From a virus: a stretch of 64,000 nt of DNA. Positions within the stretch are counted from its first letter, which is position 1. Every line of letters starts with the position of its first letter. The position numbers were made by a program, and so were the translations under genes. Positions 1-64,000 of this stretch are shown one piece after another. The notes beneath the pieces are model-generated. The model was not told the DNA's origin. It searched no databases and saw only the letters and a program-made list of their open reading frames with translations. The DNA lies in the IMG/VR virus record IMGVR_UViG_3300031521_000014, positions 62,001-126,000 of that record, one strand, 5' to 3'.

Positions 1-1
1 C

Positions 2-1591
2 GAGCACCCTTTTACAAAACAGATTAGGATTAATGAGTATTGTATCCACTCAAATGTTTTGCCTAAGCACAATATTTATTTGTGTCAGGCTAACCGTATG
101 TGTAATTCGTCAAAAGAAATTGCTAAAACGTTGGCTGAATCTTTAGCTGAAAGAAAACAACCTAAAAAAGAAGGAGAGAAAAGTATGGAAAATACCGCTA
201 ACCCTACTTCAGGAAATGTGCTGAATCATGAGACTGAAAAAGTTTCTATAATTAGGGATGACGTTAAAAGGCGCGTTGAAAACAATGTTATTCCACTGCT
301 AAAAAACTTGGACGGTGATGCCGAAAGTGTTGCTGATACACTAAGTGATGTTTTAACACTGATGCGTGAAATTGCTGAAAGCGGAAAAGAAAGCTGTGCA
401 TCTTATAAGGTAGCAGTAGCTCAGATTAGGATTCTAAATTTATTAAAGGAAGCCAGTCATACTGATATGTTTAGGATTATAGATATGGCTATTGCTATTA
501 ATGTTGTTGATGGCGAAAATAAACAGCTATTTCGATATGCCACCACCGTACAATGTGTAAACCTACCGCGAATAAGTCGTGCCAGTTCAAAACGTTTACA
601 GCATCTTGTGTTATTTCCTAAAAACTACATCATTGATATGCCAAATATCGGTGTTGCGAAGTTTGCGTTAAATTTGTTTACTGAAACACAGCAAACTACC
701 TCAGATGGATCTACTGGATTTATGCCGACAGCGGATAAAAACGGGTTTGTTTCTACTGGCTATCCCGATATGCCACCAGTATATGGTAATCCTGGTTTTA
801 ATTTTGGAGGTTTTTATAATATTGGTAAGCAGTATCCTGATTATAAAGCTGAAGATAAACAGGTATTCGATCGATTTAAATGTGCTAATACGTCTGGCGG
901 TAAGATGTATGATATTCTAGAAGCAAAGCGTATGGAATTATTCGTACAGATGGAAAAATCATTAAGGGGCACTTCTGATAACTTTCGAAATTTAGCTGCT
1001 AATTACGATACTCTAGTTTCTAAGGTCGATACGCTACAAAAACGTATAGATGTTTTAGAAAATGGTACTGCTGTTAAGAAGAGTTCTAAAAAAGAGACTG
1101 CTGAATTGTTAAAGTATTATGATAGTATTGCTATGCACGTCGGAAATATCCTGACGAGATATGGTTTAGACTATATTAGTAAACAAAATTCAGTAAGGCA
1201 ACAAGGTGATAAAGATTTTGGTACGACCATACCCGATATTTTCTGTAATCTTAACCTAGAGAATATTGGTAGAGATGGCACTATGATGAAATTAGAGTTT
1301 GGCGATGATTATAGTACTAACACTCGTGAGTTCATGAGTCTAGTATTTTATAAAGCTGGACATCGTGTTGTAGAGTACTCTTATACAAATGGTAATATCT
1401 GCGTAGATGCTGTTTTAAATTTGGTACGATATCTAAAACACTATTATGGTGGTCTTATTGCAGAAGCGTACAGCGTTTTTAATACTGTTACCGTGAACAG
1501 GCCATTCATAACTACTGAAAAAGTGTTGGATGATGTGAATTTAAAATTTTATATTCCTGTGACTTTTATAGGAACAGGGGTTAGATTTTAA
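2..1591 (+). CDS. Unrecognised protein, 5'-truncated by the window edge
   Basis: The frame is open from base 2, so the gene begins left of the window; 529 residues are visible. Visible residues 315-360 are charged and heptad-like, a likely coiled coil. The C-terminal 150 residues look globular with beta-rich stretches ending in PVTFIGTGVRF. A good RBS (AAGGAG) precedes an internal ATG at 185, which could be a second start, although the codons before it also look coding. A hairpin follows the stop at once. No family is recognised. Confidence 0.75.
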   Translation, partial: EHPFTKQIRINEYCIHSNVLPKHNIYLCQANRMCNSSKEIAKTLAESLAERKQPKKEGEKSMENTANPTSGNVLNHETEKVSIIRDDVKRRVENNVIPLLKNLDGDAESVADTLSDVLTLMREIAESGKESCASYKVAVAQIRILNLLKEASHTDMFRIIDMAIAINVVDGENKQLFRYATTVQCVNLPRISRASSKRLQHLVLFPKNYIIDMPNIGVAKFALNLFTETQQTTSDGSTGFMPTADKNGFVSTGYPDMPPVYGNPGFNFGGFYNIGKQYPDYKAEDKQVFDRFKCANTSGGKMYDILEAKRMELFVQMEKSLRGTSDNFRNLAANYDTLVSKVDTLQKRIDVLENGTAVKKSSKKETAELLKYYDSIAMHVGNILTRYGLDYISKQNSVRQQGDKDFGTTIPDIFCNLNLENIGRDGTMMKLEFGDDYSTNTREFMSLVFYKAGHRVVEYSYTNGNICVDAVLNLVRYLKHYYGGLIAEAYSVFNTVTVNRPFITTEKVLDDVNLKFYIPVTFIGTGVRF

Positions 1592-1597
1592 AATAGT

Positions 1598-1628
1598 ACT
1601 AACACAGACCTATTAGGTCTGTGTTAGT
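1598..1628 (+). terminator. Hairpin terminator after the first gene
   Basis: A 15-bp perfect stem (ACTAACACAGACCTA and its complement) has a one-base loop and begins six bases after the stop codon. No long T-run follows, only TCTAGTTTCGTTT. It lies just before a promoter-like box. Confidence 0.7.
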
Positions 1629-1640
1629 ATCTAGTTTCGT

Positions 1641-1725
1641 TTAAGAACATATTATTTAATTAATAACGAACAAGTACGTTAGTAATTGTGAGTTAAACTA
1701 ATAACCTATAACTAGTTTACTAGTT
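1641..1725 (+). repeat. 85-bp repeat copy A (promoter box plus hairpin leader)
   Basis: This segment matches 29688-29772 at 82 of 85 positions by hand alignment. It begins with the ACATATTATT promoter-like box and ends in the palindrome AACTAGTTTACTAGTT. Outside the 85 bases the two loci diverge. Both copies lie in the untranslated leader of the next gene, so it is probably a duplicated promoter and structured leader. Confidence 0.85.
1647..1656 (+). promoter_or_regulatory. Phage promoter-like box ACATATTATT
   Basis: One of eight intergenic plus-strand copies of A[C/T]ATATTATT. It sits about 110 bases before the next gene, inside the 85-bp repeat. Probably read by a phage-encoded RNA polymerase (inference). 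Confidence 0.55.
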
Positions 1726-1758
1726 AAGTTACATTTATAAAATTCAAGGAGATGTCTC

Positions 1759-1794
1759 ATGTATAAGAAGCTAACATGCAAAAGAAACATATAA
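1759..1794 (+). other. 11-codon upstream ORF holding the good RBS
   Basis: The strong AAGGAG at 1746-1751 is seven bases from the ATG at 1759, which opens an 11-codon frame (MYKKLTCKRNI) ending at TAA 1792-1794. This overlaps the start of the 154-residue gene in another frame, whose own ATG at 1776 lacks a clear RBS. It could couple translation, act as a leader peptide, or mark a frameshifted N-terminus. Confidence 0.4.
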
Positions 1795-2240
1795 GAGGTA
1801 CCACTATAAATAACATACTAATTGATAACACAATTAATATAAGCTATAGGCCTTACGATGTTTTGATGGCTAAGAAAGTAGAAAAACTACCAACAGAATA
1901 TGTCGATAAAATACTAAACACCTATAACCAACTTTATGGTATAGGCGATCTTGAAAAAGTATTTTATTATAAACTAAGAAAAATGAAAGTTATCCATAAG
2001 GTAAGCTCTTCAGCTTTTCTTCCTGCTATGCTATTAGACCTTAATTCTCCTAACGACATAATGGTCTATATCATGGTTTTATTAAATTACTACGATACTG
2101 AAAAACGACCAGCGTCAGTGTATGGTATTCTTAAGAATCTATTTCCTAACGGGTACTACTCACAAGTAACTAACCAGACTATCGTTGACACTATACGCCA
2201 CACAGGCTATGCTAGATATGGTAAGATTTTTTTAATTTAA
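1776..2240 (+). CDS. Hypothetical protein, 154 aa
   Basis: An uninterrupted 154-residue frame, basic at the N-terminus and helical in the middle (YVDKILNTYNQLYGIGDLEKVF). ATG 1776 is the first start in frame but has no RBS of its own; the preceding mini-ORF has it. It is the first gene after the 85-bp repeat leader and is followed 11 bases later by the terminase-like paralogue with a good RBS. No family is recognised. Confidence 0.7.
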   Translation: MQKKHIRGTTINNILIDNTINISYRPYDVLMAKKVEKLPTEYVDKILNTYNQLYGIGDLEKVFYYKLRKMKVIHKVSSSAFLPAMLLDLNSPNDIMVYIMVLLNYYDTEKRPASVYGILKNLFPNGYYSQVTNQTIVDTIRHTGYARYGKIFLI

Positions 2241-2251
2241 AGGATAATCCT

Positions 2252-3058
2252 ATGTTTACAAAATACGGTACTAATGTTACAGATTTCTTAAAGACGGCTA
2301 AAACCTTAAATGTCAATACTGACTTCATACACAAAATAGCTAATTGTGATATAGAGGGTATTCCTCATTATGATGATGAGTTCTCTGCAGAAATTGTTTC
2401 AGAATGTTCTGAGAATCCATGGTACTATTTTAGAGAAGTAAATAACTTTAATGTACCAACCTGTGAAGATGTTTTACATCTCGCACTTTTGATTAAGGGC
2501 TACGATACTCTTAGGTTAGGCAGAAGAGGTGTATTGAATACAAGTATACCAGCTTATATTCATTATGTGCTAAAATACACAGACATCATTAACAATATTG
2601 CTTTCGTAACTAACAATATGGATTTTGTTAAGAAACCGTTAGAGGTATTTCAAAATTTACAAGAAGCAGATATTCAAAATCATGTAACGATGTTAGAATG
2701 CCCTGGTTATGTTAGTAATGAATATACTGGTAGATGCTGCAGAATAGGACAACTTGACTGGTTATTGGTAGGGGCTAAATACAGTATCGGTGTTGCCGAT
2801 CTAACATTAGCTAATCCATTCACAGTTGCTACTATGCTTGAGAATCTTATATCAGCTGTTAAAACTTCTGATGATAAAACACAATTTTCTAAAAGAGTTG
2901 TGCTCTATAAGGATATTGATCCGACAGAACACGATCTCTGCCTTAGTCAAGCATTAGATTCACTAGGTGGGTATTATGACAACATGGTTTTTGAACGTCA
3001 TGATCTTTATAAGTTGTTAGAAAAAGAACCTACTGAAAAAATGCTATGCATTATTTAA
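2252..3058 (+). CDS. Terminase-like paralogue with degenerate Walker motifs
   Basis: This 268-residue protein aligns by eye to the ATPase half of the large terminase encoded divergently at 5791-6542. CSENPWYYFREV (about residues 53-64) matches terminase CSENPWYFFREV. LGRRGVLNTS falls where the terminase has Walker A QPRQTGKSVS, and QLDWLLVG falls where it has Walker B QVDEIAYI. A shared (Y/V)ADxT segment follows. Both the P-loop lysine and the acidic Walker B pair are gone, and there is no nuclease half, so it should not hydrolyse ATP as terminases do. A regulatory or structural role beside the motor is possible. Homology is clear at the CSENPW block and weaker elsewhere. Confidence 0.7.
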   Translation: MFTKYGTNVTDFLKTAKTLNVNTDFIHKIANCDIEGIPHYDDEFSAEIVSECSENPWYYFREVNNFNVPTCEDVLHLALLIKGYDTLRLGRRGVLNTSIPAYIHYVLKYTDIINNIAFVTNNMDFVKKPLEVFQNLQEADIQNHVTMLECPGYVSNEYTGRCCRIGQLDWLLVGAKYSIGVADLTLANPFTVATMLENLISAVKTSDDKTQFSKRVVLYKDIDPTEHDLCLSQALDSLGGYYDNMVFERHDLYKLLEKEPTEKMLCII

Positions 3059-3093
3059 GTACTTATGAATTAAAATAAACAAAAGGTTAAAAA

Positions 3094-3483
3094 ATGAAGT
3101 TAGAATTAAAAGTTATGGGGGAGATTATAACATATGACTTGAAAACTCCCGAGGAAGCATGGGCGTGTCTTACCGGTATCGGTAAGACTGTAAAAGAACA
3201 TCTTGGTAGATTCGCTATTGGTGAGTATACTTTAGGTAAAGTGTTTTTAAGGTTAGATATGAAGACACAGCACTATAACGGTGCTACGGAAAATGACAAG
3301 ATTGCCGTTTGTAGCATCGAAGCTTTTAATATTACTTATAAAACCAGTGAAGAATCAAAACCTTCTACGAAACGTTTTAGGGTAGGCGAAGTACAAACAC
3401 TTGAATCTGTCATGGGTGCTTTCAAAGTTGCAGATCAATTTGCGAAAGATATTGATCGTAGTTTTAAACTACTTGTAGAGTAA
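3094..3483 (+). CDS. Hypothetical protein, 129 aa
   Basis: A complete 129-residue frame with an RBS-like AAAAGG before ATG 3094. It mixes beta-strand-like and helical segments, has no membrane segment, and ends in an amphipathic helix (DQFAKDIDRSFKLLVE). It is co-directional with the terminase-like paralogue and the next gene. Family not recognised. Confidence 0.75.
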   Translation: MKLELKVMGEIITYDLKTPEEAWACLTGIGKTVKEHLGRFAIGEYTLGKVFLRLDMKTQHYNGATENDKIAVCSIEAFNITYKTSEESKPSTKRFRVGEVQTLESVMGAFKVADQFAKDIDRSFKLLVE

Positions 3484-3497
3484 AAAAGGATAATACG

Positions 3498-3905
3498 ATG
3501 GCCACTAAAAAAGTTACTGATGGCCTGATGCAGCTAATTAATGAATTAGAATCCAAAACACATCAGAAAAGTAAAACAGTAGGCGCGCTCATACTACCAT
3601 CCGATACTAAGGTTTTAACAACAAGTGAGATAAAATCTATCGCTGAGCTAAAACCTGACAATGGCAATAAACCTAAGGTTCATTCTGAAATGGGGGCTAT
3701 TGAAAAAATGGCCTTCGAGCAGTTTAGAAAAAACATGGAGGATATAGACGAGAAACAAAAGAGAGATACTTTTGTTCTTGAATATGTCTCAAAACAATAT
3801 GTCTACCTTGATAGTGCGATTGATCTAGAGATTTACATAAAGAAACAAGTTGCAAATGGCATTGAAGTCTATAACGCAATTAGAAAAGAATTAGATGCTA
3901 ATTAG
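3498..3905 (+). CDS. Hypothetical protein, 135 aa
   Basis: A complete frame with RBS AAAAAGGATAAT before ATG 3498. The protein is highly charged and mostly helical and begins with a basic segment (MATKKVTDG). It is the last gene of the leftmost plus-strand group and ends just before a strong hairpin shared with the convergent terminase gene. Its position beside the terminase would suit a packaging accessory role, but nothing in the sequence shows this. Confidence 0.75.
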   Translation: MATKKVTDGLMQLINELESKTHQKSKTVGALILPSDTKVLTTSEIKSIAELKPDNGNKPKVHSEMGAIEKMAFEQFRKNMEDIDEKQKRDTFVLEYVSKQYVYLDSAIDLEIYIKKQVANGIEVYNAIRKELDAN

Positions 3906-3912
3906 AAAGTAA

Positions 3913-3946
3913 TAACAGAAGAGTAGCAACCGCTACTCTTCTGTTA
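3913..3946 (+). terminator. Intrinsic terminator between convergent genes
   Basis: A 15-bp perfect stem TAACAGAAGAGTAGC/GCTACTCTTCTGTTA with loop AACC, followed on the plus strand by a T-run at 3952-3960. It separates the plus-strand gene ending at 3905 from the terminase ending at 3977. Confidence 0.85.
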
Positions 3947-3961
3947 CCTTATTTTTTTTTA

Positions 3962-3976
3962 TTCTGTTCACCGAAC
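3962..3976 (-). repeat. Stop-codon-adjacent element GTTCGGTGAACAG, copy 1
   Basis: Read on the minus strand, GTTCGGTGAACAGAA starts directly after the terminase TAA. The same 13-mer follows the stop codons of two other genes (37620 plus, 37976 minus) in the same orientation relative to each gene. It looks like a conserved 3'-UTR element. Confidence 0.6.
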
Positions 3977-5357
3977 TTAAGCAGCTCTACGTTTATCTAA
4001 TTCTATTTTTTCTAATAGAGTATCAATATTAAGAGTATCTAAAGAAGATGGGTCTAATATGTTATAAAGATACTGTATCTTATTTTTAGATTTAGCTACT
4101 AAACCAAGATGCTTAATAAGTTTCATTTCACTAGCAAGTCTTTCTATCTCTGTACGAATACGTATTTGATCTTCACGTTTACGTACTGCATCCATACCGC
4201 CAGCTTCTTCTACTTGGGTAGCTTTAACTGTTGTTAAGGTATTATTAGGATTTAAACCATAGAATGATTTGTTAGAAGCCTCTGTCAAGAACCAGTATGG
4301 TAATAACCAAGCAACAACCATATCATCATGGCTATCAGAAGCATGGTCTATTCTACCATTTTTAGATCGTAACCCTATAATCTGATTAATCAATCCGTTA
4401 TCTCTTACAGTGTTACCTGTGTACTTAGTAGACGCCATAAAGGCTGCACCATAAAGTTTATCCCTTGCTTGTCTACCTGCCCCAGATGTTGCAAATCCAA
4501 ACATGCTTCGATATTTGACATAGACGTTACTTTCTCTACGTAGCATACTAACATTAACAACTTCATTAAGATACTGTTTATTTACCATGCAGTCATTAAC
4601 AACCCAGTTAAAGATACGTTTAAACGGATCAATAGTGTGCATTGGTAATATACGTAGTAAGTTATCAATGATCATAACACCACTAGATCTTCTTTCAGGA
4701 ACTAGTATAGTATTATTGTATTTTATTAACAAGTCACCTATAAACTCTGAGAATACGATAAGGTTAGTTTCATTATAGATACCTGTTGCGATAGTCTCAC
4801 CTGATGATGCGTCTCTTATGATCATAGCAATATCATCTTTATTAACAGCATCAGAAGTATCTAGACCTACTATAAGTTTACGTGTTGGTAATCCAGCTTT
4901 AACTTCTTGTTCAGAAACATACCAGTTAGTGATATAACCACTTTTAGATAGTTCGGTATACTCAACTTTAGATTGTGATTTTTGAATATCCTCAATAACC
5001 TCTTTTGATAAAGGTGAAACATCTGAACCTTTAGCCCATAGGTTAAGGAAGTCTGCTCCGGCATTCTCACCTTTTGACATAGCCTCACTAATTTTCTCTT
5101 TTAACCACGCATCGGTATAACCTAATTGTCTATGGTTATATTCTAATAGTACTCTTAGTTCACCTGTAGGGCTATTTTTACATATAACAGATTTAAGAGC
5201 TTCAAGATCTTCAACATCAAAAAGTAACTCAGACCATCGCATACTTTTAAGGTATAATTCTTCATAAGCAAACTTACCAGAATCAGTACTAATATACCCG
5301 GGGGTTGTTGTAAAAATATTGCCATAAGGAGCGTTAGCTGCTTTAGCAGAGTCTCTA
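3977..5357 (-). CDS. Terminase large subunit, exon 2 (nuclease half)
   Basis: Exon 2 of the DNA-packaging motor. It opens with ARDSAKAANAPYGNIFTTTPG, the terminase coupling (motif III) region. It then has the RNase H-fold nuclease with LIVGLDTSDA (first metal Asp), an internal VPERRSSG segment (second acidic residue) and HASDSHDDMVVAWLLPYW (C-terminal metal-binding Asp pair). Joined to exon 1 at the in-frame choice used here, the protein is 710 residues, normal for phage large terminases. The ATG at 5242 is only an internal methionine: the frame stays open upstream to the splice site. Splice position is uncertain by several bases because GGCGGC occurs at both junctions. Confidence 0.85.
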
Positions 5358-5790
5358 GCCGCCTTGAATATTCAATGGGTTCGTTAGACCACATCCGCAC
5401 CTCTATGTGCAGCTCACACTTTCATGTGACGATCAGGCTATCTCATCCTGAAAGGGCTTTCGCCGAATAGATCATATCTTTATCTTATATTTACTTAAGA
5501 TAAACTTCGTTTCGATTTAAGGGATTTCATACCCGCCCACTTGGGCCCTACACCAATAACTGGTTGATCGTTGAGCACATCCCGTATATCACTTATGATA
5601 CTTAGGGGCTTCGCTGCGTTGGTCGCCCAATCCTATTAAGTTTTTACTGTCCCGTTATGAATCATTACTCTAACGGTGTTATAGTATCTTTCGATCTATA
5701 AGTAGTATTAATAGGCTCTAAGGGGTTCTCCGCAATTAGAAGTTTTTGCTATATAGTGTCACCACTATATGGGGCACAGGCGGTTTTTAG
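5358..5790 (-). ncRNA. Group I self-splicing intron in the terminase gene, no ORF
   Basis: Stops occur in the terminase frame on both sides of a segment of about 430 nt, while the flanks encode contiguous terminase domains. On the minus strand the segment has group I core features: P2 hairpin ATATAGTG/CACTATAT (5770-5751), AATTGCGG (5737-5730), a CGCAGCGAAGCCCCTAAG block (P4-P6 type, about 5618-5601) followed by a P6a hairpin, a 7-bp P7 ACGATCA (5571-5565) with TGATCGT (5435-5429), and a GAAA-capped P9 hairpin (5428-5415). The order and the Tetrahymena-like P4-P6 block support group I. A U-before/G-last boundary pair (intron 5788-5362) would give A-S-A-R at the junction; the pair used here gives A-A-R. 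No homing endonuclease lies inside. Confidence 0.85.
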
Positions 5791-6542
5791 GCCGCCATTT
5801 TACCCTGGGCTGGAAGCATAGCTGGGATGGTTATGTCGGCATAATTAATATAAGCAATCTCATCTACTTGGTTCGTTGGGAATGTCATACCACGTCCAAC
5901 ATTATAAGCTGATTTAGGATTGTTCTGCGCCACTGATGTTATGTATTGTGTATTATTAGAATTAACCGTTATCTTCTCAGTGTTATTCGTATCTGTTTTA
6001 GATCTCAACTGTAGCATAGCTGGGAGCTCACTCATGATGTCTTTGATACGTTTAACGTTGTTGACTCGCAGAGTATCATCTTTGGTCAGCAAGTTGATGC
6101 TAGAGCGTACAGACCCTACTGAAAGTAACCACACCATAAGAATATCTGTTGATACTGATTTACCAGTTTGTCGAGGTTGTATTAGTAATGTAGTCACATG
6201 ATTAAAATATAACCAGTATAATGAAATGTTACCACGATTAGCTCTTAACACAACACCTTTTTCAACACCTTGTGCTGGAACTCTAACTACTTCTCTAAAG
6301 AAGTACCAAGGATTCTCAGAACACTCATCTACTATAAGAATAATCTCTTCAACTGAAAGATCATCTGAATGGGGGTCAACCCCTTGAAGAGCTGGATTAT
6401 GTAATGCTAAACAAAAGGCACAGTTCTTTATACCCATCTTGTGCATTTTGACAGCATACATTTTAAAAGAGTCATTAGTTGTCTTTAAGTCGGCTATGGC
6501 TCCAGGATGTTTATTAACCCAGTCGTTTAAATATAATATCAT
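5791..6542 (-). CDS. Terminase large subunit, exon 1 (ATPase half)
   Basis: N-terminal ATPase half of the packaging motor. It shows Walker A LIQPRQTGKSVS, an adenine/motif-like block CSENPWYFFREV upstream of it, and Walker B QVDEIAYINYADI near the end of the exon. ATG 6542 is chosen because GGGAGG lies at the right distance; the frame could open earlier at GTG 6560. The exon reads into a TAA just after GCGGC where the intron begins. It is divergent from the SbcD-like gene across an 86-base AT-rich gap. Confidence 0.88.
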
Positions 6543-6628
6543 TATTAATCCTCCCGACACTATATTTTTTTATATAAGTCATATAATTTTTTAATAGACG
6601 TATTTTGCCTGAGTGTAAGGAGAAAGAC

Positions 6629-7759
6629 ATGGCTAAAGAACTGTTTAATTATATAGCGATTGGCGACATACATTTTGGTCACACTAATACAACAACAGAA
6701 CATATTATAGAAAGTTTTAACCAATGGTTTAAAACCTATATGAGCACAATACTAAAAACAAATGCTATCTTTTTAGAAGGAGATGTGTTTGATAAGCTAT
6801 TAGGCAATAGTAGTACTGATTATATACTTGCTATGGAATGGCTATATAACTTAGCCATATTTTGTTCTAAACATAAAATAAAGTTAAGAATATTAAGAGG
6901 TACTTTATCTCATGATTGGAATCAACTTAGACTAGTAGAAAAGACATTTTTAAAACTTAAAACTGAACTTGATTTTAAATATATTCAAACTTTACATATA
7001 GAGCATATGTCTGATTTTAATATTGATGTACTGTATGTTCCTGATGAGTATAAACATGACGCATCTGATACTTTTAAAGATGTTCAAGCCTTGCTGGTTG
7101 AAAAAGGTTTAACCAGTGTTGATATTGCTATTATGCATGGTAACTTTAGTTATCAGTTACCTATTAAGACTGTCACTGCTCATGATGAAAATAGCTATCT
7201 TAACATTGTTAAGTATTATATTACTATTAATCATATTCATACTTCTAGTATTTTCGATAGAATCATAGCACCAGGTAGTTTTGATAGATTAGCTCATGGT
7301 GAAGAAGAAGATAAAGGTTGTGTTCACATTACATTATTTAAAGACGGTAGTAAACGTTTTAGTTTTTTAAAAAATACCTTAAGTAAAATCTATAAAACAA
7401 TTAACTGTTTTGATCTTTCACTCGATGATATCTTTAGTAAGATAGATAAGGGAGTTAGAAAGTTACCTTTGAATTCTTTTATAAGGCTTAAGATAAATTC
7501 AGATACAAGACTTAGTAAGAACGTAGAAGACTTTACTAAAAAGTATGAGTTTTATACTTTTAAAATTGAATCTGAAAAAGATAAGGGCTTAACGAATGGT
7601 AGTAATATTACTGATATAGAAATACCGTTAGAAAGTTTTCATATTACCCCTGAGAATATAGAAGAATTACTACTAGAGGAGTTACGTAAACAAACATTAT
7701 CAGAAATTGAACTTGATACGGCAATAGAGGAGTTAAGGCGAGCTATTGAAAAACTTTAA
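6629..7759 (+). CDS. SbcD/Mre11-like metallophosphoesterase (recombination nuclease)
   Basis: The 376-residue protein has the calcineurin-like phosphoesterase motifs in order: IGDIHFGH (residues 11-18), LEGDVFDK (about 49-56), an RGTLSHDW segment where Mre11/SbcD have GNH, IMHGNFS, and INHIHTSS with the metal-binding HxH. It matches the SbcD/gp47 nuclease subunit in size and motif order, which works with an SbcC/gp46 ATPase in end processing; no SbcC partner is in this window. ATG 6629 has AAGGAG at good spacing. Confidence 0.8.
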   Translation: MAKELFNYIAIGDIHFGHTNTTTEHIIESFNQWFKTYMSTILKTNAIFLEGDVFDKLLGNSSTDYILAMEWLYNLAIFCSKHKIKLRILRGTLSHDWNQLRLVEKTFLKLKTELDFKYIQTLHIEHMSDFNIDVLYVPDEYKHDASDTFKDVQALLVEKGLTSVDIAIMHGNFSYQLPIKTVTAHDENSYLNIVKYYITINHIHTSSIFDRIIAPGSFDRLAHGEEEDKGCVHITLFKDGSKRFSFLKNTLSKIYKTINCFDLSLDDIFSKIDKGVRKLPLNSFIRLKINSDTRLSKNVEDFTKKYEFYTFKIESEKDKGLTNGSNITDIEIPLESFHITPENIEELLLEELRKQTLSEIELDTAIEELRRAIEKL

Positions 7760-7761
7760 CA

Positions 7762-7771
7762 ATATATTATT
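7762..7771 (+). promoter_or_regulatory. Phage promoter-like box ATATATTATT
   Basis: Intergenic copy of the recurring A[C/T]ATATTATT box, right after the SbcD-like stop and 35 bases before the membrane-protein cluster. Confidence 0.5.
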
Positions 7772-7796
7772 AATGTAGTAACTAAAGGAGAATCCT

Positions 7797-8021
7797 ATGA
7801 TAAACAAATACGAGAAATTGGCGGAGGCCATAGTTAAATTTAAACCTGAGAAGATTACGACCTTTAAACCTGTTTATTGGTGTATAGTTCTATTTTGGTT
7901 TATAGCTATAATTGTTTTTGTTTTTATACCTTATATATGTATTATAAGTTATGAAAATATTGAGATGACAACACGTAGTAAAAAAGAAGATTCTGACGAG
8001 TATGAGAATCATGTTTGCTAG
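7797..8021 (+). CDS. Small single-pass membrane protein, 74 aa
   Basis: Residues 27-51 form a strong hydrophobic membrane segment, flanked by a basic N-terminal 24 residues and an acidic, charged C-terminal tail (KKEDSDEYENHVC). The basic N-terminus suggests the tail is exported, by the positive-inside rule. RBS AAAGGAG precedes ATG 7797. It is the first of three consecutive small membrane proteins. A lysis role such as holin or spanin is possible, but no specific family motif is seen. Confidence 0.75.
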   Translation: MINKYEKLAEAIVKFKPEKITTFKPVYWCIVLFWFIAIIVFVFIPYICIISYENIEMTTRSKKEDSDEYENHVC

Positions 8022-8054
8022 TAATAAAATATGTTTACAAGGGAACAACCTATT

Positions 8055-8246
8055 ATGAACGATATAGACACTAGTAGCGCAGCTATTGATGCTGTTGGTT
8101 TAGATATGCTAACGACAGTGTTGGGATTAACTCTTCTTCTTATTTTTGTTGTGTCTGGATATGCTGTGCACCATATACCTATTGGTAAAAAAGATATTGA
8201 AAAGCTCAGAGCTATTAAAAAGATATTCGGAAAGCATGATGTATAG
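8055..8246 (+). CDS. Small single-pass membrane protein, 63 aa
   Basis: The N-terminal 17 residues are acidic and are followed by one membrane segment (MLTTVLGLTLLLIFVVSGYAV) and a short basic cytoplasmic-type tail, so the N-terminus is probably outside. ATG 8055 is chosen for the AAGGGA upstream; an earlier in-frame ATG at 8031 has no RBS. The stop overlaps the next gene's start region. Family unknown. Confidence 0.6.
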   Translation: MNDIDTSSAAIDAVGLDMLTTVLGLTLLLIFVVSGYAVHHIPIGKKDIEKLRAIKKIFGKHDV

Positions 8247-8397
8247 TAGCAGTATGTTCATGACCTATATTATTTTAACGTTATGCACTGTAGGTGGCAT
8301 AGCAGGTTTGATTTTATATATAAAAGCCTATGCCGAGTATCGCAAGAATTTGGAAGATATAATGAAAGAAGATGATTATTTAGACTTTAGGTGGTAA
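8236..8397 (+). CDS. Small single-pass membrane protein, 53 aa
   Basis: It begins at ATG 8236, overlapping the end of the previous gene, which suggests translational coupling. One N-terminal membrane segment (about residues 7-29) is followed by a charged helix (KAYAEYRKNLEDIMKEDD). The next gene starts four bases after the stop, so the group appears to be one operon. Family unknown. Confidence 0.6.
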   Translation: MMYSSSMFMTYIILTLCTVGGIAGLILYIKAYAEYRKNLEDIMKEDDYLDFRW

Positions 8398-8400
8398 ACT

Positions 8401-9246
8401 ATGTCCATTAGAATAGTACTTACTGATAGAACAATGAGTTCGTTTCCAGTATCTATTGGTACTGGATTAATGTTAGAGTCACTCTTTAATCCTACACAAG
8501 CGAGGTACGATGATAAGAGAGAGATTCCTAAAAAGATTAAGCTTGATGACTACGGGTATCATGTTTATAACATATATACATTGGCTAGAAACATACTATC
8601 CGCAACTCCGAGTAAAGAAAAAAATGATCTCTTAAAAGATCACTATTTTTTAGATATTCTATTTGACGAGATGTTTGTATTAGAATCACTTTACGCAACT
8701 ACAAAATGTGATATTGTGTTTTTCTTACCCGATTACACCAAAGTGTGTCAAGCCCTTAACAATGGTAAAGAGTACACGCAAACAAAAGATTATCAGTTAT
8801 ATGGTACCATGTTAGCATTGTTTAAGAAAGTTACATTTTCTAAAGATCTAACATTGATAAGAGATACCTTTACACTTCCTAAGTTTGATAAGAAAACGTT
8901 GATAACAACAAACTATCCAACAGATCTATTAAACAAAGTTGGTAATTTGGCATTAATGGAGTCACATACCGGTAAGTTAAAAGAACGATCAGAATGGTAT
9001 ACTAAGTATCACAAGTTAGGTTCTAAGCCTATGTATTTACTACCATTTATGGAAGAGTTACTGTATATACTAGGAGAAGGTAATCTTATCTATCCAGTGA
9101 CATTATCTTTAAGATATCTTTTATTAGCTATAGCTGAGAAAGAGCATTGGACAACCCGAACAACTCATGATAAAATTATTCATGATTTTAAGAAAAATTC
9201 ATTAGAACTGTATAATTTGATCATAGGGTATAAAAAAGTTTATTAG
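8401..9246 (+). CDS. Hypothetical protein, 281 aa
   Basis: A complete frame four bases after the membrane cluster. The protein is soluble and mixed alpha/beta with no clear active-site motif. Recognisable blocks are LITTNYPTDLLN and LMESHTGKLKERSEWYTKYHKLG near residues 180-220. It lies between a recombination nuclease group and an SSB-like gene, so a DNA-metabolism role is possible, but this is context only. Confidence 0.75.
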   Translation: MSIRIVLTDRTMSSFPVSIGTGLMLESLFNPTQARYDDKREIPKKIKLDDYGYHVYNIYTLARNILSATPSKEKNDLLKDHYFLDILFDEMFVLESLYATTKCDIVFFLPDYTKVCQALNNGKEYTQTKDYQLYGTMLALFKKVTFSKDLTLIRDTFTLPKFDKKTLITTNYPTDLLNKVGNLALMESHTGKLKERSEWYTKYHKLGSKPMYLLPFMEELLYILGEGNLIYPVTLSLRYLLLAIAEKEHWTTRTTHDKIIHDFKKNSLELYNLIIGYKKVY

Positions 9247-9291
9247 TCTATGAGCTATAATGTTATATAATAAAAAACGAAAGGATTTATA

Positions 9292-10011
9292 ATGGCTGAT
9301 AATATCACCGTACCCGATAAGAAAACAGTATCGCTCATTAAGTTTATGAAGTTTGGTTTGACAACCTCTGTAGGAGAAGATGACTTTGGTAGATTGGAGT
9401 GGTCTATTAGAGAAGGATTCCCAAGAATCACTGTTTATACAACTAACAAAAAAGGAGAAGACGGTAGAATCGGTTATGAAGCGATCATAACAGCTCCTTT
9501 TGATTTTGTAACTTTCTTTAGTTTCTTCAAAAAGATCCGTAAAGTCATTATCAGTGATGGTAAAGCAGAATGTAAGATAGATTGTTTAAACTATCGCTAT
9601 GATGCTAATAATGAGCGCACCAATGAAAAATATGTTCAAGCAACTGTCGGTGTTTTTAAAGATGACCATGGTAAGATCTTTATTTATGTCCACGCTACCG
9701 ATAAGTCACAATTAACATTTGAGATACGCCCAAGACCTTTTTTCAATCATTATGACGAAGAGGGTAATCTTGTTAAAGATATACGTGTTATTAACAAAGA
9801 GTATGCCCTAAGTTATATCTCAGTTATTGAAAAGCTTATGGCCGAGCATGTTAAAAATGAGCATGTTAGAGAAATCAAATTAGACCCACCACAAGGTCGA
9901 CAAAAACAAACACCGGTTATTAAACCAGTTGAACAACCCGCTCCAAAACCAGCCCCTGTTAAACCTACTATAGAGATTACAGAGGGAATTGATTTAGACA
10001 ATCTCATATAG
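9292..10011 (+). CDS. Possible single-stranded DNA-binding protein
   Basis: The 239-residue protein has a beta-rich N-terminal domain (about residues 1-190), a proline/lysine-rich linker (PVIKPVEQPAPKPAPVKP) and an acidic hydrophobic tip, EGIDLDNLI. This is the architecture of SSB proteins, which recruit partners through an acidic C-terminal tail after a Pro-rich linker. No OB-fold signature can be proved by eye. RBS AAAGGA precedes ATG 9292. A terminator follows. Confidence 0.45.
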   Translation: MADNITVPDKKTVSLIKFMKFGLTTSVGEDDFGRLEWSIREGFPRITVYTTNKKGEDGRIGYEAIITAPFDFVTFFSFFKKIRKVIISDGKAECKIDCLNYRYDANNERTNEKYVQATVGVFKDDHGKIFIYVHATDKSQLTFEIRPRPFFNHYDEEGNLVKDIRVINKEYALSYISVIEKLMAEHVKNEHVREIKLDPPQGRQKQTPVIKPVEQPAPKPAPVKPTIEITEGIDLDNLI

Positions 10012-10033
10012 GTGTTAGATAACTCTAACACCT
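10010..10033 (+). terminator. Intrinsic terminator after the SSB-like gene
   Basis: A 10-bp stem AGGTGTTAGA/TCTAACACCT with a 4-base loop overlaps the stop codon, with a T-run at 10044-10050. Confidence 0.8.
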
Positions 10034-10056
10034 CCTACTTTCATTTTTTTTCAACA

Positions 10057-10066
10057 ACATATTATT
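10057..10066 (+). promoter_or_regulatory. Phage promoter-like box ACATATTATT
   Basis: A copy of the recurring box just after a terminator and T-tract, 67 bases before the GTG start of the next gene. Confidence 0.55.
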
Positions 10067-10132
10067 CATTTATACGGGCTATTACGATTGCAAGGTAATA
10101 ACTGTATCACACCAGAAAAAAGGGGAGCACAC

Positions 10133-11695
10133 GTGTTCGCATTAGACACTCTCAACGCAAAAGGTGATATAATCGTTAATGTGAGTTATGGTACTAATGA
10201 AGTTCTATCATTTGTTATAAGTGGTGTTATTTCTAAGAAGACTAAAAACTCGATTGATGAGCATACTGTTTATGCGCTAGTAAACGCATATGTCGATTAT
10301 AAAGGTGATGGTTTTAAGAGCGATCTTTACACCACACTTTCAGAGTCTTATCATACGGCTAAGAAAAGTATGTTCGTTAACGGATTACATCCGTTACCAT
10401 TACATATGGCTCATAACGTTCTTGATCTATTTGATCTATTAGATGTCTTTAATTTTGTTAAGAGTATTTTTAAACTCTCTCCTCCTAGCAATTTAAAAGA
10501 TACGTTTGATGTTCAATTGGAACAGGACAAACAGGCTACACGTATTCAAACATACTTAAAAGATGACTATCTCGAATTAGCATCACTAGCACTTATTGTT
10601 AAAGTGGTATTTTTACCAATAGCCGAATATGGATTGGTAAAGAATTCTGATATTCGTAATAACCATCTTGAATATGTCCTATTTGAATTTATAAAAACTC
10701 ATAGGATTTTTAACACACCCCCTATGGAGAAATTACTTGGTCTTGTTACAAAGTCTGTTGAGAATCCTTCTAATAAGGAAGAGACAATAGATATTAGTAT
10801 CATAGAGAATCAGATATCCCGTAAAGAGATACCTGTCTATCTACTTTCTATTGTTGTTTTACAACGTTTAACAATAGCATCTATTATTAATGATGATCAT
10901 ACTGATAACTTAATCACCAAGGTGTTTAATTATGTCAATGGAGAGTTAAACGGTAGAGATGATATGAGTAAGACAATTCGTGATAGAAAGTTTGGTAATG
11001 ATGGCGCTGATGATGTTGAATCGTTTCTAGAGTTAATACGTGTTCCAGTTGCCTTGTCTTCAGGAGCTGAAGAAGAACTGTGCTGGGCATTAGAATCTAT
11101 AGACATCATTATGAAACAACTTCCTACTAAGATTCACGATGTTCTTGATGATGATGCACTACGAGATGGTGAGCAATTCGTTAAGGCTTTTAATAATGGA
11201 AATATTGCAGATATTCAGGTAGAGTTACTGGGTATATTATTTAAATCTGTTATTGATCCTAGAGGTTTACAATACGTTACACGTAATTGTATTATGAATC
11301 TTATGGCTATAGGTTTTGCTTATCTATGGGGTATGGGTTTTAAACACCTAGCTTTATTATTAATCTCTATGAGAGATCTTACTATAGGTGGGGATATTCA
11401 TAGTATTAATAATGTTGTAGGTCGTGAAAGATTAACAAAAGAGATCAAAGATGGGTTGGATATAATATCTCCTAACAAGAGACCTATCAATGACACAACA
11501 GCACAAAATATACAAGAAGAGTGGATAAACTCTGCGTCGCTTAAGCTAACACAACATTTATGGTTGCAAGTAGCAAGTGACGAGTATGTGATTAGTGCGT
11601 TAGGTAGTAAGAACTATCGTAATCTGTTAACCTCTGGTATCAGGGTACAATTAGCAGAGATGATAATTAAAAATGAGGAGCTTTCCTATGTTTAA
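10133..11695 (+). CDS. Hypothetical protein, 520 aa
   Basis: Starts at GTG 10133, which has AGGGGAG at the right distance; an upstream TTG in frame has no RBS. The protein is mostly helical, with an internal hydrophobic helix (LMAIGFAYLWGMGFKHLALLL, about residues 395-415). No known fold is recognised. It overlaps the following virion-type gene by eight bases and heads a three-gene operon with it, so a head- or tail-morphogenesis role is a reasonable guess. Confidence 0.7.
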   Translation: MFALDTLNAKGDIIVNVSYGTNEVLSFVISGVISKKTKNSIDEHTVYALVNAYVDYKGDGFKSDLYTTLSESYHTAKKSMFVNGLHPLPLHMAHNVLDLFDLLDVFNFVKSIFKLSPPSNLKDTFDVQLEQDKQATRIQTYLKDDYLELASLALIVKVVFLPIAEYGLVKNSDIRNNHLEYVLFEFIKTHRIFNTPPMEKLLGLVTKSVENPSNKEETIDISIIENQISRKEIPVYLLSIVVLQRLTIASIINDDHTDNLITKVFNYVNGELNGRDDMSKTIRDRKFGNDGADDVESFLELIRVPVALSSGAEEELCWALESIDIIMKQLPTKIHDVLDDDALRDGEQFVKAFNNGNIADIQVELLGILFKSVIDPRGLQYVTRNCIMNLMAIGFAYLWGMGFKHLALLLISMRDLTIGGDIHSINNVVGRERLTKEIKDGLDIISPNKRPINDTTAQNIQEEWINSASLKLTQHLWLQVASDEYVISALGSKNYRNLLTSGIRVQLAEMIIKNEELSYV

Positions 11696-13172
11696 TGGTG
11701 GAAATAATGGAGGATATACATATCCGGGACAAAGCATGTCTAGAGTATCAATACCTAACCTTATCGTTGTTGATACCGAGATGCCGTATAAACCATGTTA
11801 TCAACGTACCTATGACATTAATGTCAATCACGGTACATTGAATCAACTTGAAAATGCTTTATCTGGAGCAGGTGTAAAAACAGGTAGACCTATATCTGAA
11901 TCATTGCTACTAGCAAATGCTCCAGATATCATGAATATCGCTGCAGCCCCTGGTAAACAAATATTGATACCAAATGGTTGGGATACTAAACGTTTTCGAT
12001 GGGTTATGTTGGCTATTGAGACTTTAGACAGTGACACGCTTTATCATTATATTCAAGGGTATACTGATCATTCAGAAGTATCTTTTAATCGTAATCTTGA
12101 TCCGCGTACAACTTTCTATATTAATACTATAACAACCATTAAGAAAACAGAAGACTTTACAAGACCAGGTGTCTATGATTATCAGTTGATGTCCACGTAT
12201 AATGTTATCACCGATGTTATGGGATCTTCAGGATTTCAACCTGCCAACATTACTGATAGGGATAGTCTTATTAGACCACAAGATGTTTATGATACCTTGT
12301 CACAACAGGCTATAGCACATGAACATGGTATTCCTGATAGTATCGATGGCTCAAGCATCATAGCGCCAGGTATGGCAACTACCAGTCGAAAGAGTAATAA
12401 CAACCCGATATCCCATTTGACAGCTACGCTTAATGCTGGTGTAAGAGGTAAGTTATTATCACGATCATCCAGTGACCCTGCTTCATTATATTGTGAGGCA
12501 TCAGGCTCACTTACAGAATGGTCAATTGCAAGAAATGGTTTTATCAGTGCTTTGTACAAAGCTACAGGTATAGTTTCGTCTACATCATTTACACTTGCAG
12601 ATATTGAACAACTCTCTCCAGGTATTAAGTTAGATGTATTTACAAATCAACAAGTAAAAGCAGTTAATGCTCCTGGATTTGGAACGAGTTATGAAACTGA
12701 GTCTGATTTACACGGTATGGATATTACAACATCCGTAGCCTTAACAGCTATGAATGTTATTAATGGATATGCCGCTGAATCATTCTTAAGAGTAGCTGGT
12801 ATTTCTTTATCTGTTGTTAATGGTGTTGCGAATGTGCTACCTACAGCAGCTCCACAGTTTTTATTACCTATTCCAGATGTTAGATTGCAAGAGATGCTAA
12901 TCGAGCAGTTTAGAATCAAGGTAGAGACACATGCCAGTGCGATGTTGACACAGAATTATAGCTATGATTTAGAGCTCCATTATTTTATGGATATGTATAC
13001 GGATACATTGATTCGTTTAAGTATTAATCATGGTTATGAACAAGTATTTAGACTAGCAACTTTTGCAGATAGTTTATTTACCCCGGTGATCACATCAGGT
13101 TTTCAAAGAGGTAACCTATTAGATTCTTATAATACATTAGTAGATAGAACTTTAGGTGTAATGGTTTATTAA
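11688..13172 (+). CDS. Probable virion structural protein, 494 aa
   Basis: Starts at ATG 11688 (GAGGAG eight bases upstream), overlapping the previous stop. The protein begins with a glycine/asparagine-rich segment and is rich in S, T, N and beta-type segments with few cysteines, as in phage structural proteins. No enzymatic motif is visible. Operon position between two other structural-type genes supports a virion role. Confidence 0.6.
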   Translation: MFNGGNNGGYTYPGQSMSRVSIPNLIVVDTEMPYKPCYQRTYDINVNHGTLNQLENALSGAGVKTGRPISESLLLANAPDIMNIAAAPGKQILIPNGWDTKRFRWVMLAIETLDSDTLYHYIQGYTDHSEVSFNRNLDPRTTFYINTITTIKKTEDFTRPGVYDYQLMSTYNVITDVMGSSGFQPANITDRDSLIRPQDVYDTLSQQAIAHEHGIPDSIDGSSIIAPGMATTSRKSNNNPISHLTATLNAGVRGKLLSRSSSDPASLYCEASGSLTEWSIARNGFISALYKATGIVSSTSFTLADIEQLSPGIKLDVFTNQQVKAVNAPGFGTSYETESDLHGMDITTSVALTAMNVINGYAAESFLRVAGISLSVVNGVANVLPTAAPQFLLPIPDVRLQEMLIEQFRIKVETHASAMLTQNYSYDLELHYFMDMYTDTLIRLSINHGYEQVFRLATFADSLFTPVITSGFQRGNLLDSYNTLVDRTLGVMVY

Positions 13173-13188
13173 TAAAGAGGAGGAAGAA

Positions 13189-14508
13189 ATGACAGATAAA
13201 ATAGTTAATTTTTATAAAAGAATTATAACAGGTATCGGCTTTAGTTATGATGAAGAGAATTACATCAGGATGGGTACAGATCCAAAAGTATCTTCTATCT
13301 TTATCATGGATGGTAAATCGCTGGTACTTCCGACACAAGATCATATCAGAACATCGACACAAGTAAAAGAGAATGGTGAAATAGATGTCGTTAAGATTCT
13401 CTATAACCCTATGTATGAAAACGCTGTTAGGATTGACAGCCCAAGTCTTATTATTACGAAACGCGCTGCTGAAAGTAAGTTAGGAGTAGCTCTTGCAACA
13501 GCAGGATCGTTACTTCTTACGATCGCTGAGAATGATAAACTTCATGACAAGCTAAGTCTGGATGTAAGTAAGTTTTTATCCAGTCTTACTGAAGATGATG
13601 ATGGCGGTAAAAGAAAATTAGTAGACAAGAAGTCTGTTGATACATGGATCAAAATGTGTAATCTCGCTATCTCTGGTGAAACACGTATCATTTCTATGTA
13701 TGTTGCTAAGGCAGGTAAATATAAAGATATCAAGTACAATCGATTATCAAAACTTGATTCACCTTTGTACGCACTATTGAAAACAGCTACGCCAGATACG
13801 AGTATCTATACTCTTAAGTTAAGACCAAAAGATATTAAGAGTTTTAATCTTATCTTTAAGTATCTCTTACCAGATCTTGAAGAAGACGGTACGATCAGTA
13901 GTGGTAGTAATGATAAAGAGTGCCCTGCTTTTATATCATTGATGCAATTGTATCTTAGCGTATCGGGATGGCTTAATAAGATCATTACGGATATGGCTAA
14001 TATTAATGAAGAGAAAGTGGACGAGGGTAAAATAACTATTGATGTTACAGCGAAAGAACTAGAAAATCTTAGTATCTATCATGGTGAATTAAAACTTATC
14101 CCTAATGAAGCAACAGCTTCTAGACCAGTATTAATAACAACACCCCCGGCTGCAGAAACATTAACACGTGGTATTCAACCTATGGTTGCAGCAAGAGTTC
14201 CTTTGGAACCTAGACCATTGGTAGAACCTACTATTCCGGTAACAGGAAATCCTGATAAAGATTTCTTAAATCGTATGTATGGTAATCGTGGTCCAGATGT
14301 TAGAGTTGCTGTTCCTCAGGCTAATGCTTATCAAGGTATGCCTGGTTTTGGTTATGCTAATACGCAGCAACTGCAACAACCACAACAAGGTGGTTTTGGT
14401 TACAGTAGTACACAAAAAACAGGAGGATTTGGCAATAGTAACCCTAATAGCGCTTATGCTAATCCGTTTGGTAACAATGCCCCACAGCAGGGAAGATCAA
14501 GATTTTAA
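13189..14508 (+). CDS. Probable structural protein with FG/Q-rich low-complexity tail
   Basis: 439 residues. The first 300 or so form a folded, mainly helical domain. The last 110 are low-complexity: proline-rich, then Gly/Gln/Asn-rich with repeated GFG and GGFG units (MPGFGYANTQQ, GGFGYSSTQ, GGFGNSN) and a terminal GRSRF. The tail should be disordered and could mediate multivalent contacts. A similar Q-rich insert occurs in the gene at 29817. RBS AGAGGAGGAAGAA precedes ATG 13189. Confidence 0.65.
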   Translation: MTDKIVNFYKRIITGIGFSYDEENYIRMGTDPKVSSIFIMDGKSLVLPTQDHIRTSTQVKENGEIDVVKILYNPMYENAVRIDSPSLIITKRAAESKLGVALATAGSLLLTIAENDKLHDKLSLDVSKFLSSLTEDDDGGKRKLVDKKSVDTWIKMCNLAISGETRIISMYVAKAGKYKDIKYNRLSKLDSPLYALLKTATPDTSIYTLKLRPKDIKSFNLIFKYLLPDLEEDGTISSGSNDKECPAFISLMQLYLSVSGWLNKIITDMANINEEKVDEGKITIDVTAKELENLSIYHGELKLIPNEATASRPVLITTPPAAETLTRGIQPMVAARVPLEPRPLVEPTIPVTGNPDKDFLNRMYGNRGPDVRVAVPQANAYQGMPGFGYANTQQLQQPQQGGFGYSSTQKTGGFGNSNPNSAYANPFGNNAPQQGRSRF

Positions 14509-14513
14509 AACAG

Positions 14514-14547
14514 TAACAACTAGAACCTATATAGGTTCTAGTTGTTA
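14514..14547 (+). terminator. Intrinsic terminator between convergent genes
   Basis: A 34-base perfect palindrome-type hairpin (TAACAACTAGAACCTA and complement), followed by TATTTTTT. It lies between a plus gene ending at 14508 and a minus gene ending at 14561. Confidence 0.85.
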
Positions 14548-14560
14548 TAATGTTTATTTT

Positions 14561-14887
14561 TTAATAAGTCTTTTTGAATAATCGAACATAGTCATTGATA
14601 ACATCATTGTCAAGAATGATAAAAGTGACTTTATCGCCATTATAATCTTGTGAACACTTATAGCCATTAGCAACCATATTAGGATAAATAGAATCCAAAG
14701 GTACATTTAGAATTACTTTAAATAACCCGTATAAGTCTCCAATATACATATTGGCAATTGATGGTGTTACCGTTAATGTTGTAGCGGTATGGTTATTTTT
14801 AAGAGTTTGTATAATACTGTTATACTTGCTAATGAGTTCAGAGTCAACAGCGGTGTTGGGTATCATAGTAGAAATGTTATAACTCAC
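14561..14887 (-). CDS. Hypothetical protein, 108 aa
   Basis: A small single-gene minus-strand unit. GTG 14887 is chosen because GGAGG lies eight bases upstream. The protein is soluble and mixed alpha/beta, with SIANMYIGDLYGLFKVILNVPLD in the centre. It is divergent from the 154-residue gene at 14957. Family unknown. Confidence 0.65.
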   Translation of the reverse strand: MSYNISTMIPNTAVDSELISKYNSIIQTLKNNHTATTLTVTPSIANMYIGDLYGLFKVILNVPLDSIYPNMVANGYKCSQDYNGDKVTFIILDNDVINDYVRLFKKTY

Positions 14888-14926
14888 CTATTGTACCTCC
14901 CATGTGTTATTTTTTAAAAACAGATG

Positions 14927-14939
14927 CTTAAATAGAATT
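14927..14939 (+). promoter_or_regulatory. Shared 13-mer CTTAAATAGAATT, copy 1
   Basis: The same 13-mer occurs at 23616-23628. Both copies are in divergent intergenic regions 18-25 bases before the start of a plus-strand gene. Possibly a promoter element of a second class. Confidence 0.35.
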
Positions 14940-14956
14940 TCAAAAAAGGATATCGT

Positions 14957-15421
14957 ATGCTATCACAAGAGTACATAGAATTTATTAATAGCCTTCTAAA
15001 TAACTCATTTAATCAAATTAAAATAGAAGATGATCCTATTAATATATACGTTAGAAGACTCTATCAATACATGCACGCCTACAGAGTTGCGACTGCTGAG
15101 GACGAAGAAGATTTTGAAAATGAATCATTACTATTCAGAGATCGCAATTTAAAAACCTGTAGAAAGGTATATGTAGCTCCCGTTTGGAGTCTCTTTAATA
15201 TGAACAGTATTATCAAGTTTAAAGAGTTCATAGTAGAGGAAGTTAATACTAAAAAACTTATTCTCGATAACTATGCTATCCTATTACCAAATTTAGAAAC
15301 TAAAGTCTTTTCTCCTAAGGATTCTATTATTTTGGATAATAATAAACTTAAAAATATTGATAAGAAAACAGATAAGGTTATAATGGAAATGCTTAAAACT
15401 ATTAAACCTTTTCTGGTATAG
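14957..15421 (+). CDS. Hypothetical protein, 154 aa
   Basis: A complete frame with AAAAAAGGATATC before ATG 14957. The protein is soluble and mainly helical, with an acidic loop (DEEDFENES) near residue 55 and a basic C-terminal third. Not recognised. Confidence 0.7.
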   Translation: MLSQEYIEFINSLLNNSFNQIKIEDDPINIYVRRLYQYMHAYRVATAEDEEDFENESLLFRDRNLKTCRKVYVAPVWSLFNMNSIIKFKEFIVEEVNTKKLILDNYAILLPNLETKVFSPKDSIILDNNKLKNIDKKTDKVIMEMLKTIKPFLV

Positions 15422-15438
15422 TTCAGTGTTTTCTAACG

Positions 15439-15448
15439 ATATATTATT
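15439..15448 (+). promoter_or_regulatory. Phage promoter-like box ATATATTATT
   Basis: A copy of the recurring box (context TTTTCTAACGATATATTATT), 34 bases before the GTG of the small gene that precedes the RNA polymerase beta C-part. Confidence 0.55.
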
Positions 15449-15481
15449 TATGTATGCAAACAAATAATAAAAGGGGTAACC

Positions 15482-15661
15482 GTGAATGATACTTTAAAAA
15501 TAGATGGTAAAAATAATGATCCTGGTAACCTAAGATGGGTTCCCAGAGATGAGGCTGTTCTTAATGAGATGTTGGTAACTGAAAGACGTAAAGGTAATAA
15601 GATTTTCCATAAGATTTGGGATAAGATTACTAACGCACTAAAAAAGAAAGGAAACAAATGA
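15482..15661 (+). CDS. Small basic protein, 59 aa, coupled to the RNAP beta gene
   Basis: Starts at GTG 15482 with AAAAGGGG upstream and ends in TGA overlapping the ATG of the RNA polymerase beta gene (ATGA). Its C-terminal half is strongly basic (RRKGNKIF, KKKGNK). The coupling suggests co-production with the polymerase subunit. It may be a small accessory of that enzyme, but nothing proves it. Confidence 0.6.
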   Translation: MNDTLKIDGKNNDPGNLRWVPRDEAVLNEMLVTERRKGNKIFHKIWDKITNALKKKGNK

Positions 15662-17922
15662 CCGATGGAGTAACATCATCAGGTATACCTTATAATACAC
15701 TCTTTGAAGATTTTCCAAGAGTTTTAGAAGTGGATCCTGATTTAGAGGTTAGGGAGGAGTTACTAAGCTTCCATGCTATGAATGGTAGTGTTGCTGAAAA
15801 CTCATCAAGTCGTATGTTTATGTACTCTGCGCATGTTGCCCAGATGCTAGCTATTATACATGGCGAAACGTCTATATGGCAATCCGGATTAGAGTCGCAA
15901 TTCTCTAAAAATACTTTCTCGTGTAAAGCTAAAAATGATTGTACCGTTCTAAGAGTTGTTTCGCGTTATAATGGTAATAGCAGCGATTATGCCAAGGGTC
16001 TTACAGAAGTAGTAGTCTTTGTTGTTGATAATGAAACAGGTGAGATAGATTTCATTAAGGTACCCTATTACCATACGTTACATCAGTATTTTGGTTTTAA
16101 ATACATGTGGAATAAGGGTATCGTTAATGATCTTACAAAAGGGCTAAGACTTAAAAAAGGTACGGTGCTAGCTGACTCACCAACAGTCGGACCTAACGAT
16201 ACGTATAACTATGGTGTTAATGCTAACATAGCCCTTATGAGGCTACCAGAGACCGCAGAGGATGGTGTTATCATATCAGAGTCACTTTCTAATAAGTTAG
16301 TTTATAAGATCTTTGAAAGAAGAGTTATCAATTGTGGCGCAGAAAAGATTCCTCTTAATATCTATGGTGATGAAAATGAGTATAAAGCATTTCCAGAGAT
16401 AGGTCAAAAGGTTAATACAGATAGTGTACTTATGGCGGTTCGCACCTATGATGAAGCATTAGCTCCAGCATTATTTACCAAGAAAGCATTGATGGAATAT
16501 GATCCACAATTCGATGAACCTTTCTATGTAAAAGGTCCTGGAAAAGATGAAGTTATTAACGGATTTGAGGTAACCTCAGGAACTGTGGTCGATGTAATTT
16601 CCTATTTTAACCCTAAATTCAAGAAGAGTATGTTCACAGGTGTAGCAGATGATGCTACAAAATATATTAATGGTTATAAGAAATACCATGAAGATATTAT
16701 TGGTGCCTATGAGGATATTAAGAAAGAATACAGATCAGTCTACGGTGATAATAATCTTAAACTTTCTGAAAGATTACACCGACAGATTATTAACAGTTAT
16801 GCTATTGCAAATCCGGATGGTAACAAGATAGGATACTGTTTTAGAAAAGACAATCTTGATATTATACGTATTGAAATTGTAGTCGAATATACCGTCAGAG
16901 CAAAGGTGGGTTCAAAAATTTCTGATATGGCTGGATCCAAAGGTGTTATAGTACAAGTTAAACCAGACCATGAGATGCCAGTGGACATCTATGGTGAAAA
17001 AGCCCAAATTTTAATGGACCCGAGTGCTGTGGTTTCACGTATGAATATGGGAAGACTATATGGTGTCTATTTTAATGCCTCATCAAGGCACACCAAGTCA
17101 TTAATTACTAACTGGTTGTATGCAGAAAAAACAAATTTCCCTACTAGTAATTTAGACGCAATTCCTATTACTAAAGATATCGTTCTTAAACCTTTAAATC
17201 AGTATTCGGATGCTGTAATAAATACTGCATTTGATATTGCTGTAGGATTTACTGCTGTGTTTGGTACAGAACAATTTGAAGGTTATAGGGCGATAACAGA
17301 TAGAGCCTCTAAAGAAAATATTCTTAAAGATATTGTTACTAAAGAGTTATTTTTCTATTACAGAGCTGGTAGCAAACGTAAACGTTATCAGGTTGCGTAT
17401 GGTATTGAAAGTGCTATTTATAAACCTATACGCGATAGAGTTAAGTTTATTATGTATGGTAAAGAGTATATTAGTAAAAAACCTATAAGAATAGCACCAC
17501 AGTATACTATCTTGTTAGGTAAAACTGCTGATAACTTCTTATCTACAGCATCTGCTAAGACTAATCACTTTGGTCTAGGTGTTGGTATCCCTAGTCATCA
17601 GAGACATCGTAATCCGTTTAAAGATACGGCAGTTAAAAATGAATCTGAAACTGAAGGACGCTTGTTCGTATCTTTTGCGCCACCACAGTTTGTTGCTGAA
17701 ATAAACGATAGAGCTAATAAAGATATCAACCGTTATATCTACGGTAAACTATTAAGAACTCCTAAGCCTACTAATGTAGGGCAGCTTATTGATAGGTCTG
17801 TTATACCTTATGGTAATAATTCAGCATTACAAGTAATAGAGTCGGTATTTAACTGTGCCGGAGTTGGTATTTCTTATGTAAGAGACAGCGCTGTTATACA
17901 TGAGAATAAAGAAGGTGTATAA
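15658..17922 (+). CDS. Multisubunit RNA polymerase beta subunit, C-terminal part
   Basis: 754 residues. The catalytic double-psi barrel region is recognisable: VGSKISDMAGSKGVI (about residues 413-428) corresponds to cellular beta KxGDKMAGRHGNKGV with the active-site lysine kept. MDPSAVVSRMNMGRLYG corresponds to NPLGVPSRMNIGQ. A C-terminal region (PQYTILLGKTADNFLSTASAK onward) fits the beta C-terminal clamp segment. The beta N-part is a separate gene 12 kb away (27967), as in phiKZ-type phages, where beta and beta-prime are each split. The ATG overlaps the stop of the 59-residue gene. Confidence 0.88.
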   Translation: MTDGVTSSGIPYNTLFEDFPRVLEVDPDLEVREELLSFHAMNGSVAENSSSRMFMYSAHVAQMLAIIHGETSIWQSGLESQFSKNTFSCKAKNDCTVLRVVSRYNGNSSDYAKGLTEVVVFVVDNETGEIDFIKVPYYHTLHQYFGFKYMWNKGIVNDLTKGLRLKKGTVLADSPTVGPNDTYNYGVNANIALMRLPETAEDGVIISESLSNKLVYKIFERRVINCGAEKIPLNIYGDENEYKAFPEIGQKVNTDSVLMAVRTYDEALAPALFTKKALMEYDPQFDEPFYVKGPGKDEVINGFEVTSGTVVDVISYFNPKFKKSMFTGVADDATKYINGYKKYHEDIIGAYEDIKKEYRSVYGDNNLKLSERLHRQIINSYAIANPDGNKIGYCFRKDNLDIIRIEIVVEYTVRAKVGSKISDMAGSKGVIVQVKPDHEMPVDIYGEKAQILMDPSAVVSRMNMGRLYGVYFNASSRHTKSLITNWLYAEKTNFPTSNLDAIPITKDIVLKPLNQYSDAVINTAFDIAVGFTAVFGTEQFEGYRAITDRASKENILKDIVTKELFFYYRAGSKRKRYQVAYGIESAIYKPIRDRVKFIMYGKEYISKKPIRIAPQYTILLGKTADNFLSTASAKTNHFGLGVGIPSHQRHRNPFKDTAVKNESETEGRLFVSFAPPQFVAEINDRANKDINRYIYGKLLRTPKPTNVGQLIDRSVIPYGNNSALQVIESVFNCAGVGISYVRDSAVIHENKEGV

Positions 17923-17939
17923 GGGAATTTCCCTTATAC
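17917..17939 (+). terminator. Hairpin overlapping the RNAP beta stop codon
   Basis: An 11-bp perfect stem GTATAAGGGAA/TTCCCTTATAC with a one-base loop includes the stop codon. There is no T-run; the next gene starts 21 bases later, so it may attenuate or protect a 3' end. Confidence 0.6.
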
Positions 17940-17959
17940 ATTATTCATGAGGATGGGTA

Positions 17960-18547
17960 ATGAATTTAACACGACGAATATCCTATGGCGAGATACTCGA
18001 ATGTATCCAGTCTTCAAAATATAAAGAGTCTTGTGATATTACCATAGACAAAATCCCAGAGAGTTTTTTAGACTTAACAGGACGTACACATAATAATCAT
18101 TTGTATCTACGTTATCTTGGTGTTAACAGTAACTATTATCCTCTATGGCTTATAGAGTGTCAGCGTTGCTTTAAACTCTCTATTATAGTGTATGTTGACG
18201 ATCGTGTAACAGAGACAGGTAAGTGTAGTAAGTGTCGTTCTAGTAAGTTCTATAATTCTACAGATAAGTTTTATAAAATCTGGAATCAGCTCTATCGTAA
18301 AGTTACTGATCCTAAACATAGGTTTTATGCTAATTCGGGTGGAAATGGTTATACCATAGATCCTAGTTGGAGTGACTATCTTGTTTTTAAAAAAGATATG
18401 TTTAAAAGTTATAGCAAAGGACTAGTACTAACTGTTATAGGTAGGTCTAAGCATTTTTCTAAGAAGACAGCAAAATGGACAGAACCTGTTTATAACATTA
18501 ATGCTAAGAATGCTAAAGAAATTAGAGGGAGGGGTACTAAAGTATGA
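17960..18547 (+). CDS. Zinc-ribbon protein with a homing-endonuclease-like C-terminal motif
   Basis: 195 residues. A CxxC pair (ECQRC, about residues 68-72) and a second (GKCSKC, about 91-96) form a zinc ribbon. The segment IWNQLYRKVTDPKHRFYANSG...GYTIDPSWSDYLVFKKDM resembles the IWxxMxxRC..YGGRGI.VC..W..F..FxxDM motif common in AP2/HNH-associated phage proteins, but no HNH triad is seen. It lies directly downstream of the RNA polymerase beta C-part and overlaps the next start (ATGA). A DNA-binding or decayed mobile-gene origin is plausible. Confidence 0.55.
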   Translation: MNLTRRISYGEILECIQSSKYKESCDITIDKIPESFLDLTGRTHNNHLYLRYLGVNSNYYPLWLIECQRCFKLSIIVYVDDRVTETGKCSKCRSSKFYNSTDKFYKIWNQLYRKVTDPKHRFYANSGGNGYTIDPSWSDYLVFKKDMFKSYSKGLVLTVIGRSKHFSKKTAKWTEPVYNINAKNAKEIRGRGTKV

Positions 18548-19440
18548 ATTATGATCTTAAATATCTGGTAAGTCGCCCTGTTAAACTTCCAGTAGATATT
18601 GCGATTACTATTGGTGAATCATGCGGTACAACTGCTTGTAAGATAACATACGGTGAACCTATTGTTTCTATAGACACAACAGATACATTTGTTGTTTCTG
18701 ACATCGTTGATATCATAGCAAGTTTTAACAAGGTCTCGTTAACAAATGATGTAACCGAATGTCTTGATAAGGCAATGATGTCATTTTTAAGAACGCACAC
18801 TACTGGTAATACAATACTTGTAACAGGTAATCCTAAAAAGATCTCACTGGCTGACAAAACGTACACAACAGAATTGATAGCAAGTTCTACTACTGTGAAA
18901 GAACATCTCTATCTTAAAAGTAAAATGCTCTTTGATCTTAAATCAAAAGGTATTAAACTATTAAATTCTATTCGTGATCTTGATGATTCTTCTACATTCG
19001 GATATTATAAATATCTTGTAAGTGTATATGCGGGCAAAATCATAGATCATCCTACAAAATTAGATACCGAACCCGGGAAGATTAGGATAGATGTTTTTAA
19101 CGAAAAGAATAAAAAAGATATAATAAAAATATCTTTTCAAAAGGTTAATAAGAAATATATATTCATGACCATCGTTATTAATAATATCAAAAAGGTTACT
19201 GAACGATATTTATTTCCTATTCCAGAGGAATATGGTTATGTCACAGGATATCACGAAGCTACACAGGTAATTATTAGACATATAAAAGAAAATGTAGCAA
19301 TACTGATGTCACAAGGGATCATAGATCCTTTAAAATATAATCATATCCCAGGTGAAGTGTATCTACGGGATAACGTAGCCTTTATCGAAAATGAGTTAAG
19401 ACGAAGTAATGTAGATAAATTTATTTTATGTTGTAAATAA
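18544..19440 (+). CDS. Hypothetical protein, 298 aa
   Basis: The ATG overlaps the previous stop. The protein is soluble; its N-terminal 100 residues are beta-rich and T/S-rich, its C-terminal 150 mixed with a helical end (AFIENELRRSNVDKFILCC). No catalytic motif is recognised. It is an operon member behind the RNA polymerase beta gene. Confidence 0.7.
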   Translation: MNYDLKYLVSRPVKLPVDIAITIGESCGTTACKITYGEPIVSIDTTDTFVVSDIVDIIASFNKVSLTNDVTECLDKAMMSFLRTHTTGNTILVTGNPKKISLADKTYTTELIASSTTVKEHLYLKSKMLFDLKSKGIKLLNSIRDLDDSSTFGYYKYLVSVYAGKIIDHPTKLDTEPGKIRIDVFNEKNKKDIIKISFQKVNKKYIFMTIVINNIKKVTERYLFPIPEEYGYVTGYHEATQVIIRHIKENVAILMSQGIIDPLKYNHIPGEVYLRDNVAFIENELRRSNVDKFILCCK

Positions 19441-19448
19441 GGAGCTAT

Positions 19449-19925
19449 ATGCGTGAATTTGTAAATCTGTCACCTTACCTTATCACTATTAATGATAAAG
19501 TATATGACCCGGCGCAAACACTAACAGTTGCAGAGGTATTGACTATTCTTGATGATAACAATATCAACTATGCTAAAAAGAATGCTGATGAAAAAGTCTT
19601 CATAGTTGATAATGAAGTCTATTGCCGTATACAAGCCTTTTCATTAGCAACTAGGCATGTTAAGGTTCTACCAGCGTCTATTTTTATTAATGTACCTAAT
19701 GCTGATAAATACAAAATAACACCCGTAGCAGTTATTAACATTACCGATAATGATGTGAAAACTGAAACAGGTGCTCTTTGTAAAGCAAAGATAACTAAAA
19801 CAGAGGCGCATAATCTTATTCTTAATCATACGGATAAGACCTATTGGGGTCATATTAGCGAGGCTGAATATGAGGCTATGCCAGTTAAGCGTAAACGATT
19901 CTACATTACTATATCAAACCTTTAG
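19449..19925 (+). CDS. Hypothetical protein, 158 aa
   Basis: RBS AAGGAG precedes ATG 19449. A small soluble alpha/beta protein (PYLITINDKVYDPAQTLTVAEVL, RHVKVLPASIFINVP) without a known motif. Spacing of nine bases on each side to its neighbours shows a continuing operon. Confidence 0.7.
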   Translation: MREFVNLSPYLITINDKVYDPAQTLTVAEVLTILDDNNINYAKKNADEKVFIVDNEVYCRIQAFSLATRHVKVLPASIFINVPNADKYKITPVAVINITDNDVKTETGALCKAKITKTEAHNLILNHTDKTYWGHISEAEYEAMPVKRKRFYITISNL

Positions 19926-19934
19926 GAAAAAACA

Positions 19935-20366
19935 ATGAACCAAGAAATAATGACACCAGAACATGCGGAAGCTATGAAAGAAACCTATACAAAAATCTTA
20001 GATGCTGCAGGTGATACCAGTGTCTTTACAGCAGCACCAGATGAAGTAGAGGCATTCTTACCGGCTATCGCAGATACGATAGAAGTTGAGCGCAAGCATG
20101 AGCAAATGGCGGTATCAAGTGTTGATGCAGGTTCTAACAGACTTGTTATACAAACACGTAAGAAACGTAAACAACTTGAACATCAAAAGTTCGTAGTTGA
20201 AAGGGCTAAAGCTAGAGGTATTAAACCTAAAGAAATCGTTGAGAGCATCATGCGAAAAGAAGATCCTGTTATTAACAAGATTCGATCTGAACAAGCTGAA
20301 AGAGAAAAAGCTGCTCGAAGGGCTAAAGCTAAAGCTGCTAAGAAGTCTAAGCAACGTAACCGGTAA
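19935..20366 (+). CDS. Hypothetical protein with highly basic C-terminus, 143 aa
   Basis: The N-terminal 60 residues are acidic and helical. The C-terminal half is a long lysine/arginine/alanine helix (RKKRKQLEH, REKAARRAKAKAAKKSKQRNR) able to bind nucleic acid. RBS AGGAAAAAAC precedes ATG 19935. A DNA- or RNA-binding role is inferred from charge only. Confidence 0.65.
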   Translation: MNQEIMTPEHAEAMKETYTKILDAAGDTSVFTAAPDEVEAFLPAIADTIEVERKHEQMAVSSVDAGSNRLVIQTRKKRKQLEHQKFVVERAKARGIKPKEIVESIMRKEDPVINKIRSEQAEREKAARRAKAKAAKKSKQRNR

Positions 20367-20411
20367 ACGGCTATGTTTGTTTGTTTAAGAAAACTATTAT
20401 TAGGATTTGCT

Positions 20412-20921
20412 ATGGTGGTGTTAAATAAAATAAGAGATCGTAGCTTTAAAAAACTTATTGAGAATATTAATAGTTCAAAATTTGAGTTTAGAGTACTAAC
20501 TCTGAGTGATATTTTATCCCTAAGGCTAATGCTAGTTGTGTATAATGATCTTGATTCAACACGGCTATCAATACTTTTAATGCTAGCTAAGAAAGATGAC
20601 CACCCTTATAAATTGGTAATCGATCTTCAACGTATGCTAACGTTATGCATTAATAACGATCATTTTGATGCTGCTAAAAAATGGGTTGCACTTACTGAAT
20701 GTCTTACGCAAGAAAAACTTCTTACTATCGGTTCGATACACGCATTTAATTACGTGCCAGCTACTGATGATGATACCTGTACCGCTGCCGCGCATGACTT
20801 TCATTCTGAGGCGTATAAGCAAGAAGCTATTAATAACATTATAGCAACTTATACCTATAGTGGTATGCTTATGGATGAAGCTATTAGTACTATAAAAAAG
20901 GAATACTTGTGGGAAAAATAA
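20412..20921 (+). CDS. Hypothetical protein, 169 aa
   Basis: ATG 20412 is chosen for the AGGA seven bases upstream; an in-frame ATG at 20373 is possible. It is a mainly helical soluble protein (LSDILSLRLMLVVYNDLDSTRLSILLMLAKK). The stop overlaps the next gene's GTG. Not recognised. Confidence 0.6.
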   Translation: MVVLNKIRDRSFKKLIENINSSKFEFRVLTLSDILSLRLMLVVYNDLDSTRLSILLMLAKKDDHPYKLVIDLQRMLTLCINNDHFDAAKKWVALTECLTQEKLLTIGSIHAFNYVPATDDDTCTAAAHDFHSEAYKQEAINNIIATYTYSGMLMDEAISTIKKEYLWEK

Positions 20922-21388
20922 AATACAGAACAAAAGAATCATTGTATATCAATACCAGTAAACCAACGATTGATTTAGGGGCTAAAAGCATTGCTGCGTT
21001 GCCTGTTAAATTCTCACTGTTTGAAATGATAGTATCCAGGCTAAAAGGTGACCGTGATTATTTTATAACAAACAAAACCGGTTTAAGAGCATGGCTTAAT
21101 AAGTGGTTTAAAAATCTTGTTTTTATAGAGGATATTGTCTCTGTAGAAAATAACCCGATCATCAATTGTTCTGGTAAAGATATCCATTTTAGAGTAATCG
21201 CTAAAAGAGACAAGAACGGGCATATTTATACTTGTGTTAAGACGAGTAAGAAAAGCAGGTTTAAATCGATTCTAGAGCTTGCTAGCGCACACTCTGAGGG
21301 TAAATTGGTAGTTATGAATGATAGGTATTCCAGAGGATGGGATAAACATATTGGGGACAAATACGTCCATATTAAAGATTTCTTTTAA
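20909..21388 (+). CDS. Hypothetical basic protein, 159 aa
   Basis: Starts at GTG 20909 with AAAAAGGAA upstream and overlaps the previous gene by 13 bases. The protein is basic overall (KTSKKSRFKSIL) and mixed alpha/beta. It is the last gene of the operon that starts with the RNA polymerase beta C-part; a terminator follows. Not recognised. Confidence 0.65.
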   Translation: MGKIKYRTKESLYINTSKPTIDLGAKSIAALPVKFSLFEMIVSRLKGDRDYFITNKTGLRAWLNKWFKNLVFIEDIVSVENNPIINCSGKDIHFRVIAKRDKNGHIYTCVKTSKKSRFKSILELASAHSEGKLVVMNDRYSRGWDKHIGDKYVHIKDFF

Positions 21389-21391
21389 AAG

Positions 21392-21419
21392 CTATAGAAG
21401 GGGTACGTCCCTTCTATAG
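21392..21419 (+). terminator. Intrinsic terminator
   Basis: An 11-bp stem CTATAGAAGGG/CCCTTCTATAG with a 6-base interval, followed by a T-run at 21436-21442. Confidence 0.8.
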
Positions 21420-21477
21420 TAATACTATAGTGTTATTTTTTTGATTTAAAGGAATATAAAAAATAAAAAGGAATACT

Positions 21478-21972
21478 ATGAAGGTATTATGTTACGAAGA
21501 TTTATCACAAGAACTATTAACCTTTTACGGTCAATACCCTGATAGTATAGCAGCGTTAGCAGAATGGGTTACTAAACCCGATATGGAATTATTCCCTATG
21601 ATCTATACCGCATGCAATTTATTTAAAAGTAAGAGTACTGCAAATGAGTTTTATGTCTATAGAGGAATGTTAAAAGTTAAAACTAATCAAGACCATATGA
21701 CTATCACTCCTTACAGTAAAGTAGGCGACGTACTTTCTTATGAAAATAAAGCTAACCCACTTAGTTTTACAACAGATATAAGTGTTGCAACTCAGTATGG
21801 CGATATGATTGTAGCTAGTCTACTAGATACGGGCACTTATGATATACTAGAGTTAACAGATGAACTTATGTATCTTATAAGTTTAAAAAATAAAGTACTC
21901 GAACCTTTTACAGAAAAAGAAATCATTCTTGTGCCTGCTTATAATATCATTTATAGAATACTTAAAATATAA
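21478..21972 (+). CDS. Probable mono-ADP-ribosyltransferase (R-S-E class)
   Basis: 164 residues with the three signature sites of R-S-E ADP-ribosyltransferases in order: YVYRGM with Arg62, NPLSFTTDISVATQYGD with Ser96 (STS-type strand followed by the A..YG helix), and FTEKEIILVP with the E-x-E pair Glu146/Glu148. Such enzymes transfer ADP-ribose from NAD to host proteins; T4 Alt, ModA and ModB do this to host RNA polymerase and ribosomal proteins. The gene stands alone between two terminators with RBS AAAAGGAATACT, so it is expressed as its own unit. The target is unknown. Confidence 0.7.
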   Translation: MKVLCYEDLSQELLTFYGQYPDSIAALAEWVTKPDMELFPMIYTACNLFKSKSTANEFYVYRGMLKVKTNQDHMTITPYSKVGDVLSYENKANPLSFTTDISVATQYGDMIVASLLDTGTYDILELTDELMYLISLKNKVLEPFTEKEIILVPAYNIIYRILKI

Positions 21973-22001
21973 CACTACAAGGACATTGTCCTTGTAGTGT
22001 T
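21971..22001 (+). terminator. Intrinsic terminator between convergent genes
   Basis: A 14-bp stem AACACTACAAGGAC/GTCCTTGTAGTGTT with a 3-base loop overlaps the stop, with a T-run at 22014-22020. The helicase gene ends at 22026 from the other side. Confidence 0.85.
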
Positions 22002-22025
22002 ATACCAACATTATTTTTTTAATAG

Positions 22026-23552
22026 TTAAATATCAAAACCATCTAGGTCGTCACCATTTTCACCTGATTCAGTATCTGGGTTATTAATTGTTTCCATAAT
22101 CGGCATATCCCTATCTTTAGGAAAGTTAAGAATAGCATATTTATATTTATCATCTACGGAACCTGGTCTACGATGTTTATCCCAGCCTATAGTTAAAACA
22201 GGTTTACGATTAATATAAGCTTTGTGAATATAAAAACCAGCATCCCAAATCTGATCTAAACGTTTACTAAGTTCAGAATATCCTTTACCAGCTATCTCTT
22301 TAACAAAGTTAAGATCGCTCACAACATTTTGTCGTGTAAGCTGCTTAGCCTCTGTGGAAAGTTGATGTGGGCTTATGAAAAGGATCCCTCGAGCAGAAAA
22401 AAAGTTTCTGACACGATTAAATAAATCATGTAAGTCGCTACCGGTTGATCCAGAATTAACACATCCTATTGTAGGAAGTTTTGCTAAGTAGTCTGTAATA
22501 CATGTTAAGATCTCATAGCCCATAGATTCTAATTTAAGAACAAGATTGAACATATGCTTATATGTCCATTCTGATGGATTGATTCTATAGTACTTTACAT
22601 GCCATCCCTTAGCCCCTAGACGCTCTTTAACATATGTAGCCATCTCTTCTTTACTAATAGTACTAATATCAGGTTTAAAGCCGTTCTCGTTGTTAAATAG
22701 ATAGAGGTAAACAAAGTTAATAATAATCTCCGCATCATCTTCTAAACTTAAGAATAATAATAGAGGTTTTTTAGTTTTATCTTTTAAGAATGTAAAAGGG
22801 TCATTCTTAGTAGGAATTTGTGCTGACAAGGTTTGTGCCAAACCAGATTTATAATTATGCTGTAGTGCCTGGTAGATTATAAATTCACCTAGTCTCCATC
22901 CACCTCTAAACATACGATTTAATTCTTTAAATCCTGTTACGATAAGACCGCCCGCTTCATTAATCTTTTTAACTTTAACCATCATCTTACTAACTTCTTC
23001 GACGTCGCCAACGTCCATCTCATCTACGATACCAGGATCTTTAGATTTTGTAGGTGTTGAGAGAGCTTCTATATTAGTAGCAAGTTGTGTTAGAAAGTCA
23101 TAGAGTGAAACATCTTCTAACCCTTGTCTTAAAGAGATAGTAGATTTTGTTAATAACATAAGAGCTTGTTGCTCTTTAAAAAATAAGTCTAGTTGATTTC
23201 TTAAGCTAATGATGTTACGTTTCATACCTGGAACAGAAAGTTCGGTGTTCAGCGTTTTTTCAATTGCCGCAAAGGTAGTATCTTTTTCTCTTAATGCTAA
23301 ACGTAATGCGTCTATAAGAGCTGTTTTATCAATTGTCTCAGGGTTCGTTAATATGCCTAATAATATTTTCTTAACGTCTTCTAATATTTGGTTATCGCCA
23401 CCAATGATGTTTTTGCTATAACCATCTTTTTGAAGATTTATAATTGTTTTAACAAGAGCTTTACTATTGTCAATGTCGCTTTCACCTGACTCTCTTTCAC
23501 GGTATAAAAGTACAATACATTTCAATAGTGTTTCTAGTTTTGAGTTACCCAT
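22026..23552 (-). CDS. DnaB-like replicative helicase
   Basis: 508 residues from ATG 23552 (AAAAGG upstream; the longer frame runs into the divergent promoter region). The C-terminal RecA fold is recognisable: TGFKELNRMFRGGWRLGEFIIYQAL, then the P-loop position ALQHNYKSGLAQ, the LFLSLEDD strand, a Walker B-type ILTCITDYLAKLP, and FISPHQLSTEAKQL as in DnaB motif H3. The P-loop keeps Lys-Ser but lacks the usual GxGK glycines, as I recall for phiKZ-type phage helicases. The acidic C-terminus (SGENGDDLDGFDI) is notable. Predicted role: fork unwinding. Confidence 0.75.
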   Translation of the reverse strand: MGNSKLETLLKCIVLLYRERESGESDIDNSKALVKTIINLQKDGYSKNIIGGDNQILEDVKKILLGILTNPETIDKTALIDALRLALREKDTTFAAIEKTLNTELSVPGMKRNIISLRNQLDLFFKEQQALMLLTKSTISLRQGLEDVSLYDFLTQLATNIEALSTPTKSKDPGIVDEMDVGDVEEVSKMMVKVKKINEAGGLIVTGFKELNRMFRGGWRLGEFIIYQALQHNYKSGLAQTLSAQIPTKNDPFTFLKDKTKKPLLLFLSLEDDAEIIINFVYLYLFNNENGFKPDISTISKEEMATYVKERLGAKGWHVKYYRINPSEWTYKHMFNLVLKLESMGYEILTCITDYLAKLPTIGCVNSGSTGSDLHDLFNRVRNFFSARGILFISPHQLSTEAKQLTRQNVVSDLNFVKEIAGKGYSELSKRLDQIWDAGFYIHKAYINRKPVLTIGWDKHRRPGSVDDKYKYAILNFPKDRDMPIMETINNPDTESGENGDDLDGFDI

Positions 23553-23578
23553 CCATGAACCTTTTAGAAATATTCTAT

Positions 23579-23588
23579 TAAATACCCT
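23579..23588 (-). promoter_or_regulatory. Divergent-region motif AGGGTATTTA, copy 1
   Basis: Read on the minus strand, AGGGTATTTA lies 27 bases before the helicase start. Related copies at 41687-41696 and 45224-45233 are also upstream of minus-strand units, at 64 and 27 bases. Candidate promoter element. Confidence 0.4.
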
Positions 23589-23615
23589 CAGTGTAAAGTT
23601 TTTTATGAAACAACT

Positions 23616-23628
23616 CTTAAATAGAATT
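23616..23628 (+). promoter_or_regulatory. Shared 13-mer CTTAAATAGAATT, copy 2
   Basis: Identical to 14927-14939, and likewise placed just upstream of a plus-strand gene in a divergent gap. Confidence 0.35.
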
Positions 23629-23652
23629 AAAATTAAAATAAGGAGAAACGAT

Positions 23653-24312
23653 GTGAAAACCGTATCAGAAAACGGTGTACTATTGGTTAGCATACCAGAG
23701 TACATCCATAAAACTTTAGATAGTAAAGGTGTGTCGCTGGCCATGCTAGGGGATAAGTTAGGCACACTTACCAGACTTAATGACGATAATAAATCTGCTT
23801 TAAGACAGGCTGCTATCACAGAGTTCTATAACTTTTTGAAAGATCAACTTTCTCTTTCAGACATTAACGACCTATTAATATGCAATAGTTTAGTTGATGA
23901 CATTTTCTATGGTACATCTTCCAGTATTGGTAGTAAGCCAACTACTTATGCCCCTGTTAAGATTCCTGACGTAACCTCTTATGCCTTTAGTAACCTTATG
24001 CGCATATTTGAAAATAATAGTATAAGAGATGGCCAAGCAGATTTTATTAACTACATGAGTAACAAAGATGTCGATCTTAACGGTATTATAATGAATAATG
24101 ACCACACTAAGGTGGTTGAGCTTGTTAAGACTCAATACGTCTTATTTGTTATTATTAAGTCAGGGTTTACGAATATTATAAGATTTAAGAATACAAACTT
24201 CGTTTCTTACTTTAGAAAACTTACTTTGAATTCGATGTTTAATGCTTACGGTGACGCACTGACCACAAATCATGCTTTATTTCTAAGCTACCTAAGATTA
24301 ACGGGTAACTAG
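23653..24312 (+). CDS. Hypothetical protein, 219 aa
   Basis: GTG 23653 is chosen because TAAGGAG lies in place. The overlapping ATG at 23651 is followed at once by TGA, and the open frame upstream of GTG is antisense to the helicase start. The protein is helical and soluble (SLSDINDLLICNSLVDDIFYG). It precedes the capsid candidate but has its own stop hairpin. Not recognised. Confidence 0.65.
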   Translation: MKTVSENGVLLVSIPEYIHKTLDSKGVSLAMLGDKLGTLTRLNDDNKSALRQAAITEFYNFLKDQLSLSDINDLLICNSLVDDIFYGTSSSIGSKPTTYAPVKIPDVTSYAFSNLMRIFENNSIRDGQADFINYMSNKDVDLNGIIMNNDHTKVVELVKTQYVLFVIIKSGFTNIIRFKNTNFVSYFRKLTLNSMFNAYGDALTTNHALFLSYLRLTGN

Positions 24313-24322
24313 TTATAGTTAC
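24305..24322 (+). terminator. Small hairpin at the stop codon
   Basis: A 7-bp stem GTAACTA/TAGTTAC with loop GTTA contains the TAG stop. No T-run follows, so termination is uncertain. Confidence 0.4.
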
Positions 24323-24336
24323 AAAAAAGATTAATG

Positions 24337-24383
24337 TTTTATATATGATACCGTTCATATATAAAAACTAGATACTGTCTAGT
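24337..24383 (+). promoter_or_regulatory. Double inverted repeat in the capsid gene leader
   Basis: A 12-bp perfect inverted repeat (TTTTATATATGA, spacer TACCGT, TCATATATAAAA, 24337-24366) is followed by a second short one (ACTAGA/TCTAGT, 24367-24383). They sit 37-83 bases before the most strongly codon-biased gene of the window. This may be a strong late promoter/operator or an mRNA-stabilising leader; it lacks the A[C/T]ATATTATT box. Confidence 0.5.
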
Positions 24384-24419
24384 ACTTAATAATAACAAAA
24401 AAAAAACAAGGAGTTAATT

Positions 24420-26609
24420 ATGGCAATCTTTGCAGATGGCGATAAATGCGCAAGACTATATACAAGTTTTTCAAAATCTTTTACACAAAAAGGCTTAGCA
24501 GGAAAACAAGCACTAACCTCTACAGGTCAAACACTCTCAAGTGAGAGTCTTACAGATGCTGAGAAAACAAATGCTATTTCAATTGGCGATGGCATTAGCG
24601 AAACTATTAAACAAGTTCTTTCTGCTGAAGGTCTTTATACACCAGGCGATGTTTCACATGAAAAAGGCTTACAAGCTGCAACAATGATTGCTAAACTTGG
24701 TAGCTTTGATGTTTATAAAAATGTTGCTGGTACAAAAGCAGCTTCAGCTAACGCTGGTGTTGTTACATCTGAACAACTTGGTTACAATTCAGGTACTGTT
24801 TTTGGTTCACTAGGTAATGAGGCTTATTCTGAGCAAGAGTATGACAACAGTCTTTACTACTCTATCATGTTTAACTATGCTGTCGTACGCCAAGAAGACC
24901 TTATTGAAGCATTCTTCCCTACTATCGTCATTGATCCTGCACAAACTGCTATCGAAGTCGAGATCAGCCTTCTTAGCTATATGAAAGACTTTGTACATCC
25001 TCTTGATGGTTCACCTATCGAAGATACGATGGAAAAAGACTATGTTATCAAAACGCTTTACTCTGAAAAATGGCTTGCAAGTAACAACCTTAAAATCGTT
25101 CCTGTTCTTAAAGCTGAAACAGCTGCAAGATTCATGACAGACCTTACTGTTGTTGATAGTTCAGGTTATGAGACAGTTGATACAGCTCCGTTACTTGTTA
25201 ACCAAGATCACAACCTTATCTCATTGAGTGCAACTGATCTTATGCTAGATCGTGGTATCATGGATAGATCTGATTACCTTGACAAAACACTTAAAGTTAA
25301 AAACATTTATGTTAAAGTTACAAGTGTTGATGGTACAGGTGCAGATGTTTCTGAAACATTCCGTATCCCGTTAAGTATTTACCTTGCTTCTAACTTCATG
25401 CCTGTTCAACAAGGTGAAGTAAGACGTTACCAATTGAATTTTGAGACAAATGATATCATCCTTGATAGCACTTTGAAAACAGCTAAAAACTCTATCTCAA
25501 ATATCTTTAAAACGTTACTTGCTGCAAATGCCGTTAAACTACATGTATCACTTTCTGGTAAAGTTGATTTACGTACAGGTACTATGAGTGTTGCTCCGAT
25601 CAAAACTGAATTGTACAAAGTGTACGATACTGTTGGTAATGAAATTTCTAAAAAAGATCCTTCATATGCTACGATCCTTGCTGGTTTCAAATCAATCGAA
25701 GTTACAGCTTATGATCCTGAAGCATATAGAACCAATGAGAACACAAGAACTCCAGGTGTTTATTTAACATCTGATGTTGTTAAACATGCTTACCAAGTTC
25801 CATTCTTATCAGACACAAGTATTCTTGGACCTGAAGTAAAAATCGGTGGTAACCTTTCTGATCTTAGCACTATTTCTTCTGTTATCGTTTCTACAGGCGC
25901 TAGACAATCACTTGCTGGTTTCAAACGTTTGAAAGACACTGCAACTGAATTGAGTTATATTGCTAAATATGGTATCAGTGCAAATGCAAGTATTACAGGT
26001 ATCGGTAGATATTTTGTAAACCCTTACTTTATTGCTGCGCAAATCAATGTTAACGAATCTGTTGACAGTATGTCTTCAAGTGATCGTTTTGAAGATGTAT
26101 CTGCTATGCTTAGAAATAAACTTCGTGATGCAGCTATGGAAATGGCTCTTAACTCTAACTATTATGTTGCGTACAGAACACTTCGTCCAGGTAAACCACT
26201 TCGTGTTGTTATCGGTACAGGTGCAAGAACAAAAATGTATATCATGGGTAAAAACAACGAAGACGTTATCAAACTTTCAGATGAGATTGAAGCATATGTA
26301 TATGCTACTCCATACTCTGAGCTTGAAGGCGTTGTCTATATGTCATTTGCTACAGATGAAGGTTCTAAAGATTCTAAAATGGATCCATTTAACTTTGGTA
26401 ACACAATCTGGTCACCATCATTTGTTGTTGATGTTAAGAAACAAACAAACGGTGCAAATAACCGTCTTATCTCTAACGTTCCTCGTTATGCGCATATCGT
26501 TAACCTTCCAGTTCTTTACTATGCAGAGATTTCTGACTTTGGTAGTGTTCTTGGTAAAGTTAGCAAAAATGTTAACATTCTTGGTACTGTTGAAATCGAA
26601 CAAAAATAA
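24420..26609 (+). CDS. Probable major capsid protein
   Basis: 729 residues with codon use unlike its neighbours: strongly biased to GGT, CTT, GTT, ACA and AAA, as in the most expressed phage genes. Strong RBS AAGGAG. The N-terminal 70 residues are S/T/K/E-rich and end at VLSAE-G (Glu70), a site of the small-x-Glu type cut by jumbo-phage and T4-like prohead proteases, so a propeptide is likely removed. The body is beta-rich (EAFFPTIVIDPAQTAIEVEI). It is a single-gene unit with its own leader and terminator. Size suits phiKZ-type capsid proteins; identity rests on expression signals and context. Confidence 0.65.
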   Translation: MAIFADGDKCARLYTSFSKSFTQKGLAGKQALTSTGQTLSSESLTDAEKTNAISIGDGISETIKQVLSAEGLYTPGDVSHEKGLQAATMIAKLGSFDVYKNVAGTKAASANAGVVTSEQLGYNSGTVFGSLGNEAYSEQEYDNSLYYSIMFNYAVVRQEDLIEAFFPTIVIDPAQTAIEVEISLLSYMKDFVHPLDGSPIEDTMEKDYVIKTLYSEKWLASNNLKIVPVLKAETAARFMTDLTVVDSSGYETVDTAPLLVNQDHNLISLSATDLMLDRGIMDRSDYLDKTLKVKNIYVKVTSVDGTGADVSETFRIPLSIYLASNFMPVQQGEVRRYQLNFETNDIILDSTLKTAKNSISNIFKTLLAANAVKLHVSLSGKVDLRTGTMSVAPIKTELYKVYDTVGNEISKKDPSYATILAGFKSIEVTAYDPEAYRTNENTRTPGVYLTSDVVKHAYQVPFLSDTSILGPEVKIGGNLSDLSTISSVIVSTGARQSLAGFKRLKDTATELSYIAKYGISANASITGIGRYFVNPYFIAAQINVNESVDSMSSSDRFEDVSAMLRNKLRDAAMEMALNSNYYVAYRTLRPGKPLRVVIGTGARTKMYIMGKNNEDVIKLSDEIEAYVYATPYSELEGVVYMSFATDEGSKDSKMDPFNFGNTIWSPSFVVDVKKQTNGANNRLISNVPRYAHIVNLPVLYYAEISDFGSVLGKVSKNVNILGTVEIEQK

Positions 26610-26618
26610 TACGTCCTT

Positions 26619-26654
26619 ACTACACCTACCTGGAGCAATCCAGGTAGGTGTAGT
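26619..26654 (+). terminator. Intrinsic terminator after the capsid gene
   Basis: A 15-bp perfect stem ACTACACCTACCTGG/CCAGGTAGGTGTAGT with a 6-base loop and a T-run at 26665-26670. Confidence 0.9.
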
Positions 26655-26677
26655 AGTACTTTCGTTTTTTCTTAACG

Positions 26678-26687
26678 ATATATTATT
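26678..26687 (+). promoter_or_regulatory. Phage promoter-like box ATATATTATT
   Basis: A copy of the recurring box (context TTTTTTCTTAACGATATATTATT), 34 bases before the next start. Confidence 0.55.
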
Positions 26688-26720
26688 CATTTAGAAATCT
26701 GTGTAATAAAAAGGTTGGTT

Positions 26721-27950
26721 ATGGCTATAAAACTACATGATGTAGGAGTTACAGATGTCATTGACGATGAAAAACCGTACAGTGACCTTATCTTCTGCGG
26801 TGGACCAAATTTATTAAATAACCCTACTGGGTTAAATAGCATAATAGACGATCCTGAGTATAGACACCCAGATCGTACTAGATATGTATTTACAAATATG
26901 GGAAATGATATCTATATGTTAGATGCTAACAATATAGTATCTCCTGTACGATACAAACACTCTCTTACAAATATGGGAGTTATTAGTATATTAGAAAAGA
27001 CCTTTAATATAAAGAGTCTTGAAAAGGGTATTTTCGTAGTTGACTACATTCATATGTACAATACGCCTAATACCAAATATGCACCTATTTTAGATTACTA
27101 TATGTCCTCGGACAATGTTGAGATTAGTAGTAAAGAAAAAGAAAAACTATTAAAATTACTAACTCAAAAAGTAGGTAGGCAATATGCTTCCAAAATGACC
27201 ATTAGACTTATAAACTTTATTCCTGCCTCAGCACTAGATGAATATAATTATGTTTATTCTAAAGCAGTAGGTTTATGTTTTACAAATGGGGAATTGACAG
27301 AAGCCTTTACACACCCTTCTAGCAAACATTACACAGAATGCTATAAGGAAGTAACGGATAAACACAGAAATGTGATCGTTATAGACATTGTTAACAATGA
27401 AAAAGATACATCATACTTTATGAAAATAGGTAATCAAATTACACGGGTATTATCTAGACAAGATCCAACTGCTAAATCGGGATGTACAGTTGTAATCAAA
27501 AAGAATGGTAGTAAAGGTATAACTAAAAAAGTTCCATTATCAGATACTCGATCACTAGGTGTTTATAAAACACATGATGAAGCCTATGCTGCTGGTGATA
27601 TTAGTCTTATGAATGAAAAAGAGAAAATAGAGATAGAAAAACAAAAGATCAAAAATGAAATGGAGAAATTAAAAACCGATATTGAATTATATCGCTTGAA
27701 AGCTAAAGTTGAATTTAACACAAATGAACAAAAATTACAAATGAGTATATTAGATATGAGAAGTAAGCTTTTATCTATCAAAGCGGAGGAGATAAAAGTA
27801 GTTCTTGGTATCAAGCAGGCTAACAGTAAATACTATGCTGAGTTATCGTATATGTATAAGAAACAAGAGATAGAAATAACAAAAGCAGGTATGGATTTAG
27901 CAGTTAAAGTAATAACAGTGTTTCAAAGTATCTATAAGTTATTTAAGTAA
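26721..27950 (+). CDS. Hypothetical protein with C-terminal coiled coil, 409 aa
   Basis: ATG 26721 has AAAAGGTTGG upstream. The N-terminal 280 residues form a mixed alpha/beta region of unknown fold (YSDLIFCGGPNLLNNPTG). Residues about 295-370 are a long E/K heptad-rich coiled coil (NEKEKIEIEKQKIKNEMEKL), ending in a helix that may be membrane-associating (MDLAVKVITVFQSIYKLF). It lies between the capsid and RNA polymerase beta N-part genes and is probably co-transcribed with the latter. Confidence 0.7.
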   Translation: MAIKLHDVGVTDVIDDEKPYSDLIFCGGPNLLNNPTGLNSIIDDPEYRHPDRTRYVFTNMGNDIYMLDANNIVSPVRYKHSLTNMGVISILEKTFNIKSLEKGIFVVDYIHMYNTPNTKYAPILDYYMSSDNVEISSKEKEKLLKLLTQKVGRQYASKMTIRLINFIPASALDEYNYVYSKAVGLCFTNGELTEAFTHPSSKHYTECYKEVTDKHRNVIVIDIVNNEKDTSYFMKIGNQITRVLSRQDPTAKSGCTVVIKKNGSKGITKKVPLSDTRSLGVYKTHDEAYAAGDISLMNEKEKIEIEKQKIKNEMEKLKTDIELYRLKAKVEFNTNEQKLQMSILDMRSKLLSIKAEEIKVVLGIKQANSKYYAELSYMYKKQEIEITKAGMDLAVKVITVFQSIYKLFK

Positions 27951-27966
27951 CCATGGGGAGGAAAAT

Positions 27967-29691
27967 GTGAACGATATACTGGCTAGAATTATATCTACTA
28001 CGGCGCCTAAGTTTAATACCAACATAACAGATGGTACTGCAGGTGAGATACTTAAGGGTATACCTGATTTTCTAGATGATCTTTTTAGAAGAACCATCGC
28101 AGATATTGGTGTGACGATACCACTTTCGTATAAAGGGTATAGAAGATTAACTCCTAAAGAAGAGTTTACACGATCTTTATTAAATAACAGTAATAAGACT
28201 ATCTTGGATCTTGCAGAGTCTGATTTCTATATGATTGAATTTCTGTTTGAATACGATGGAAGAGTTATCGTTAAACCGCTATATTTACCTTTTGCTGGCG
28301 ATGGTAATATTATGCGTATTAGCAATACTCCATACATTGTTGTTCCCGTATTATCCGATACCGTTATTTCTCCTTCCTATAATGAGATATTTGTCAGGTT
28401 GCTGATTGACAAGTTTAATATCATAGGACAACTTAGAACCTTTATTATTAATGGTGAGAAAGTACCAGGTCAAGTAGTTTACAGTAAGATTATGAAAGGA
28501 ACACCTGTTGGTGATAAGATAGGAAAACCCGTTACACCTGTTTCACTTTATCTATTAGGTAAATATGGTTTTGCTAAGGTACTTAGAAAATACTGTAATA
28601 TTACTGATTTCATAGTTACTAATGAAAATGTCGATCATCTTCGTGAAACACATAATGTGTATGAGTCAACAGGATTAAAACCTATTAACCTTATCACACC
28701 AGGTTATGCACCTCATGATATTAAGATTTGTATACCTATGAAGTATGAGCCTACAACATTCTTAAATAACTTCATCTTTGGAATCTTGTATGTCTTTGAT
28801 ATACTTCCTAAAACAGCAGATGAATTCCTCTATCTTCTTAACGGTCGTGAGATTGATGGTAGGGTATACCCCCCTAATGTTAAGGATGAAATATATATCC
28901 ATTGGAGAACTATCCTGGGTAGATTATCCTATCGCGACATGTTCTCTATTATGAGAATCACAACAGATGTTAAAGACCACTTCAACTCTTTAGATACCTA
29001 TCTTGATAACTTTAATAAAATAAAGTTACAGAACAATGGTATCATGGTAAATGATTTTTACGATATGCTACATTATATCATGTTGAACTTTGATACATTG
29101 TTACTAACAAGTAAAGAATACAGCAGTGATATTCAAAATAGGTATATTGATATCACTTACTATATGACGAACGATATCATCATCGCATTTAACAAGTTGA
29201 TACAAATGATCAAGCGCAGATCATCTCGTAAATCTATCGTATCTGAAAAAGAGATTCTTAAGATCTTTAAAGATGAATTAAAGAGTAAAATTATTTATGG
29301 TCTTATTAGCAGCAAGCAAGGACTTAATATTAGTATATCACCTGCTGATTATGTGGGCGATATTAAGTACATGAAGTGTACTTCCTTATTGCAAGATCAA
29401 AACAGAGGTAATGGAGTAAGAGTTAACAGCAACAACTCCTTCCCAGAAAATACAAGAACTCTAAGAGGTCCAGATCTCTATCTTGGATCAGTTTATTTCT
29501 TACGAAAGTCTTGTCCATCTCCTCGATTTGAATTTAATCTTTATTTAGATTATGACATCCATACTGGTAAGATTAACATGCCAGAAGATATTAAAAGAGC
29601 TGTGGATAAGCTTGATAAATTATTATCAGGTAAAGTTGTCAATGATAACATACCACTTCTTGAATCGGATGAAGTTATCGGAGAAGATTAA
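27967..29691 (+). CDS. Multisubunit RNA polymerase beta subunit, N-terminal part
   Basis: 574 residues from GTG 27967 (GGGGAGGAAAAT upstream). FEYDGRVIVKPLYLPFAGDGNIMRISNTPYIVVPVLSDTVIS and NEIFVRLLIDKFN match the block I recall at the N-terminus of phiKZ-type phage beta subunits. The middle is helical, and the C-terminal NRGNGVRVNSNNSFPENTRTLRGPDLY resembles the region leading to the beta fork. It should pair with the separate C-part at 15658 to form one beta equivalent. Confidence 0.75.
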   Translation: MNDILARIISTTAPKFNTNITDGTAGEILKGIPDFLDDLFRRTIADIGVTIPLSYKGYRRLTPKEEFTRSLLNNSNKTILDLAESDFYMIEFLFEYDGRVIVKPLYLPFAGDGNIMRISNTPYIVVPVLSDTVISPSYNEIFVRLLIDKFNIIGQLRTFIINGEKVPGQVVYSKIMKGTPVGDKIGKPVTPVSLYLLGKYGFAKVLRKYCNITDFIVTNENVDHLRETHNVYESTGLKPINLITPGYAPHDIKICIPMKYEPTTFLNNFIFGILYVFDILPKTADEFLYLLNGREIDGRVYPPNVKDEIYIHWRTILGRLSYRDMFSIMRITTDVKDHFNSLDTYLDNFNKIKLQNNGIMVNDFYDMLHYIMLNFDTLLLTSKEYSSDIQNRYIDITYYMTNDIIIAFNKLIQMIKRRSSRKSIVSEKEILKIFKDELKSKIIYGLISSKQGLNISISPADYVGDIKYMKCTSLLQDQNRGNGVRVNSNNSFPENTRTLRGPDLYLGSVYFLRKSCPSPRFEFNLYLDYDIHTGKINMPEDIKRAVDKLDKLLSGKVVNDNIPLLESDEVIGED

Positions 29692-29772
29692 AAACATATT
29701 ATTTAATTAATAACGAACAAGTACGTTAGTAATTGTGAGTTAAACTAGCAACCTATAACTAGTTTACTAGTT
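29688..29772 (+). repeat. 85-bp repeat copy B
   Basis: 82 of 85 positions match 1641-1725. It starts in the stop codon of the RNA polymerase gene and forms the leader of the gene at 29817. The base changes relative to copy A include one compensated pair (CAAC/GTTG here, TAAC/GTTA in copy A), which supports a folded RNA stem; here the stem extends to AGCAAC/GTTGCT. Confidence 0.85.
29694..29703 (+). promoter_or_regulatory. Phage promoter-like box ACATATTATT
   Basis: A box copy inside repeat B, 114 bases before the next start. Confidence 0.55.
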
Positions 29773-29816
29773 GCTGGTTAACTATAAAAATAAATAAAAA
29801 CCCAAAGGAAGTAAAC

Positions 29817-31289
29817 ATGTCGAACATAGGTACGGCTCCATTAGAAAATCGTATAATGGAAATTGAAAGAGCTCTACGTGGCATCTACGTAGATTGTAAT
29901 CAGGCACGAGCTGATATTAGGAATTATGGTAGAAACATAGTTCCTTTATTAAACGAGGCCAGAGCAATTGATTCACAGTTAGGGGCATACGGTTATCCTC
30001 CTATCGTAAGTCTTCCTGATTTTGAATATATCAAATATCTTTCGAGTATTTTCCCAGAGAACCAGAATATGTATCCGCAACAACAACAGTACCCAATGCA
30101 GTCTGTTGGCGGTGGATACATGCAGCCACAAGTAAGAGCACCACAACCACAGGTAACACTTCCTACCCTAGGTGGTGGGTATGCTATGGGTGGTACAAGT
30201 TCTCCTGTAGATTCTACAGATAGATTTGATAAATATGCCCAAGCTCGTCAGAATGTTATTAACCCAACTGCGGCAGCCATACCAGATCCATTTGATGGAT
30301 TTGGGAACACAACAACTACTCCAGTAGCTGCTCCTAAGGCTGAGACTAAACCAGTTTATAAACCTTTTGATGGTAGTGAGTATCCATTGATGTTAGCATC
30401 AGGTTTAACAGCTGTTCTTGATAAAGATATTGGTAACTATATCAAATACGATGTGGTTGGTAAGTCTAAAATTGAAGGTAGAATGAGTGATGATATTTAT
30501 ACTATCAAAAACTTTACCATCTCCAGTACTGACAGAACATCCAGTTTACAATGTATGTGTGCTACAGAGTGTCCTAAGACATTGGTAACGACGGTGCCAA
30601 ATATTAAGCGTTTTTATGTTGATAAAGGGTATGTTGATATTTCAGACATTCTTAAGCTCATTGACTACGCTAATGATCAAACAGTGTATGATATCGATAC
30701 GTTATCTACCATGATGCACATGCTGTACGAAATACGTGCTACCGCATTTGCTACATTGGGCAGCTGGGTTGAAGACAAATTGGTTATTAAGTTCATTAAC
30801 CATATGTTATTCTCTGCAGTACTTAAAAACAATATGACTATTAATTCTGACTTTGTTAGTGTTACAGATAACCTTGAAGTTTTAAAGACTAGACTTATTG
30901 ATAACACTAAGATTAAACCAGCGATTACTGCTCACAATGCTGAAACATTTGGCATCTTAGCTAAATATGTTTTTAACCTGATAGGTAATATGACCGTAGA
31001 AGAGGAAGAGGACTATCTCTATTTAGAACTTTCTGAGCCATTAACTTTTATTGGTATTACGGATGACTATTTAGCATCTGATATTACATCTATCGAAAAA
31101 GGTCAGGCATGGTTAGTACGCGCTGATAGTTATCCAGAGTTATTTAAATTGTTGGATATTGTTTATAACCTATCAGATATTTTCAAAGCAACGCGTACGG
31201 CAACTATTTACACGCTAGATGAAAAACAAAATGATGTACGTTACACCGTTTACAAAGATATTAATGGTAATTTTGTTATTGTAAAATAA
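29817..31289 (+). CDS. Probable structural protein with Q/G-rich insert, 490 aa
   Basis: RBS AAAGGAAG precedes ATG 29817. Residues 1-75 are helical; about 80-170 is a low-complexity, disordered Q/P/G stretch (MYPQQQQYPMQSVGGGYMQP); the rest is a folded domain (SGLTAVLDKDIGNYIKYDVVG) with a helical middle. The organisation resembles the gene at 13189 in reverse order. No enzyme motif. Its leader is the 85-bp repeat. Confidence 0.65.
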   Translation: MSNIGTAPLENRIMEIERALRGIYVDCNQARADIRNYGRNIVPLLNEARAIDSQLGAYGYPPIVSLPDFEYIKYLSSIFPENQNMYPQQQQYPMQSVGGGYMQPQVRAPQPQVTLPTLGGGYAMGGTSSPVDSTDRFDKYAQARQNVINPTAAAIPDPFDGFGNTTTTPVAAPKAETKPVYKPFDGSEYPLMLASGLTAVLDKDIGNYIKYDVVGKSKIEGRMSDDIYTIKNFTISSTDRTSSLQCMCATECPKTLVTTVPNIKRFYVDKGYVDISDILKLIDYANDQTVYDIDTLSTMMHMLYEIRATAFATLGSWVEDKLVIKFINHMLFSAVLKNNMTINSDFVSVTDNLEVLKTRLIDNTKIKPAITAHNAETFGILAKYVFNLIGNMTVEEEEDYLYLELSEPLTFIGITDDYLASDITSIEKGQAWLVRADSYPELFKLLDIVYNLSDIFKATRTATIYTLDEKQNDVRYTVYKDINGNFVIVK

Positions 31290-31299
31290 GGAGAGTCCT

Positions 31300-32112
31300 G
31301 TGGAATCTTTACACGAAAAAGGCCGGATCGTTGTAGTTGACCCTATTAATAGGGTCCCGTTTCTTAAAGCTATGTTAGCTGAATTTCCTAAGATGGATGA
31401 CCTCTGGGCAGATGTTATTCAATGTCATACGATGTATGGCAGGAAAGTATATTTTGAAGGCTTAACTGCTGCTGATGGAACTTATTTTATCAACAAACTT
31501 TTTAACGATGCAACGTCTATGTTAGACTTGCGTGAAAAACTTTATCATAGTATCAAAGATCCTATCCTATTAAAAGAGATAGATGGATTTCTGACAGTAG
31601 CTTTTAACAATTTATCAACACGTATCAACCCTGATAAAACAGTAAAAGCTGCAAGTTTGTTAACGGATCTTGATTCTATCCTAGGTACTATAGAACATGT
31701 TCCAAGTAATGAATACAGTAATATTTGTTCGTTTGCTTTAGATTCTCTTTTCGAGTATCTTAAAGTATCTTCAGATGAAGTCATGACTGAATTATTTGGA
31801 GATGATTCTTGCGATGGTTACAATATCATCTCAGATGATCTAGAAATCATTTGGTTACCTATCTTTACACTTGAGACACTTGTGGTGCTTAATAAGCAAG
31901 AAAGTATTGATTCTATCAATACTCATATTCGATACAAGAAACCAGATTTTAAATGGTTTGATGCTATCAATGATGTTTTCAATAATGAAAACTTTAATCA
32001 CAACTTTAAGAAAACACGTACATGTCGCATCTTTATTAATGATCCGTATGTAGGTGTTAAAGATTATAAGCTGCATATAAGCAAAGTTGGAAAGCCTGTA
32101 CTTTTTACGTAA
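31300..32112 (+). CDS. Hypothetical protein, 270 aa
   Basis: GTG 31300 with AAGGAGAGTCCT, ten bases after the previous stop. The protein is soluble, mainly helical and acidic in the middle. Not recognised. It ends the plus-strand unit at a shared terminator. Confidence 0.7.
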   Translation: MESLHEKGRIVVVDPINRVPFLKAMLAEFPKMDDLWADVIQCHTMYGRKVYFEGLTAADGTYFINKLFNDATSMLDLREKLYHSIKDPILLKEIDGFLTVAFNNLSTRINPDKTVKAASLLTDLDSILGTIEHVPSNEYSNICSFALDSLFEYLKVSSDEVMTELFGDDSCDGYNIISDDLEIIWLPIFTLETLVVLNKQESIDSINTHIRYKKPDFKWFDAINDVFNNENFNHNFKKTRTCRIFINDPYVGVKDYKLHISKVGKPVLFT

Positions 32113-32121
32113 AAAAATACA

Positions 32122-32155
32122 ACTACACCTATAGCCACATGGCTATAGGTGTAGT
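32122..32155 (+). terminator. Intrinsic terminator between convergent genes
   Basis: A 15-bp perfect stem ACTACACCTATAGCC/GGCTATAGGTGTAGT with loop ACAT. A-rich on the left and T-rich on the right, so it can serve both strands. Confidence 0.85.
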
Positions 32156-32168
32156 ATGTTCTTATTCT

Positions 32169-35126
32169 TTATTTTTTAGCATCTTCTTTAGCTTTGTCTT
32201 CTTCTTCTTTTTTCTTCTTAGCCTCATCATCTGCTTTTTTCTTTTCTTCTTCTTCCTTAGCTTTTTTATCAGCTTCGGCTTTATCATCTACTTCTTTATC
32301 CGTAGTTGCATCTGAGTTTTCATCTGTAGTCTCTTCAGGAGCTTCTTCTGCCTTTTCAGGTTCAGGCTCATCTTCCGTACCGGTATCAGTTGTGTCTGGT
32401 TCTTCAGAAGTACCTTCTTCTACAGGTTCATCGGTAGATTCTTCACTTCCTTCATCTGGTGTAGCTTCCGGTTCTTCTGCGGTATCATTTTCATCACCAC
32501 CGAAATTATCACTGAAGTCATCACTGCCACCTATATCTCCACCATTAGTATCAGTGTCAGTATCGCTACCTTCTTCACCTCCACCAGATGTCTCACCATA
32601 AGTATCTTCAGTATCACTAGCACCATCTGCAGGAGCACTCACTTTTTCCATCTTGATATCAAGTTTTGTTGTCATCTTTTGTAATTCACCAAGGAACGGA
32701 ACAATAGAGTCACCAAGATTTTTCATAAAGGATGTGAAGTTACCAAATGCATTAAAGACATAACCATTAGTATCATCTTTAATAATAAATTCTGATAACT
32801 CTGGCATATAGTCATTATCGGCCATCCATTTACGAATCATAACTGCTTTTAATACACCTTTAATAATATCAATCTTACCACCTACAGCACCAATAAGTTC
32901 TGAACCCATAACTTCAGCTGGGAACATAATATCAATGTTCTCTTCTAGTGCTGTTTTAAAGGACTGGAAGGCATCGTGGAGTGTTTGAGCTTCAGTTGTC
33001 TCTGGAGATGGTAGTTCAGTCTTTATTTCGCTTATGATAATATCTATTAACGCATCTAATAAGTCGTCATCTTTTAAATTCTTAATACTACCAACACTAT
33101 CTTCATTTAGTATATCACGATCGTCATTATTTTTACCAACAGAACGAACATGTTTTTTAATCTCAGCAAGCTGTGCTTTTAAAAGTATTTTTAATTTATC
33201 TTTAAAAGCGTAATCATTCTTACAAAGTTTTCTGACATGTTTTGTTACCATAATCATTAGTCTGGTTTGTAACTGTTTTGTTTGTTTAGCAAACAATAAG
33301 TTCTTAGCAACAACAGAGGTTGCAAAATCTGAACTATACCCTGATTCTACGATTTCAGGTGTTAAGCCGTATGCTAAGTAGATCATTGTTCTAACAGATT
33401 CATCTGTACTATCATCAGGTATAACTTTGCTACCACCTTCATTAGAGATATCTAATGACATGTTAGGTAACCCAGCAGCTTCACCTTTAGGATCAATAAT
33501 GATACCTGCAGATTGTCCCCACGCTACAAGATCATTAATATTTGATAAACCAAAAGGTGCAGTACTCGCACGTGTCTTAATATACTCTGATCTAACCATA
33601 TCAATAGTACCCTGAGGATCAGTATCATTCTCATCAAGATCAATAGATATTTTGGTAGTCGTTGTACTGTTCTTAATAGATGCTAGTACTTTTGTAAATA
33701 ATAAGATAGAACGTATAGAGTGTAACATAGCTGTTTTCTCTATAAGAGATTTACCTGTTCCATTCTCTCTATAATCAAAAGCATAGAACGCCATATTTTC
33801 AGCTGGGATGTAAACTAATTTTGTACGTTTAGATCTCAAAGCTCTAAAGAACATTACTCTATAGATATCCGTATTATCTCTGATTGTAGCAAGTGAATCA
33901 TACCCACCTTTTTCAATTGCTTTACGAATAGCATCATCAACAACACGATTATAGATTTCTTCAATGTTCTTAATAGTTGGTTCTTTAGAAGTAATACCTA
34001 CCAAAGCTGACTTAGCTCTGTTAATAACACTGTTCTCTGTAGCTTGTAACATATTCGTTCGCATCATATTAGACATCTGATCTTCATTATATTCAGTTGT
34101 TGTTCTAATAGGAGAACCTTTCTCATCAAGCATTGCAAAGAATCCTATTTGTTTTGTAGGATCGTTAATAACGTATAATGGTATCAGTGACTCAACAGGT
34201 ATTTTAAATACCATGGCTTTACCAATAGATTTTCTATCTGTTAGATCATCTGGGGTAATAGATACAAACTCTTTAAACTCATCACCATCATTAATCCTGA
34301 ATAAACTATAAAGTTCATCATAAACAGGTTGTACGTTAAAATCAATAGACTCTTTACTTAACTCTTGTTCACGTTTTTCATACGCTCTAGCCGGTTTAAA
34401 CATGATTGTTTTATCATCAGTGATGTCAAACATAAGATCATCAGTAGTAAATTTTACATTAGCACCTTTGTCCTCTAATGAGACACCGTCTTTTTTATAA
34501 GCAAGACGTGTTACTGAAGATGCCAGTTCACTTTCTGTATATTCAAAAGAAAGATTTTCCGTAGAAACATGTTTAATTTCTGGATCAGGATCTATTAACT
34601 TTCTATCCTCTCCTGATAATTTCTTGTAGTTATCCATATTGACTTTACCATCAGTCTTAATGGCATCGGTACCATTAATAAGCATATCGACTGCGGCCTC
34701 TGATACAATTACTTGTGCCCATGAACCTTTTGTAAAATAAGCTTCTCTTAAGATATCGGTTAGCATTTCTTCAAAGTTAAATTCTTTATTTAAATATTTC
34801 TCAGTAAGAGAAGCGATCGAAGATTTTAAATCATCGGGTAAGTTAACTGTTGATAAAGAATATGATATAGTTGTTGATAACAAGTTATTAGGAGATAAGA
34901 TACTAGCGGTGATGATTTGTATACATTTTTCAATATCTGGAAATAATTCTGTAATGTTATCATTGTTTTTTATCTTGTCAATATTATGACGTATCACACC
35001 TTGATAATCCACTGTTCTCGCCGGAACGGTCATTTCTCTGGCGCTAACGTTCAATTTAGTGATTATGGCGGCAGTTCCTAGATCGCCCTTTTCTAACTTA
35101 GGTATCAAACCTTTATTTGTATTCAT
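32169..35126 (-). CDS. Probable portal protein with long acidic/charged tail
   Basis: 985 residues from ATG 35126 (AAGG eight bases upstream; another ATG at 35132 is too close). Residues about 410-660 look portal-like: YIPAENMAFYAFDYRENGTG, a long helix KTAMLHSIRSILLFTKVLAS, then VAWGQSAGIIID and MIYLAYGLTPEIV followed by SSDFATSVVAKNLLFAKQ, as in phage portals. The last 160 residues are extreme low complexity: first D/E/T/S/G-rich, then an alternating K/E/D/A helix. The tail is probably disordered. It is divergent from the 823-residue gene with a 22-base gap. Confidence 0.6.
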   Translation of the reverse strand: MNTNKGLIPKLEKGDLGTAAIITKLNVSAREMTVPARTVDYQGVIRHNIDKIKNNDNITELFPDIEKCIQIITASILSPNNLLSTTISYSLSTVNLPDDLKSSIASLTEKYLNKEFNFEEMLTDILREAYFTKGSWAQVIVSEAAVDMLINGTDAIKTDGKVNMDNYKKLSGEDRKLIDPDPEIKHVSTENLSFEYTESELASSVTRLAYKKDGVSLEDKGANVKFTTDDLMFDITDDKTIMFKPARAYEKREQELSKESIDFNVQPVYDELYSLFRINDGDEFKEFVSITPDDLTDRKSIGKAMVFKIPVESLIPLYVINDPTKQIGFFAMLDEKGSPIRTTTEYNEDQMSNMMRTNMLQATENSVINRAKSALVGITSKEPTIKNIEEIYNRVVDDAIRKAIEKGGYDSLATIRDNTDIYRVMFFRALRSKRTKLVYIPAENMAFYAFDYRENGTGKSLIEKTAMLHSIRSILLFTKVLASIKNSTTTTKISIDLDENDTDPQGTIDMVRSEYIKTRASTAPFGLSNINDLVAWGQSAGIIIDPKGEAAGLPNMSLDISNEGGSKVIPDDSTDESVRTMIYLAYGLTPEIVESGYSSDFATSVVAKNLLFAKQTKQLQTRLMIMVTKHVRKLCKNDYAFKDKLKILLKAQLAEIKKHVRSVGKNNDDRDILNEDSVGSIKNLKDDDLLDALIDIIISEIKTELPSPETTEAQTLHDAFQSFKTALEENIDIMFPAEVMGSELIGAVGGKIDIIKGVLKAVMIRKWMADNDYMPELSEFIIKDDTNGYVFNAFGNFTSFMKNLGDSIVPFLGELQKMTTKLDIKMEKVSAPADGASDTEDTYGETSGGGEEGSDTDTDTNGGDIGGSDDFSDNFGGDENDTAEEPEATPDEGSEESTDEPVEEGTSEEPDTTDTGTEDEPEPEKAEEAPEETTDENSDATTDKEVDDKAEADKKAKEEEEKKKADDEAKKKKEEEDKAKEDAKK

Positions 35127-35148
35127 ATTCATTACCTTAAGGATTAAG

Positions 35149-37620
35149 ATGTTCAGTACTCTTGACGAATACAATGAGAAACTCTTGTATCTCACTAATT
35201 CCCTAAATATAAAATTAATAGATGTAGCTGCAGCTATGAATAATGGGGTTGTTGCTGCTGGATATTCCATCCCTGATAATAAAGAGGAATGGAAATACTT
35301 TTTAAATATTTCTGGTCAAAGACATATTACCAATAGCGATGTTAAAATAACCATTATAGAAACATCTGAAGTAGTTTCTCTTACTAAAGAAATATTAGTA
35401 AAATACCCTTATACAAAATCAGAATTGTTAAAACAAGATAAGTATTATATCAATCTTACAGAAGCATATCCTAATGATACTTTATTTATTAAAGGGTGTA
35501 TGTACCCTTGTGATATATCTGCAGCAGTAGCTGCTGATGAGGGAACTATACTTTCTTATGATACTAATCTGGTAGAAGTTTCTGAATATACCCTAATTTC
35601 TGATTTAGAGGGTTATGTTCAACGTTTTCTAAAACGTTGGAATGTCAAAGCATATACTATTGTTGATGGGCTTTATCTATCAGGTTTAATAGCAGTACTC
35701 TATGCTAATATACCGCCACAAATTACAGCAATACGTGTAAGTAAGATAAACACTGCTGAAGTACATAGTTTCTTTTTAGAACATTTCTTTCGTTCTAATC
35801 TTAATCTGTGGGATGATGTACAGGTACTTAAGCCACAAACGATCTATTGGTTATACCGAAATCTAAAATACTTAAGAAAAAACTTAGGTAAACAAAAGAC
35901 ATTAGACCTCATACTAACAAAAGTATTTGATACTAACAGTTATGGTGTTGGAACGTATAATATAAAGATACCAGATCAGTTAGTTAATACTAACTTTATA
36001 AATGATCCAACAGTCCCGTATTTTAAACGACAAGATCCTATCGTTGTTAGTGAAGGTCTTAATAAATCATTTACAACAGATAACTCTGAAACATTAACAC
36101 TACCTGAGTTTATAACATTAGAAGAAACTAGAAGTGTTAATATGGATATAGTTCCAACAACAGATATTATAACCTTTGATACAAGTATCTTACAAAATAA
36201 CTTAAAGTATCAAAGACACAACACTGTTAAAACAAAAGCTATTACCGTTAGTACTATTAAACTTTTTGATAGTAAGAATGTTGACATCTTAGAGCTTATC
36301 CTTTATTACTGGGCACATGCTGTTAAGAATGATAGTTATAACACAGTTGTTGACTATACAGAACCTAATACAGTTTCTATAAGTGCTGATACGTTAATAG
36401 ATTATACGGATCCTAATAGTAATCAGTTCTTCACATTGACACCTAGACAAGGTTTATTGTTTTTAATTAAGCAACTATTGTTTATAACTGGTAATACAAG
36501 TTTACCATTATCAACTTTAAATTATGCTGTATTATCAACAGATACAGATCGTTTTGATACTGTTGTCAAGAACTCTTATCACGATGGGTATACTGAAACA
36601 TTCGTACCTTTTATTAAGGATGCCCTACCAAAAGACATGGGTGATATGAATAGTGTTTTAGAATTCAACACCTATCTTACTAAAGTGATGGACTACCATG
36701 GTTTAGTATGGACACTTGATAGTAATAGTGAAAATGCTCTTGTAAGTATGAATATTAAAAATATCATGGGTAAGATGTTATTATCCGATACTTTTGATTT
36801 AACAACAGCCGGTAAATCATTAACAATTGATGAGCTTATTCTTAAAGAGAATAAAACCTATACGATGACAAATAACTTTAATGTTTATAACTCTATGACT
36901 GTTTTAATAAAAGCATTTACGGGTATAGATATTGATCCTTATTTAAATATTAGAGATAGGCTAACATGTCTTACGAATATTCTTAATAAGTTAACATCGT
37001 ATACAGTACAGTGTATTAAGCCTGATGCTGTTAAAGATGAAATTCCTGTATACTACAATAACATACAGAACGTTCGTGCAATTAACGGCCTTGTAGCGTG
37101 TTTAGATGCCGATCTAACTCCTCTAGAATTAAACTATGTCCATATTAAGGCAATAGCCAATGATTTTAGAGACAGACTTACATTTTTTAGTTATATCACT
37201 AATCCGTTAGCAGGGATGTGTTCTAAACCTATTTCAGGATATGCCGTTATTGATGATACCGTTAATGAGTTTGAGATAGAGACGAGCACACCAGCTACAA
37301 GAATAAGTGTTATGGATAAAGTTATCTGTGATGCTAAGTATGTTAATTACAAAGACCAATTCTTAATAGGAATAACCAGTGAAGTCTATCCTAATGAGAA
37401 ATTTATAGGTAATGTTGTTGCTAGCTCTGAGGTCCCTATAGACGCAGTAGCAAGTTTTAGTACAACTAGCCCTGATACAAGAGTTATTGTCTCTAAGGAC
37501 CAGCTAGAGGGTCTAGCTGTTGTTATAGAGGATGATGATTTTGAAATCTATCAACCGTCTCCTATTAGAGATATAGTTGTCTCTGATATTGAAACAATTT
37601 ATACTGTAGAAAAGCCATAG
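35149..37620 (+). CDS. Probable virion structural protein, 823 aa
   Basis: ATG 35149 has TTAAGGATTAAG upstream; the longer frame leftwards is antisense to the portal start. The protein is rich in N, T, D and beta-type segments with repeated (S/D)YTDPN-like turns (VDYTEPNTVS, IDYTDPNSNQ). No catalytic motif. Long size, composition and location next to the portal suggest a tail or baseplate component. The stop is followed directly by the GTTCGGTGAACAG element. Confidence 0.6.
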   Translation: MFSTLDEYNEKLLYLTNSLNIKLIDVAAAMNNGVVAAGYSIPDNKEEWKYFLNISGQRHITNSDVKITIIETSEVVSLTKEILVKYPYTKSELLKQDKYYINLTEAYPNDTLFIKGCMYPCDISAAVAADEGTILSYDTNLVEVSEYTLISDLEGYVQRFLKRWNVKAYTIVDGLYLSGLIAVLYANIPPQITAIRVSKINTAEVHSFFLEHFFRSNLNLWDDVQVLKPQTIYWLYRNLKYLRKNLGKQKTLDLILTKVFDTNSYGVGTYNIKIPDQLVNTNFINDPTVPYFKRQDPIVVSEGLNKSFTTDNSETLTLPEFITLEETRSVNMDIVPTTDIITFDTSILQNNLKYQRHNTVKTKAITVSTIKLFDSKNVDILELILYYWAHAVKNDSYNTVVDYTEPNTVSISADTLIDYTDPNSNQFFTLTPRQGLLFLIKQLLFITGNTSLPLSTLNYAVLSTDTDRFDTVVKNSYHDGYTETFVPFIKDALPKDMGDMNSVLEFNTYLTKVMDYHGLVWTLDSNSENALVSMNIKNIMGKMLLSDTFDLTTAGKSLTIDELILKENKTYTMTNNFNVYNSMTVLIKAFTGIDIDPYLNIRDRLTCLTNILNKLTSYTVQCIKPDAVKDEIPVYYNNIQNVRAINGLVACLDADLTPLELNYVHIKAIANDFRDRLTFFSYITNPLAGMCSKPISGYAVIDDTVNEFEIETSTPATRISVMDKVICDAKYVNYKDQFLIGITSEVYPNEKFIGNVVASSEVPIDAVASFSTTSPDTRVIVSKDQLEGLAVVIEDDDFEIYQPSPIRDIVVSDIETIYTVEKP

Positions 37621-37633
37621 TTCGGTGAACAGA
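37620..37633 (+). repeat. Stop-codon-adjacent element GTTCGGTGAACAG, copy 2
   Basis: Overlaps the TAG stop of the 823-residue gene and runs into a terminator hairpin. Same orientation relative to its gene as copies 1 and 3. Confidence 0.6.
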
Positions 37634-37663
37634 TAACACTAACCAGAAAGGTTAGTGTTATCT
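37631..37663 (+). terminator. Hairpin terminator
   Basis: A 14-bp perfect stem AGATAACACTAACC/GGTTAGTGTTATCT with loop AGAAA, followed by GTATTTCC. Confidence 0.75.
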
Positions 37664-37685
37664 GTATTTCCAATGTTTTTTAAGA

Positions 37686-37695
37686 ATATATTATA
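37686..37695 (+). promoter_or_regulatory. Phage promoter-like box ATATATTATA
   Basis: A one-mismatch copy of the recurring box in context GTTTTTTAAGAATATATTATA, 53 bases before a small gene. Confidence 0.45.
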
Positions 37696-37747
37696 ATATT
37701 GTAAATGAGTCGAAATTATTTACAAAAAACATCTTAAGGAGTAATCC

Positions 37748-37903
37748 ATGTTGCCAAGTATCAAAGGTTCTAGTGTCTTAGAAAATGCTATTGCAAAATC
37801 GCTTAATGCCAAGATTGATCAGATTGAAAAATCTGAAAGAGTCTCACGTGTCGCAGGGTTAGTAGTTATTGCTACTATCCTTATATTCTTATTCGTATTA
37901 TGA
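37748..37903 (+). CDS. Small C-terminally anchored membrane protein, 51 aa
   Basis: RBS TTAAGGAG precedes ATG 37748. The first 33 residues are amphipathic and charged (LNAKIDQIEKSERVSRV), and the last 18 (AGLVVIATILIFLFVL) form one membrane segment ending the protein. It is a complete monocistronic unit with its own promoter box and strong terminator. Such tail-anchored peptides can be holin or antiholin types or envelope modulators; the role is unknown. Confidence 0.7.
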   Translation: MLPSIKGSSVLENAIAKSLNAKIDQIEKSERVSRVAGLVVIATILIFLFVL

Positions 37904-37907
37904 TATA

Positions 37908-37940
37908 AGATACAGGATGGGTATTACCCATCCTGTATCT
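37908..37940 (+). terminator. Intrinsic terminator between convergent genes
   Basis: A 15-bp perfect stem AGATACAGGATGGGT/ACCCATCCTGTATCT with loop ATT and a T-run at 37950-37959. Confidence 0.9.
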
Positions 37941-37961
37941 TTATTATTATTTTTTTTTTAT

Positions 37962-37976
37962 TTCTGTTCACCGAAC
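37962..37976 (-). repeat. Stop-codon-adjacent element GTTCGGTGAACAG, copy 3
   Basis: Read on the minus strand it begins one base after the TAA of the 226-residue gene. Fifteen bases (GTTCGGTGAACAGAA) are identical to copy 1. Confidence 0.6.
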
Positions 37977-37977
37977 A

Positions 37978-38658
37978 TTATCGTTCTAGTACATTTGCTT
38001 TAATATGCATCGCTTGAAAATAAGTTTCTAATGTTTTACCACTGGTAACACCTGAAGAATAATTTCTTAGATCAGCTTGTGAAGCCTCACCAGTATTGAA
38101 TAACATACTAACTAAGGCATTACCTTCACCTTCATCACCACCACGAGTTTTCATAAGCTCAACGATACTTTCATCGAACCCTTGACCTATTAGGATATAT
38201 AGCTCTGGTCCTGTTAGTTTTGAAGATTTAGAATCTCCCGTTACTTGTCCTGTTAAAGAATCTATTTTTTTATAATCTGTTGGTATTGATATCTTCTTCG
38301 TTAACAGCTGCGCTACTCTACGAATAGGTAGTAACAATACTAGTGACTCATGAGGTATAGTGTAACCTGGCAAGTCTTCAGTTTCACTTACTGATAATTT
38401 TTGAAAGAAACTATAGCCAAGTTCTTTAGCTATCTTAGTATTATTCTCAACACTAATCTTACCTTCAGTATCAGTAGGGACTATAACTGATAAGGTAATC
38501 TTATCATTTTCTAGATCTTTCATAAAGACATCAAATTGCTCATCTGACATTTTAGAAAATACCTGTTTCTCATAAAGCTCAGATGTAAACGTACTTCCAG
38601 TTATTTTTGTAATATACATTAACGCCATATCTTGTACTTTTTTACGTGCTGCATTCAT
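37978..38658 (-). CDS. Possible RNA polymerase beta C-terminal (clamp) fragment, 226 aa
   Basis: Residues about 100-185 resemble the C-terminal end of cellular beta. ESLVLLLPIRRVAQLL falls on YMYMLKLNHLVDDK, and SSKLTGPELYILIGQGFDESIVELMKTRGGD falls on [30 protein letters not shown]. The beta gene at 15658 already seems to have its own C-terminal end, so this could belong to a second phage polymerase (phiKZ-type phages have a virion and a non-virion enzyme). The match is by eye and partial; a structural protein is the alternative. RBS AAAGG precedes ATG 38658. Confidence 0.4.
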   Translation of the reverse strand: MNAARKKVQDMALMYITKITGSTFTSELYEKQVFSKMSDEQFDVFMKDLENDKITLSVIVPTDTEGKISVENNTKIAKELGYSFFQKLSVSETEDLPGYTIPHESLVLLLPIRRVAQLLTKKISIPTDYKKIDSLTGQVTGDSKSSKLTGPELYILIGQGFDESIVELMKTRGGDEGEGNALVSMLFNTGEASQADLRNYSSGVTSGKTLETYFQAMHIKANVLER

Positions 38659-38674
38659 ATCATAACCTTTTAGT

Positions 38675-38702
38675 TATGTAGTAGGGAATTCCCTACTACA
38701 TA
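38675..38702 (-). terminator. 28-base perfect palindrome overlapping a stop codon
   Basis: TATGTAGTAGGGAA and its exact complement form a 14-bp loop-less inverted repeat containing the stop codon of the 282-residue gene. The next gene starts 16 bases further, with no T-run, so it may be a transcript end or processing hairpin within an operon. Confidence 0.55.
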
Positions 38703-39544
38703 CCATATTCAATATAAAGATTTCTATCACCTGGTTTGATTAAACCGATGTTAAATGTTTTGTGTTGCACTGGAGAATATCCATAAACTTGATAAGGCGC
38801 TACATAAACATCTGATGTATCTGTAATAAAATCAGATACTTTTCCAAGTTTAATAAGTACACGTGGGCGAGTTTCACCACGCATTATGAATGTCTGATTG
38901 GAACCTGTTTGTTCAAAAAGATTGGTATCCCTATAGGCACTATCAGGATCAGTACCTTGTAGTGTTACAAGTAACGTGGTTGTGATTGAATTCTCAATAC
39001 CATCTGGTAATTCCATATGAGTCTGTGCTGTAACAAGGTTACCCTCATTAATGAACTTATCATTGTCATCGATATTGGTAATATTAAGAATAGTGCCAAC
39101 CATATCAATAAGGTTATCTTTAACAATCATACTATCACTGTTTCTAAAGAATGAAATCTCAGATATAAATAGAAAATCTGAGAACTTTCTATCGTAAACA
39201 ACCATACCGCCTGAACTCATAATAGGATTGATAACATCACCCACACGAATAAATCTTTTCTTATTGGCATTGCGTTTCTCGTACACTTCGTCACAGATGA
39301 AAGTTTCGTAATCTACATTACCAAGTTTAACAGGCACAGGGGTGTTAACTGTTTTATAAACAAATCGTGATAGTTCAGCATCATCAATTGTCATAAATGG
39401 TCTACCTGCTTTTAAAGAAAATCTTAAAACTATTTTTGATACCTTACGCTCATACGTACCATCAGCATTTTTAACAGTGTTGTATACGGTAGCATACCTG
39501 TCTTCTAATTTGTCAGCATAATCATTTACTATTTTTACAGCCAT
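38696..39544 (-). CDS. Probable structural protein, 282 aa
   Basis: A complete frame from ATG 39544. Beta-rich, with a C-terminal block (VYVAPYQVYGYSPVQHKTFNIGL) typical of phage tail or baseplate proteins by composition only. No enzyme motif. It lies nine bases from the upstream 148-residue gene in a minus-strand operon that includes the UvsX-like recombinase. Confidence 0.6.
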   Translation of the reverse strand: MAVKIVNDYADKLEDRYATVYNTVKNADGTYERKVSKIVLRFSLKAGRPFMTIDDAELSRFVYKTVNTPVPVKLGNVDYETFICDEVYEKRNANKKRFIRVGDVINPIMSSGGMVVYDRKFSDFLFISEISFFRNSDSMIVKDNLIDMVGTILNITNIDDNDKFINEGNLVTAQTHMELPDGIENSITTTLLVTLQGTDPDSAYRDTNLFEQTGSNQTFIMRGETRPRVLIKLGKVSDFITDTSDVYVAPYQVYGYSPVQHKTFNIGLIKPGDRNLYIEYGM

Positions 39545-39553
39545 TGTTATATC

Positions 39554-40000
39554 CTAAGCTAAAGTTTCATAAACTCTGTTATGTTTAAAGAATCCGCATA
39601 CTCGTGAGTAAATACGTTCAAGCCAAGACATAACATCGCCATCATTAAAAAACTCTAAAAAGATGGGTAATACAGAATTTCCAGATCTGCTTACGTATCT
39701 TAGAGAGATTAATCTAAAGTGTCTATTAATAATACAGCGCTGCACATCACTTGATTTATCCTTAATTGCTATAATAGAAGGATCGGATGTAAAGGCCTTG
39801 ATAGCCTCTGGCATAGCAGCAACTTTAAAGCATCTTACAATTAAATCATATACGTCAACATCATTAACATCTTTTGGAGCAAAATAACGCTCCACGCCTT
39901 CAGCAATAGGTTTTCGTCCGGAACCATTTACTAATTTTAATCCGGCTTTCTTAGCTTCTTCCCTAACATCAACCGGGACTGAGGGTTTATTACTTCTCAT
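39554..40000 (-). CDS. Hypothetical protein, 148 aa
   Basis: The ATG at 40000 overlaps the stop of the 65-residue gene. The protein is basic and soluble (MRSNKPSVPVDVREEAKKAGLKL) with a hydrophobic helix near residue 115 (NSVLPIFLEFF). Not recognised. Confidence 0.65.
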   Translation of the reverse strand: MRSNKPSVPVDVREEAKKAGLKLVNGSGRKPIAEGVERYFAPKDVNDVDVYDLIVRCFKVAAMPEAIKAFTSDPSIIAIKDKSSDVQRCIINRHFRLISLRYVSRSGNSVLPIFLEFFNDGDVMSWLERIYSRVCGFFKHNRVYETLA

Positions 40001-40194
40001 AACACTTCCTTTTCTTCTTTTATTTTTTCTTCAATACAGGATATTATTGTTACATTATTTTTGGGATAGTCATTTTTAAATTCCATTACAGCATAATCTT
40101 TAGCTTCCTCTTCTGAAGAAGCTATCTTTACTATATGTTTATCCCCTAATGATTTTACATCACTTCTTAGCAACAGGTTGTACAAACTTAGCAT
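39997..40194 (-). CDS. Small protein, 65 aa, overlapping the recombinase end
   Basis: Starts inside the last 35 bases of the UvsX-like gene in another frame; AAGGAG within that gene lies four bases before ATG 40194. It ends with a four-base overlap into the next gene. It is charged with an E/K-rich tail (EEKIKEEKEVL). The chain of overlaps implies coupled translation. Unknown function. Confidence 0.55.
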   Translation of the reverse strand: MLSLYNLLLRSDVKSLGDKHIVKIASSEEEAKDYAVMEFKNDYPKNNVTIISCIEEKIKEEKEVL

Positions 40195-41623
40195 ATTGCT
40201 CCTTCACCGTCTTGTCTTCATTAAGAAAATAAGGAAAGTATAAACCTTTACGCATTTTCAGTAAATCAACGCTACTTAGGTATGGTACCGGATTATCATA
40301 TTGATTAATAGTCCAATATTCACGTGTTTGCAATAGCATATTCCAATCATAACCTTGCGCTTTAAGATCGTCATAAAGTTCTTTAGGCGTACAGAGTAAA
40401 CCGATACGTTCTATTTCAGATTTATAAATACTGATCTGAAACAATTCAGATGTAATATTAAGAGCTCTTCGTAATAGCGCATTGTTATCAATCTTTTCAC
40501 GTACCGTTGTTCTGCTTAACGTTACATCTGGTAAAAGATCTAAGCTGTAATACTTATCATTACCGCCAATACCATACCTACCATTTTCTTTAATGTTGTG
40601 AAACTCGGACAATGCTGGCATCACACCATCTGTTTGCGATACGACTAAAGTAATAGTACAACCACTTACACCTGTTTTACTTCTTAGAACACTAAGTCTA
40701 ACCGTATTAAGATCAGTATCATTATGGTCGGTAGGGCCATTAGGATACTCAGGACCTTTAGTACCTTGATTCTTAAGTACAGAAGCGGTATGAGCAAACC
40801 AACCGTTTGTTAATAAAAATGTAAACTTACTACTAACACCTTTTAAAGCATCCCCTGTCTTAAGAAACTGAAGTTGTCTTGTCGGTTGATTATAAGCAGC
40901 AGGACCTGTAGCCATGTCTACTTTAGTACCAATATGTGCCGTCATTAGCAGACATGTGTTTGACGAGTCTGTTAGTCGTGGTAATGTTGACATCCATTTT
41001 GTTTTAAACTTGCTTTGCTGTAAAGCATAAGTATTTGTATCCGATTTATCAATATCCTTTTCTAACATAATAGCGGTACTGGATGCTTCAAATTCAGTAA
41101 TACTGTCAACTGCTGTAAAGCTTGGTATATAGGTTACCAACTCTTTTTTAGTATAAGGATCTGTAAAAGCTTGATACACCATTTTGCTATTTTTATCTTT
41201 AAGCTTTTCTTTAATATACTCTCCAAAAATATTAGCAAACTCATCTGCGAACATATGACCTTTATCGGTTACTGTCCATGCTGCTTCGGCTCCTGTGATA
41301 ATCTCAGGAGGTAGATTAGGAAATCTAGCAGCTAATGTTTCTAAACGACTTAAGGATGTATTGTTTTCAGTGTCATAGGTTAGCATAACTGTTTTCATTG
41401 CTTCAAAAATTCTATTTGCTGCCTGTAACATCATGTATTGTATAATAGTGCTTTTAAAGCTATTACCAGGACCAACAACAGCTGTTACTTGTCCTAAGCC
41501 GCCATTGATAATTGTCTCGCCTCTCTTACCTATAATAAACGACGCTGTAGGTATATCTAGCAAAGCGCCAATGTTAATTAAAATCTTTGGGGTTGTCTTT
41601 TCTTGTACGTTAAAACCTACCAT
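40160..41623 (-). CDS. UvsX/RecA-like recombinase
   Basis: 487 residues. Walker A is GPGNSFKS (residues 51-58), the Phe-Lys-Ser form found in T4 UvsX rather than the Gly-Lys-Thr of bacterial RecA. A conserved MLTYDTENNTS strand, a PSFTAVDSITEFEAS Walker B region and a CLLMTAHIG strand follow, as in RecA/UvsX strand-exchange cores. Predicted role: strand exchange in recombination-dependent replication and repair, with the SbcD-like, RuvC-like and helicase proteins of the same window. First gene of a five-gene minus operon. Confidence 0.75.
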   Translation of the reverse strand: MVGFNVQEKTTPKILINIGALLDIPTASFIIGKRGETIINGGLGQVTAVVGPGNSFKSTIIQYMMLQAANRIFEAMKTVMLTYDTENNTSLSRLETLAARFPNLPPEIITGAEAAWTVTDKGHMFADEFANIFGEYIKEKLKDKNSKMVYQAFTDPYTKKELVTYIPSFTAVDSITEFEASSTAIMLEKDIDKSDTNTYALQQSKFKTKWMSTLPRLTDSSNTCLLMTAHIGTKVDMATGPAAYNQPTRQLQFLKTGDALKGVSSKFTFLLTNGWFAHTASVLKNQGTKGPEYPNGPTDHNDTDLNTVRLSVLRSKTGVSGCTITLVVSQTDGVMPALSEFHNIKENGRYGIGGNDKYYSLDLLPDVTLSRTTVREKIDNNALLRRALNITSELFQISIYKSEIERIGLLCTPKELYDDLKAQGYDWNMLLQTREYWTINQYDNPVPYLSSVDLLKMRKGLYFPYFLNEDKTVKEQYAKFVQPVAKK

Positions 41624-41661
41624 TTTTCATCCTTACTATATATTCTATCTAAAAACGTGTT

Positions 41662-41696
41662 TATAAAATATTGCCAGTTAATTGACTAAATACCCT
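41662..41696. promoter_or_regulatory. Divergent promoter region with shared ATAAAATATTGCCAGTTAATTGA block
   Basis: Between the recombinase and the 309-residue gene lies a block that recurs with one change (GACAG for GCCAG) at 45238-45261, beside the TAAATACCC motif (minus-strand AGGGTATTTA) at 41687-41696. The order of the two blocks differs between loci. Probably a divergent promoter or operator. Confidence 0.45.
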
Positions 41697-41713
41697 AATT
41701 AAGGAAGATACCC

Positions 41714-42643
41714 ATGAATAAAGAACTAGCTGTTGAACATGCTGAAATCATCGAAAGTCTTAATGACATTAAAAAACACGGTGAATTCATGTCAACAATC
41801 GCACATGAAGATTTAGCTTCTGTTTTGGTTAGTATTAAACAGTACTTTACTAAATTCATTCCAAATGTTGCTAAAGCATTTGCGGAAAATGCTGATAGAT
41901 TAACAAAGTTTGATAAAGATCATTACAATAGTTTTATCAGACAGATCTATGAAATTGAAACAGATATTAAGAAAATTGCAGAGGTTCCTTATAGCTCTGT
42001 AATGGATGTTAAAGTACCTGTCATGCTAGGTATGAAACAAAACCTACTCACCACAGCTAGCGAGCTTAAGAAAGCATCAACAGTTATCAATGATAATCTA
42101 AGAGTACTCCTAGAATATACTGACATCTTTATTTCACTTGTATTGTCAAATGAAGATTTTAGAACAGCTTCTCGTGTTAACTATGCTATGTTGTATCAAC
42201 GTTATCGCGAAGATCATAAGGGTAACCCTTTAACAGCTGATAAGATCTATGGTATTACCTATGAGCTAGAGGCTATTGTAGATAAACTTATTGACCCTAA
42301 GAATCATAGCGATCAAAGATTTATTAAGGAACTTGTTCCTAATATTAATAGTCTTTACTTCGTACAAGCAGATATACTAGAAGCTGCTAAAGGTACAACA
42401 TTTGCAGATACTGAAAATATTCAAACTGAAGTAACAAAATTATCAGAACGCGCTGATGTACTTTATGATGTTATCACAACGGATACAGAGTTTAAAATTA
42501 ATAAAGCCTTGATCAATGAGTTAGCAGGTGTACTAGAAGATAGCGGTAGAGCTATTACTTCTGCAGTGACCCTATGGCACATTATGAATCAAACGGCAAC
42601 CACATTAAAATTTACTGTTGACACTATCAAACGTTTTAAATAG
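41714..42643 (+). CDS. Hypothetical helical protein, 309 aa
   Basis: RBS TTAAGGAAG precedes ATG 41714. Almost wholly helical, acidic/basic amphipathic, with codon use somewhat biased towards that of the capsid gene, suggesting good expression. No motif recognised. It is a single-gene unit; an internal head or scaffold-type role is possible from helicity alone. The TAG stop lies in the stem of the following terminator. Confidence 0.65.
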   Translation: MNKELAVEHAEIIESLNDIKKHGEFMSTIAHEDLASVLVSIKQYFTKFIPNVAKAFAENADRLTKFDKDHYNSFIRQIYEIETDIKKIAEVPYSSVMDVKVPVMLGMKQNLLTTASELKKASTVINDNLRVLLEYTDIFISLVLSNEDFRTASRVNYAMLYQRYREDHKGNPLTADKIYGITYELEAIVDKLIDPKNHSDQRFIKELVPNINSLYFVQADILEAAKGTTFADTENIQTEVTKLSERADVLYDVITTDTEFKINKALINELAGVLEDSGRAITSAVTLWHIMNQTATTLKFTVDTIKRFK

Positions 42644-42674
42644 TATAACACAGGGATATCCCTGTGTTATACTA
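42641..42674. terminator. 34-base perfect palindrome shared by convergent genes
   Basis: TAGTATAACACAGGGAT and its exact complement form a loop-less palindrome. The stop codons of both convergent genes (42641-42643 and 42672-42674) are its two ends. A T-run follows on the plus strand at 42678-42683. Confidence 0.85.
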
Positions 42675-44162
42675 AGATTTTTTACCTTTAGGTTTAGCAC
42701 CTTGTAATAGAACGTTGTTATTATAGAAATTACACCATATAGAAATATCACCTGTTGTTCTACAGTCTATAAGGATATAATAGTTCAATAGGTTATCACC
42801 TACTTTTTTAATTACCAACATAACCTTTGGTTCAAGATCTTCTATTTGTTTAAAATGGTCTCGAGTGATACAATCTTTACCTAAGAACACAGGGAACTTA
42901 ATAATATTACCATCAAGATCAACATCCATAAGCATGAATGATTCTTTGTTAGTAATGTTTATAACGTTCTTACCTTTTTCATTTACGGTAAAGATTTTAT
43001 CCGTTATATCAATATACTCTCTAAGAGGTTTTTCTTTATTTAGTTTAGAGTATTCGTCAACAATGTCATAGAGCAACACTGTTCTCTCTACAGCACTGTT
43101 AGCTAAACCTGGAGGGCGTATTGCTTTAACAACTGTTTCTTCATCTCTGAACTTTAAAGCTGTAAAGTAATTATCAAAGTTATACATCTTCTCTTTAAAG
43201 AGTTCATGTAAGGTTCTGACATTTCTACTGTATAAAACATCAAGATCAATCGTTGAAATTAAAGCAGTTGGTCTTAACTTTTGAGTATACCATGAAATAA
43301 CATCCTCTATTAAAGGTTGTTTGGTTTTTAAAGAAACCAATCCAAAGATAGCCTCATGTGATGCCCTACCTGGTTCAATATCCTTCTTATACTCCATAAC
43401 ACTATAGATAGCTCTTTCATCTTTTAAAGTAGTTATACCCATAAAGTATAAGTTACTAAATCTTAAGAAAGGATGCCTGTCTTCTGTACCTGGTGCGTAA
43501 TACTTTTTAGCAGGACTAATTTTAAAATCAACCTCAGTTATATTTTTATAACTGTACATTCTAGCCATAACGGCCATCCTGTCCGCATTGTTATTACCTA
43601 AAGATATAGAATGACCTTTAACCTTAACAAGATCTAGTTCTATATCTCTTACTTTGACTTCTCTCACAACTGTCCGCATCAATTCAACATAATCTAAATT
43701 CTTTTTAATACGATCTCTCCACGCAACTGCATCATAATTCTTAACTGCATTATAAACAGCTATAGCGTACTCGCTGTCTAACTTTATGGTTATTTTTTTA
43801 ATATCAAGATCTGTTATTTTTAATAACTCCATAAGTGTCAATGTTACAGCTTGGAGCTCTCCAGTATTATTAGTACCTGTCCCTTCAAAAGAATAACAGG
43901 CGTTAATATAGTGTGTTGGTGTAACATCTTGATATGGTTCTCGTTCTAGTTCATCTTTAAAAACATATCCTATATTTGTAACAGCATAATTAGTAGGTCT
44001 ATTAGCTGTTTTCTTACCTAAAGATGACAATGGATAAACATATCCATGAACACCAGAGCCCCAAAAACCAGGATTGGACGGACCACAACTTCCATCAGTG
44101 TAAGCCACGACGGCATATTCCTCAGCACTACTTATGGTTTCAGTATTTTTAATTTTACTCAT
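42672..44162 (-). CDS. RNase HI-like protein with large C-terminal extension
   Basis: 496 residues from ATG 44162 (AGAGGA seven bases upstream). The N-terminal 205 residues are an RNase HI fold with all acidic positions: YTDGSC (Asp23), NNTGELQAV (Glu102), IKLDSEYAI (Asp129), and VKGHS...NNNADRMA (His184, Asp194). It should cut RNA in RNA-DNA hybrids, e.g. primer removal. The last 290 residues are unlike RNase H and unrecognised. The frame runs open upstream into the C-terminal part of the neighbouring homing endonuclease. Confidence 0.8.
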   Translation of the reverse strand: MSKIKNTETISSAEEYAVVAYTDGSCGPSNPGFWGSGVHGYVYPLSSLGKKTANRPTNYAVTNIGYVFKDELEREPYQDVTPTHYINACYSFEGTGTNNTGELQAVTLTLMELLKITDLDIKKITIKLDSEYAIAVYNAVKNYDAVAWRDRIKKNLDYVELMRTVVREVKVRDIELDLVKVKGHSISLGNNNADRMAVMARMYSYKNITEVDFKISPAKKYYAPGTEDRHPFLRFSNLYFMGITTLKDERAIYSVMEYKKDIEPGRASHEAIFGLVSLKTKQPLIEDVISWYTQKLRPTALISTIDLDVLYSRNVRTLHELFKEKMYNFDNYFTALKFRDEETVVKAIRPPGLANSAVERTVLLYDIVDEYSKLNKEKPLREYIDITDKIFTVNEKGKNVINITNKESFMLMDVDLDGNIIKFPVFLGKDCITRDHFKQIEDLEPKVMLVIKKVGDNLLNYYILIDCRTTGDISIWCNFYNNNVLLQGAKPKGKKS

Positions 44163-44255
44163 CAACATATCCTCTATTTGATTAAATTCTTTATACGAAA
44201 TTCTTAACAGCTTGTAGCCATTATCTAAAGCTATTTTATTTTTTATAGCATCTCT
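44163..44255 (-). pseudogene. Frameshifted C-terminal end of the Vsr-like endonuclease
   Basis: Reading one frame over after the A6 tract at 44255-44260 gives RDAIKNKIALDNGYKLLRIS and then YKEFNQIEDML. This is the usual C-terminal ending of Vsr/EDxHD-type nucleases (RD.IKN.Y....I.LLRI.Y). In the other frame the endonuclease stops early at 44243. The restored frame continues without a stop into the RNase H gene. Confidence 0.7.
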
Positions 44256-45034
44256 TTTTTGTATGTTTTTTTAAGTTCTTCAATACCACCCCAACTGTTG
44301 TGCTTAAAATGTTGCCGTCCGTCATATTCAATAAGCAAGTTATAATCTGGTAAATAAAAATCGTAACTATACCTGAATGGAACTATCTTGTATTGTCTAA
44401 CAAATCTTATATTTTTAAAAGATAGCAATATATCTAGCTTATCCTCTCCTTTAGAATTTGTTTTACACCACGGGCAGCCAGCGCCCTGTAAATGCGAACT
44501 TGCATTTTGCTCAAAATCACCATGTTCTAAACATGTTATAATGATCTTATTGCAATCTCCGGTATAGATTATGTTATCGTAATAATATCTTTCACCGTGT
44601 ACATTTTTAGCGTCTGCTATAAATTGATCTTTAGTTTTTAATTTTAACTTACTTACATATTCCTCGCCACATTTTCTACACCCGTGACCGCTCATATGTA
44701 ACTTCGGGCTTTGCATAAAATAACCGTGCTTGAAACATCTTATTTTAACAGGGGTTACTCTATTTATAAAGTCTATTTCGGCATATCCGTATCTATCGCC
44801 GTGGGTTATTTTAGCTCTTTCTAGAAAAGATTCTTTCGTGACCTCTGTTTTCCCACCACACGTAAAACAACCTCTTCCTTGTATATGCGCGTACGCCTTT
44901 TGCTCAAAAGCGCCGTGCATGGGACATATGATTATAACTTTATCATGTGCCCTAGTGTATATTGTTTTACTGTAGTCATATTTATTATTATGTATAAAAT
45001 TAGCTCTTTTTATAAATAACTTTGTTCTATCCAA
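44243..45034 (-). CDS. Vsr-like (EDxHD-type) homing endonuclease with three zinc-ribbon repeats, frameshifted
   Basis: 263 residues from TTG 45034 (AAAGGA upstream; GTG 45055 is an alternative without RBS). Three repeats of the form F..+A...H...Y.Y...Y....V.I.C..HG.F.Q....H..G.GC..C carry CxxC zinc ligands. They are followed by the nuclease core FVRQYKIVPFRYSYDFYLPDYN and LLIEYDGRQHF. The frame ends in KKTYKKEML; its natural ending is in the next frame, so it is truncated by about 30 residues or needs frameshifting. It lies between an RNase H 5' fragment and the full RNase H gene. Confidence 0.75.
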   Translation of the reverse strand: MDRTKLFIKRANFIHNNKYDYSKTIYTRAHDKVIIICPMHGAFEQKAYAHIQGRGCFTCGGKTEVTKESFLERAKITHGDRYGYAEIDFINRVTPVKIRCFKHGYFMQSPKLHMSGHGCRKCGEEYVSKLKLKTKDQFIADAKNVHGERYYYDNIIYTGDCNKIIITCLEHGDFEQNASSHLQGAGCPWCKTNSKGEDKLDILLSFKNIRFVRQYKIVPFRYSYDFYLPDYNLLIEYDGRQHFKHNSWGGIEELKKTYKKEML

Positions 45035-45068
45035 GTGAATTCCTTTCGCGTACACAGCTGTGTGTATG

Positions 45069-45197
45069 TTAAGTATTATCAGTGTGCGACATTAAGAAAT
45101 AATAAGATTTAAATTTGGGATTTGCTGAACCATCACTGTAGCAGATTACAGCGTATTCTTCTGGAGCAGTTTCTTCCACTATTTTCTTAGAAGCCAT
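45069..45197 (-). pseudogene. Displaced N-terminal fragment of an RNase H gene
   Basis: ATG 45197 with AAGGAT opens 42 codons: MASKKIVEETAPEEYAVICY followed by SDGSANPKF, then unrelated residues to a stop. It parallels the N-terminus of the intact RNase H (SSAEEYAVVAYTDGSCGPSNPGF) but is a diverged copy. It retains the promoter and start of the unit, with the homing endonuclease directly downstream. Confidence 0.75.
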
Positions 45198-45223
45198 GAT
45201 TTTATCCTTAAATCTATTTCTAT

Positions 45224-45261
45224 TAAATACCCCTAATATAAAATATTGACAGTTAATTGAA
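45224..45261. promoter_or_regulatory. Divergent promoter region with shared blocks
   Basis: TAAATACCCC (minus AGGGGTATTTA, 27 bases from the RNase H fragment start) is followed by ATAAAATATTGACAGTTAATTGA, nearly identical to the block at 41662-41686. It lies between the RNase H unit and the plus-strand gene at 45282. Confidence 0.45.
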
Positions 45262-45281
45262 TATCACAGTAAAGGCTGGCT

Positions 45282-45791
45282 ATGAATGAAGAAATTGATA
45301 CACTTGCAGTGCAGGAAGAAAACCCAGTTCCCGAGCCTACTGGCGAAACTGGAAATTTAAATAATAAAGATAGTGGATTTTTAACCACTAAAGACCAACA
45401 AATGTTGGATAAATCAATCGACTTAAGATTCAAAATAGTGGATAACTTTTTTAAGGATGGTGACCCTACAGATAACCGAGATATCAGAGTTATAAATGAA
45501 CTATTGACAGGTGTTGATGCGAGTATCCATAAGAGAGCTGAATCACGATTAAAGTACACTTCTGTTAATAATACAGGTAAGCTTGTTGACATCGCTATAG
45601 CTACATTAAAAGCTAAGCGTAGTGGTAAAGTAGATGATCTTATGCTACTTACAGGTACTGGAACTATTCCTAACATAACAGATGACATTATTGATGTTGA
45701 AATTGTTCACGGTGAACTAGAGCTTAATCCTGATCCATTAGATATTGAGGACTTTGTTAATAACGCACAATTACCTAAGGATCTACTATGA
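45282..45791 (+). CDS. Hypothetical acidic protein, 169 aa
   Basis: Starts at ATG 45282. The N-terminal 45 residues are acidic and Pro/Gly/Asn-rich (probably disordered); the middle is helical (RDIRVINELLTGVDASIHKRA); the tail is acidic. It overlaps the next gene (ATGA). A small packaging or neck role is conceivable from size and context, but there is no motif. Confidence 0.65.
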   Translation: MNEEIDTLAVQEENPVPEPTGETGNLNNKDSGFLTTKDQQMLDKSIDLRFKIVDNFFKDGDPTDNRDIRVINELLTGVDASIHKRAESRLKYTSVNNTGKLVDIAIATLKAKRSGKVDDLMLLTGTGTIPNITDDIIDVEIVHGELELNPDPLDIEDFVNNAQLPKDLL

Positions 45792-46600
45792 CCATTAATG
45801 GACAGCGTACTATGTACGGTATACATGTTGAGTTAAGCAGGCTTTTAGGGAAAGAATACACGCCATTAGCAAATACAACTCTAAATGAAAAATTTGATAT
45901 TATTCCTAATATTGAGTTAGCAGACTCGTTATATCCAACATTAGGTTATTATGCCATAGGTGTCGGCGGTGATCCTATTATTGTAGGCAACCCTGGGTAT
46001 ACTTATTCTAAACATTCTCCCGTAGATGCAGCTTTGTTTAAGCATGTCCCATTTTTAATGCGAACACTTACCAATGATCTTAGTAATGATGAGCGCAGTG
46101 CCTACAGATTAAGAGTTATAGAAACTATTAACAATGTAGATTATGCTTGTTATTATTTAAAAGCTATACCCTTAATAGAACTAAGGGATTATTTCTATAA
46201 AATAGTAACCGTTAATGATGAGACAGTACTTCGTGTTTTTACAACAGATACAGATAAATTATTAAACCCTGTCCCTCAAACACGATCAGTAGATACAACA
46301 GACATTACAACTTCTAACTATGTTACTAACATAGCTAAACTAAAATTTGCTTTAACATTAACAGAGATGGAAGATTTAAAAACAGTTTTTAGTTTAAGAG
46401 GTATAAGTGAATTAAAAATCACTGAGATAGGATTAGTTATGGGTATAGATCAAACACAAGCAGACGGACTACCTGAGCTAGCAGTAGCGCAAATATCTCA
46501 CCATGTAGAAGTATCATTAGATCTTGCAGTACAACTGGCTAATGCTGAGAGTATTGTACGTGCTATTGAAATAGGTGGCAGTGAGCCGCTCTTACTATGA
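45788..46600 (+). CDS. Probable virion structural protein, 270 aa
   Basis: The ATG overlaps the upstream stop. Mixed alpha/beta, with IELADSLYPTLGYYAIGVGG near residue 45 and a C-terminal FSLRGISELKITEIGLVMG block that I associate with phage virion proteins. No catalytic motif. It overlaps the RuvC gene by four bases, so the three genes are co-translated. Confidence 0.55.
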   Translation: MTINGQRTMYGIHVELSRLLGKEYTPLANTTLNEKFDIIPNIELADSLYPTLGYYAIGVGGDPIIVGNPGYTYSKHSPVDAALFKHVPFLMRTLTNDLSNDERSAYRLRVIETINNVDYACYYLKAIPLIELRDYFYKIVTVNDETVLRVFTTDTDKLLNPVPQTRSVDTTDITTSNYVTNIAKLKFALTLTEMEDLKTVFSLRGISELKITEIGLVMGIDQTQADGLPELAVAQISHHVEVSLDLAVQLANAESIVRAIEIGGSEPLLL

Positions 46601-47196
46601 ACACATTTAAGTTACTTGCTATTGATCCTGGTAAGAATATTGGTGTTACCGTCCTAACGGTACGTGTTGACGAATTTATACCTTTTAATAAAATGAAAGC
46701 TCATGATGGCGTGCCTGTAAGTGTTTCTTTTACAATAGTAAATATTGAGACACATTACATAGGATTAGATAATCTCATACCTCGTGATGCAGTAGATAAG
46801 CAACTAGCGAGAATAGGTATACTCCAACAGGTTATGGGTAACATAATGAGTTATTTTCAACCTGATGTTTTAGCTATTGAAGAAGCTTTCTTAAATGTAA
46901 ATTATGCTACTGCTGTAATGCAGCTATCACAATACTTATCAGTTATCTTAAACGCAGCTATCAATGCCAACCCTTATATCAAACTCTTTAGATATTCTCC
47001 TAAGAGTATTAAAAGTGGTTTTGGTGCTGGTGGTGGAGCTAATAAGGATGACATGTTAACCAGAATTTCAACGATTACAGAATACACTTCTATGGTTGAT
47101 ATTACTAAGTTAACAGAACATGAGATAGACTCTATGGCTATTGCTCATGTTGCGCTTTCTGAAATACGTAACTATCCATTTTTGTTATACACATGA
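46597..47196 (+). CDS. RuvC-like Holliday junction resolvase
   Basis: 199 residues with the RuvC RNase H-fold acidic sites: LLAIDPGKNIGV (Asp10), LAIEEAFLN (Glu95/Glu96) and LTEHEIDSMAIAHVAL (Asp178). Size and order match RuvC. It should cut four-way junctions that arise in phage recombination and packaging. The ATGA overlap couples it to the structural gene upstream. The stop lies inside the terminator stem. Confidence 0.82.
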   Translation: MNTFKLLAIDPGKNIGVTVLTVRVDEFIPFNKMKAHDGVPVSVSFTIVNIETHYIGLDNLIPRDAVDKQLARIGILQQVMGNIMSYFQPDVLAIEEAFLNVNYATAVMQLSQYLSVILNAAINANPYIKLFRYSPKSIKSGFGAGGGANKDDMLTRISTITEYTSMVDITKLTEHEIDSMAIAHVALSEIRNYPFLLYT

Positions 47197-47219
47197 CTCT
47201 TGTGAGTCATGTGTATAAC
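47184..47219 (+). terminator. Terminator overlapping the RuvC stop codon
   Basis: A 16-bp perfect stem GTTATACACATGACTC/GAGTCATGTGTATAAC with loop TTGT and a short T-run after it. Confidence 0.8.
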
Positions 47220-47256
47220 TTTTGGTATTTTGTCTTATTAATGAAAAGGAGTACAT

Positions 47257-47748
47257 ATGGGTATATATTCCAGTATTAAGAAAGTATTTAAAACCATTGG
47301 CTACGCCACTAATATTAAGAAACCTAATTCCTTAATAGAGAAACTAGAACGTTTAAAAACTATTGATTTTTACCCCTATTCCGGCATCTACAGAGGGGTT
47401 ATGATTAACAGTATCTTTGACAACATTATTACCTATACCTATAAACTAGATATTCTTTCTAGAGCTGATTATACAAAACATCATTATCGAGGGAATATTA
47501 ATAATGAGATTATGAAAACAATAAATGTTACAGAATGGTTTTGTAATAGAAATAGCCTATTAAAAGATCCTGTTAGGGATCTACATAAATGGATAGATCT
47601 TGCTGCATCTTTTATAGAGCTGCACAGTAAGATGAGGTTGGAATCTGATAACGATCTTGAAAGAAAGAATTTTATTATTTTTCAAACATATATCATTAAC
47701 ATAGAGCATATCACAGAGGTTCTATTAAGTATACATGATTCACACTAA
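47257..47748 (+). CDS. Hypothetical protein, 163 aa
   Basis: RBS AAAAGGAG precedes ATG 47257. A basic N-terminus (SSIKKVFKTIGYATNIKKP) is followed by a helical soluble protein. Not recognised. It is first in a four-gene plus-strand group. Confidence 0.7.
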   Translation: MGIYSSIKKVFKTIGYATNIKKPNSLIEKLERLKTIDFYPYSGIYRGVMINSIFDNIITYTYKLDILSRADYTKHHYRGNINNEIMKTINVTEWFCNRNSLLKDPVRDLHKWIDLAASFIELHSKMRLESDNDLERKNFIIFQTYIINIEHITEVLLSIHDSH

Positions 47749-47780
47749 GTGCTGAAAGTATTAACCGAGAAGGAGGACGT

Positions 47781-48251
47781 ATGGCGTCTGAATTTATTAT
47801 AGATAAGGTTCCTGTTAGCAACACTGCTAACGGTGCTTTAAGTTTGTTGTTCCGTAAGTTCTTAAAGACGGGCAATTTAGTACGAGGTGTACCTTATCTC
47901 GTGGAGCGTTATCTTGCAAAGAAACGTAAAGAGAAGTCCTTATCAACAGCTGAGAATGTTAAGACAGTGTCAAGTGCAACACTGTATAAAAACATTTTAG
48001 CTCCTGAGATGACTTGGAAGACTTTTTTAGATCTTATTATCAATTTCTATGGTGCTGATAGAATTGAAGTATCTATAAAAGTATATAACCCATCCTATAC
48101 GGTTAAACCTATCATAACAACAATACTGATAGATGGTAATGGTATTGAGGATGACGAGTTACTAAATGATGGTGAGTTTGAATTGAAGAAGTCAGCTTTA
48201 CTAGACGCACTAAAAGAAAATAGAGTTAAAGAGGAGAAGACGGATGGATGA
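47781..48251 (+). CDS. Hypothetical protein, 156 aa
   Basis: RBS GAAGGAGGACGT precedes ATG 47781. Basic first half (RYLAKKRKEKS), beta-rich middle, charged tail. It overlaps the next start by eight bases. Not recognised. Confidence 0.7.
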   Translation: MASEFIIDKVPVSNTANGALSLLFRKFLKTGNLVRGVPYLVERYLAKKRKEKSLSTAENVKTVSSATLYKNILAPEMTWKTFLDLIINFYGADRIEVSIKVYNPSYTVKPIITTILIDGNGIEDDELLNDGEFELKKSALLDALKENRVKEEKTDG

Positions 48252-48801
48252 GATAACTGTATATGATCGATGTAAAGCAGCCTTTAGAGAACTAGTCTCA
48301 TTGCATGTTAATGGTGCTGATTTTAGAATTAAGATAAAACTGGATGGTGTTGATACCACACAGGGTCATCGTAAGCTATCTGAGTTATCAGAGATATTTG
48401 ATATTATTAATGAAAAATATACATCAAGTATCCTATCAGTAACAAGTCTAGGCAGTATCTCTGGAATAGCAGATATTGATATAAGAACTCTTCTCGATGA
48501 TCTTATGTGCAGATATGCGTTATTGCTACGTATGCACCATGTTCGTTTTGAGGATTATCGTGTTCTTGTTAAAGATATAGGTTTTCTCTCTAAGAACACT
48601 GTTCTTGAGAAAGCCACATCCTCTAACTATGTTATAGCCAATGAGGCTAATGTTGTAAATGCTTTAGATGCCACGCAAGCAGCAAACTTACAGTACTATT
48701 GTTTAATTCTATTATTCAGCCTCTTTATAAATTACGGTAAAAATGTCATTAATGAAATCACTAACACCGAAGGGATCACGAATGAAAAACAACAAAAATG
48801 A
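48244..48801 (+). CDS. Hypothetical protein, 185 aa
   Basis: ATG 48244 overlaps the upstream stop. Helical and soluble (SELSEIFDIINEKYTSSILS), with a hydrophobic helix near the C-terminus (YYCLILLFSLFINYG). Its tail overlaps the next gene by 20 bases. Not recognised. Confidence 0.7.
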   Translation: MDEITVYDRCKAAFRELVSLHVNGADFRIKIKLDGVDTTQGHRKLSELSEIFDIINEKYTSSILSVTSLGSISGIADIDIRTLLDDLMCRYALLLRMHHVRFEDYRVLVKDIGFLSKNTVLEKATSSNYVIANEANVVNALDATQAANLQYYCLILLFSLFINYGKNVINEITNTEGITNEKQQK

Positions 48802-49381
48802 TATGCTACAACCTGTTATGGTTAAAACAGAAGCGCATATTAATATCAATAGCCGATCAACTACTGACTTAGGTAAACGTTTATGTTACAGCTATCCTTT
48901 TGCTATAAAAACGATTTGTGGTCCTGCTGGCAGTATTCGTAACTTTATAGACTTTCTTTGTAAAGAAGGTTATCCGGCTGAACTTTTACCTAAAACCAGA
49001 ATGACTAAAGATGATATTCTTCGTGTTCCTAAACTTCCTAAACGTGTTAATAATTATCTCGCTATCTTAGCTTATATACTTACACAACGTATACTACAGG
49101 ATAAACGATTGCAAGTAAGTATGAAATCCAATACACTACCTTATACGAGTTATCGTGAAACTCGTAAAGAGACTTTGTTCAACTCTGTTATTGAACTTAG
49201 TATTCCAGATGTGAAGATGTGGAAGTATGTGTTTGTTGTTAATAAGATCGATGAACTTGTTAAAGCAGATAACTTTAACAAAGCTACTGCTAACGCTCTT
49301 GTAGAGAGCTGCATGAAAGACCCTACGTCTAAACTCTTTAAAGGTACCAATATAGAGAACCTCGTTAACGATGAGAAATAA
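48782..49381 (+). CDS. Hypothetical protein, 199 aa
   Basis: ATG 48782 is chosen for GAAGGGATCACGA upstream; the longer frame overlaps the previous gene without an RBS. Basic helical protein (KLPKRVNNYLAILAYILTQRIL). It ends two bases before a perfect palindrome terminator facing the giant minus-strand gene. Confidence 0.65.
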   Translation: MKNNKNDMLQPVMVKTEAHININSRSTTDLGKRLCYSYPFAIKTICGPAGSIRNFIDFLCKEGYPAELLPKTRMTKDDILRVPKLPKRVNNYLAILAYILTQRILQDKRLQVSMKSNTLPYTSYRETRKETLFNSVIELSIPDVKMWKYVFVVNKIDELVKADNFNKATANALVESCMKDPTSKLFKGTNIENLVNDEK

Positions 49382-49382
49382 G

Positions 49383-49414
49383 CTACAGAGACTGGGATAT
49401 CCCAGTCTCTGTAG
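49383..49414. terminator. 32-base perfect palindrome between convergent genes
   Basis: CTACAGAGACTGGGAT and its exact complement without a loop, filling the 34-base gap between the convergent stops at 49381 and 49416. Confidence 0.8.
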
Positions 49415-49415
49415 T

Positions 49416-52400
49416 CTACCACGTTGTTTTTCTTTTTAAATTCACAGCAGGTGTTCCCATATCTGTAGACATCGGTTGCTTGCTAGTATTATTAACCGGA
49501 GTATTTCCAGTCTCAGAAGTATTACCATTGTCGCTATTCATAGACAATGTTTTATTTAATAAAGAAGCATTACTTGCAACTAACTGTTCTAGTAAATTAA
49601 CCATCTTAGTTTGTGTATCTAACGATCTTGTTAATGTTCCACTAATCGTTTTAAGATTACTGTTACTATCTCCTGCTATTTCTAATTTAGCCACATCTGA
49701 TTTAGCATTAAATGTCGTATCAGGTGTTTGCGTTTTATTAACAGCATCTGCTATTCCTGCTGTAGGTGAACTTGGATTAACCGTAGGAACATCTGTTATA
49801 GGAGCACTTGTATTGCCAGCAGGTTTACCAGCACCTGCGTCACTAGGAACAGGCGGTGTACTAGAAGTAGGAGCAGTATCAGTATTATTCGTACTACTTC
49901 CTGCGTCGCTTGGTGTAGGAGTGGTTGGTCCAACTGGAGTATTGCCATTAACATCACTCGTTGTACTATTAGTATCACTTGTATTGTTAGCAGGTTGTGC
50001 ACCTGGACTAAATCCATATTCAGAAGCACGCGATACTAATCTACTCTCTAGTTCAGTATAGATCTCACTAATCGATCTGGCTCGGCCTTTACCTTTATTA
50101 GTGTAAAATATGCTATCATTGGCTTTTGCTTCTTTAGGCATCATATCTGCGCCAATAGCATCAGGAGGGGCTTTTAAGAATTTAGTTGCTCCACCCGCTC
50201 CTAAAAAGTGTGCCAAGTATAAATCGGTAACATTAGGATTAGGCTTAACCTTCTCTATGACCTTAGCATTTTCTTTAAGGAACTCTGCTCCCATTGTAGC
50301 ATTTGCTTCTGCATTAAAAGGTGAGGTTGATTTATCAATTCCATACTTGCTACCGTATTTCTGTAACATAGTAGCCCAGGTACTATTTAAAAATTGAAAT
50401 AGTCCTGATGCCGAAGAGGTTCCAGCTTTATCATTAGGATTTAATCCCGACTCTATAGCAGCAAAAGTTTTTAATATGTTGGCATTAACACCTGTTTTTA
50501 AAGCTACCCCGTCTAACATTTCTAGAATCTTAGACTTGTCACCTTTAACAGCATTATTATTGAAACTACCTGTACTAAAAAAGTTACCAACCCCAGATTT
50601 AACAGAATCATAAGCCGAGCTAGCTTTATCAGCTATATTACTAGCGGTTTCTTTAACACTTGTTTTGGCAGAATCGTAAGCAGCCCCGGCTTTACTTTTA
50701 AAGCTAGTCATATAGTCCTTAACTTTATCATAATAGGATTGCTTATCTTTTTCTTTCTTATCCTTCTCACTTTGAGGGCTGCTAACATTATCTTTACCAT
50801 TACCACCGTTAGCACCTGATGGATCTTTATACTTAACGTCTAGATCTTCATCTGGTTTTATAGGATTGCCATTTTCGTCTAAGATAGGATCACTAGGGTC
50901 ATCTATATTAAAACCAAAATAATGTTCTGTAATAGCACCTGATAATGTTAAGTTGTCTGAAGCCATTAGTTTTGTTATAGAAAAGATGTCATAGGCTATC
51001 ATAGCTTGACCTAAGAATGGTACCATTCTAGCTGTAATCTTAGCAGTCATAACGGCTGCTAGTCTACCGCCAGCAATGGTTCCTAACTTCTTAATGATTT
51101 TACCTTTTATAGATTCCATCATTGTTAATAACTTTGTAGGTTTCAGTTTTGCTAATAACCCGCCAGCCTCAGCTCCTGCTTCTCCTACTTTCAATGCAGC
51201 ACCACCGGCTTCGGCTACTTTAACACCGGTGCTACCCGCTTTACTCATAACCTCACCTGCGCCAGTTACACCTTTATAAGCACCATAAGCCCCCATGACA
51301 CCACCAGCAACAGCAGTACCTGCTTTACCAGCAAAACCTAATACACTTCCAGCACCTTTAAGTAGCCCTGGTAAGAATTTACCAAATAGTGCAGGGAGTA
51401 ACTTAATAACACCCCATATACTCGCACCTATCGTAAATATTTTACCCATAGCTCCTGTTAATAAAGGAAGAGCCATTTTTAATAAGTCAAATATACCCGA
51501 GCTATCTTTAGTAAGACCTGCTGTCTTAATAGCCGTATCTGAAGCTTTAGGTTTCTTACCAAATATTCCTAGCCTATCTCTCCAGTCTCCATCGCGCTTA
51601 CCACTACCGTCTCTATCAAAGGGATTTTTGGTATCTTTATTCTTATCTTTAGTCGGCTTTTTAACTTTAGGTTCCTCTTCAGTATCATCAGGGGCATTAC
51701 CTCCAAAACCTAACATAAGACTAAGAATACTTCCAATACCACCAACAGTACCTTTGGCTGCCTTGTATCCAAATTTACCTAACTTGCCAATACCTCTTAA
51801 AACAGCAGGTACCTTTCCAACAGCTTTAGGGACATTTCCTATTATCTTTTTATCAAGCCCTCTAAGTTGTTTCATTTTATCGGACATAAGAATATTGCCA
51901 ATACCCTTAGCACCTTTCCAACCATACTTAGCAGCAAAGTAAGGAATCTTAAAGGCTGTCTTAATACCTGTTTTAGCTAACCCGGCAGCACCATGGAATA
52001 ATTTACTATCCAGACCACGAGCACTACTAAACGCATTCTTAATATTGGTTTTAGCTTGTCTTTTTCTAAAGGCCATAAAGTCTTTCTTAATATCAAAGCC
52101 TGTGTTTTCTGCCCAGGTTTTAAAATCTTTAATATACCCCGCTTGATACTCAGGACTTTTAAAGAACTCTTCTTTAAGCTGATCAACTTCTTCAGGTTTA
52201 GTAACCTTAACCTTTTTAAATTTATCTTTAGCTGCTTTAAGTATCGGTTCTTCTTTCTTAACTTCTTCAGACTGTTCTTTTATAACGGTCTTAGTAAATT
52301 CATTCATATCGATATCTTGACTAATACCTTGAGCTTCCATCCATGTTTTAAAGTCAGTAATGGTTTTATTTTTAAACTCATTACTTCCAAAAAACTCAGC

Positions 52401-54806
52401 ACGAAAGTTTCTTAATTTGCTAAAGTCAAATTTAGGTCTATCAATATACCTTTCTTTAATCTGTGAGAATAATCCAGTTTTTGGAGTAGTCTCTGGTTTT
52501 TTAACTTCTGGTTCAACAAGTTTCTCAATCTCATCTTGTTTATACCCTAATCCAGATAACCACTCTCCTAATGTTTTAGCATTGCCAAATTTATAAGCAT
52601 CACTTGAGAAGAACGCCTCACGTAGGGATGTTCTGTTATTAGTATCTGTAGCGTGTTTAGTACGTCTAGATTTTATTCTATCCAATAACCTATCACCTAC
52701 AGTTGCTTGTTCTGCAACTTCTGGGCCAGTATTTAAAAATCCACGTGCTGATTTAAGACCTTTTGTTATCTTACCATTCACAGTATTCTTTTTGGCATCT
52801 TCTTTAGCTTTAAGCTCAGCACGGTATTTTAATTCATTCTCGGTATCATAATTACTGATGTCGCCTATAGAATTTTTAAGTAACTCTTTTGTACTGTCCT
52901 GATTATACTTATAACCATCTGTACGAACATCAAACCCCATCGCACCTAATCGTGTACCTACATCATTATATCCTAAATCATGTAGTTTACTTAAGGTAGC
53001 GTTAATATTAGGTATACCACTTTTGATACCTTTTAAATCATAATGTATATAATCTAAATAGGAAGGATCTTCTTTGCCTTGATCAAGCATCTTAGTAATA
53101 GCAGAGGTTAGTTTATTTTTTAGTCTTCCTGTAAAGTTAACTAAAAATCTCTCTGAGACTAATGAGGATGGGGCTATAGACCCACCTGCTGTAAAATAAG
53201 ACATCAAGCCTTTTTTAATACTTGTTTTCTCATTAGCACTAAGTTTAAGACCACCATCTGTTTCTAGTTTATTAATAAAACTTTCCATAGCCGGCGTAAC
53301 ATTTCTATTAACCGTTAATGCGATGTCTCTTTTTATATTATCAACCATACCATCTGAGGTTGTAAACTTATTACGAGTATGATCATAATACAATTCGTGT
53401 TTATCAGGAGTTGAATCTTTTAGACGTAATGATTTAATCTCACCGTAGATCTTACTTAATAATCCAGGTATAACCTTAACAACTGAATTCTTGGTTTTAA
53501 CATCAAATTGTGCCGCATCATTAAGATTTTCAGTATTAAAATTAAGAGTATGCGTCCTATTTGGATTACTAAGATCGGCGAGTGTTCCAAAGATTCCTCT
53601 TTTAGCACCGGCAAGTAGACCATCACCTTTTGCAGAATAGGCTTGATTCTTGAAAAATTCATTAACATCCATACCCGCATTCTTAGCACCATAAACGGCT
53701 CTCTTGCCTAGATTAGTTTTACCTAGTTTATTGCCTGCTATATTAGCCAGTTTATCTCTAGCAAACTGCCCGGCCATTTGACCAGCCATAAAACCTTTAC
53801 CACCCATCATAGAGGAAGCATCATTAAGACCTTCACCCATCTCAGCCATATCACCGACACCACTTATGCCGTCTTTAAAGTTTTCAGCTGTTTCAGTAAT
53901 AGTAGACATTAGGTTACGTTTTAAAGCCATCAACGGATTAATATCAGAATAGAATAGATCTGTCACACCTTGACGTGATCTGTTCATCACAGATTCTTTT
54001 AATAACTCTGAGTTACGAGCTTTAATAACATCTGGTAATCCAGTGTTATGAATCATACTTTCAAATTGTGATTTAAAACCTATAAGACTAGATTTTAAAA
54101 GACTGAATTGTTCTTTGGCTATAAAAAGTGATTTGTACTTTAATTCTAAATCTCTACGTTGGTATGCTGCCGTTATCTCAATATCGTATTTAAAACTTCT
54201 ACCAGTATAAGATGAGATACTTGCAAGTATCTCATTAGTAGACTTATAACGTTTTTCGTCGATACCTTCTTTAATAAGATCATCAATACGTTCTTTTTTA
54301 TACTGCTCTCCGAATACTTCATTCATAGCAGTTGTAATCATTACCGTTTCAGGATCAGGTTCATTTCTACCTCTACCTGTATCTTCAGTACCTAATTTAC
54401 TTTTTATCTTTTCTATAATATTGCGTGTTAATCCAGATTTAGGGGCAATCCTATCCATTGCAGCTAAAGTGACTCTTGAAGTTTTCTTAACATCTGCAAT
54501 AGAAGATTTAACTTTATCAGAAAGTTCATTATGAACAGATAGAATATCGCTTATCTCAGAAGATAAAGATTTCGGCATCGCTTTGTTTGCTAAGTCAATT
54601 GCACCCTTAATACTAAGAGCTTCCTTACCAGCTTCTTTAAAACCTTTTCCAACACTTTTGACAGATTTAGTAACAGCTTCTCTAGAGCCTGGTTCTGGCT
54701 CTTCAGCATCCATATCAAAAATATCGTCAAAGCCTTCTAAATCTTTCGACAGGCCTGCGTCATCGTCAATATCGAAATCTTCGATAGAGTCTTTTTTCTT
54801 CGCCAT
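49416..54806 (-). CDS. Giant virion protein with lytic transglycosylase (SLT) domain
   Basis: 1796 residues with the strongest RBS of the window (AAGGAGGT). Residues about 1425-1570 are a soluble lytic transglycosylase: FAAIESGLNPNDKAGTSSAS (catalytic Glu about 1451), then GLFQFLNSTWATML. Hydrophobic Gly/Ala/Leu segments lie around 1120-1200. Three copies of an unusual repeat (L+.EFF.S.E+......DFKTW.E..G) occur near 730, 802 and 878. The last 200 residues are S/T/N/P/G-rich and disordered. Probably a tape-measure or ejected internal protein that opens peptidoglycan at infection. Confidence 0.75.
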   Translation of the reverse strand: MAKKKDSIEDFDIDDDAGLSKDLEGFDDIFDMDAEEPEPGSREAVTKSVKSVGKGFKEAGKEALSIKGAIDLANKAMPKSLSSEISDILSVHNELSDKVKSSIADVKKTSRVTLAAMDRIAPKSGLTRNIIEKIKSKLGTEDTGRGRNEPDPETVMITTAMNEVFGEQYKKERIDDLIKEGIDEKRYKSTNEILASISSYTGRSFKYDIEITAAYQRRDLELKYKSLFIAKEQFSLLKSSLIGFKSQFESMIHNTGLPDVIKARNSELLKESVMNRSRQGVTDLFYSDINPLMALKRNLMSTITETAENFKDGISGVGDMAEMGEGLNDASSMMGGKGFMAGQMAGQFARDKLANIAGNKLGKTNLGKRAVYGAKNAGMDVNEFFKNQAYSAKGDGLLAGAKRGIFGTLADLSNPNRTHTLNFNTENLNDAAQFDVKTKNSVVKVIPGLLSKIYGEIKSLRLKDSTPDKHELYYDHTRNKFTTSDGMVDNIKRDIALTVNRNVTPAMESFINKLETDGGLKLSANEKTSIKKGLMSYFTAGGSIAPSSLVSERFLVNFTGRLKNKLTSAITKMLDQGKEDPSYLDYIHYDLKGIKSGIPNINATLSKLHDLGYNDVGTRLGAMGFDVRTDGYKYNQDSTKELLKNSIGDISNYDTENELKYRAELKAKEDAKKNTVNGKITKGLKSARGFLNTGPEVAEQATVGDRLLDRIKSRRTKHATDTNNRTSLREAFFSSDAYKFGNAKTLGEWLSGLGYKQDEIEKLVEPEVKKPETTPKTGLFSQIKERYIDRPKFDFSKLRNFRAEFFGSNEFKNKTITDFKTWMEAQGISQDIDMNEFTKTVIKEQSEEVKKEEPILKAAKDKFKKVKVTKPEEVDQLKEEFFKSPEYQAGYIKDFKTWAENTGFDIKKDFMAFRKRQAKTNIKNAFSSARGLDSKLFHGAAGLAKTGIKTAFKIPYFAAKYGWKGAKGIGNILMSDKMKQLRGLDKKIIGNVPKAVGKVPAVLRGIGKLGKFGYKAAKGTVGGIGSILSLMLGFGGNAPDDTEEEPKVKKPTKDKNKDTKNPFDRDGSGKRDGDWRDRLGIFGKKPKASDTAIKTAGLTKDSSGIFDLLKMALPLLTGAMGKIFTIGASIWGVIKLLPALFGKFLPGLLKGAGSVLGFAGKAGTAVAGGVMGAYGAYKGVTGAGEVMSKAGSTGVKVAEAGGAALKVGEAGAEAGGLLAKLKPTKLLTMMESIKGKIIKKLGTIAGGRLAAVMTAKITARMVPFLGQAMIAYDIFSITKLMASDNLTLSGAITEHYFGFNIDDPSDPILDENGNPIKPDEDLDVKYKDPSGANGGNGKDNVSSPQSEKDKKEKDKQSYYDKVKDYMTSFKSKAGAAYDSAKTSVKETASNIADKASSAYDSVKSGVGNFFSTGSFNNNAVKGDKSKILEMLDGVALKTGVNANILKTFAAIESGLNPNDKAGTSSASGLFQFLNSTWATMLQKYGSKYGIDKSTSPFNAEANATMGAEFLKENAKVIEKVKPNPNVTDLYLAHFLGAGGATKFLKAPPDAIGADMMPKEAKANDSIFYTNKGKGRARSISEIYTELESRLVSRASEYGFSPGAQPANNTSDTNSTTSDVNGNTPVGPTTPTPSDAGSSTNNTDTAPTSSTPPVPSDAGAGKPAGNTSAPITDVPTVNPSSPTAGIADAVNKTQTPDTTFNAKSDVAKLEIAGDSNSNLKTISGTLTRSLDTQTKMVNLLEQLVASNASLLNKTLSMNSDNGNTSETGNTPVNNTSKQPMSTDMGTPAVNLKRKTTW

Positions 54807-54866
54807 ATGACCTCCTTAATTTCTGTGTACATGATTCCATGAATATTAACTTAATATCAAGGAAAC

Positions 54867-56999
54867 GTGATGATATTACAGAGATTTATAAAGAATCCCA
54901 GCACATTTAACATAGAACTACTATTAGTTTTGACTCCTGAAAACTCTAGGATGTTGAAAGAAGTAAAGAAACCTACTATATTTGAACCTAATACGCAAGT
55001 GTTTGATAAAGAAGGATTATTTTCTACAGAAATATTTGGTCCAGTTGGATCTACTATGCGTAAAGTTTTACCGGGCTATATTGATTTAGGGGTATCTGTT
55101 ATTCACCCTGAGATATATGATTCTATATCACAACTTGGATCAATTTACGCTAGCATCATGTCAGGTGAACAAAGAGTAAGATACAATAAGATTACACGTA
55201 ACTTTGATCCTGTCACAGATGAGGAAGAAGGACAAACAGGTTATAAGTATTTTCTAGATCATTACTTCGCAGGTAAGATTTCTTTTATGGAGAATGATAG
55301 TAGTAAGCGACAGTATAACTTAAAAATAGTTGAAAACGGAATGGATGTTACCAAAACGATTACTAAAATGATCGTGTTGCCAGCAGGACTTAGAGATTAT
55401 ACCATTAACAAGTCTGGAAGGGGTGAAGAAGACGAAGTTAATACTCTCTATAGAAAAGTACTCGCCATTACGAGTATGGTTAAAAACACCACTCTAGATG
55501 ATGATAACTTAGCACTACTTGATCCGATGCGTTTTAGATTACAGATGGCGTTTAACGAGATCTATAATCACTTTGCCGATCTTATGGATGGTAAGAATAA
55601 ATTCTTACAAAGTAAATTTTCAAAACGTGCTATCATGTTTGGTACACGTAATGTTATTACATCAACACCTAACTATATTACAGATTTAAAATCTCCGACC
55701 AAAACAGGTGTGAACCATACGATTGTTGGTATTTATCAATTTATAAAAAGTATAACACCTATTGCTGCTAATAAGGTTATTAACATTTTTATTAGTCGAT
55801 TTATGAACCCAACAACTAACACGGCAATATTAGTTAACCCCAAAACAATGAAAACTGAAATTGTTGATATTCCTGTTAAAAAGAGAGATGACTGGATATC
55901 GTTAGACGGATTAAATAATCTGTTTAATAAATTTGCACAAGATAGTTTTAAAAGTTTACCTGTTAAGATTAATGGTTATTATCTTATGCTAATTTACGAT
56001 GACGGTAAAAATGTTAAGTACTATTTTAACACCGATGATATTGATGAAAAAACAGATAGAAAGTATATCAGGCCTATTACCTATATTGAGCTTGTTTACA
56101 TGGCGATATACGATGTTAAAGATAAATACCCAGCATTCTTAACACGTTATCCTGTCGCTGCTCTGGGCGGTATCTATCCAAGTTATCAATACGTTAAAAC
56201 AACTATAAACGGTAGAACTGTTAACTTTAGTATGGACAACATTTCTAAAACAGTTTATGAGTATCCTAAACTAGGTGATGAGTACGTTAACTCTATGTCA
56301 ATTTCACAATACCATCTAAAGCGAGCTGGCGCAGATTATGATGGCGATATGATGAGCAGTAATGGGCTATTAACAGCAGAGTCTATAGCTGAAGTAAAAA
56401 GGATTCTTAATACAAAAGAATACTATATTACTCCAGACGGTGAAGCTACCTATACTATAGCTACAGATACTTTAGAATATGTTATGGCTCATTTATCAGA
56501 TACTAGTCTATTATCTAAGGTATATCAATTTCAAGAGCTAACAGATTTCATACCTGTTGATAAACTTTGCACCGCTTTAACAAAAATTTATAATACTTCT
56601 TTTGGTCATAATGAAACTGTAGAAACATTTAAAAAATGGTTAGAGACACGAATATACCGAGAAGGTGATGAAGTTGATGTTGTTGCTAATGGTAAAGGTG
56701 ATATATACGGATATGGTAGATACCGAGAATTTAATAAAGGTACAGAGATTTACTCACCTCTTTCTAAAACTAAGAGATATGGTTTTATTTCAGATCTAGC
56801 CAGTGTTGTTAAAGGAACTGGTACTAAGATACTAAACCATATATTAACCGAAGTAGATACTAAGAAAATAGATGTGATGCTTTTAGCTAGAACTGAAAGT
56901 CTTATACCTTACTATGAGAAATTTGGATTTAAAGTTGTTGATGCTAAAGGTGTCAATGTAAAGATAACTAAACCTTTGATGGTGAGGTACGCACAGTAA
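54867..56999 (+). CDS. RNA polymerase beta-prime N-part fused to a GNAT-like domain
   Basis: 710 residues. The polymerase part has FGTRNVITSTPNYI (as in cellular beta-prime GKRVDYSGRSVI) and the catalytic AGADYDGDMM loop (about residues 487-496) with all three magnesium-binding Asp, equivalent to NADFDGDQM. Residues about 590-710 instead look like a GNAT acetyltransferase: VDVVANGKGDIYGYGRY, ISDLASVVKGTGTKILNHIL (acetyl-CoA loop, motif A), VMLLARTESLIPYYEKFGFK (motif B). GNAT domains are not part of known phage polymerase subunits that I am aware of. Its stop overlaps the start of the HNH gene (TAATG). No beta-prime C-part is in the window. Confidence 0.82.
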   Translation: MMILQRFIKNPSTFNIELLLVLTPENSRMLKEVKKPTIFEPNTQVFDKEGLFSTEIFGPVGSTMRKVLPGYIDLGVSVIHPEIYDSISQLGSIYASIMSGEQRVRYNKITRNFDPVTDEEEGQTGYKYFLDHYFAGKISFMENDSSKRQYNLKIVENGMDVTKTITKMIVLPAGLRDYTINKSGRGEEDEVNTLYRKVLAITSMVKNTTLDDDNLALLDPMRFRLQMAFNEIYNHFADLMDGKNKFLQSKFSKRAIMFGTRNVITSTPNYITDLKSPTKTGVNHTIVGIYQFIKSITPIAANKVINIFISRFMNPTTNTAILVNPKTMKTEIVDIPVKKRDDWISLDGLNNLFNKFAQDSFKSLPVKINGYYLMLIYDDGKNVKYYFNTDDIDEKTDRKYIRPITYIELVYMAIYDVKDKYPAFLTRYPVAALGGIYPSYQYVKTTINGRTVNFSMDNISKTVYEYPKLGDEYVNSMSISQYHLKRAGADYDGDMMSSNGLLTAESIAEVKRILNTKEYYITPDGEATYTIATDTLEYVMAHLSDTSLLSKVYQFQELTDFIPVDKLCTALTKIYNTSFGHNETVETFKKWLETRIYREGDEVDVVANGKGDIYGYGRYREFNKGTEIYSPLSKTKRYGFISDLASVVKGTGTKILNHILTEVDTKKIDVMLLARTESLIPYYEKFGFKVVDAKGVNVKITKPLMVRYAQ

Positions 57000-57421
57000 T
57001 GGCAACGTTAGTAGAAATTGACAAACTTGATGTTAAATTTCTAAACAACCTTGATAGTGAACGTTTTGATAGGAGATATGCCTGTAACGATAGCGGACAA
57101 GTCTATTTGATTAAACAAGATGGTGGGAAGACATGGGTTGCGCAACCCATGTCACCCTTTGTCACTCGCGATGGTTATGTAGAATATGTTTTAACGTCTA
57201 TAACTAAAAGAAAGATACATATACAGGCGCAACGTATCGTTGCTGGGTTATATTGTAAAAAGAAACCTGGTTGTAATTATGTTAATCATAAGAATGGTAT
57301 TCGTTACGATAACCACTATAAGAATTTAGAGTGGGTTACCCAATCTGATAATATTAAACATTCTTATAGAGTTTTAAGAACACGCTGGAATAGTAAAGCC
57401 AGTAAGTTTGAATTGTATTAA
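56999..57421 (+). CDS. HNH homing endonuclease
   Basis: 140 residues. An N-terminal NUMOD4-like segment (RRYACNDSGQVYLIKQ, TRDGYVEYVL) precedes the HNH core: AQRIVAGLYC, NYVNHKNGIRYDNHYKNLEW and VTQSDNIKHSY, the pattern of phage HNH_3-type enzymes. The usual His before R(L/I)VA is Gln here, which may weaken catalysis. It is a free-standing gene directly after the RNA polymerase gene with a TAATG overlap, a common niche for homing enzymes, which favour conserved targets. Confidence 0.85.
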   Translation: MATLVEIDKLDVKFLNNLDSERFDRRYACNDSGQVYLIKQDGGKTWVAQPMSPFVTRDGYVEYVLTSITKRKIHIQAQRIVAGLYCKKKPGCNYVNHKNGIRYDNHYKNLEWVTQSDNIKHSYRVLRTRWNSKASKFELY

Positions 57422-57430
57422 TTTTTGAAC

Positions 57431-57440
57431 ATATATTATT
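57431..57440 (+). promoter_or_regulatory. Phage promoter-like box ATATATTATT
   Basis: A copy of the recurring box in context TTTTTGAACATATATTATT, 28 bases before the next start. Confidence 0.55.
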
Positions 57441-57467
57441 AACATAGAACAGCTCAAAGGAACAGTA

Positions 57468-57785
57468 ATGTCTGTGAAGTTTGTTTGTGTCGATTGTAGT
57501 GAGATTTTTGAAGCAGCCTCTATAGAGGATATTGCTTTAAGAGAAAAAAGGTGCGGCTATTGCTATAGCTGTTATATACAAAGTAAACGTTCTGGCTTAA
57601 GAGATTTACAACTACGGAAGGAAAAGGTTATACATGTTGATGATAAGCACAAATTAAAGCATATTTTCATATGTTCAAATTGTGGTACATCGACTAAGCC
57701 ACTTTCAGTTCCACCTCATAAGTGTCCAGAGTGTTTTAAAAAAGCATTTAAAAAACAAAAGGAGTGCGTCCATGTTATTATTTAG
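57468..57785 (+). CDS. Small double zinc-finger protein, 105 aa
   Basis: RBS AAAGGAA precedes ATG 57468. Four cysteine pairs make two zinc sites: CVDC with CGYCYSC (residues about 7-35), and CSNC with CPEC (about 69-90). The linker is basic. This fits a small nucleic-acid-binding or transcription-modulating protein. It overlaps the next gene by 14 bases. Confidence 0.7.
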   Translation: MSVKFVCVDCSEIFEAASIEDIALREKRCGYCYSCYIQSKRSGLRDLQLRKEKVIHVDDKHKLKHIFICSNCGTSTKPLSVPPHKCPECFKKAFKKQKECVHVII

Positions 57786-58080
57786 CCAATTACCGCAAGA
57801 AGAAAGAACTGAGATTACAGACACGCTGAGCGAAAGATTTACAGAGTTATTAGAACACAATGTAAAAGACTTTAAAGTTGTTTCAACAATACCAATGGGC
57901 GAAGAGACAGCCTATGATTATGAATCTGCTAGCGAATTCTTAGATATTGAAAATCTAAGCGAATTATCAAAAGACTGCTCTATTGAAGCATTAGTAAATC
58001 TTTTGTACTATCTCAGCGAGTCTAAAAACCTTACAGTTGCTTTGAACTTTGTTCCAGGTAACTTCATCGTTCTGGAATAA
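57772..58080 (+). CDS. Small protein, 102 aa, first of a tandem paralogue pair
   Basis: ATG 57772 with AAAAGGAG upstream, overlapping the zinc-finger gene. The C-terminal half (STIPMGEETAYDYESASEFL ... LLYYLSESKNLTVALNFVPGNFIVL) parallels the next gene's. The acidic protein ends in a PGNF motif. Function unknown. Confidence 0.65.
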   Translation: MLLFSQLPQEERTEITDTLSERFTELLEHNVKDFKVVSTIPMGEETAYDYESASEFLDIENLSELSKDCSIEALVNLLYYLSESKNLTVALNFVPGNFIVLE

Positions 58081-58085
58081 CTGCC

Positions 58086-58388
58086 ATGGTGTATGGTGAT
58101 ATACCTAGACCATTATCGGATACGTTTAAAAAACACATTACTGAAGCAGTTAATCGTATGGTAATGGATCAGCCAAATCTTATCATTGAGAGTGCTGAAG
58201 AAGAGGCGTTATTTAATCGTAAAGTCGCAGCTAGGTATTTAAAACTAGCTCCGATAATGCCTTCTGGAAATGAACCTATTTATAATATTGTTTCTTCCCA
58301 ACATCTTGCTGGGTTACAATATTATATCAGTACGTGTGGTGACCAGGATTTAATGTTCGATCTTATCCCAGGAAACTTTCTAATTTAA
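58086..58388 (+). CDS. Small protein, 100 aa, second of a tandem paralogue pair
   Basis: Starts six bases after the previous gene. APIMPSGNEPIYNIVSSQHL and LQYYISTCGDQDLMFDLIPGNFLI align with the previous protein, including the terminal PGNF. The pair probably arose by duplication. It directly precedes the tubulin-like gene. Confidence 0.65.
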   Translation: MVYGDIPRPLSDTFKKHITEAVNRMVMDQPNLIIESAEEEALFNRKVAARYLKLAPIMPSGNEPIYNIVSSQHLAGLQYYISTCGDQDLMFDLIPGNFLI

Positions 58389-58408
58389 AAATAAAATAAG
58401 GAATATCA

Positions 58409-59446
58409 ATGTCTAACAAAATTGTAATTCATGCGTGCGGTGGTGCTGCCATCTCTGTTAGTAGTAAAGTTATCATGGCTAATCTTCCAGTAGGTTTTGG
58501 TTATGCTGAAGTAGATATTCACGCTGTTGATACTACTGATGCTGACTATAAAGATTCAAATCTTCTGAACCCATTATGGCTTATCAGTGGTGATTCACAC
58601 TCTAAAGGTGTTATCAATGGTTCCGGTGGTGAAAGAGGTGAGAACCTAAATGACATCAAAGCAGGTATTCCTAACTATCTTGATGACAAAGGTTTTAAAC
58701 ATCTTAAAGATGGCGAGTTTCATATTGTTATGTCAGCCCTTGGTGGTGGTTCTGGATCAGTTATAGGACCTATTATTTACAAAGGTCTTGCTGAGAGAAA
58801 CATTCCTACGATCTATATCGGTATTGGCGATTCTAGAGATTTCCTACACGGTAATCACACCATCAACACTATCAAAACATTAGAGTCATTTGCTAAAAAA
58901 GCAGCTAAAGCATGCAGCTTTATTTATCTTAATAACACGACTGCTGATAAGGTGATGAATGTTGGTGAGGAAAAAGTCAATATGGAGATTAAAAATATCC
59001 TAACCGGGTTAACAATCTTCTTATCTGGTGAGAATCAGTCTTTGGATAATAAAGATATGATTAACCTCATGTGTATGGACGAGTATACCTCTATCGATAT
59101 TCAACCAGGTATTTATGGTTTGAGTTTAGTGTCTAAAGTCCCTACGCCACCAACAGGTTCTATCCCATTGGTAGCTAGGACATTGACGATTCCAAACATA
59201 AGTCCTGATCTTAACATTCAGACTTTCCATCACAAGTACGGCTATGTTAAATCCCCAGAAATCATTGAGATCGTTGAAAAACAACTACCATTACATCTTA
59301 TCAGCTATGGTAATGTTTTCGGTGCCATTACTCGTGAGATTAACGAGATGGTATCAAAACAAAAAGAAGTGATCAGCTCTATCGTATATGATGGTGTTAC
59401 TGGATCAGACAGCGCTACTGCAGACGATGACGGTATGTTTATTTAA
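58409..59446 (+). CDS. phuZ: Phage tubulin/FtsZ-like GTPase (PhuZ type)
   Basis: 345 residues. The tubulin signature loop is SALGGGSGSVIGP (about residues 110-122), matching the GGGTGSG motif. The N-terminal strand is IVIHACGGAA, and GGERGENLNDI follows as in phage tubulins. The C-terminal tail is acidic (TADDDGMFI), as in PhuZ, where it drives filament contacts. Codon use is biased like that of the capsid gene, so high expression is likely. In phiKZ-type phages such filaments position the phage nucleus and carry capsids. RBS AATAAGGAATATC. The gene ends at its own terminator. Confidence 0.8.
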   Translation: MSNKIVIHACGGAAISVSSKVIMANLPVGFGYAEVDIHAVDTTDADYKDSNLLNPLWLISGDSHSKGVINGSGGERGENLNDIKAGIPNYLDDKGFKHLKDGEFHIVMSALGGGSGSVIGPIIYKGLAERNIPTIYIGIGDSRDFLHGNHTINTIKTLESFAKKAAKACSFIYLNNTTADKVMNVGEEKVNMEIKNILTGLTIFLSGENQSLDNKDMINLMCMDEYTSIDIQPGIYGLSLVSKVPTPPTGSIPLVARTLTIPNISPDLNIQTFHHKYGYVKSPEIIEIVEKQLPLHLISYGNVFGAITREINEMVSKQKEVISSIVYDGVTGSDSATADDDGMFI

Positions 59447-59455
59447 TGTCAAACT

Positions 59456-59489
59456 AACACTATAGAGAGGGAAGCCTCTCTATAGTGTT
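59456..59489 (+). terminator. Intrinsic terminator after the tubulin-like gene
   Basis: A 15-bp stem AACACTATAGAGAGG/CCTCTCTATAGTGTT with loop GAAG and a T-run at 59497-59502. Confidence 0.88.
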
Positions 59490-59541
59490 ATGAATATTTT
59501 TTCTATTTCAGGTGTATATATGATAAGAGGGGGGAGTATCT

Positions 59542-59928
59542 ATGGTCACTTATAATAATACAACAGATTGCTTATTAGTAATAGATATCGATGATGTACT
59601 ATTTTCACTCATAAACAATCTAAGAGAACGCAATATTGGAATACTAAAAAAACATGTTGATACTATTGTACTGAACTCAATTGTCTATAGTTTAAACATG
59701 TTTGGATATTTTACAGTAAACTATGAACCTCCATTAACACCAAGATCTTTTAGTGTTATGCGGGGTAGGAATCTTATTTATGATTTCTATACTAGCATAC
59801 GTGAAACTATGCTATCTAAAATCTTTAGTATACTTTCAAGTACTCCATTAGTTTTTAATAAAGCTTACTTTATACGGGCTATAACTGTCAATACAAAAAT
59901 ATTCATAATATTAACAACTGAAAGGTAA
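59542..59928 (+). CDS. Hypothetical protein, 128 aa
   Basis: RBS AGAGGGGGGAGT precedes ATG 59542. A hydrophobic-rich small protein (CLLVIDIDDVLFSLINNL, KTKIFIILTTER type ending). First of eight tightly spaced unrecognised genes running to 63418. Confidence 0.65.
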   Translation: MVTYNNTTDCLLVIDIDDVLFSLINNLRERNIGILKKHVDTIVLNSIVYSLNMFGYFTVNYEPPLTPRSFSVMRGRNLIYDFYTSIRETMLSKIFSILSSTPLVFNKAYFIRAITVNTKIFIILTTER

Positions 59929-59933
59929 TACCT

Positions 59934-60647
59934 ATGGGTAGTGAATCACATGTACACAATACTGAATACCGTGAAGAAGAAGGACTCTGCGTTATACGCT
60001 ATACGCGTAACCCAATGCTTTTGGAAAACAACTATATTATTCGTGAACAAAAAGCTCCGCACCGAACTGTCATTATTGATATTGACAATGAGCTCATCGT
60101 TATAGAAAATATACTTAAAAAATATATTCCAACTTCAAAATACTGGTGGTTTACAGCGTCTACACGTTATCCTTTAACAGTAGAAGAAAAAATAGCATAC
60201 TCTGAAACACATAAGATAGTTAACACGCCTTATTATCCTTTTATAGGATTGCCTATCGTATTAGAGATACTTAAAAATATGGCTGTTGTAAACAGTGATG
60301 CTTATGAGCTATATTTTGGTAATCCTGTGCTAGATAAAAAAGAAGCTATCGTGTATGCCAATAGGGATAGAGTTAATACACAGCATGTTAATATAGTATT
60401 AGACTATATCGAAGATAACTCATCTGTTAATCTTAGGAATAGTGAACTTCTGAATGATGTGTCCTTTATAGTCAAGATTGTTGAAGAATTATTTACAAAT
60501 AAGATAGCTTCTTTAGCGGCTGCATTTACAACGCACATCATTGATTTTAATGTTACTGGCAAGTATGTTGTTATGTACAGTTATGGCGAAGCAGGATTAA
60601 TTAGACTAGATGAAGCTACGGAGGTGATACGTGAGCGAGTATCTTAA
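59934..60647 (+). CDS. Hypothetical protein, 237 aa
   Basis: Starts six bases after the previous gene (AGGTAATACCT before ATG). It has a beta-rich N-terminal half (RTVIIDIDNELIVIENIL) and a helical C-terminal half. It overlaps the next gene by 17 bases. Not recognised. Confidence 0.65.
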   Translation: MGSESHVHNTEYREEEGLCVIRYTRNPMLLENNYIIREQKAPHRTVIIDIDNELIVIENILKKYIPTSKYWWFTASTRYPLTVEEKIAYSETHKIVNTPYYPFIGLPIVLEILKNMAVVNSDAYELYFGNPVLDKKEAIVYANRDRVNTQHVNIVLDYIEDNSSVNLRNSELLNDVSFIVKIVEELFTNKIASLAAAFTTHIIDFNVTGKYVVMYSYGEAGLIRLDEATEVIRERVS

Positions 60648-61218
60648 TAACCCAGATGTTCTTTACAGTATAGAGGATATGTACAGCCCTAAGAAAGCTA
60701 AAAAAGAGATGTTGGTTATACCTGCGGATATGCTACTTGAATTACTTCCTGAGAAGTTCCTGCCATTATGCACTACTGCATACGCAGTTTTAACTTCAGA
60801 TGAAAAGAATATGATACAAGCTGGTTTACTGGAAGGTCTTATACGATTTATCACTACCTTTGGTTATGACGATTTATCAGTATGCCGAGTTAACCAACAA
60901 TTTGTAAATACCTTTATTTCTATTTACTCTTATATTACAGAGATACACTTTATAACGTATAATATTCTTGATATATCCTTAACAGAGAGTCAGGTGTACG
61001 AATATGTTTTCTTATTGAGACAAGCTGTTAATGATTTGCTACATAATAATAACGTTGGATATAAAGATCTATCCGCAGCTGAGGATCCATCTGAGTTTAA
61101 CATGTGCATGAAGTATTATGTTTATCTTGATGCTGATATTTCGTTAATAACAGATAACCATAAGAAGCAACCTTATTGTAACCTGTTTATAAAAAGGGTT
61201 ACCTGTGCGCGAAATTAA
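60631..61218 (+). CDS. Hypothetical protein, 195 aa
   Basis: GTG 60631 with GGAGGTGATAC upstream. Mainly helical (PADMLLELLPEKFLPLCTTAYAVL). It overlaps the next gene by 14 bases. Not recognised. Confidence 0.65.
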   Translation: MSEYLNNPDVLYSIEDMYSPKKAKKEMLVIPADMLLELLPEKFLPLCTTAYAVLTSDEKNMIQAGLLEGLIRFITTFGYDDLSVCRVNQQFVNTFISIYSYITEIHFITYNILDISLTESQVYEYVFLLRQAVNDLLHNNNVGYKDLSAAEDPSEFNMCMKYYVYLDADISLITDNHKKQPYCNLFIKRVTCARN

Positions 61219-61645
61219 AACAACCGTTATTGAAATTAACCTAACAAGGCTTATGGGTCTAACTGGCAATATGATCCAAGACAGTCCAATAGAGTTGGAA
61301 CTTATACCCTTATATAAGTATAGACATACAGAGGATAGCAACACGTACACATTGTTCACAAACATCGTATTAGAAAAGTTATATGGCTCTGTTAAAAACT
61401 ATACCCTAAGTGATATATACACGTTCATACCTAAAAAACGTTATGAACATTGTTTCTTAAACTTTGTTCATACGTTGGAGATATTTATACTTAATAAGAT
61501 ACGACCTAATCCACTGGATATTGTGTTTCTTAAGTATAAAGTATTTACTAAAGAAAGTATCATTGCTATCTTTAGAGTTGATTTTCTTAAGGAGAATTAT
61601 AATGACGCTTTACCCATCGCTACTGACTCAGTATGTGCCGGATAA
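61205..61645 (+). CDS. Hypothetical protein, 146 aa
   Basis: GTG 61205 with AAAAAGGG upstream inside the previous gene's end. Soluble alpha/beta protein. It overlaps the next gene by 44 bases, a longer overlap than usual here. Not recognised. Confidence 0.65.
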   Translation: MREIKTTVIEINLTRLMGLTGNMIQDSPIELELIPLYKYRHTEDSNTYTLFTNIVLEKLYGSVKNYTLSDIYTFIPKKRYEHCFLNFVHTLEIFILNKIRPNPLDIVFLKYKVFTKESIIAIFRVDFLKENYNDALPIATDSVCAG

Positions 61646-62111
61646 GATATCGTTTCTAGAATTTTCAGCAGTAGATCTATCTGACTTTGCCAATATTATT
61701 ATGGGGGTACTTTCTAAAAACTACTCATATGACAAGGGCACACTTCTTAATATTACTTTTTGTTTATTAGAATATGTTGCGATGGATTCAACTGAAGAAA
61801 ATACTGATGCTGATACAGGGTTCTCTATTATTAGTTATCATATGGAATACACCTTTGGATATAAAGTAACTGAGAAAGTATTAAGAAAACTATCGCCTGT
61901 CTTTGAACAAGCTTTAAAACGTATTCGAATCGTTACATCCACATGCTTTAAAGACAATAACTCTGTTACTCCAAAATGCTGGCTGTATGACGATATGACA
62001 GGTACGTTTAAACTCTATCTCTTATCAGAGAGAAAGTATAAATATAACAGTGAGCTAATTGTTAATATTGCCGATAGAGTATATGATAGCATTCATAAGA
62101 TAAGGAATTAA
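61602..62111 (+). CDS. Hypothetical protein, 169 aa
   Basis: ATG 61602 is chosen for the RBS TAAGGAGAATTATA; the frame opens earlier but within the preceding gene. Mainly helical, acidic in the middle (STEENTDADTG). It ends one base before the next start. Not recognised. Confidence 0.65.
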   Translation: MTLYPSLLTQYVPDKISFLEFSAVDLSDFANIIMGVLSKNYSYDKGTLLNITFCLLEYVAMDSTEENTDADTGFSIISYHMEYTFGYKVTEKVLRKLSPVFEQALKRIRIVTSTCFKDNNSVTPKCWLYDDMTGTFKLYLLSERKYKYNSELIVNIADRVYDSIHKIRN

Positions 62112-62112
62112 A

Positions 62113-62616
62113 ATGACCGATTTATCCTTAACCTTATATGGTGCTGAGGAGTATAAGCAGACTAAGTTTGAATATGAGGAAGGTATTAGATATACTATTG
62201 ATTTAACCGATATTTTTATCATTCATGAGCATCTCTTTAAAGAAGAGGGTATGTCCATTACCGATACTGTTATGACGTTTAAATTTCTAGTAGAAGAGTA
62301 CCTCCTAGCCATACGAGAACATGCAGATGTAAATACTTTTTTACAAGCAAGTAAAAGTGATTGGTTTGCTTTGAAGTACGCAACCTGGGCAAGTGAGAAT
62401 ATTGTTGAGATACCTGATGTATCACATCATGGATTTATGAAACTTTATACTGAACCTTTTTATTATCAAAAATTGATAGGTGAAATCACTGAACGTATTT
62501 TACTTCTTTGCAATCCAGATGATCTTGGCCGTAGATTAATAACAATACCTGAAGAATGGTATATCATGCATAATAAGCATGATATTGTTTTTGTAAAATT
62601 AAAACTAATACTGTAA
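62113..62616 (+). CDS. Hypothetical protein, 167 aa
   Basis: The ATG follows the previous stop by one base, with AAGGAATTAAA as RBS. Helical acidic protein (DIFIIHEHLFKEEGMSITD). Not recognised. Confidence 0.65.
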   Translation: MTDLSLTLYGAEEYKQTKFEYEEGIRYTIDLTDIFIIHEHLFKEEGMSITDTVMTFKFLVEEYLLAIREHADVNTFLQASKSDWFALKYATWASENIVEIPDVSHHGFMKLYTEPFYYQKLIGEITERILLLCNPDDLGRRLITIPEEWYIMHNKHDIVFVKLKLIL

Positions 62617-62626
62617 GGAGTATCCT

Positions 62627-63004
62627 ATGAATGATAAACAGTATCTTCATATACCACATCCAGAGATGTTAACAATGTATTTGACATCTAACGGTATCAT
62701 GATGCATACAGAGTTTACTAAAGTATTTTACGAAGAAGTACTTCATCTTGGTCCATCACGTATTTATGACACTGTTGGAGATGACTTTAGAGCTCTTCTA
62801 GAAGATAAGACTTATAGGTTAGCCCTGCAGAAAACTCCCTTAGGTTTGGTTGAGTGTGAAAAAGTTATCAAGACTACTTTGGATGTACTACTACAATATA
62901 TCCCTATAAGTCGTATAACCGATTATATTCATATCATCGACATTAAAGATACGCTCATTAATCTTGAGCTTGAAACTATTAATCTTGAATTAGAAAAAAC
63001 ATAG
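62627..63004 (+). CDS. Hypothetical protein, 125 aa
   Basis: RBS TAAGGAGTATCCT precedes ATG 62627. Small soluble protein with a helical, acidic C-terminus showing a short internal repeat (LELETINLELE). Not recognised. Confidence 0.65.
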   Translation: MNDKQYLHIPHPEMLTMYLTSNGIMMHTEFTKVFYEEVLHLGPSRIYDTVGDDFRALLEDKTYRLALQKTPLGLVECEKVIKTTLDVLLQYIPISRITDYIHIIDIKDTLINLELETINLELEKT

Positions 63005-63013
63005 GAGTGACAC

Positions 63014-63418
63014 GTGGCTGAAGCAAAAACTTTCGAGTTAGGTAAGAGTTATGATTTTGAAACCCTAGCTCCCATTATATTAAATGCTAGTTATAAAAAC
63101 GTCAGAGTTTTACAGATGATGCTTGCAGAGAAGGCTATAACTGAAGGTGATGTTGTCACAACACATGAGGTTTTAAAAGCGTATATCTCTGGATTACCAA
63201 ACTCTATAAATGATTGTTCTTTTATACAATTTGTTACTCAAGATGGTGTTGAGTTTATTCTTGCTAAAGAATATATCAATCCTTACAGTATCGTACAAGT
63301 TACTAAAACAAATCTTGTGTTAACTGCCGTTAGTGTAACCTCTACGGATATCGCTAACGTCTTAAATGTCGTAAAAGAACTCGGTATTAGTTATACCTAT
63401 ACTACAGTAACAGAGTAG
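63014..63418 (+). CDS. Hypothetical protein, 134 aa
   Basis: GTG 63014 with TAGGAGTGACAC. Alpha/beta protein (LAPIILNASYKNVRVLQMMLAEK) with a beta-rich C-terminal half. Its stop is in the stem of the following terminator. Last gene of the cluster. Not recognised. Confidence 0.65.
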   Translation: MAEAKTFELGKSYDFETLAPIILNASYKNVRVLQMMLAEKAITEGDVVTTHEVLKAYISGLPNSINDCSFIQFVTQDGVEFILAKEYINPYSIVQVTKTNLVLTAVSVTSTDIANVLNVVKELGISYTYTTVTE

Positions 63419-63441
63419 ATCCTTTAAGGATCTACTCTGTT
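63407..63441 (+). terminator. Terminator hairpin closing the small-gene cluster
   Basis: A 17-bp-plus perfect stem GTAACAGAGTAGATCCTT/AAGGATCTACTCTGTTAC with a one-base centre includes the stop codon. AATTTTCC follows. Confidence 0.8.
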
Positions 63442-63517
63442 ACAATTTTCCTCACAGCTTTCTTTTTTGATTTAGGCACTAGTATGAAAATATGAGTTAA
63501 AACACAAGGGGAAATAT

Positions 63518-64000
63518 ATGGATTCTGAAGTAACAGATATTAATAATCTATATAATGAAAAGTATGATCCGTATATATTTAAACGTGCCAATACGGCTTA
63601 TGATATTCATCTTTCACCTGTAAGTGAGTATTTTAAACAAAGTACCTCTTATATTAGTAAGATGACAGGTATGTCAGATGAGCTAGCTAATAAATGGGTT
63701 AAAAAAGCTTTAAAAACATTTAAATTAAAAAATCCAGAAGTAACCTATAATGAGAAACAAGAAAATGGTGATATGGAAGTTAGTAGTTGTAAACTTACAG
63801 ATTATATTAAAAATGTTTTAGCTTCAGGAGATGTTGTCGTACCCTCTTTTACAACATACATGCATCCTAGCAAAGAGAAAAGTCTACACGCTGACTTCTT
63901 GTCTATCAACATTGCTGCACGTAAATCTGATAAGAAGATGTCTCATAAGTTTGAACAAGCTTCAGAATCTGAAACAGCAACTCCTTCTGAAAAAGCTACT
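63518..64000 (+). CDS. N-terminal part of an unrecognised protein, cut by the window edge
   Basis: AAGGGGAAATAT precedes ATG 63518; the frame stays open to the last base (161 codons). The visible part is helical and basic, with a block VVVPSFTTYMHPSKEKSLHA followed by DFLSINIAARKSDKK. I faintly associate this block with N-terminal regions of large replication proteins of jumbo phages, but I cannot confirm it. Confidence 0.7.
   Translation, partial: MDSEVTDINNLYNEKYDPYIFKRANTAYDIHLSPVSEYFKQSTSYISKMTGMSDELANKWVKKALKTFKLKNPEVTYNEKQENGDMEVSSCKLTDYIKNVLASGDVVVPSFTTYMHPSKEKSLHADFLSINIAARKSDKKMSHKFEQASESETATPSEKAT

What the first reader, a model, noticed from the sequence alone, without database searches (positions are those of the whole stretch)
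54867..56999. RNA polymerase beta-prime N-part carries a GNAT acetyltransferase-like C-terminal domain
The same uninterrupted frame has the catalytic ADYDGD metal loop of beta-prime and, in its last 120 residues, a GNAT pattern: a VVKGTGTKILNHIL acetyl-CoA-type loop followed by LIPYYEKFGFKVV. In split phage polymerases this position is normally where the beta-prime N-part ends. A fused acetyltransferase-like domain could modify host or phage transcription proteins, or be a structural GNAT fold that fills space left by a missing polymerase module. I know of no described phage polymerase subunit with this fusion, but I could not search.
Basis: partly seen in the sequence, partly recalled or inferred. 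Interest (0 to 1): 0.82.

Follow-up and report, generated by a model that had tools for sequence, protein, structure and literature searches.

The report
Phage polymerase subunit with acetyltransferase domain
A giant bacterial virus has joined an acetyltransferase-type protein domain onto the end of a part of the RNA polymerase that its relatives carry in the virus particle, which suggests that the polymerase may also bring a protein-modifying enzyme into the host cell.

Summary
ORF 54867-56999 (+, 710 aa) is the N-terminal beta-prime subunit of a phiKZ-type virion RNA polymerase (gp180 family; phrog_2986, residues 13-543, E 1e-150) with an in-frame C-terminal GNAT domain (about 550-710). AlphaFold2 gives the tail pLDDT 90; the listed Foldseek matches are acetyltransferases or an acetyltransferase-fold toxin. 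A free-standing homologue (157 aa, 29% identity) lies in the same phage. The two nearest relatives examined keep the flanking gene order but lack the domain, so it was gained in this lineage. The fusion was not detected in any of 294 matching phage records or in 78 readable IMG/VR relatives (of 79). Three of those carry instead a ParB/sulfiredoxin-like tail, and one an unidentified tail, at the same site; Bacillus phage virion polymerases have an HD domain on another subunit. Best reading: the subunit doubles as a carrier, so that the GNAT is packaged and injected with the polymerase and acetylates a target early, like a polyvalent protein. Packaging, catalysis and target are inferred. The 'space filler' idea is weakened: the gene for the next polymerase part is complete.

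The parts
54867..56501 (+). Virion RNA polymerase N-terminal beta-prime part (phiKZ gp180 family), residues 1-545, with the metal-binding motif ADYDGD at 56331-56348
   Evidence: phrog_2986 E 1.2e-150 over residues 13-543; PhiPA3 gp212, annotated as similar to phiKZ gp180, falls in the same PHROG; 294 of 50,697 phage records match; alignment with five relatives; motif position
56514..56996 (+). GNAT acetyltransferase-fold domain, residues 550-710, fused in frame
   Evidence: AlphaFold2 pLDDT 90.0, pTM 0.83; Foldseek and VIA-align GNAT matches; BLASTP to the phage's own free-standing GNAT, E 1e-17 over residues 551-688; PDB profile search
56805..56846 (+). VVKGTGTKILNHIL: acetyl-CoA pyrophosphate loop (GxG) and start of the following helix, residues 647-660
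   Evidence: position; K/R-G-x-G kept in 4 of 4 sequences of alignment A5
56901..56939 (+). LIPYYEKFGFKVV: GNAT motif with the likely catalytic tyrosine, residues 679-691
   Evidence: position; L-I-x-Y-Y-x-x-F-G-F kept in 4 of 4 sequences of alignment A5; the role of the tyrosine is recalled
56999..57421 (+). HNH endonuclease gene; its start overlaps the fusion gene's end by one base; an HNH gene of the same look follows the subunit in L021 and L022 without a GNAT between
   Evidence: phrog_59 E 6.5e-21; gene order in L021 and L022 by reading the ORFs
57468..57785 (+). Small cysteine-rich (zinc-ribbon-like) protein gene, conserved neighbour
   Evidence: ORF; weak Pfam Zn_ribbon_8 match, E 0.024, under the cut-off; similar ORFs in L021 and L022
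58409..59446 (+). PhuZ tubulin gene, conserved neighbour
   Evidence: phrog_4733 E 1.1e-39; similar ORFs in L021 and L022
49416..54806 (-). Large structural / lysozyme-type protein gene; a gene annotated as tail fibre or lysozyme is the divergent upstream neighbour of the subunit also in PhiPA3, SXP01 and SA002
   Evidence: phrog_3201 E 4.4e-113, phrog_4067 E 1.2e-42; annotated neighbours
15658..17922 (+). Another RNA polymerase beta-like subunit of the same phage
   Evidence: phrog_3295 E 1.3e-157

Best explanation
The gene encodes the N-terminal beta-prime subunit (phiKZ gp180 type) of the virion RNA polymerase with a complete GNAT domain added at its C-terminus. SHOWN: the fusion, the predicted fold, its absence in relatives, and a free-standing homologue in the same phage. 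INFERRED FROM phiKZ: the subunit is built into the virion polymerase, packaged in the head at about 7-30 copies, injected with the genome, and made again later in much larger amount in the cytoplasm. INFERRED: because the GNAT has no obvious translation start of its own at the junction, it goes wherever the polymerase goes. It is thus delivered at time zero with the genome and then acetylates one or more proteins (host transcription or defence proteins, or proteins around the early transcription vesicle). The polymerase subunit would work as a carrier in the manner of a polyvalent injected protein. The substrate cannot be named from sequence.
For: Core: phrog_2986 residues 13-543; ADYDGD kept; a separate phrog_2987 gene, beside the nuclear shell gene, is taken as the non-virion counterpart by position. 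Tail: fold and profile evidence. Homology to the phage's own 157-aa GNAT over residues 2-140 of that protein, i.e. nearly a whole gene was joined, with almost no linker. Gain in this lineage: L021 and L022 (54% and 48% identity) have the order subunit - HNH - zinc-ribbon - PhuZ but no GNAT. No Shine-Dalgarno-like start between residues 526 and 575, the only start codon in frame being Met540. An N-terminal tag on gp180 is tolerated: mCherry-gp180 enters the phiKZ polymerase, is packaged and is injected (PMC10612078, passages and Discussion). Other domains occur on virion polymerase subunits: ParB/sulfiredoxin-like tails at the same site in L034, L060 and L086, another tail in L073, and an HD domain in Bacillus phages (PMC7598289, passages). 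GNAT and ParB-like domains are among the domains of injected polyvalent proteins (PMC5512222, passages). A phage GNAT (Rac) brings about cleavage of the host RNA polymerase alpha subunit (PMC7552054, abstract).
Against: No activity, substrate, packaging or injection has been tested for this phage; I know it only from IMG/VR contigs. The consensus Q/R of the acetyl-CoA loop is missing (V647-V-K-G-T-G), and the loop is one residue shorter than in Naa50 in the profile alignment, so catalysis may be weak or absent. Pfam scores stay under the curated cut-offs. Nuclear shell proteins show that such phages use a GNAT fold without the active-site residues structurally (PMC9365700, passages). The fusion is known from one phage population only. 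In phiKZ the injected polymerase co-localises with the DNA in the round compartment, so an injected GNAT might not reach the cytosol until new polymerase is made. The tag shown to be tolerated on phiKZ gp180 was at the N-terminus, not at this site.
Confidence: 0.5

Rival explanations
1. The GNAT fold is catalytically dead and structural: it docks on the split site of beta-prime, holds subunits together or recruits the enzyme into the head, as the nuclear shell protein uses a GNAT fold for assembly.
For: The Q/R of the CoA loop is missing; chimallin's C-terminal domain is a GNAT fold without the AtaT active-site residues (PMC9365700, passages); almost no linker between core and domain.
Against: The GxG loop and the YYxxFGF tyrosine are kept in 4 of 4 sequences aligned; relatives do without the domain, including 74 of 79 IMG/VR relatives whose subunit ends at the core; gp178 is complete, so no gap needs filling; no detectable sequence relation to the phage's own shell protein (hhalign probability 0.2%).
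Confidence: 0.25
2. The domain acetylates the phage's own polymerase or a phage factor (self-regulation, for example shutting down early transcription or marking newly made polymerase for packaging) rather than a host target.
For: Physical tethering to the enzyme; in phiKZ the late-made virion polymerase is far more abundant than the injected one and is kept out of the nucleus (PMC10612078, Discussion), so a way of silencing or sorting it could be useful.
Against: Nothing in the sequence points to a phage substrate; related phages manage without it.
Confidence: 0.15
3. It is a chance or very recent gene fusion with no function of its own, or an assembly error.
For: Only one phage population was found with it; an HNH endonuclease gene at this place hints at local DNA mobility.
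Against: The domain is intact over 160 codons with its motifs kept and is modelled confidently; it is only about 28% identical to the nearest known copy, so it is not a fresh duplicate; two IMG/VR records agree without a mismatch over 12.1 kb around it, though they may share reads.
Confidence: 0.07

Closest known systems
phiKZ gp180 / PhiPA3 gp212, virion RNA polymerase N-beta-prime (phrog_2986)
   Same: Homologous over residues 13-543, same catalytic DxDGD motif, same end of the core, same kind of divergent structural-protein neighbour
   Different: The members compared end at the core or carry other tails; this one has a 160-residue GNAT domain, and the gp178-family gene is about 15 kb away instead of adjacent
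Virion polymerase of AR9/PBS1-type Bacillus jumbo phages with an HD domain fused to the C-beta subunit (PMC7598289, passages; PMC7824862, passages and section 15 part 1)
   Same: An enzyme-type domain fused to a subunit of the virion polymerase, role stated as unknown in PMC7598289
   Different: Different domain (HD, at the N-terminus) on a different subunit (C-terminal beta part)
Polyvalent injected proteins (PMC5512222, passages)
   Same: GNAT and ParB-like domains joined to proteins that enter the cell with the DNA
   Different: There the carriers are multidomain proteins of phages and conjugative elements; here the carrier would be a catalytic RNA polymerase subunit
Rac, phiKMV-like phage GNAT behind cleavage of host RNA polymerase alpha (PMC7552054, abstract)
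   Same: Phage GNAT acting on transcription
   Different: Not part of a polymerase subunit; sequence relation not tested here
Free-standing jumbo-phage GNATs of the same family (own phage L101; L110 in the L022 phage; L102)
   Same: Same motifs, 28-33% identity in the alignments
   Different: Not fused to the polymerase subunit
Chimallin (ChmA) C-terminal GNAT-fold domain
   Same: GNAT fold in a nucleus-forming phage
   Different: No detectable sequence relation; structural, lacks the AtaT active-site residues (PMC9365700, passages)

Membership tests
Virion RNA polymerase N-beta-prime (phiKZ gp180 family) | Homology over the whole core | tested here: met
   phrog_2986 positions 7-537 of 539, E 1.2e-150; PhiPA3 gp212, noted as similar to phiKZ gp180, is in the same PHROG
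Virion RNA polymerase N-beta-prime (phiKZ gp180 family) | DxDGD metal-binding motif | tested here: met
   ADYDGD 489-494; D490, D492, G493, D494 invariant in six sequences
Virion RNA polymerase N-beta-prime (phiKZ gp180 family) | Virion rather than non-virion version | tested here: met
   503 bits to phrog_2986 against 18 bits to phrog_2987. The phage has a separate phrog_2987 gene beside its shell gene, as gp55 stands beside gp54 in phiKZ; that gp55 itself is in phrog_2987 was not tested
Virion RNA polymerase N-beta-prime (phiKZ gp180 family) | Packaged in the virion and injected | not testable with these tools
   Shown for phiKZ gp180 in PMC10612078 (passages), not for this phage
GNAT superfamily | GNAT fold | tested here: met
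   Predicted model, pLDDT 90.0. Of the 50 Foldseek rows listed, 46 are titled as acetyltransferases or complexes with one and 4 are chains of one toxin structure (7byy); best E 4.7e-7. Of the 50 VIA-align rows listed, 45 are named as acetyltransferases and 5 are not by title (1wwz, 1wk4, 1ghe, 3ld2, 1z4e); best Z 15.6
GNAT superfamily | Motif A Q/R-x-x-G-x-G/A | tested here: inconclusive
   G-x-G is present with a basic residue just before it, but the Q/R position is Val and the loop is one residue short of Naa50; motif consensus recalled
GNAT superfamily | Curated Pfam score reached | tested here: inconclusive
   Not reached by the fused domain: 22.4 against 23.6 bits for PF13673, 17.9 in the whole protein; nor by its paralogue or L110; the family member L102 passes PF13673 and PF00583
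GNAT superfamily | Acetyl-CoA binding and acetyl transfer | not testable with these tools
   Needs protein
Polyvalent injected protein | Effector-type domain joined to a protein delivered with the DNA | tested here: inconclusive
   Fusion shown; delivery inferred from phiKZ gp180 only
Chimallin C-terminal domain | Sequence relation to the phage's own shell protein | tested here: not met
   BLASTP E 1.4, hhalign probability 0.2%; a distant relation visible only by structure was not tested

The most novel reading that the evidence does not exclude
The C-terminal split site of the virion polymerase's N-beta-prime subunit is a recurrent docking place at which jumbo phages attach small effector domains (GNAT here, ParB/sulfiredoxin-like in three other phages, another domain in one more), so that the virion RNA polymerase doubles as an effector delivery vehicle that modifies the host from the first moment of infection.
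Probability: 0.35. Interest if true: 0.8.

Novelty: new variant of a known kind. Interest (0 to 1): 0.6.

Why it matters
If the domain is active, an RNA polymerase subunit would bring a protein-modifying enzyme into the cell at time zero, before any phage gene is expressed. That would link two known themes (injected virion polymerase and injected effectors) in one molecule. The role of the HD domain on Bacillus phage virion polymerases is stated to be unknown (PMC7598289, passages); the GNAT and ParB-like fusions turn this from a single oddity into a pattern that can be tested on purified proteins.

Tried and rejected
Rejected: the tail as an ordinary beta-prime domain. Of 79 IMG/VR relatives other than the phage itself, 74 end within 14 residues of their last residue aligned to the core, 4 have other tails, and 1 (L023) could not be read to its end. 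Rejected: filler for a missing module (gp178 complete). Rejected: sequence relation to the phage's own nuclear shell protein. Disfavoured: release by an internal translation start. A head-protease cut at the junction, judged by a recalled [SAG]xE rule: no such triplet starts between residues 471 and 599; the rule itself was not checked in a paper.

Row dropped: L103, a 102-aa phage ORF matching over 54 residues, was in alignment A3 but left out of the family profile A5 as more distant; it keeps a basic residue and a longer loop before G-x-G, unlike the others.

One search kept 80 of 319 relatives, so none of this is exhaustive. The ParB-like tail model is of middling quality (pLDDT 69.8, residues 1-24 below 50), and the L034 tail on its own has no ParB match in Pfam. 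The whole 710-residue protein was not modelled: the alignment made for it put the GNAT rows in the wrong place and the second structure job went to the ParB-like tail.

Full report
WHAT IS THERE. The frame 54867-56999 (+) encodes 710 residues. Residues 13-543 match the PHROG of the phiKZ-type virion RNA polymerase N-beta-prime subunit from position 7 to 537 of 539 (E 1.2e-150); PhiPA3 gp212, annotated as similar to phiKZ gp180, falls in the same PHROG. 294 of 50,697 phage records match the protein by tblastn, none over 80% or more of it; the matches listed end at residue 577 or before (60 rows in each). In an alignment with five relatives all five end within a few residues of position 544-548 of the window protein, the split site after the double-psi barrel that virion, non-virion and cyanobacterial polymerases share (PMC7598289, passages). 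The window protein goes on for about 160 residues.

THE TAIL IS A GNAT DOMAIN. Pfam's GNAT models match the tail just below their curated cut-offs (PF13673 E 1.3e-4, 22.4 against 23.6 bits; only 17.9 bits within the whole protein). A profile of four family members finds human Naa50 in the PDB at E 3.7e-7 and GCN5 at 3e-4. AlphaFold2 with four sequences gives mean pLDDT 90.0 and pTM 0.83 (five models from 90.0 down to 49.8), with the order of strands and helices expected of a GNAT. Foldseek counts 293 PDB chains at E <= 0.001; of the 50 rows shown, 46 are titled as acetyltransferases or complexes with one and 4 are chains of a toxin structure, 7byy (which I recall as the tRNA-acetylating AtaT2); the best is 4jwp at 4.7e-7. 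The VIA-align second look gives Z 15.6 for 1wwz, and 963 of 1000 chains at Z 8 or more; 45 of its 50 rows are named as acetyltransferases. The acetyl-CoA loop keeps G-x-G with a basic residue before it, but not the consensus Q/R, and is one residue short against Naa50; the YYxxFGF tyrosine is kept in 4 of 4 sequences. Catalysis is therefore plausible but not assured.

WHERE IT CAME FROM. The same phage carries a free-standing 157-aa GNAT (G000:C1:33634-34080). BLASTP aligns its residues 2-140 to residues 551-688 of the fusion at 29% identity, E 1e-17: nearly a whole GNAT gene is joined to the subunit with almost no linker. Two further free-standing members lie in related records: a 155-aa one in the record of L022, and a 122-aa one (L102) in a record with a phiKZ-type capsid gene. 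Of 8 records searched, 2 have one; L102's record was chosen because it has it, so it is 1 of the 7 others, several of them fragments. The fused domain is closest to the phage's own free copy (shuffle Z 30, against 17 and 19 for the others), but at about 28% identity this is not a recent duplication.

WHEN IT CAME. A profile scan of IMG/VR gave 319 relatives, of which the best 80 were held; one of these is the phage itself. Of the other 79, 74 end within 14 residues of their last residue aligned to the core, 4 carry other tails of 126-130 residues (L034, L060, L073, L086), and one (L023) could not be read to its end. tblastn with the four GNATs over all 80 loci hits only the phage itself at E < 0.01. 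In L021 and L022, the two top-ranked relatives (54% and 48% identity), the subunit is followed by an HNH gene, zinc-ribbon-like genes and PhuZ as in the window; L021 has 2 bases between the subunit's stop codon and the HNH start, and L022 has a 124-aa ORF there. The GNAT was thus most likely inserted in frame at the subunit's end in this lineage.

OTHER DOMAINS AT THE SAME SITE. The tails of L060 and L086 match Pfam's ParBc_2 weakly (E 5e-4 and 0.008, both below the cut-off); the L034 tail does not but aligns with them and shares relatives in phages. A model of the L060 tail (pLDDT 69.8) has sulfiredoxin and ParB/Noc structures as its best Foldseek matches (best E 4.5e-4). The records of L034, L060, L086 and L073 all hold gp178-family genes, that of L073 in three pieces. 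The tail of L073 matches no Pfam model but is 47% identical to a free-standing FLC9 protein. So three kinds of domain have been added at one site. Two further scans found no more, and none of these scans was exhaustive.

CONTEXT. The phage has PhuZ and a nuclear shell gene at G001:C1:230418 next to a phrog_2987 gene, as phiKZ gp54 stands beside gp55. The gp178-family gene is complete (profile positions 4-1422 of 1424) but lies about 15 kb downstream, whereas in PhiPA3 and SXP01 it directly follows the subunit; in SA002 an annotated RNA polymerase beta gene does, and in FLC9 a hypothetical gene of like size. A missing module is thus not the reason for the domain.

HOW IT MOST LIKELY WORKS. In phiKZ an mCherry-gp180 fusion (tag at the N-terminus) joins the other virion polymerase subunits, is packaged and is injected; the paper gives 7-30 copies per virion, co-localisation with the DNA in the round compartment early, and about 3000 copies per cell at 30 min, outside the nucleus (PMC10612078, passages and Discussion). 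A domain on this subunit should therefore be delivered with the genome and be present again in the cytoplasm later. No internal start with a Shine-Dalgarno-like sequence lies at the junction. The most likely reading is an injected acetyltransferase carried by the polymerase, comparable to polyvalent proteins, whose domains include GNAT and ParB types (PMC5512222, passages). The substrate is unknown; host transcription is one candidate by analogy with Rac (PMC7552054, abstract), and defence or translation proteins are others. Shown: fusion, predicted fold, lineage-specific gain. Inferred: packaging, injection, activity, target.

PRIOR ART. Papers describe an HD domain on the virion polymerase's C-beta subunit in Bacillus jumbo phages (PMC7598289, passages; PMC7824862, section 15 part 1 and passages) and GNATs in jumbo phages as modifiers of host proteins (PMC7824862 and PMC13282480, passages). 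No paper on a GNAT domain fused to a phage polymerase subunit appeared, which search only an open-licence library; no search was made for a ParB-like fusion. One phage annotation (PAC2) calls a 250-aa protein with the ParB-like domain 'putative RNA polymerase beta prime subunit'; whether that name came from such a fusion was not tested.

Noticed in passing
L092:5453-5788 and L080:6791-7188: Group I introns (Rfam RF00028) interrupt the virion N-beta-prime gene inside the catalytic ADYDGD motif; L021, L024, L025 and L027 are interrupted at about the same place by inserts without an Rfam match at the gathering threshold. The window gene has no insert there.
   Followed up: partly
G001:C1:231648-233529 (outside the window): The phrog_2987 (taken as non-virion N-beta-prime) gene of the same phage appears split in two (profile positions 3-426 and 423-465, about 470 bases apart, the second piece only at E 1e-3), perhaps by another intron.
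   Followed up: no
L034:5594-5980, L060:5594-5968, L086:5615-5998: ParB/sulfiredoxin-like domain fused to the C-terminus of the same polymerase subunit in three other phages; relatives occur in EL-type, PA5oct-type and Erwinia phages, free-standing in the EL, PAC2 and PA5oct records looked at.
   Followed up: partly
L073:5588-5962: An unidentified domain fused at the same site; its free-standing relative is FLC9_gp115.
   Followed up: no
window 56999-57421: HNH endonuclease gene directly after the fusion gene, at the same place as in L021 and L022; in L021 the subunit gene has a short insert and the HNH gene stands next to its second piece, which resembles collaborative homing (recalled idea).
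   Followed up: no
L111:2596-3345 (PP408249.1, phage PAC2): A 250-aa protein annotated 'putative RNA polymerase beta prime subunit' matches the ParB-like tail, so the name may have been copied from a fusion protein.
   Followed up: no
L209-L218: A separate group of IMG/VR phages encodes a beta-prime that is not divided after the DxDGD motif; frames of 1,664-1,763 residues as far as the held DNA reaches, so the full length is not known.
   Followed up: no
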